16,310 nucleotides of DNA from JAYEMH01 sp034717985 [NCBI: Candidatus Ratteibacteria bacterium] (GTDB taxonomy: Bacteria; CAZDME01; JAYEMH01): the NCBI GenBank assembly GCA_034717985.1, contig JAYEMH010000014.1, forward strand, positions 1 to 16,310, read 5' to 3'. The translations under genes were made by a program, and so were the position numbers. Below the pieces are notes generated by a model, which was not told where the DNA came from, ran no database searches, and saw nothing but the letters and a program-made list of their open reading frames with translations. This document shows, piece after piece, positions 1 to 16,310 of the stretch. The number at the start of each line of letters is the position of its first letter. Positions within the stretch are counted from its first letter, which is position 1.

Positions 1-132
1 ATAATAATCTCCGCCGAAAACTCAGAGGCCGGAGCCAATCCGGAAAAAACCGCCATTGTTATAAAACTCGTAAGGACTATAAACAAATACCGCTTGATTC
101 TAATACTCATAACTCTTCTCCTTTCCAATTAA
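1..132 (+). CDS. C-terminal end of an unknown, possibly membrane-anchored protein
   Basis: An open frame enters from the left edge in frame 1 and ends with TAA at 130-132, giving 43 residues. The tail is polar at first (NSEAGANPEKTA) and then has a basic stretch (KLVRTINKYR) followed by a hydrophobic run (LILILITLLLS), which could be a C-terminal membrane segment. I do not recognise the family and the start lies outside the window. The 143 bases between this stop and the convergent gene at 276 hold nothing I can name. Confidence 0.45.
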   Translation: MIISAENSEAGANPEKTAIVIKLVRTINKYRLILILITLLLSN

Positions 133-275
133 ATAGGGGCGCATCCTAATAAATCTGGGAACATGTGAAAATCCGGGAATATAATATTTATCTATTTAAA
201 AAGTCGATAATTAGGTGCGTACACCCGAAATTATCTTTATCAATATAAAATGAACTCGACCCTATTACTTATGTA

Positions 276-1493
276 TTAGCCAATTAAGACATGGATCGGC
301 ACAAGCCAGATTTTATCTTCTAACTTCAAAATCTCCTTGCCTCTATACGCCAAAATACAAGTTTTACAGTTCCTTGCATTTTTTAAATATGCCTTTATAC
401 CGGTTAAATCTTTGTCTTCCCAGCGGGTGCTGTTTTTTATCTCAATGGCGACAGTCTCTTGATTTATTTCAATAATGAAATCGACTTCATACCTGCCCTG
501 TATGTGCCAGTATGCCATGCGCGCTTCGGGATAAAAAGATGACAGAATACTCATTAGATTTTGTGCAACGTAGCTTTCCAGGAAAACACCGCGAAGCGAC
601 TCATTAAATTTAATATTTTTTACACCGAAGAGATGCGCTGCCAATCCTGTATCAGACAAATATATCTTTGGAGACTTTATCAGGCGGGTTGAAGGATTCT
701 TTAAATACGGCGGCATACGGTTTAAAATAAATGAGCTTTCCATTAAAGAAAGATATCTCGATGTCGTCATCACATTCATCTTGGCATCTCGCGCTAACTC
801 ACTTTGCTTTAGTACTTGAGTGTTTCTAAACGCAACTAATTGTAATAGATTTCGGAAAGATACCAGATCCCCAACGTGGCTTAAGTCGCGAATGTCCCTT
901 TCTAAGTATGTCTGTTCGAACCCGTGAAACCATATATTCGGCTTTTTCACCTCGCCAAGACAAATAGAAGGCATCCCTCCTTTGATGATTTCTTCCCAGC
1001 TAACTGGAGTAACATTGCGCTCCGGAAAGCGATTTTTATTCATGAAATATGCAAACGCGGAAATGCTCTTTGTCTTCCCCTGAATTTCCCTGCGCGCAAA
1101 AGGATGTAGTGTTAAATATACGGCTCTGCCGGCTAAGCTTTCTGAAATAGTTTTCAAAAGCAGGAAATTAGCAGAGCCGCTTAATAGAAATTTACCCGGC
1201 ACTCGGCGTTTATCAACGTGTTTCTTTATAACCGTAAATATTTCGGGACACTTTTGCGCTTCATCGATGGTTACGGGCTGCTCACCGGAAATAAGCTCTT
1301 CGGGGTTTCTCCTGGCCGCCTCAAGCACATTAAAATCATCAAAATTGAGATACTTCCGCTTGCGCAATTGAGGTTGATTAAGCAATAAAGTGCTTTTCCC
1401 GGTCTGCCGCATTCCGGAAAGAGCAACCACCGGCATACTCTCTAATGAGTCAATCAAAACCCTCGTAATTTCACGCGCTCTGTATTTTGTCAT
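276..1493 (-). CDS. AAA+ ATPase with DUF4143 C-terminal domain
   Basis: This 405-residue protein has the two-part layout of the AAA_14/DUF4143 ATPases, which are common in bacterial and archaeal accessory regions and have no settled function. The N-terminal part carries a Walker A motif, GMRQTGKST, at about residues 27-35, and a Walker B motif, VTIDEAQ, at about 74-80. A sensor-like LLSGSAN follows near 102-109. The C-terminal half contains YEVDFIIE followed by VAIEIKNS, the D and E-x-K pattern of the PD-(D/E)XK nuclease fold that ends many DUF4143 proteins. Length and motif order match a complete gene. The ATG at 1493 is only eight bases from a consensus -10 box, and no Shine-Dalgarno sequence precedes it, so the message is probably leaderless. 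Defence, toxin-antitoxin or mobile-element roles are possible but unproven. Confidence 0.88.
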   Translation of the reverse strand: MTKYRAREITRVLIDSLESMPVVALSGMRQTGKSTLLLNQPQLRKRKYLNFDDFNVLEAARRNPEELISGEQPVTIDEAQKCPEIFTVIKKHVDKRRVPGKFLLSGSANFLLLKTISESLAGRAVYLTLHPFARREIQGKTKSISAFAYFMNKNRFPERNVTPVSWEEIIKGGMPSICLGEVKKPNIWFHGFEQTYLERDIRDLSHVGDLVSFRNLLQLVAFRNTQVLKQSELARDAKMNVMTTSRYLSLMESSFILNRMPPYLKNPSTRLIKSPKIYLSDTGLAAHLFGVKNIKFNESLRGVFLESYVAQNLMSILSSFYPEARMAYWHIQGRYEVDFIIEINQETVAIEIKNSTRWEDKDLTGIKAYLKNARNCKTCILAYRGKEILKLEDKIWLVPIHVLIG

Positions 1494-1501
1494 AATACAA
1501 C

Positions 1502-1529
1502 ATTATACGTTATCATTTGACTTTGTCAA
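1502..1529 (-). promoter_or_regulatory. Sigma-70-type promoter of the DUF4143 ATPase gene
   Basis: On the minus strand TTGACA (1524-1529) is followed after 16 bases by TATAAT (1502-1507). Both boxes match the consensus exactly. The ATG begins eight bases after the -10 box, so the expected transcription start falls at or within a base or two of the start codon. Confidence 0.8.
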
Positions 1530-1698
1530 GGGATTATTTCCGAAGCATAAAGGGGACCATAAAGGGGACGGGTTCATTTAAAATTATTCGCAGGTTATTG
1601 CTTCTTATATAACCCTGTTAATTCCGCCTTATCAAGTATGTGGCCTTGAAATTCTGAAATTCCGGGGACACCAAAATTCTGGGGACACCATACTTAAT

Positions 1699-1947
1699 TT
1701 ATTGTTGTGCTGAAGCAAGAGATAACTTTTTTGCGCGATTAAGGCCTTTAATGTAAGCCTCTCTTTTAAGAGCTTCGGATTTAGTGGAATATTTTTCTGA
1801 ATGGATTAATCTTACCGGCCAGCGACATTTAGTATAACGACAGGCTTTATCTCTGTTATGATCGTATATACGGCGTTTTAAATCTTTGGTTGTTCCAGTA
1901 TAAAGTGTTTTATCTCGGCATTGAATTATGCAAAGATACCAGGACAT
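1699..1947 (-). CDS. Small GIY-YIG endonuclease-like protein (UPF0213/YhbQ type)
   Basis: The 82 residues span a whole stand-alone GIY-YIG domain. WYLCIIQC stands for the first strand, LYTGTTKDLKRRIYDHN for the YIG part with the catalytic arginine helix, and SEALKREAYIKGLNRAKK holds the conserved glutamate. Homologues of this size are frequent in bacteria; they are presumed nucleases, and some act on DNA or branched substrates. No clear Shine-Dalgarno sequence precedes the ATG. The gene is embedded in the left copy of the direct repeat, and its twin at 6238-6484 is frameshifted. The cysteine at position 5 is tyrosine in the right copy, which is closer to the family consensus. Confidence 0.88.
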   Translation of the reverse strand: MSWYLCIIQCRDKTLYTGTTKDLKRRIYDHNRDKACRYTKCRWPVRLIHSEKYSTKSEALKREAYIKGLNRAKKLSLASAQQ

Positions 1948-2010
1948 AGATAATTATCACAGCAAGGCTCTTCGCGGAGTTTATCCTGAACGCAGTTGAA
2001 GGGCTCAGGG

Positions 2011-2042
2011 CCAAATTTTCTTTTTCAAAAAAGAAAATTTGG
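2011..2042. repeat. Inverted repeat closing the left repeat copy
   Basis: CCAAATTTTCTTTTT (2011-2025) pairs with AAAAAGAAAATTTGG (2028-2042) across a two-base gap, giving a nearly perfect 15-bp-arm palindrome. It is identical in the right copy at 6548-6579, where it follows the 3' end of tRNA-His. It could act as a terminator or mark the end of a mobile repeat. Confidence 0.8.
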
Positions 2043-2134
2043 GGTCGCTGGCTTAAACAGGTTGGAAACACCCTGCTTATTGATCCAGCGCCTTACAGTC
2101 CGTTATTTTACCAGAAAGCGTGATAAAAATATAC

Positions 2135-2905
2135 TCAAATTTCAATCAGCTGGCCGTCATTAACCGTCATCACATTCTTGCCGAAATGCTCTTTAAATTT
2201 CTCCGGCCTCTCTGTATGAATCGGAATAATGCGCTTTGGCTTAAGAGCACCCGCCAATTGCTTTAATATACGCACAGCCGCATGTCCACTGGTATGAATA
2301 TGCTCAAGCCGTAGATCATTCGCCTGAATAAAGTCCCAGAACACGCTCGCCTTCTTCTTGTCCCGGATATAGCCATCCCATTGAGAATAAATAAGAGTTG
2401 CGCCTTTAACATCCGGTATCTTCTTAACCAGAGGGATCATGGAATCGCGCATTACAACAAGAGCCTTTTCTTGGCCAATATCCCATGCCTTGATCTTATG
2501 CCTGCCGATGTCAAAAGTAAGGTACTTAAAATCTGAATTAACGATCTTATTGATATAAATATCACCCCTGCCGCGATAATTACCGATCAACACCCTGATA
2601 CTATCCCAGTCCAGCTGAGGAATCTTGTTACGCTCATTCTTTAATACATGCAGGACAGTGGCAATATATGGGTCAATAACAAGCATGGCTTTTGCGCGCC
2701 GGGCCGCCTTGTAGAATGTTACAATGCGGTCGATATTCTGGCCTGAGCAATAGGCAAGAACGACGTTCTTTTCTGTCTTTTTCAGCGCATCTTCCACACC
2801 ACTCAAAACAGCGGACTCATCCTCATAAGCTCCGCCTTGCCGCTCGATCATAGTGCCTTCCATATGCAGTTTCAAATCGTTCCCTGGGCCCATCCAACAA
2901 CGCAT
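2135..2905 (-). pseudogene. C-terminal fragment of an RNase J-like metallo-beta-lactamase protein
   Basis: The reading frame has the second half of an RNA-metabolising MBL-fold protein. Present are MEGTMIERQ followed by a glutamate-rich entry into the beta-CASP region, the late motif HTSGHA (around residue 205) and the terminal IPIHTE (around 228), which in this family supply metal ligands and RNA contacts. The N-terminal part with the HxHxDH metal-binding motif is missing. The frame opens only about 13 residues before MEGTM, and the upstream DNA reads as an unrelated helix-rich sequence in another frame. A complete relative would be well over 400 residues against 256 here. I infer a 5' truncated gene joined by deletion to a neighbouring gene. 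A catalytic role is unlikely without the first metal motif. Confidence 0.75.
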
Positions 2906-3113
2906 CCAATCGGCTTACTTTATTCCTGACGCTCCTGATCTCTTCCAATTTTTTCCATACAAGATCCCGCTTATCCACCAGTTCAGTAAGTACTCGCCTT
3001 GCCTCTTTCTCAAAAAGACGATCCTCCTCCGTAGCCGCAACTGATAACACTTGATTGAGAAAATTTATTAGTTCACCACTACCTTGGCATTTGTTGGTTG
3101 ATCGGTAAAAAAA
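2823..3113 (-). pseudogene. Frameshifted continuation of the 3068-3883 gene, helix-rich fragment
   Basis: An open frame on the minus strand continues directly past the stop of the 3068-3883 gene in another phase. It can be read without a stop from a run of seven A on the plus strand (3107-3113) through GELINFLNQVLSVAATEE and a charged, helical stretch (LFEKEARRVLTELVDKRD, RSVRNKVSRLDALLDG). At about 2885 it meets the metallo-beta-lactamase fragment in a third phase and ends after unrelated residues at 2823. The charged heptad-like pattern suggests a coiled coil. A slip in the homopolymer, as a real mutation or a sequencing error, would join it to the upstream gene. It has only a GTG at 3050 and no convincing ribosome binding site. 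Confidence 0.5.
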
Positions 3114-3883
3114 TATTTTAAGGCAGTTTTTGAAATCTTTTCGGCTTCGTTAGACTCGCTGAGTTTTTCAACTTCATATTCTAGGCCAGCTGTAAATTTC
3201 GATTTTTCTCCAATAACTAATAATGGGCGATTATAAATACCGGCTGATGTTATCTGGTTAACGGGCGGGTCGATTATTATTTGATTTGGATCAATGGACT
3301 CTTTAAAATCAACATTTATAGCGGCATCCTTAAGTTTTAACGCAATGTCCGTTAAACCATTCTCAGGCAGTTCACCATCAATTTCCATAAGGCCAATGTC
3401 ATGCAAAAATGCACGTCTCTCCTCAACCGACCTAAACATTTTCCTTAAAAATTCGTTATTTACTTTTGGCCACTCCTGTAAAGGGCTCAAATTAAGATTA
3501 TGCCCATTTACTTCATATTCAATAGATTGCAAAAATATTGGGATTGCAAAACCTCCTCTCCACCCCTTTTTTGACACAAGCCATTCTACATAAAGTGGGT
3601 ATCCATAAAAAAGTGCTCCACGTCCTCCTCGTTGTCTTAATTGCTTTAAGAAAAAAGTGCTTTCTCCTTCGAGAGATATGTTAATCTTCTTTTTTTCGAG
3701 CAGAGACCATTCCTTCTCAATTGGCATTACCAAATATTTCTTATTAACATCCGATAGGAATGTTCGAGCACCACTTGCCTCATCCTCTCGGATACAATCG
3801 AGATAATAAGCCATTAACTGCTTAAATCGCTTTAGATCAATTTGTGTTGGTTTAGATATTGAAGAGGTTTGTTTCCTTTTCAA
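3068..3883 (-). CDS. Unknown 271-residue protein, possibly the N-terminal fragment of a large helicase
   Basis: The start is TTG at 3883, chosen because TAGGAGAG lies about eight bases upstream. The protein opens with a helical segment (FKQLMAYYLDCIREDEA) and has GALFYGYPLYVEWLVSKKGW near its middle. Later comes GIYNRPLLVIGEKSKFTAGLEYEVEKL. From memory these elements resemble the region in front of the helicase core of large DNA2/Nam7-like superfamily 1 proteins. No Walker A motif is present, so the motor is absent. The frame stops 45 bases after a seven-base homopolymer, and coding-like sequence continues in another phase (2823-3113), so this is probably a broken gene. It lies 25 bases downstream of the 126-residue gene, in the same direction. 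Family assignment is tentative. Confidence 0.6.
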   Translation of the reverse strand: MKRKQTSSISKPTQIDLKRFKQLMAYYLDCIREDEASGARTFLSDVNKKYLVMPIEKEWSLLEKKKINISLEGESTFFLKQLRQRGGRGALFYGYPLYVEWLVSKKGWRGGFAIPIFLQSIEYEVNGHNLNLSPLQEWPKVNNEFLRKMFRSVEERRAFLHDIGLMEIDGELPENGLTDIALKLKDAAINVDFKESIDPNQIIIDPPVNQITSAGIYNRPLLVIGEKSKFTAGLEYEVEKLSESNEAEKISKTALKYFFTDQPTNAKVVVN

Positions 3884-3908
3884 AATATACTCTCCTAAAA
3901 TTTATGTG

Positions 3909-4289
3909 CTACGAGGGAATCGACTTGCCACAGTCTTTTACATATCTTTCCACCCGCACAAGGAAGCGGAAGAGTCTTTTTATTTTCTCGTCCTCAGAAT
4001 GAAAAATCATTATTGCCAGATTGCAGACTTTATATTCATACGATTTGCCGTTCTCCGTTTCAACTATCGCCCACTGATACTGAATCGGCGAACCGTAGTC
4101 AGGATCACCCCACGTGCCGGATAACTCCGATACCTTATCGGAACTGAACATTTGTTGAATGTTCGGAGGAATTTCATCAGCGGTCAATATGCACTCTTCA
4201 CATGAAGACTTCTTATCCATGCTGTCTAACATGCCGGATTTGAATATTATCTTGGCTATTTTGTCGGTCAATTTTTTCTTATCTATCAT
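3909..4289 (-). CDS. Hypothetical 126-residue protein
   Basis: I do not recognise this protein. It begins with a lysine-rich helix (MIDKKKLTDKIAKIIFKSGML), has a close cysteine pair CEEC near residue 30, then an acidic and glycine-rich middle (SGTWGDPDYGSP). It ends with a strand-rich part, and the last 25 residues form a basic helix (KIKRLFRFLVRVERYVKDC). No signal peptide or membrane segment is visible. It sits 31 bases after the AlbA_2 ATPase gene and 25 bases before the helicase-like fragment, all on the minus strand, so the three may share a transcript. No clear ribosome binding site precedes the ATG. Confidence 0.6.
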   Translation of the reverse strand: MIDKKKLTDKIAKIIFKSGMLDSMDKKSSCEECILTADEIPPNIQQMFSSDKVSELSGTWGDPDYGSPIQYQWAIVETENGKSYEYKVCNLAIMIFHSEDEKIKRLFRFLVRVERYVKDCGKSIPS

Positions 4290-4320
4290 TTTTCAATTTA
4301 TGACGCACTGCGTTGAAATT

Positions 4321-5694
4321 TTACTCCCTTTTTATTATCTCCCAACGCCCACCCTTATCCGGGCCGATGCGTTTAAGCAACCCTCTCTCCTGCAAAACCT
4401 TTAAATTATATTTGATGCCGGATTCAGTAATACCCTTTATATTTATTGCTATTTCTTCTCTCGTGGCCTGCGGATGTTCTTTTAGATAAGTAAGAATGGC
4501 CTGCTGTTTCTGGGTAGTTTTCTGGGTAGTTTTCTGGGTAGTTTTCTCCTCAGTTTCTGCGCCCTTTACACCCTTAACCGGTTTTTCTTTCGGCCGGTAA
4601 AACGTCACCACAAATCCTGTCTTGATGTTCTGGAATGTCACCCGTATACCCGCGGCTTTGCATTCATCGACAATACGCTTAAAACCCGAGCCCCAGCGTT
4701 CGATGTCTTTGGCGTAATAGAACGTATCGGCAATCAAGGGGTTGCGGGGAATGCTTTTCTCTTTGCCTTTGATAAATTCCTCCGGTGAGTGGTCATACGG
4801 AAACTGCCCCGGATTATATATCTCAATTCTGTTACGATAAATCGCCATCTCATTTCCGGAGGGATTGTTGAAATCACGATGGCAAAGGGAATTAACGATC
4901 GCCTCACGAACAGCCTCAACCGGAACCTCCGGCGTCTCAATACGCTTGAAGTCAACAATCTTGGCGCGCCAGTTGATGTGCTCTTTAACATAGGTTTCAC
5001 ATTGGGAAATCAGGTCAAAAAGCGTTCCCTTAAAAAACTGGATATCCAAAAAAGTCGTCTTCTCATCCGTGGCAAAAACGGCCGAGCGAACTTCAACACG
5101 ATTGTCTTTGCAAAAAAGCGCTCTGCCTGCGTTAAGCAGTTTCTTGCCCTTGATCAGGTGAAGCTTGTTGAGGACATTGCGCGCTGAATCATAAGCGTAT
5201 TCAATACGCCCTGCTTTGCGACCTTTTTCAATGAATCCTTTAATCGTAGCAATGTCGGCTTTGGAAAGGGAGAATTCGGAAACCTCGAAGCCCCACGCAT
5301 AAATATAGTTGTTCTTTTTCTCAACCAGACGCTTAAGCTCATTCACCGAGAGTTTTTTGTTTTCCTCTCCTATCCGTAAATAATAACGCCCGCGAGCTGA
5401 ATACACACTGTCCTGACCGCTGACTTTAACGATAATGCAATCCCTGCCTTTTATCTTTTTAATCTGGATCTCAGGATAGACCTTGGGCTCGATCCAATCA
5501 CTAATGGCTTTTGAAATATCTTTCAGGGTCGACTTGCCAATCTGCTGTCCCAAAACCCTGCCATCATCATTTATCCCAAAACAGACCATATCCTTACTGC
5601 GCTTGTTTAGCATGGCTCCTAACGAGATGATTGCCTCTTTGAGTTCCGATGTAGATCTTTTGAGTTCTACGGTTTCGCTTTCTGTTAATTTCAT
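4321..5694 (-). CDS. Schlafen/AlbA_2 domain ATP-binding protein with C-terminal winged helix
   Basis: The 457-residue protein begins with an AlbA_2 (Schlafen AAA_4) domain, about residues 1-125, with ESETVELKRS and a CFGINDDGRVLGQQIG glycine motif. A GHKL-type ATPase domain (HATPase_c_4), about 255-365, shows an N box (AVREAIVNSLCHRDF) and a G box (ERWGSGFKRIV). A winged helix follows at about 399-457 (QQAILTYLKEHPQATREEIA). This is the common RecG-like/AlbA_2 transcriptional regulator architecture, presumed to bind DNA in an ATP-dependent way. I chose the ATG at 5694 over the in-frame ATG at 5718 because AAGGAAG lies just upstream of it and the AlbA_2 domain starts there. A linker TTQKTTQKTTQK is encoded by a perfect 12-bp triplication. 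Neighbours suggest an accessory, possibly defence-related, module. Confidence 0.88.
   Translation of the reverse strand: MKLTESETVELKRSTSELKEAIISLGAMLNKRSKDMVCFGINDDGRVLGQQIGKSTLKDISKAISDWIEPKVYPEIQIKKIKGRDCIIVKVSGQDSVYSARGRYYLRIGEENKKLSVNELKRLVEKKNNYIYAWGFEVSEFSLSKADIATIKGFIEKGRKAGRIEYAYDSARNVLNKLHLIKGKKLLNAGRALFCKDNRVEVRSAVFATDEKTTFLDIQFFKGTLFDLISQCETYVKEHINWRAKIVDFKRIETPEVPVEAVREAIVNSLCHRDFNNPSGNEMAIYRNRIEIYNPGQFPYDHSPEEFIKGKEKSIPRNPLIADTFYYAKDIERWGSGFKRIVDECKAAGIRVTFQNIKTGFVVTFYRPKEKPVKGVKGAETEEKTTQKTTQKTTQKQQAILTYLKEHPQATREEIAINIKGITESGIKYNLKVLQERGLLKRIGPDKGGRWEIIKRE
4510..4545. repeat. In-frame 12-bp tandem repeat, three copies
   Basis: CTGGGTAGTTTT occurs three times in a row without a mismatch. 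In the AlbA_2 gene it encodes TTQK three times in the linker before the winged helix. Its unit is a multiple of three, so copy-number change would lengthen or shorten the linker without breaking the frame. Confidence 0.9.
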
Positions 5695-5743
5695 ATGTCT
5701 TCCTTTTTTATGTTTCATATCTTTAGCCCCCTACAAGGTATTT

Positions 5744-5762
5744 CTGGCACAAGCTGTGCCAG
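5744..5762. promoter_or_regulatory. Perfect palindrome in the AlbA_2 upstream region
   Basis: CTGGCACAAGCTGTGCCAG is an inverted repeat with 8-bp arms around AGC. It lies about 50 bases upstream of the ATG at 5694, between the divergent genes at 5694 and 5885. It could be an operator bound by the winged helix of the adjacent protein, or a transcript hairpin. Confidence 0.5.
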
Positions 5763-5766
5763 TTTT

Positions 5767-5792
5767 GCATCATCTCCGAGCATCATCTCCGA
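5767..5792. repeat. 13-bp tandem duplication in the divergent intergenic region
   Basis: GCATCATCTCCGA occurs twice back to back (5767-5779 and 5780-5792), directly beside the palindrome at 5744-5762. Confidence 0.8.
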
Positions 5793-5801
5793 GCAATCTT
5801 G

Positions 5802-5830
5802 TTTACAAAAAGGGTATAAAATATTATAAT
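5802..5830 (+). promoter_or_regulatory. Promoter of the 74-residue gene
   Basis: TTTACA (5802-5807) is followed after exactly 17 bases by TATAAT (5825-5830) on the plus strand, a near-consensus sigma-70 promoter. The gene begins 54 bases downstream of the -10 box. Confidence 0.65.
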
Positions 5831-5884
5831 ATAAAAGATTATTGATTACCACATAAAATTCCGACAGAAGGAACATTAACCAAA

Positions 5885-6109
5885 ATGGAGCATTCAGATA
5901 ATTTCAAACTGGTTATTGAGGCAATACAGGCCGAATGGAGCAAGGACTCTTCAGCCGGTCTTATCGAGCTTCGACAGACTAAAGAAAATAAATTAAACAC
6001 CGTTCCGATCAATCATATCATAAATATCCTGCGCGATTTGGAGGCCGGGGCCGGAGTGCTTAAAGTCACAAAAGAAAACTACCCTGATAAAAAAGAAGAG
6101 CCGTCATAA
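5885..6109 (+). CDS. Hypothetical 74-residue protein
   Basis: This small plus-strand gene has a good promoter and a GAAGGAAC motif about ten bases before its ATG. The product is soluble and charged, with a predicted helix at the start (NFKLVIEAIQAEW) and another near the centre (INHIINILRDLEAGAGVL). It ends in a lysine- and glutamate-rich tail. I do not recognise it. The stop lies four bases before the right copy of the direct repeat, so the native 3' end may have been replaced when the repeat arrived. It is the only gene between the repeats on the plus strand. Confidence 0.6.
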   Translation: MEHSDNFKLVIEAIQAEWSKDSSAGLIELRQTKENKLNTVPINHIINILRDLEAGAGVLKVTKENYPDKKEEPS

Positions 6110-6237
6110 AGGTCATAAAGGGGACGGGTTCATTTAAAATTATTCGCAGGTTATTGCTTCTTATACAACCCTATTAATTCCGCCTTATCAAGTATGTGGC
6201 CTTGAAATTCTGAAATTCTGGGGACACCATACTTAAT

Positions 6238-6484
6238 TTATTGTTGTGCTGAAGCAAGAGATAACTTTTTTGCGCGATTAAGGCCTTTAATGTAAGCCTC
6301 TCTTTTAAGAGCTTCGGATTTAGTGAAATGTTTTTCTGAATGGATTAATCTTACCGGCCCGACATTTAGTATAACGACAGGCTTTATCTCTGTTATGATC
6401 GTATATACGGCGTTTTAAATCTTTGGTTGTTCCAGTATAAAGTGTTTTATCTCGGCATTGAATTATGTAAAGATACCAGGACAT
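6238..6484 (-). pseudogene. Frameshifted copy of the GIY-YIG nuclease gene
   Basis: The copy spans the same start (CAT at 6482-6484) and stop (TTA at 6238-6240) as the intact gene at 1699-1947 but is two bases shorter. CCGGCCAGCGAC in the left copy is CCGGCCCGAC here (near 6354-6363). The loss shifts the frame in the centre of the domain, so the C-terminal half with the conserved glutamate is lost. Before the shift the residue at position 5 is the family-typical tyrosine. Confidence 0.85.
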
Positions 6485-6547
6485 AGATAATTATCACAGC
6501 AAGGCTCTTCGCGGAGTTTATCCTGAACGCAGTTGAAGGGCTCAGGG

Positions 6548-6579
6548 CCAAATTTTCTTTTTCAAAAAAGAAAATTTGG
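6548..6579 (-). terminator. Inverted repeat directly downstream of tRNA-His
   Basis: CCAAATTTTCTTTTT pairs with AAAAAGAAAATTTGG, separated by two bases, starting immediately after the tRNA-His discriminator base. It is well placed to end the tRNA operon transcript, but no U-run follows on the minus strand. The same sequence ends the left repeat copy, so it may instead belong to the repeat. Confidence 0.5.
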
Positions 6580-6651
6580 GGTGGCTAACGGGATTTGAAC
6601 CCGTACAAAGAGAACCACAATCTCTTGTGCTGCCATTACACCATAGCCACC
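6580..6651 (-). tRNA. tRNA-His (GUG)
   Basis: Read on the minus strand, the sequence folds as a tRNA. The acceptor stem GTGGCTA pairs with TAGCCAC, the anticodon loop TTGTGGT gives GTG, and the T arm is ACGGG-TTCAAAT-CCCGT. The extra G at position -1 opposite C73, unique to tRNA-His, is present. CCA is not encoded. It is the last gene of a three-tRNA operon. Confidence 0.96.
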
Positions 6652-6718
6652 ATAAAAAATAAAAATTCAAAGCGAAAAACGAAAAATTCTGGTGTTTCTC
6701 GTTTAGGATCGAAACTCT

Positions 6719-6747
6719 AAATTTAATGTCCGAAGAACATTAAATTT
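6719..6747. repeat. Hairpin between tRNA-Arg and tRNA-His
   Basis: AAATTTAATGT (6719-6729) is the reverse complement of ACATTAAATTT (6737-6747), with a seven-base loop holding TTCG on the minus strand. It lies in the 121-base spacer of the tRNA transcript and could guide processing or partial termination. The rest of the spacer shows only short repeated fragments. Confidence 0.6.
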
Positions 6748-6772
6748 TGCGTTTTGAGCTTCTGGTTAAAAT

Positions 6773-6849
6773 TGGTACGCCCGGAGTGATTCGAACACTC
6801 GACCCTCTGCTTAGAAGGCAGATGCTCTATCCAACTGAGCTACGGGCGC
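6773..6849 (-). tRNA. tRNA-Arg (UCU)
   Basis: The minus strand shows acceptor GCGCCCG pairing with CGGGCGT (one G-U pair), the D arm TAGCTCAGTTGGATAGAG, an anticodon stem CTGCC/GGCAG-like helix with TCT in the loop, the T loop GTTCGAATC, discriminator A and an encoded CCA. Confidence 0.96.
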
Positions 6850-6852
6850 ACA

Positions 6853-6930
6853 TGGTCGGGGTGAGAGGATTTGAACCTCCGACTTCCTGCTCCCAAAGCA
6901 GGCGCGCTAGCCGGGCTGCGCCACACCCCG
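6853..6930 (-). tRNA. tRNA-Pro (UGG)
   Basis: The minus strand shows acceptor CGGGGTG pairing with CACCCCG, the anticodon stem CCTGC/GCAGG with loop TTTGGGA giving TGG, the T loop GTTCAAATC, and an encoded CCA. It is the first tRNA of the operon, three bases upstream of tRNA-Arg. Confidence 0.96.
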
Positions 6931-6948
6931 TTTTTTTCCCACGGTGTA

Positions 6949-6977
6949 ATTATAGGCTAAATTAAGGCGCTGGTCAA
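6949..6977 (-). promoter_or_regulatory. Promoter of the tRNA operon
   Basis: TTGACC (6972-6977) and TATAAT (6949-6954) are separated by 17 bases on the minus strand, 18 bases upstream of the tRNA-Pro 5' end. This is a strong sigma-70 match, as expected for stable RNA genes. Confidence 0.85.
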
Positions 6978-6983
6978 GGAAAA

Positions 6984-7037
6984 GGTTGCAAAATCATGGT
7001 TGCAAAATCATGGTTGCAAAATCAGGTTGCAAAATCA
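6984..7037. repeat. Tandem repeat, four copies of GGTTGCAAAATCA(T)
   Basis: Two 14-base and two 13-base copies follow one another without mismatch in the spacer between the tRNA operon and the AsmA-type gene. Each unit contains TTGCAA, which resembles a -35 box; the last copy supplies the -35 of the predicted promoter. Confidence 0.85.
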
Positions 7038-7054
7038 ACTGCGTAAGGTATAAT
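7027..7054 (+). promoter_or_regulatory. Likely promoter of the AsmA-type gene
   Basis: TTGCAA (7027-7032) in the last repeat unit is followed after 16 bases by TATAAT (7049-7054). The gene starts at 7096, leaving a leader of about 35 bases. Confidence 0.6.
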
Positions 7055-7060
7055 AACTTG

Positions 7061-7089
7061 TATTTCGTATCTCGTATTTAGTATTTCGC
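7061..7089. repeat. Dispersed TCGTATCTCGTATTT-type repeat in the AsmA leader
   Basis: TATTTCGTATCTCGTATTT and a following GTATTTCG lie in the 5' leader of the AsmA-type gene. The same units, in the same plus-strand direction, occur at 11316-11345 in front of rph. Confidence 0.7.
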
Positions 7090-7095
7090 AAAAAG

Positions 7096-9873
7096 ATGAA
7101 ACTGCAAAAAAAGATATTAATTCTTTCTGTTTTTATAACAGCCATTATATTCGGTTTAAGCTTTTATCTGGAAAAAGTGTTTCTCCCGGAAAAAATCAAG
7201 ACGCTGGCTGTATCTTTCCTTAAAGAAAAGTTGGATCTGGAAGCATCTATCAAATCAGTAAAATTTAGTTTCTGGAAAGGTATCCAGCTAACTGATTTCG
7301 TTATAAACAATCCGGCTGAATTTGAACAGAAAAGATTATTAGAGGTCAAGAAAGCTGTTTTAAAGCCGGCTCTGCTGCCGCTTTTGCGCAAGAGTCTGGT
7401 TATCTCGACTATAGTTATTGATGAGCCGCTTTTCAGTCTGGAGCGAAATCCAAACGGCCTCTGGAACATCGCTCGATTTTTGGAGCCATCTCAAAGCGAA
7501 TTCCCCTCAGCCGCTAAATCGCGAAGCAAACAATTTTCCCTTCGTATTTCTAAAGTTATTATCCAGAACGGAAATATTTTCTTTACTGATAAGGGAATTG
7601 AACCGTCTTTTTCCCGGCAAATCAAAAACCTTAATCTAAATATTTCCCCCCTCGGTCTTCACCTGGCTTTAATTTACCGTCTCTCCCTACTGATAGATGA
7701 AGATGGAACAGAGGTAGAAGCCAGAGGCAAATTTTTCCCTTTAGCCCGGCGAGGCGGGATTAACTTAGCCATCCGGCATCTTGGCCTGTCCGGCTTTACT
7801 CCTTATCTAAATAAATTTGCTACATTTTCCTTTGACAACGGATATCTGGATATAGCCGCTGAGCTTTCGGTAAATAAAAATACCCTGGGGGGACACACTC
7901 AGCTTGACCTGTCACAAATAGTTTTCTACCTGAAAGATGTTTATGATACCCCTTTAGTTTTTTCATCCGGCAAAATTGCCACCCGCTTCCGCCTGGATGA
8001 AAAATTGGAAGAGATTAATTTCCAGAATAGCTCTATTTCTCTCGGAGAAATGAATATTAATGGGCAGGGCCGAATTAAGTCTTTCAAAACTAATCCCCAG
8101 CTGACCTTCAATTTTTCCAGCCCTCTTCTTGACCTTAAGAATATAACCTTTGCCATTCCCACCACCAGTCTTGATTTTTACAAATCGTTAAAGGCCGAGG
8201 GGCCCTTTAAAATTGCCCAAGGTGAAATTTTCATGCCCTTTAAAAAAATGCCTGAGACAGATTATAAAGTAACGGCGGAATTGCAAAAAGCCGGTTGTTC
8301 CTTCGGCTTTCTTGCCTCAAGAATAGAAAATATGCAAGGGAATTTAAACTTTGACCGGGATAAAATTGAAACCTCCGACCTTAAAGCCCGGATTGAAAAA
8401 CTGCCTTTTTCCGTCAACGGAAGCTGGGGGGTGAAACCACCGGCAAAAGTTAATTTAAATTTTCCCTTCCCGCAATTCTCTCTTGGAAATCTGCAAAATG
8501 CCCTGGGAAAAAATTTCCCCGGATTGACTTTTCCTTTGGATTTTCAGGGCAGTGGCAAGGGCAATTTGAATATTATCGGCAAAGAAAAAAAACTGAACTG
8601 GCGGGGCGGACTACAAATTATTGAAGGCATAATTTCCCGGCCCAACTGGGATAACAAAATTGAAAAAGTAAACGGCCGAATTGATTTTACCGATAATTCA
8701 CTTTCCGTAAAGTCGCTTAAAGGCTTTTGGCAAAATAATCCTTTGACTTTGACCGGCCGTTTGAAAAATTTTAAACAGCCGCAGATAGAAATAAACTTAA
8801 GCGGTCCGGAAAGTAACCTGAAAGGCCGGACTAAATCTACAGATTCAGGGGAACTATTGGATTTATCCGGAAATTACCGGGGTATCCCTATTAAACTTCA
8901 GGGTAAAATTAAAAAGTTAGCCCCTTTAATTGTTGATTGCAAACTGAAAAGCTTCCCGCTGGAGGTGGAAAAACTGGCAACGATTCTCCCGGCTAACTTC
9001 AAGGAAATTTTTAAGAAGTTCAAGTTATCCGGCGCCAACCGATTTAGCGCTAATCTCCAGGGCAATCTCTTGGACTGGAAAACATGGAAGGCTAATGGTA
9101 ATTTTTCTTTTCCTCATTTCCATATTTTTGATTTGAACTTAAAAGAATTCTCTTCTAATTTTAATCTGGACCGGCAGAAATTATCTCTCTCTTATTTAAA
9201 AGCCGTTCTTTACGGCGGGGCAATGCAGGGAGATTTTCAAATCAACTTCGCCGAAGCTTATCCCGGTTATCTGGGCAATTTATTGCTGTCAAACATTGAT
9301 TTAGCCAGATTAACTAAGGATACCGATTGGAAGGATAAAGGCATTGAAGGTTTAGCCGCCGCCGAGATTAAATTTAACGGCTTTGACGCTGATTGGGATA
9401 GACTTAAAGGAAAAGGCTGGCTTCATCTCCTCGGAAGCCGCCTCTGGGAAATTCCTCTTCTGGGAGAACTGGCTAATATTTTATTAATTCCCGGACTGGA
9501 TAAAAGTATTATTCGCGAAGGGCACTGTAATTTTAATATAAACCAGGGGCGGGCCTATACTAAAGATTTAAAACTGTTAAGCGATAACGTTTCCCTTGAA
9601 GCCGAAGGAAGCATCGGCTTTGACAGCACCCTTGATTTTGATATTACCATGCAGTTTTCCGGAGGGCTTAAAAAAGAAGCAAAAGCTTTAACCAAATTAG
9701 CCGATTTGGTTTTAAAAACCGTAGAATATCTACTCATTCAGGTAGAACTTAAAGGAACAATAGCCGACCCTGAATATGATGTTCTTCCTTTCCCGATTGA
9801 AAAAATCCTGCGAAAAGAACTAAAAAAGAAGGTGGGAGATTTCTTTCTGGATTTGCTGGAGAAAAAGAAATAA
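7096..9873 (+). CDS. AsmA family protein, large periplasmic lipid-transport type
   Basis: The 925-residue protein starts with a single signal anchor (ILILSVFITAIIFGLSFYL, about residues 7-26) and is otherwise a long beta-rich periplasmic chain. The region after the anchor (KIKTLAVSFLKEKLDLEASIKSVKFSFWKG) is the AsmA N-terminal pattern. The C-terminal 200 residues (DWDRLKGKGWLHL, IPLLGELANIL, REGHCNFNINQGRAYT, FDSTLDFDITMQF) match the AsmA-like C-terminal region. AsmA/TamB/YhdP proteins span the periplasm and are implicated in moving phospholipids to, or maintaining, the outer membrane, so the gene implies a Gram-negative envelope. It is longer than E. coli AsmA (617). The start has only a weak AAAAAG before ATG. 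It stands alone, facing the housekeeping cluster tail to tail. Confidence 0.88.
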   Translation: MKLQKKILILSVFITAIIFGLSFYLEKVFLPEKIKTLAVSFLKEKLDLEASIKSVKFSFWKGIQLTDFVINNPAEFEQKRLLEVKKAVLKPALLPLLRKSLVISTIVIDEPLFSLERNPNGLWNIARFLEPSQSEFPSAAKSRSKQFSLRISKVIIQNGNIFFTDKGIEPSFSRQIKNLNLNISPLGLHLALIYRLSLLIDEDGTEVEARGKFFPLARRGGINLAIRHLGLSGFTPYLNKFATFSFDNGYLDIAAELSVNKNTLGGHTQLDLSQIVFYLKDVYDTPLVFSSGKIATRFRLDEKLEEINFQNSSISLGEMNINGQGRIKSFKTNPQLTFNFSSPLLDLKNITFAIPTTSLDFYKSLKAEGPFKIAQGEIFMPFKKMPETDYKVTAELQKAGCSFGFLASRIENMQGNLNFDRDKIETSDLKARIEKLPFSVNGSWGVKPPAKVNLNFPFPQFSLGNLQNALGKNFPGLTFPLDFQGSGKGNLNIIGKEKKLNWRGGLQIIEGIISRPNWDNKIEKVNGRIDFTDNSLSVKSLKGFWQNNPLTLTGRLKNFKQPQIEINLSGPESNLKGRTKSTDSGELLDLSGNYRGIPIKLQGKIKKLAPLIVDCKLKSFPLEVEKLATILPANFKEIFKKFKLSGANRFSANLQGNLLDWKTWKANGNFSFPHFHIFDLNLKEFSSNFNLDRQKLSLSYLKAVLYGGAMQGDFQINFAEAYPGYLGNLLLSNIDLARLTKDTDWKDKGIEGLAAAEIKFNGFDADWDRLKGKGWLHLLGSRLWEIPLLGELANILLIPGLDKSIIREGHCNFNINQGRAYTKDLKLLSDNVSLEAEGSIGFDSTLDFDITMQFSGGLKKEAKALTKLADLVLKTVEYLLIQVELKGTIADPEYDVLPFPIEKILRKELKKKVGDFFLDLLEKKK

Positions 9874-9980
9874 TAAAATGGCGTCTAAGCCCATTTTAGT
9901 CCATAGTCAACAGATAGAAAGACAGATAAAAATTTAAGATTTAACTATGGTCTGTGGACTGGTATTATGGACCGTGGACT
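9874..9980. repeat. Convergent gene end with hairpin and short inverted repeats
   Basis: TAAAATGG (9874-9881) pairs with CCATTTTA (9891-9898) directly after the AsmA stop and may form a terminator, though no T-run follows. The rest of the spacer repeats AGTCCA/TGGACT words (9898, 9956, 9968 and 9975 areas) in both orientations. These could fold into a second hairpin that serves the end of rdgB. Confidence 0.5.
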
Positions 9981-10584
9981 ATTTTACTAAAGTTTTAATA
10001 ACTTTTGCCATCTTCTTAAGGGCGCGACAGCGATGGCTAAGCTTGTTCTTTTCTGAGGGTAGAAGTTCGGCAAAGGTTTTTTTGTAAGGCGGGTAATAGA
10101 AAAGCGGATCATAACCGAATCCTCTCCGGCCGCGCAAACGAGTAAGAATATAACCGGAACATTCCCCTTCGGCAACTTCAATTATCTTCCGGGGACTGGC
10201 GAGAACCACAGAACAACGAAAGGCGGCCCGGCGCCGGGAAAACGGCACTCCTTTTAGTTCCTTAAGCAGCTTCTGATTATTCGCCCGGTAGGTAACTTGT
10301 TTGCCGGCGTAACGGGCCGAAAACACACCCGGCCTTCCGCCCAAAGCTTTCACTTCTAAACCAGAATCATCAGCCAGGGCAAGCCTGGAGGTAAATTTAG
10401 CTGCTGCTTGAGCTTTTTTAACGGCATTTCCCTTAAAAGTAAAGGCATTTTCCCTGACCGGAGGCATAGAGGGAAAATTATCCAGGCTGAACAGCTTTAT
10501 CGGCAGGCCTTTTAAAATACTGACTATTTCCTTTTGTTTTTTTTTATTCCTGGTGGCTAAAACAATCTCTATTTTTCTGGCCAT
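9979..10584 (-). CDS. rdgB: XTP/dITP diphosphatase (RdgB/Ham1 family)
   Basis: The 201-residue protein hydrolyses non-canonical purine triphosphates such as XTP, dITP and ITP to the monophosphate and pyrophosphate, keeping damaged purines out of DNA and RNA. Family motifs are intact: the N-terminal VLATRNKKKQKEI substrate loop, the LADDSGLEVKALGGRPGVFSARYAG metal-binding signature, GFGYDPLFYYP, and the terminal SHRCRALKKM. Length is typical. Its ATG overlaps the rph stop by one base (TAATG), showing translational coupling. The rph-rdgB pairing is widespread in bacteria, which supports both calls. Confidence 0.96.
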   Translation of the reverse strand: MARKIEIVLATRNKKKQKEIVSILKGLPIKLFSLDNFPSMPPVRENAFTFKGNAVKKAQAAAKFTSRLALADDSGLEVKALGGRPGVFSARYAGKQVTYRANNQKLLKELKGVPFSRRRAAFRCSVVLASPRKIIEVAEGECSGYILTRLRGRRGFGYDPLFYYPPYKKTFAELLPSEKNKLSHRCRALKKMAKVIKTLVK

Positions 10585-11306
10585 TAGATAATTTCACCCA
10601 CCACCTTTTTCTGGATAGCAATAAGTTTTTTTATCCCCTGCCTGGCTAAACTCACTAATTTTCCCATATCAGATGAGGTAAACGGCTCTTTTTCGGCTGT
10701 TCCCTGAATTTCAACAAATTTTCCCTTTCCGGTCATAATCACGTTCATATCTACCTGAGCAGTTGAATCCTCATGGTAGCACAAATCCAGCAAAAACTCT
10801 CCATCCTTTATACCAACGCTGGTAGCCGCCACCCAGTCTTTCACCGGAAGTCTTCCGATCAATTGCTCTTGGTGAAGTTTCTTCAGGGCTTCTATCATAG
10901 CTACAAAAGCTCCGGTAATGGCGGCGGTGCGTGTGCCGCCATCAGCTTGAATTACATCACAGTCAATCCAGATGGTTTTCTCACCCAAAAGATTCAAATC
11001 AACTACGGACCGAAGGGACCGGCTGATTAAGCGCTGAATTTCATGTGTTCTTCCGCCAATTTTTCCCCGGGAGGATTCCCTGGTAATTCTCTCCGTAGCC
11101 GAACGGGGTAACATGCCGTATTCAGCGGTAATCCAGCCTTTGCCTTTACCCTTTAAAAACGGCGGCACTTTTTCTTCAACACTGGCAGTACAGATAACTC
11201 TGGTATCACCCAGCTCAATCAAAGCAGAACCTTCGGCATATTTATTAAAATTTTTCCTGATTTTAACCGGTCTGAGCTCTCCATTTTTTCTTTCATCCGG
11301 ACGCAT
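10584..11306 (-). CDS. rph: Ribonuclease PH
   Basis: RNase PH trims tRNA 3' ends with inorganic phosphate. The 240-residue protein opens with [16 protein letters not shown], the family's N-terminus. It carries [34 protein letters not shown], the basic [19 protein letters not shown]-binding stretch and the catalytic region [17 protein letters not shown]. The start at 11306 is preceded by GGAGGGAGCT, a strong ribosome binding site. A longer in-frame extension to 11348 would only translate a dispersed repeat, so I reject it. It overlaps rdgB by one base and follows the fumarase beta gene after about 59 bases of repeat-containing spacer. Confidence 0.97.
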
Positions 11307-11315
11307 AGCTCCCTC

Positions 11316-11345
11316 CGTATTTCGTATTTGGTATCTCGTATCTCG
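11316..11345. repeat. Dispersed CGTATTTCGTATTTGGTATCTCG repeat in the rph leader
   Basis: Four near-copies of a 7-8 base unit (CGTATTT or GTATCTC) lie ten bases upstream of the rph start codon. The related run at 7061-7089 precedes the AsmA-type gene, so the repeat is dispersed in the genome. Confidence 0.7.
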
Positions 11346-11365
11346 CAATCGCGTGTTTGATATTT

Positions 11366-11899
11366 CTAATATATTGAAAGACCCCGAGAATCAATAGCGA
11401 CAATAACCGGAAAATCTTCCACCTCAACCCGGAATATCGCCTCCGGGCCTAAATCCTTATAAGCAACTCTGGAAAGCGATTTAACCCTTTTGGATAAATA
11501 GGCGGCCGCCCCGCCAATGGTAATTAAATATACCGCTTTAAATTTTTTAATCGCCGCAATCACTGCCTTGTCTCTTTTGCCTTTGCCAATGGTTCCGGCC
11601 AGACCTAAAGATAGAAGCTCAGGGGTAAATTTATCCATGCGGGAGCTGGTTGTCGGGCCGATGGCTCCGCTTATTCTGCCCGGAGGGGACGGGGTGGGAC
11701 CGGTATAATACAGAAATTGATTATTTAAATCCACCGGGATTGGTCTTTTTTTTCTCAGGCTATCGATTAATCTCTGGTGGGCTTTATCGCGGGCCGTATA
11801 TACAAAACCGGAAACAGAGATAAATTCCCCCGGATGAAAATCGGCCAAAATTTTTTTATTCTCTACCGGGACAATTAATTTTCTCGCTTTAGTTATCAT
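11366..11899 (-). CDS. Class I fumarate hydratase, beta subunit (C-terminal Fe-S hydro-lyase type)
   Basis: The 177-residue protein is the small subunit of two-subunit, [4Fe-4S]-dependent fumarase (or tartrate dehydratase), which interconverts fumarate and malate. Diagnostic stretches are [16 protein letters not shown], the glycine- and proline-rich [45 protein letters not shown] and the end [14 protein letters not shown]. Length is normal for the separate subunit. It starts five bases after the alpha-subunit stop, so the two are co-translated. Sequence alone does not separate fumarase from L-tartrate dehydratase; fumarase is more likely in a housekeeping cluster. Confidence 0.93.
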
Positions 11900-11904
11900 T
11901 TTTT

Positions 11905-12741
11905 CTAAATTTCTGCCCGGGCCCAGCGCAGGGAATGGCAGCTTAAACTAACAGCTACCGGTAAGCCGGCGATGTGGGTAGGTGAATGCCCTGCCTTGAC
12001 GGCCAGGGCGGTAAATCTGCCTCCCCAGGCGACTGCTCCTATATCCAATTTATTTACGGATTTGAGAATGCTTTTTTCTAAATTCCGAAACAATTTTTCG
12101 CGGGTAACTTTTCCCAGCCGGTTGATTAAAATAGTTTTAGAAATTAAAACTGCCTGCTCTAAAGAACCGCCTATGCCGACACCGATAAAAAGAGGCGGAC
12201 AGCAATTTGCCCCTTTTTCTTTAACTAACTCTACCACCAATTTTTCGATATCCGAAACCCTTGAAGTAGGCTGAAGCATGGCCGTATGACTTACGTTTTC
12301 GCTGCCAAATCCTTTTATCATAAGAGTAAATTTTAACTTGCCGCCCGGAACAATCCTCTGGTGGACGGGCGCAGGCGCAAAATCAGTCTTTTCCCGTTTA
12401 AGAGGATGAAGAACAACTGAACGGCGCAAATATCCCTGCCGGTAGCCCTGCCGGATTCCTTTCCAGACAGCTTTCTCTATGGAACCGCCAATAAACCCAA
12501 TCTCCTGTCCAATGTCTAAAAAAACTAAAGGCAGCCCCGTATCCTGACAAAGAGGTATCTTCTCTTTCCTGGCAATCGAGGCATTTTCTAAAATGCTTTC
12601 TATTACCCATCTTTCCCGGCCAACAGCTTTACCCCGGGCATCCTGCAGGAGTTTTTTTACCGGCTTGGGTAAATTGAAATTTGCCTCAAACACTAACTCT
12701 TTGATTTTTTCCCCGATGCGCTCAACTTTAATCTTTCGCAT
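11905..12741 (-). CDS. Class I fumarate hydratase, alpha subunit (Fe-S)
   Basis: The 278-residue protein binds the catalytic [4Fe-4S] cluster of class I fumarase. Three cysteine sites expected as ligands are present: Cys65 in PLCQDTGLP, Cys180/181 in GANCCPPLFIGVGIGGS, and Cys268 near the C-terminus. GFGSEN near 144 replaces the more usual GGGSEN, and HSPTHIAGLPVAV is intact. I placed the start at the ATG at 12741 (MRKIKVERIG) because homologues begin there; the 32 in-frame codons upstream only translate hairpin repeats. No strong ribosome binding site is visible, which is odd for a central enzyme. It follows coaB after 160 bases filled with hairpins. Confidence 0.93.
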   Translation of the reverse strand: MRKIKVERIGEKIKELVFEANFNLPKPVKKLLQDARGKAVGRERWVIESILENASIARKEKIPLCQDTGLPLVFLDIGQEIGFIGGSIEKAVWKGIRQGYRQGYLRRSVVLHPLKREKTDFAPAPVHQRIVPGGKLKFTLMIKGFGSENVSHTAMLQPTSRVSDIEKLVVELVKEKGANCCPPLFIGVGIGGSLEQAVLISKTILINRLGKVTREKLFRNLEKSILKSVNKLDIGAVAWGGRFTALAVKAGHSPTHIAGLPVAVSLSCHSLRWARAEI

Positions 12742-12759
12742 AATTTTTTTTAGCTTTTT

Positions 12760-12850
12760 GAGATTTCTGAAAACCCAGAAATCTCTAAATCTGCGCCCCG
12801 AGAAATCCAAAGGATTTCCGGGATTAAGTGCCCGCAATTCTTCGAATTGC
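12760..12850. repeat. Three consecutive hairpins in the fumarase leader
   Basis: Three inverted repeats follow each other: GAGATTTCTG with CAGAAATCTC (12760-12785), CCCG-GAAATCC with GGATTTC-CGGG (12797-12822), and GCAATTC with GAATTGC (12834-12850). All lie on the coaB-fumarase transcript directly upstream of the fumarase alpha start. They could be a mobile palindromic element or a regulatory or mRNA-stabilising structure. I do not recognise a known riboswitch. Confidence 0.65.
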
Positions 12851-12881
12851 AGGGTATAAACTTTTTAAAATCTGTGTAATC

Positions 12882-12913
12882 AGAGGTCTCTGAGGTTTTT
12901 TTCAGAGACCTCT
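12882..12913. terminator. Strong hairpin overlapping the coaB stop codon
   Basis: AGAGGTCTCTGA (12882-12893) pairs perfectly with TCAGAGACCTCT (12902-12913) around an eight-base GGTTTTTT loop. The right arm contains the last codons and stop of coaB. On the plus strand a short T-run follows, typical of an intrinsic terminator. On the minus strand, where the cluster is transcribed, no T-run follows, so read-through to fumarase is likely or partial. Confidence 0.55.
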
Positions 12914-13567
12914 TTTTACGCTTGAAACTTTATCTAAAATTAAATCAGCAACAGCTCTTTTTCTCTGCCTGGGGATTGAAGTAATTCTTCCTCCCTTTTC
13001 CGCCAATTTACACCGGGTGAAGTCTTTGCCTATTACCCCGCCCGGCTGGCGAAGGTTGACACCGACAAATAAATCAGCGTTTTTTTCTATTAGTTTCTTT
13101 CTTGCCCGGCCTTCAACATTCCCTGTTTCGGCGCAAAAACCAACTAAAATCCTCTTCCCCTTTTTCCTCCCCAGCCAGGCAAGAATATCAGGATTTCTAA
13201 TGAGGCTGAGGGAGATCCGGGGCTTCTTCTCTTTTTTGATTTTGCTCATTTTGATTTTTGCCGGACGGAAATCAGCCACCGCCGCCGCCATAATAATTAT
13301 ATCGGCTTTCAGGTAATTTAATCTGACTTCCTTAAACATCTCCCGGGCAGAATTAACTGCAATGGCTTTAAAGGGCAATTTTCCGAAATAATTCTGGCTG
13401 GCGGTTATAAAGATTACCTTTCCTTTTCGTGAATGAACCGCTTCGGCCAAAGCCAGGCCCATTTTCCCGCTGGAAGCATTACTGATGAAACGAACCGGAT
13501 CGATGGGTTCCCGAGTTCCTCCGGAGGTAACAAGGATAACCTTTCCTTGGAAATCTTGTTTGGGCAT
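12902..13567 (-). CDS. coaB: Phosphopantothenate--cysteine ligase (CoaB), stand-alone
   Basis: CoaB couples 4'-phosphopantothenate to cysteine in coenzyme A synthesis, using CTP in bacteria. The 221 residues match the C-terminal half of Dfp/Coa[39 protein letters not shown], the catalytic-asparagine region [11 protein letters not shown], and the [14 protein letters not shown] motif with the conserved lysine. In most bacteria this domain is fused behind CoaC; here it is separate, 204 bases downstream of coaC and in the same reading phase. The ATG at 13567 has AAAAAGGT too close for ideal initiation, so the true start is uncertain by a few codons. Its last codons form one arm of a strong hairpin. 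Confidence 0.94.
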
Positions 13568-13574
13568 ACCTTTT

Positions 13575-13762
13575 TGAAAAAGTAGGAAGTTATAAATTTA
13601 AAATCACCAATAACCAAGATACAAACAAACACCAATATTCAATAACCAGTTATCACACCTATAGTTTATTACTGATTTTATTACATTTTTGGTTATTTGA
13701 ATTTGGTTATTGGTTATTATTTGGTTATTGTATCGTGTTTCTTGGTTATTATCTATTTCCTG
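13575..13762. repeat. Repeat-rich, imperfectly palindromic spacer between coaC and coaB
   Basis: TTGGTTATT occurs several times in the right part (about 13689-13749) and its complement AATAACCA at least twice in the left part (about 13601-13640). The spacer can therefore fold back on itself. Flanks AAAAAGTAGGAAGTTATA and the complement of TATCTATTTCCTGCTGCTTTTT are also related. It has no coding character. It may be an inserted palindromic element. Confidence 0.7.
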
Positions 13763-13771
13763 CTGCTTTTT

Positions 13772-14329
13772 CTAAACGGGAATTTTCAATATTTTAAAAA
13801 CTTCGGAGACAATTTTTCCCACCTCTATTAACCGCCCCAGGCCTTCGTCCCCGCAGGCTAAGCGGCCTTTTCCCGGCCCTAAAAAGTGGAATCCGTCCTT
13901 CTTTAATTTTTTGATGTTTTCCCGAACAAGGCTATTTTTATACATATGCCTGTTCATCGCCGGACAAATCAAGACCGGAGAGGAAGCGCTGATAATTAAG
14001 GTACTCAGGAAATCATCAGCCATACCGCCGGCCATCTTCCCGATTATATTGGCGCTGGCCGGAGCAATAATAATCAGACTCGCCCGTTGGGCCAAAGAAA
14101 TGTGGTTAACATCCAAATTTTTTTTAGTAGAAAATAAATCAGTAATAACCGGCTCCTTAGACAAGGCTTGAAAGGTTAAAGGCCGGATGAATTTTTGCGC
14201 CGCCTTAGTCATAACCACCGTTACCCTGAAATTTTTCCGGGTCAATTGGCTCACCAGCTCGGCCGCTTTAAAAGCGGCGATACTGCCGGTAACCCCAACT
14301 ACTATTTCTTTCTTTTTTCCTTCTTCCAT
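13772..14329 (-). CDS. coaC: Phosphopantothenoylcysteine decarboxylase (CoaC), stand-alone flavoprotein
   Basis: CoaC is an FMN enzyme that decarboxylates 4'-phospho-N-pantothenoylcysteine to 4'-phosphopantetheine. The 185 residues cover the whole domain. VVGVTGSIAAFKAAELV is the flavin-binding start, and NHISLAQRASLIIIAPASANIIGKMAGGMADD contains the active-site histidine. PAMNRHMY is the PxMNxxMW-type substrate motif, with Tyr in place of the usual Trp. GRLACGDEGLGR carries the catalytic cysteine. The protein stops at the point where bifunctional CoaBC would continue into CoaB. It follows rpoZ, as coaBC does in many bacteria. A weak AGAG lies in front of the ATG. Confidence 0.95.
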   Translation of the reverse strand: MEEGKKKEIVVGVTGSIAAFKAAELVSQLTRKNFRVTVVMTKAAQKFIRPLTFQALSKEPVITDLFSTKKNLDVNHISLAQRASLIIIAPASANIIGKMAGGMADDFLSTLIISASSPVLICPAMNRHMYKNSLVRENIKKLKKDGFHFLGPGKGRLACGDEGLGRLIEVGKIVSEVFKILKIPV

Positions 14330-14339
14330 TTTTCTCTTT

Positions 14340-14437
14340 TATAATTTAATAGGCTGCCGCGAAACTCGTTCAGCCTATAATCAAGGGCGGCACTTTCCTG
14401 CCTGCCGGCAGGCAGGTGTGACGCCCTATAATTTAAT
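14340..14437. mobile_element. 76-bp palindromic (MITE/REP-like) insertion with 11-bp target duplication
   Basis: TATAATTTAAT occurs at 14340-14350 and again at 14427-14437, flanking 76 bases. Inside are the perfect palindrome CCTGCCTGCCGGCAGGCAGG (14397-14416), extended by GGGCGGCAC and GTGACGCCC arms with one mismatch, and a second hairpin AGGCTG/CAGCCT (14351-14376). Removing the insert and one duplicate restores rpoZ ending in the same four residues with TAA instead of TAG, and places coaC about ten bases downstream. Confidence 0.7.
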
Positions 14438-14608
14438 CTTACCCTGCATAATCTCTTCCAGAGCCACCGTAGATATCTTGGAAGCGTCACTCTCGACTAA
14501 TTTTGCCGCCCCATCGTTTAACTGCTGAGCCCTTCGTGCCGCTAAAACGGTTAACTTGAAAATACTATCCACTTTCTTAAACAAATCTTCCATTGGCATG
14601 TATAACAT
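14426..14608 (-). CDS. rpoZ: DNA-directed RNA polymerase omega subunit
   Basis: The 60-residue protein is a short omega subunit, which helps beta-prime fold into RNA polymerase and takes part in ppGpp response in some bacteria. KVDSIFKLTVLAARRAQQLNDGA is the conserved N-terminal signature, and STVALEEIMQGKI is the usual end of the core domain. E. coli omega has 91 residues; the C-terminal tail is absent here, as in many lineages. The ATG at 14608 is preceded by GATGAGGT at suitable distance and starts 11 bases after the gmk stop. The gmk-rpoZ-coaBC order is a classic bacterial arrangement. Its stop codon lies in the duplicated flank of the palindromic insertion. Confidence 0.93.
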   Translation of the reverse strand: MLYMPMEDLFKKVDSIFKLTVLAARRAQQLNDGAAKLVESDASKISTVALEEIMQGKIKL

Positions 14609-14619
14609 AAAGCATTACC

Positions 14620-15207
14620 TCATCTGTTTGGCTTGGATTTTTCGAAAGTTATTTTTTCTTCCAACTCTCCTAAAGCCTCTTCTAATTTCCGGTTAGTAAT
14701 TTTATAATCGTATTGACCGGACTGCGCAATTTCCTTTTTGGCGTGGCGAAGCCTTTTTTCGATGTCCTCCCCGGTTTCGGTCTTTCTTTTCTTTAACCGC
14801 TCCTTCAAATCACCAAAAACGGGCGAAACAATGAAAACAGAAACAGCCTCCGGATATTTCTTCTTAATTTGAAGGGCACCTTGAACGTCAATATTTAAAA
14901 CTACATCCTGACTGTTTTTTATTGCTTTGTTCAAGCTATCGCCGGAAGTGCCATACAAAGCTCCGTGCACCTCTGCCCATTCGGCAAAAAAATTCCCTTT
15001 TATTTTTTTTAAAAACTCCTCCCGGCTTATAAAAAAATAATCATGGCCATCCTTTTCCTCCGGGCGGGGAAGACGGGTGGTATAAGAGACGGAAAAATAA
15101 AGATGCGGATTTCGCTCTGCCAGCTTCTGGCAAAGGGTAGTCTTACCGGCGCCGGAAGGGGCAGAAAGGATTAAAATCAAGGCGGATGCTTCCCTCTCCT
15201 TTTTCAT
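14620..15207 (-). CDS. gmk: Guanylate kinase
   Basis: The enzyme phosphorylates GMP to GDP with ATP. The 195 residues include the P-loop SAPSGAGKTTL at about 15-25, the GMP-binding segment SVSYTTRLPRPEEKDGHDYFFI, EWAEVHGALYGTS, and DVVLNIDVQGALQIKKKYPE with the Walker B aspartate. It ends with a lid region rich in basic residues (ERLKKRKTET, EKRLRHAKKE). Length is typical. The ATG overlaps the yicC stop (TAATG), so the two are translationally coupled. Confidence 0.97.
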   Translation of the reverse strand: MKKEREASALILILSAPSGAGKTTLCQKLAERNPHLYFSVSYTTRLPRPEEKDGHDYFFISREEFLKKIKGNFFAEWAEVHGALYGTSGDSLNKAIKNSQDVVLNIDVQGALQIKKKYPEAVSVFIVSPVFGDLKERLKKRKTETGEDIEKRLRHAKKEIAQSGQYDYKITNRKLEEALGELEEKITFEKSKPNR

Positions 15208-16106
15208 TATTCTAAATTCAGGGCTTGTTCGCGAAGTTTCTCTAATTCCGCTTTAATTTTAATGGCGCTTTTGGAAATGTTAATTTCACTGGCTTTATCA
15301 TTCAAGGTATTTATTTCCCGGTTAAGCTCCTGAAGAAAAAAATCAATGTTCTTTCCGCTTGCCCCTTTTGATATAAGCTTGGTTAGAGATTGAAGATGGC
15401 TTTTAATTCGAATTATCTCTTCGGTAAAATCACTCCGGATGAGAACAAAGGCAATCTCTTTTCTCAGGCGATCCTGATTAATCCCCTTTTCCATCCGGAA
15501 TTGTTTTAATTTCTCTTTAATTCTTCCCTTCAATTTGTTTCTATAGCCGGGGATAAATTGTTTGATTCTTGTGATTTCTTTATTTATAAGACCCAGGCGG
15601 CTCCTTATATCCTTCTCTATGCGCCGGCCTTCTTCTTTCCTGGATTTAATCAAATTATCAAGAGCCTTCCTGAGCGCTTTATGAACGGATATACCGGCTT
15701 TTCTCTGCCTTTCCGGAGAGGCGGAAAAATAAAGAACCCCGGGAAAATTCGCTATTAATTCCGGAGGTGCCCCTGAAGGGATGGCTTCGCCTATGCGAAT
15801 GGGGCGCTTGAGTTTCCTTTGAAGCTGTCCTAAATTCTTTTCCAGAGATTGAACTAACTCTTCATTTAATTTAAGCTCTCCCAGCCCCGAACCCGATTTC
15901 TCCCAATAAAGGTTTAAAAAAATCATCCCTCTTTTTATCTTTTTTCTGATTTCCGCTTTAAATTCAGGCTCGAGATATGACAATTCCCGGGGAAGGTTGA
16001 TTCTGGAATCGAGAAAACGATGGTTCACTGATTTTAACTCGATACGAATCTCCCCAAAACTTGAGCGAACGCTTCCCTCTCCATATCCGGTCATACTCTT
16101 TAACAT
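15207..16106 (-). CDS. yicC: YicC/YloC family endoribonuclease
   Basis: The 299-residue protein begins MLKSMTGYGEG, the hallmark of the YicC/YloC family, and includes SVNHRFLDSRINLPRELSYLEPEFKAEIRKKIKRG. The C-terminal domain ends with SDFTEEIIRIKSHL, GKNIDFFLQELNREINTLNDKA and a coiled end. E. coli YicC is a metal-dependent endoribonuclease linked to decay of the small RNA RyhB. AAGGAG lies about 11 bases before the ATG. As first gene behind a strong promoter it leads the nine-gene cluster; yicC-gmk-rpoZ is a widely conserved order. Confidence 0.95.
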   Translation of the reverse strand: MLKSMTGYGEGSVRSSFGEIRIELKSVNHRFLDSRINLPRELSYLEPEFKAEIRKKIKRGMIFLNLYWEKSGSGLGELKLNEELVQSLEKNLGQLQRKLKRPIRIGEAIPSGAPPELIANFPGVLYFSASPERQRKAGISVHKALRKALDNLIKSRKEEGRRIEKDIRSRLGLINKEITRIKQFIPGYRNKLKGRIKEKLKQFRMEKGINQDRLRKEIAFVLIRSDFTEEIIRIKSHLQSLTKLISKGASGKNIDFFLQELNREINTLNDKASEINISKSAIKIKAELEKLREQALNLE

Positions 16107-16141
16107 ATAGATTATATCTCCTTACGTTGAATAGATTTCTA

Positions 16142-16170
16142 AGTCTAACCTAATTAAGGGAATTTGTCAA
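16142..16170 (-). promoter_or_regulatory. Promoter of the yicC-gmk-rpoZ-coa-fumarase-rph-rdgB cluster
   Basis: On the minus strand TTGACA (16165-16170) is followed after 17 bases by TAGACT (16142-16147). The -35 box is perfect and the -10 box differs from consensus at two positions. The yicC ATG is 35 bases downstream of the -10 box, with its ribosome binding site in between. All nine genes run in the same direction, and I found no other clear promoter within the cluster. Confidence 0.75.
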
Positions 16171-16200
16171 GCTCGACTAGGCGAAATGTTATTTAAAAAT

Positions 16201-16245
16201 TAAAAGTGCACAGTTTTAGAGCGATTTAAGTTTTAAAAGTGCACA
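16201..16245. repeat. Duplicated 12-mer TAAAAGTGCACA
   Basis: TAAAAGTGCACA occurs at 16201-16212 and 16234-16245 in the same orientation, 33 bases apart, and each copy contains the palindrome GTGCAC. The pair lies just upstream of the plus-strand gene at 16287. It could be transposase binding sites at an insertion-sequence end or operators of that gene. A TATAAT follows at 16258-16263 without a clear -35 box. Confidence 0.6.
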
Positions 16246-16286
16246 CCTTATCTGCGCTATAATGGAACCCAAAAGGAGGTTTGATT

Positions 16287-16310
16287 ATGGCGCAATTGCA
16301 CAGAAAATTC
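16287..16310 (+). CDS. N-terminal start of a gene leaving the window, possibly a transposase
   Basis: ATG at 16287 follows AAGGAGGT (16273-16280) by six bases, an ideal ribosome binding site, and opens the frame MAQLHRKF to the window end. Only eight residues are visible. I recall similar starts on transposases of uncultured bacteria, and the flanking repeated 12-mers fit an insertion-sequence end, but eight residues cannot establish the family. Confidence 0.5.

Follow-up and report, generated by a model that had tools for sequence, protein, structure and literature searches.

Introduction

Recombinase-borne islands are known to land at tRNA genes, and in phages tRNA genes have homing nucleases next to them. 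GIY-YIG proteins of the UPF0213 type, which we take to be those labelled COG2827, are stand-alone proteins with an unclear role. In Neisseria, the Ssn proteins are GIY-YIG nucleases that act specifically on single strands and have cognate repeats in the genome. The closest precedent for the element presented here is SegB of T-even phages, a homing endonuclease of the GIY-YIG family that is free-standing and whose gene adjoins tRNA genes of many isotypes (PMC13096335). The enzyme cleaves in tRNA genes and drives the tandem duplication of a tRNA together with its own gene through recombination (PMC13096335).

In this study, we analyse a stretch of 16,310 nucleotides (the window) from a contig of JAYEMH01 sp034717985 (JAYEMH010000014.1), in which two direct repeats, one of them at a tRNA-His gene, enclose a segment of accessory DNA of ~4 kb. 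In related uncultured bacteria, GIY-YIG genes of the same kind are found behind or next to a wide range of tRNA genes, and this points to a tiny selfish element living off tRNAs. On balance, we consider the repeats to be probably copies of such a minimal, homing-like nuclease element with a tie to tRNA genes, present here at tRNA-His and as an ectopic copy.

Results

The two repeat copies

An earlier note on this DNA had described two repeats of ~480 bp in the same orientation, each with a GIY-YIG gene, the right one running into the 3' end of tRNA-His. Alignment bore this out and made the coordinates exact. The left, ectopic copy (1558 to 2045, minus strand, 488 nt; edge compared with copies in genomes G337 and G163) has no adjoining tRNA; AGCCAGCGACCCCA comprises its minus-strand 5' flank and edge. 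The right copy (6114 to 6582, minus strand, 469 nt) overlaps the 3' end of tRNA-His (GTG; 6577 to 6650, minus strand), which has an encoded CCA. tRNA-Arg (TCT; 6773 to 6849) and tRNA-Pro (TGG; 6853 to 6930) lie nearby, likewise on the minus strand. Over 488 columns the copies show 5 substitutions, one 2-nt and one 17-nt gap, both gaps being sequence missing in the right copy; a chance match is excluded. The shared end TGGGGT contains the encoded CCA (6577 to 6579), the discriminator and 2 further bases. The copies are spaced ~4.5 kb apart, and the left one retains only ACCCCA of the tRNA end. A BLAST search of the window with tRNA-His gave no further tRNA fragment beyond chance, only this tip of ~6 nt being repeated.

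Within each copy, two hairpin regions and a GIY-YIG gene of the UPF0213 type are accompanied by REP-like tags and by the tail of a gene which we take to be of the YbhB/PEBP family. Two GGGGACACC tags are present in the left copy (1664 to 1689, plus strand) and a single one in the right copy (6220 to 6228). The PEBP 3' end (..LDKAELTGLYKKQ stop) occupies 1595 to 1648 on the left and 6151 to 6204 on the right, both on the minus strand, and the same stretch forms the 3' end of complete frames at four other loci (L030, L034, L040, L042).

The left GIY-YIG gene (1699 to 1947, minus strand) encodes 82 residues. PF01541 is the only Pfam domain of the protein (4.4e-17; 62.6 bits, cut-off 22.6; residues 3-74); it matches PDB 1zg2 (7.6e-14) and 1ywl, and has no PHROGs match at E 0.01. 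Y16, G18, R26, H30 and E63 are retained. The left nuclease had been called intact, which is true of its open frame only, because residue 6 is Cys where the GIY-motif Tyr stands in 100 of 100 aligned homologues and in the right copy. The two-base deletion reported for the right gene (6238 to 6484, minus strand; ends placed via the repeat offset) was recovered as the 2-nt gap, which falls inside the frame and ends it after 54 residues; here the GIY Tyr is present. The set conserved in the UPF0213 type (GIY Tyr, YTG, Arg, His, Glu) is complete in neither copy. By descent both genes are UPF0213-type members, and neither is a canonical active copy. Both look enzymatically decayed, and the event would therefore be past rather than ongoing.

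ORF annotation and family searches agreed with the earlier description of the genes and fragments between the repeats, which are on the minus strand except for the last. They comprise an RNase-J-like C-terminal fragment with an RMMBL domain (2135 to 2905; PF07521, 8.2e-07; TIGR00649, 2.8e-05, far below its cut-off), an overlapping fragment of 75 aa (2823 to 3050) and an ORF of 271 aa (3068 to 3883), both without confident family, an ORF of 126 aa without family (3909 to 4289), an AlbA_2 and HATPase_c_4 ORF (4321 to 5718; PF04326, 1.7e-15; PF13749, 4.6e-18; phrog_12156, 2.1e-59) with a weak C-terminal HTH match, and a plus-strand ORF of 74 aa without family (5885 to 6109).

Structured leaders

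Two hairpins precede the GIY-YIG gene on the minus strand. H1 (CCAAATTTTCTTTTT / AAAAAGAAAATTTGG) lies at 2011 to 2042 in the left copy and at 6548 to 6579 in the right copy, where its 5' arm starts with the CCA of tRNA-His. The H2 region (CCCTGAG....CGAAGAGCC) extends from 1966 to 2012 and from 6503 to 6549, respectively, with limits set by eye. H2 in most genomes is compact, with two stems separated by a tandem G-A internal loop. The window H2 is longer, and RNAfold did not fold it into this compact shape. Leaders of GIY-YIG genes are structured: 33 of 37 reached z < -2 (median -4.0), compared with 5 of 68 random 100-mers. Where the H1 sequences of two copies in G187 differ, the differences are paired changes. 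Palindromes of the form CTGAG..TCGAAG are dispersed in these genomes.

GIY-YIG genes at tRNA genes in relatives

GIY-YIG genes of this kind are associated with tRNA genes. Among 103 from Omnitrophota, 32 have the 3' end of a same-strand tRNA within 300 nt upstream and 71 do not; an opposite-strand tRNA occupies this interval in 1 of 103. The associated genes cover 13 tRNA species. Control ORFs, drawn from all ORFs and not from accessory genes, have such a tRNA in 7 of 345 cases (Fisher p 2e-16). The E-ranked part of the sample alone gives 27 of 85, and in one class of Patescibacteria 14 of 29 genes are associated with a tRNA or tmRNA.

tRNA fragments flank some of the copies. Partial tRNA copies (E 1e-3) were found in 9 of 68 GIY-adjacent tests and in 2 of 102 control tests (p 0.0075). 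The two control matches each lie beside a nuclease gene, of the GIY-YIG type in one case and HNH-like in the other. The junctions vary, falling at tRNA positions 51-64 on the 3' side and 13-38 on the 5' side. At three loci (L099, L108, L147) a GIY-YIG gene stands alone between tRNA fragments at ~0.4 kb, with a complete tRNA on one side and a tRNA 3' fragment on the other. On a GIY-YIG tree of 88 columns, in which 53 of 98 inner branches are open, tRNA isotype follows the tree (16 changes, shuffled mean 25.3, none of 300 shuffles as low), and the presence or absence of a tRNA changes 32 times versus 31.7 when shuffled.

The unit has been duplicated repeatedly, with parallel cases in G337, G187 and G325, the last as a repeat at both ends of a contig. 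Copies without tRNA that keep the two hairpins and the ACCCCA boundary occur in G163 (L084/L175) and twice in G337 (L170; 334 bp at 96%), and the repeat in G187 (L173) begins inside the 3' end of tRNA-Lys. The copy-paste spread considered in the earlier note gains support from these copies, short of proof.

tRNA-His genes occur both with and without the nuclease gene. In an unselected sample, a GIY-YIG gene lies within 300 nt downstream of 1 of 29 tRNA-His loci, and at 11 of the 29 a large serine recombinase gene, encoded on the opposite strand, stands directly behind the tRNA; in nine cases the distance is at most 1 nt. tRNA-His is thus also an island site in this phylum. As to the empty tRNA-His site that the earlier note proposed to look for, gene-free does not equal empty, given the 11 recombinase-bearing loci. 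A judgement was possible for eight tRNA-His genes that lie no more than 3.3 kb from rph: a GIY-YIG gene is absent from all eight, three have a recombinase, four have neither and one carries an apparent GIY-YIG remnant, recognised by eye (G066, L245). Behind tRNA-His, G123 and G148 have in common a RadC-like gene with its upstream stretch (1325 nt, 93.5%); between the tRNA and this stretch lie 552 nt in G123, which has the unit, and 143 nt in G148, which lacks it.

Discussion

The element unit would comprise the 3' tip of a tRNA (at least CCA), H1, H2 and a UPF0213-type GIY-YIG gene of ~82 residues; the unit in the window would additionally have gained the REP-like tags and the PEBP gene tail. 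The nuclease may cut or nick within tRNA genes or next to them, perhaps by acting on the hairpins in single-stranded form. Repair of the break from an element-bearing copy would then bring in the gene along with part of a tRNA, so that one tRNA is complete and a fragment of another is left. In support of this reading we observe the association with tRNAs, the structured leaders, the tRNA fragments beside some copies, the repeated duplications and the tRNA-His loci that carry or lack the gene; the cutting, its target and recombination as the copying step are what we infer.

An ordinary segmental duplication beside tRNA-His, arising at REP-like sequences by recombination or by slippage during replication, with the nuclease as passenger, would explain the window alone equally well, because the repeat extends into REP-like and PEBP sequence and so exceeds the minimal unit. 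The 5 substitutions in 488 columns and the lack of a recombinase among the tested ORFs also agree with it. We nevertheless hold it to be rather unlikely, as units with the 5' edge ACCCCA but no tRNA are present in G163 and, as two copies, in G337, and an excess of GIY-YIG genes at tRNAs is seen in two groups of bacteria. An assembly artefact, one locus assembled twice, could be suspected from the metagenome-like origin of the sequence, whose nearest relatives found are MAGs, and from the G325 repeat at two contig ends. Since the copies differ in sequence (5 substitutions, two indels) and in their flanks on both sides, such an artefact is scarcely credible.

The earlier note had spoken of an island, an idea that the recombinase genes favour for tRNA-His in general; the excision or re-formation of the window's ~4-kb segment, which it also considered, would be a putative event. 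The window might accordingly be an integrative island, or its remnant, that has lost its site-specific recombinase and has the GIY-YIG genes as passengers at its ends: direct repeats, one of them at a complete tRNA, bracket accessory genes, and a PDC-S01 candidate-defence gene adjoins. Yet no recombinase or integrase was found among nine window ORFs searched, and tblastn of the window with three serine recombinases from tRNA-His sides gave no match better than E 1. The repeat is 488 nt long and contains a whole gene, only ~6 nt of tRNA are common, the GC content of the segment (0.420) resembles that of the flanks, and elsewhere tRNA fragments surround a single GIY-YIG gene at ~0.4 kb. This origin we judge unlikely, somewhat more so than a segmental duplication. 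Movement of REP-type sequence in trans by an IS200-like (RAYT) transposase, with the GIY-YIG gene as cargo between GTCCCC tags, is improbable. The tags on one side and the dispersed palindromes on the other are in line with it, if their link to RAYT, which we assume, is correct; the G337 units, however, stop near the GIY-YIG stop codon with no such tags in the aligned stretch, and the recurring feature is the edge at ACCCCA or the tRNA end.

The preferred reading, a nuclease element tied to tRNA genes, has to allow that part of the tRNA association may reflect tRNA-side islands, because tRNA-His is a general island site. Other points that weigh against it are the 71 of 103 genes lacking a same-strand tRNA close upstream, the gain and loss of tRNA neighbours on the tree at the shuffled rate, tRNA fragments in only 9 of 68 tests and with varying junctions, the ~6 nt of tRNA repeated in the window and the window H2 that departs from the compact fold. 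Taken further, and with considerable reserve, sub-kilobase selfish elements may have a standing habitat at the tRNA genes of Omnitrophota, of Patescibacteria and perhaps of many bacteria. Each would have a single nuclease gene that is free-standing (GIY-YIG, in some cases HNH), a leader of two hairpins starting on the tRNA CCA and a carried tRNA piece restoring a complete tRNA upon insertion. Their subfamilies would be isotype-bound, and pairs of copies would trap accessory and defence genes, so that tRNA-side islands grow beside and without recombinase-borne ones. If true, a minimal chromosomal nuclease element dwelling at tRNAs, with a hairpin on the tRNA CCA end, would join the themes of island landing site and homing nuclease, add a second route for the growth of tRNA-side islands and give the UPF0213 GIY-YIG proteins and the dispersed CTGAG..TCGAAG palindromes a testable role.

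Among known systems, the UPF0213 / COG2827 proteins (PDB 1zg2, 1ywl) are of the same sequence family and length as the window protein and share most of its conserved residues; the placement at tRNAs is the new part. Ssn likewise combines a small gene of the GIY-YIG type with palindromic repeats, some adjacent to the gene and others dispersed, and is not known to be associated with tRNAs. REP/RAYT elements have dispersed palindromes in common with the window, where no transposase family was matched among nine ORFs searched. Islands at tRNA 3' ends resemble L099, L108 and L147 in having a complete tRNA and a far 3' fragment, and relatives do use a tRNA as integration site, as the recombinase genes at tRNA-His attest. 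Such islands are integrated by site-specific recombinases, of which the window ORFs searched contain none, whereas the GIY-YIG units have variable junctions and span ~0.4 kb with one nuclease gene. With SegB, the window element shares the placement of a gene for a GIY-YIG nuclease at tRNAs; the window gene is also free-standing, lying outside any intron (no Rfam intron family in the window up to E 0.5) or intein and behind tRNA-His, as 32 of 103 relatives lie behind tRNAs. SegB is phage-borne and its protein presumably larger; the window element resides on a bacterial chromosome and encodes 82 residues with only PF01541 and a putative activity. Compared with SegB, window-type elements are distinguished by the two-hairpin leader and by tRNA fragments at some insertions.

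Results

Two apparently decayed copies of a tRNA-associated unit

The two direct repeats lie exactly where the earlier note had placed them, at 1558-2045 and 6114-6582, and align over 488 columns with 5 substitutions, one 2-nt gap and one 17-nt gap. On the minus strand the order is an ACCCCA tip, a first hairpin (H1), a second hairpin region (H2, CTGAG..CGAAG), a GIY-YIG gene, GGTGTCCCC tags (two in the left copy, one in the right), a YbhB/PEBP 3' end and a GTCCCC tag. The right-hand tip is, as had been proposed, the true 3' end of tRNA-His (6577-6650, minus strand), CCA included; the tip position in the left copy reads AGCCAGCGACCCCA and has no tRNA. When searched as DNA against 384 Omnitrophota genomes, the repeat proved to be a mosaic. 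Its parts matched in 57 genomes at E 1e-3, and the GIY-YIG, CTGAG..TCGAAG, tag and PEBP modules matched separately, so we rejected the view of a single cassette cleanly bounded at left and right. In four loci (L030, L034, L040, L042) the PEBP part closes a complete frame as its 3' end. The exact H1 string gave 0 matches in viral contigs.

The nuclease is of the UPF0213 type. The left gene had been described as intact, wrongly: the Tyr of the GIY motif, invariant in 100 aligned relatives, is replaced by Cys, for which reason we no longer regard the left copy as a normally active nuclease. The right gene keeps this Tyr and carries the reported two-base deletion, which shifts the frame to a stop at 54 residues. 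Judged by their sequences, neither copy is expected to yield a normal enzyme.

The enclosed 4 kb hold gene fragments and an AlbA_2/HATPase_c_4 protein. An AAA_14/DUF4143 ORF (276-1493), matching the candidate defence family PDC-S01 (PADLOC) at 5.4e-106, adjoins the left copy. ORFs behind tRNA-His units elsewhere were labelled by eye as HTH, LexA-like, RadC-like, DNA-methylase-like and nucleotidyltransferase/HEPN-like. Nothing closely related to the window was found: for rph the top-scoring match reached 70% in DNA and shorter ones up to 72%, a scan of genome contigs gave 3 distant loci, and AsmA, taken as nearest-relative marker, had none above 34% identity among the matches listed. Elsewhere in the window, an AT-rich palindromic dispersed repeat of AATAACCAA units (13602-13758), recurring at 81-83% similarity in G137 and at two places in G223, lies between ORFs resembling by eye two coaBC halves, so that coaBC may be split; two tandem 33-nt units, 73% alike, occupy 16191-16256.

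Association of GIY-YIG genes with tRNA genes

A same-strand tRNA 3' end lies within 300 nt upstream of 32 of 103 GIY-YIG genes from 95 Omnitrophota loci, and an opposite-strand tRNA upstream of 1; with both sides considered, 41 of 103 lie that close to a same-strand tRNA. The sample mixes loci chosen by GIY-YIG score or repeat similarity with some chosen for synteny with AsmA or nearness to it, and five genes have less than 300 nt upstream within their locus. Among 345 control ORFs (at least 70 aa, from 20 arbitrary 20-kb stretches), 7 have such an upstream tRNA (Fisher p 2e-16). If only the E-value-ranked loci are taken, 80 stretches drawn from among the GIY-YIG matches listed, the count is 27 of 85 genes. 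The 71 genes lacking a same-strand tRNA within 300 nt upstream are the majority. The tRNAs concerned are His (6), Gln-CTG (6), Lys (6), Gln-TTG (3), Thr (2), Val (2) and seven others once each.

In a class of Patescibacteria, a tRNA or tmRNA on the same strand lies no more than 300 nt upstream of 14 of the 29 genes placed, and one on the opposite strand upstream of 2 (29 of 30 loci placed, L222 with a negative score; L228 left out). One of these genes (L210) lies about 200 nt behind a same-strand tmRNA, so that the habit may extend to tmRNA.

On a weak GIY-YIG tree (88 columns, with 53 of its 98 inner branches open), presence or absence of a tRNA is not clustered (32 changes, 31.7 when shuffled). 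tRNA isotype does track the tree, with 16 changes against a shuffled mean of 25.3 and 0 of 300 shuffles as low (40 tRNA-adjacent rows). This agreement is compatible with either inherited specificity or descent.

A hairpin leader at the tRNA end

Two hairpins separate the tRNA end from the start codon in most tRNA-adjacent loci. H1 often starts on the CCA, paired with TGG, as at tRNA-His in the window, G251, G185, G242 and G143, at tRNA-Lys (L092, L116) and at tRNA-Gln (L095); its arms vary between genomes, and in the duplicated unit of G187 the two H1 hairpins differ on both arms with pairing kept. A typical H2 comprises a stem, a 2x2 G-A internal loop and an inner stem, often with a GAA loop; that of the window is longer and did not form this shape on folding. 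Folding z fell below -2 in 33 of 37 leaders (median -4.0), in 25 of 70 stretches upstream of genes without a near tRNA (median -0.95) and in 5 of 68 random 100-mers. The stability of H1 may stem partly from a role as tRNA terminator, for example in L092 with its T run. An Rfam family for the leader was rejected, gathering scores being reached by the three tRNAs only. Behind tRNA-Lys of G126 (L132) stand exact tandem H1-H2 units, each with a GGGACCA end that is similar to a tRNA CCA end.

tRNA fragments and repeated units

On the gene's far side, 9 of 68 tests recovered a tRNA fragment at E 1e-3, against 2 of 102 controls (p 0.0075); regions below 300 nt were skipped (68 of 71 kept), and matches of 11-12 nt, being near chance, were left out of the counts. 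Both control cases enclose a nuclease gene. L190 has tRNA-Glu 1-38, a GIY-YIG gene and a complete tRNA-Glu; L241 (G039) has, upstream of tRNA-His, a 27-nt 5' fragment (tRNA-His 1-27), an HNH-like ORF (HNH_3, 24.6 bits, just below the cut-off of 24.8) and the complete tRNA-His. HNH genes may exploit tRNA genes likewise. A look-alike of this ORF lies in L161 between a GIY-YIG gene and tRNA-His.

Repeated units occur as well. In L099, tRNA-Thr is followed by H1, H2 and a GIY-YIG gene, and these by a 17-nt piece of tRNA-Thr, that H1 again and another H2. Direct repeats resembling those of the window were seen in G187 (about 450 bp, 86%, with the start some 26 nt within tRNA-Lys), in G337 (334 bp, 96%, edge GC[G/T]ACCCCA, ending at the GIY-YIG gene) and in G325 (467 bp, 98%), the last possibly an assembly effect since it stands at both ends of one contig. 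Because the G337 units stop at the GIY-YIG gene, we rejected the idea that the cargo always belongs to the repeated unit. The copy-paste spread considered in the earlier note gains support, short of proof, from the parallel duplications in G337 and G187. In L028 and L029 (G019, G159) a CTGAG..TCGAAG repeat some 200 nt from the complete tRNA is fused to roughly 20 nt from a tRNA 3' end, and no GIY-YIG gene was seen by eye in the inspected stretch; these fusions are possibly a remnant or a non-autonomous form.

tRNA-His sites with and without the gene

By its 3'-end pattern tRNA-His was located in 47 of 175 genomes. Thirty of 49 matches were taken as loci; no tRNA-His was called in L257, leaving 29, of which 27 have at least 400 nt downstream. 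A GIY-YIG gene follows within 300 nt in 1 of these unselected loci and at 1.3 kb in one more; 2 of 29 have GIY-YIG matches upstream. Several distant genomes share the order tRNA-Pro/Arg/His and then a GIY-YIG gene, and an ancestral gene at tRNA-His was considered on that ground; the single occurrence among 29 led us to drop it. As for the empty tRNA-His site whose search was suggested earlier, the gene is mostly missing, but the remaining sites are not simply vacant: in at least 11 of 29, a large serine recombinase gene, whole or partial, forms the longest frame behind tRNA-His, on the opposite strand. With only that frame counted, the number is a lower bound. The recombinase lies at most 1 nt from tRNA-His in nine loci (L231, L232, L241, L242, L243, L246, L248, L249, L252) and farther away in L230 and L254; G320 (L073) also has one. 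In this phylum, tRNA-His is thus a site at which recombinase-borne islands integrate.

In nine genomes no more than 3.3 kb separate tRNA-His from rph, an arrangement close to that of the window. The GIY-YIG gene is found in 0 of the 8 that could be judged; three (G054, G072, G105) have a recombinase and four neither gene. Behind tRNA-His of the rph-near G066 (L245), a tRNA-His fragment is fused by eye to residues like a GIY-YIG C-terminus, then an HNH-like frame; this is possibly the remnant of a lost unit. The best approximation to a with/without pair comes from G123 and G148, which have a RadC-like gene behind tRNA-His in a common 1325-nt stretch (93.5%). From tRNA-His to this stretch there are 552 nt with H1, H2 and GIY-YIG in G123 versus 143 nt without them in G148; the RadC stretch may itself be mobile, because the tRNA-His ends of the two genomes agree at no more than 83% over 24 nt.

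Discussion

The features that recur are a nuclease gene, its own hairpins and an edge at the tRNA end. On balance we lean towards a minimal, homing-like GIY-YIG element tied to tRNA genes, with an ectopic copy in the window. A wider proposal, which we put forward tentatively and with less confidence, is that tRNA genes are a standing habitat of sub-kilobase nuclease elements with isotype-bound subfamilies, accessory genes being trapped between copies. The recombinases behind tRNA-His have slightly lowered our estimate of both, and they speak in general for the idea that the segment is an integrated tRNA-His island, or its remnant, with the recombinase lost. However, none of the tested window ORFs is a serine recombinase, and three tRNA-His-side recombinases of other genomes gave no match to the window better than E 1. 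We regard such an island as improbable, if a little less so than before the recombinases were counted, and excision of the segment, raised in the earlier note, as conjectural.

For the homing-like element, phage SegB is the closest well-characterized precedent. SegB is a GIY-YIG nuclease of the free-standing type with cleavage sites in tRNA genes (PMC13096335); its action leads via recombination to tandem duplication of tRNA and segB, and its homologues lie near tRNAs of many isotypes. By analogy, the nuclease would cut in or near a tRNA gene and the break would be repaired from an element-bearing copy. Such events could leave a complete tRNA plus a fragment, repeated units, and other DNA trapped between two copies; the window may be such a pair, decayed afterwards. 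Ssn nucleases cut single strands, and an Ssn-like single-strand cut at H1/H2 would be an alternative first step.

Our searches of the open-licence literature yielded no description of such a unit; the matches were mainly mitochondrial papers, a GIY-YIG superfamily analysis (PMC1564403) and SegB (PMC13096335); five CTGAG..TCGAA-type strings were absent from the open-licence literature searched. With SegB-type nucleases the unit of the window shares a free-standing GIY-YIG homing-type gene beside tRNA genes, an arrangement that is already known. It differs from them in its minimal size, its chromosomal setting and its tRNA-anchored hairpin leader, and these are the new part.
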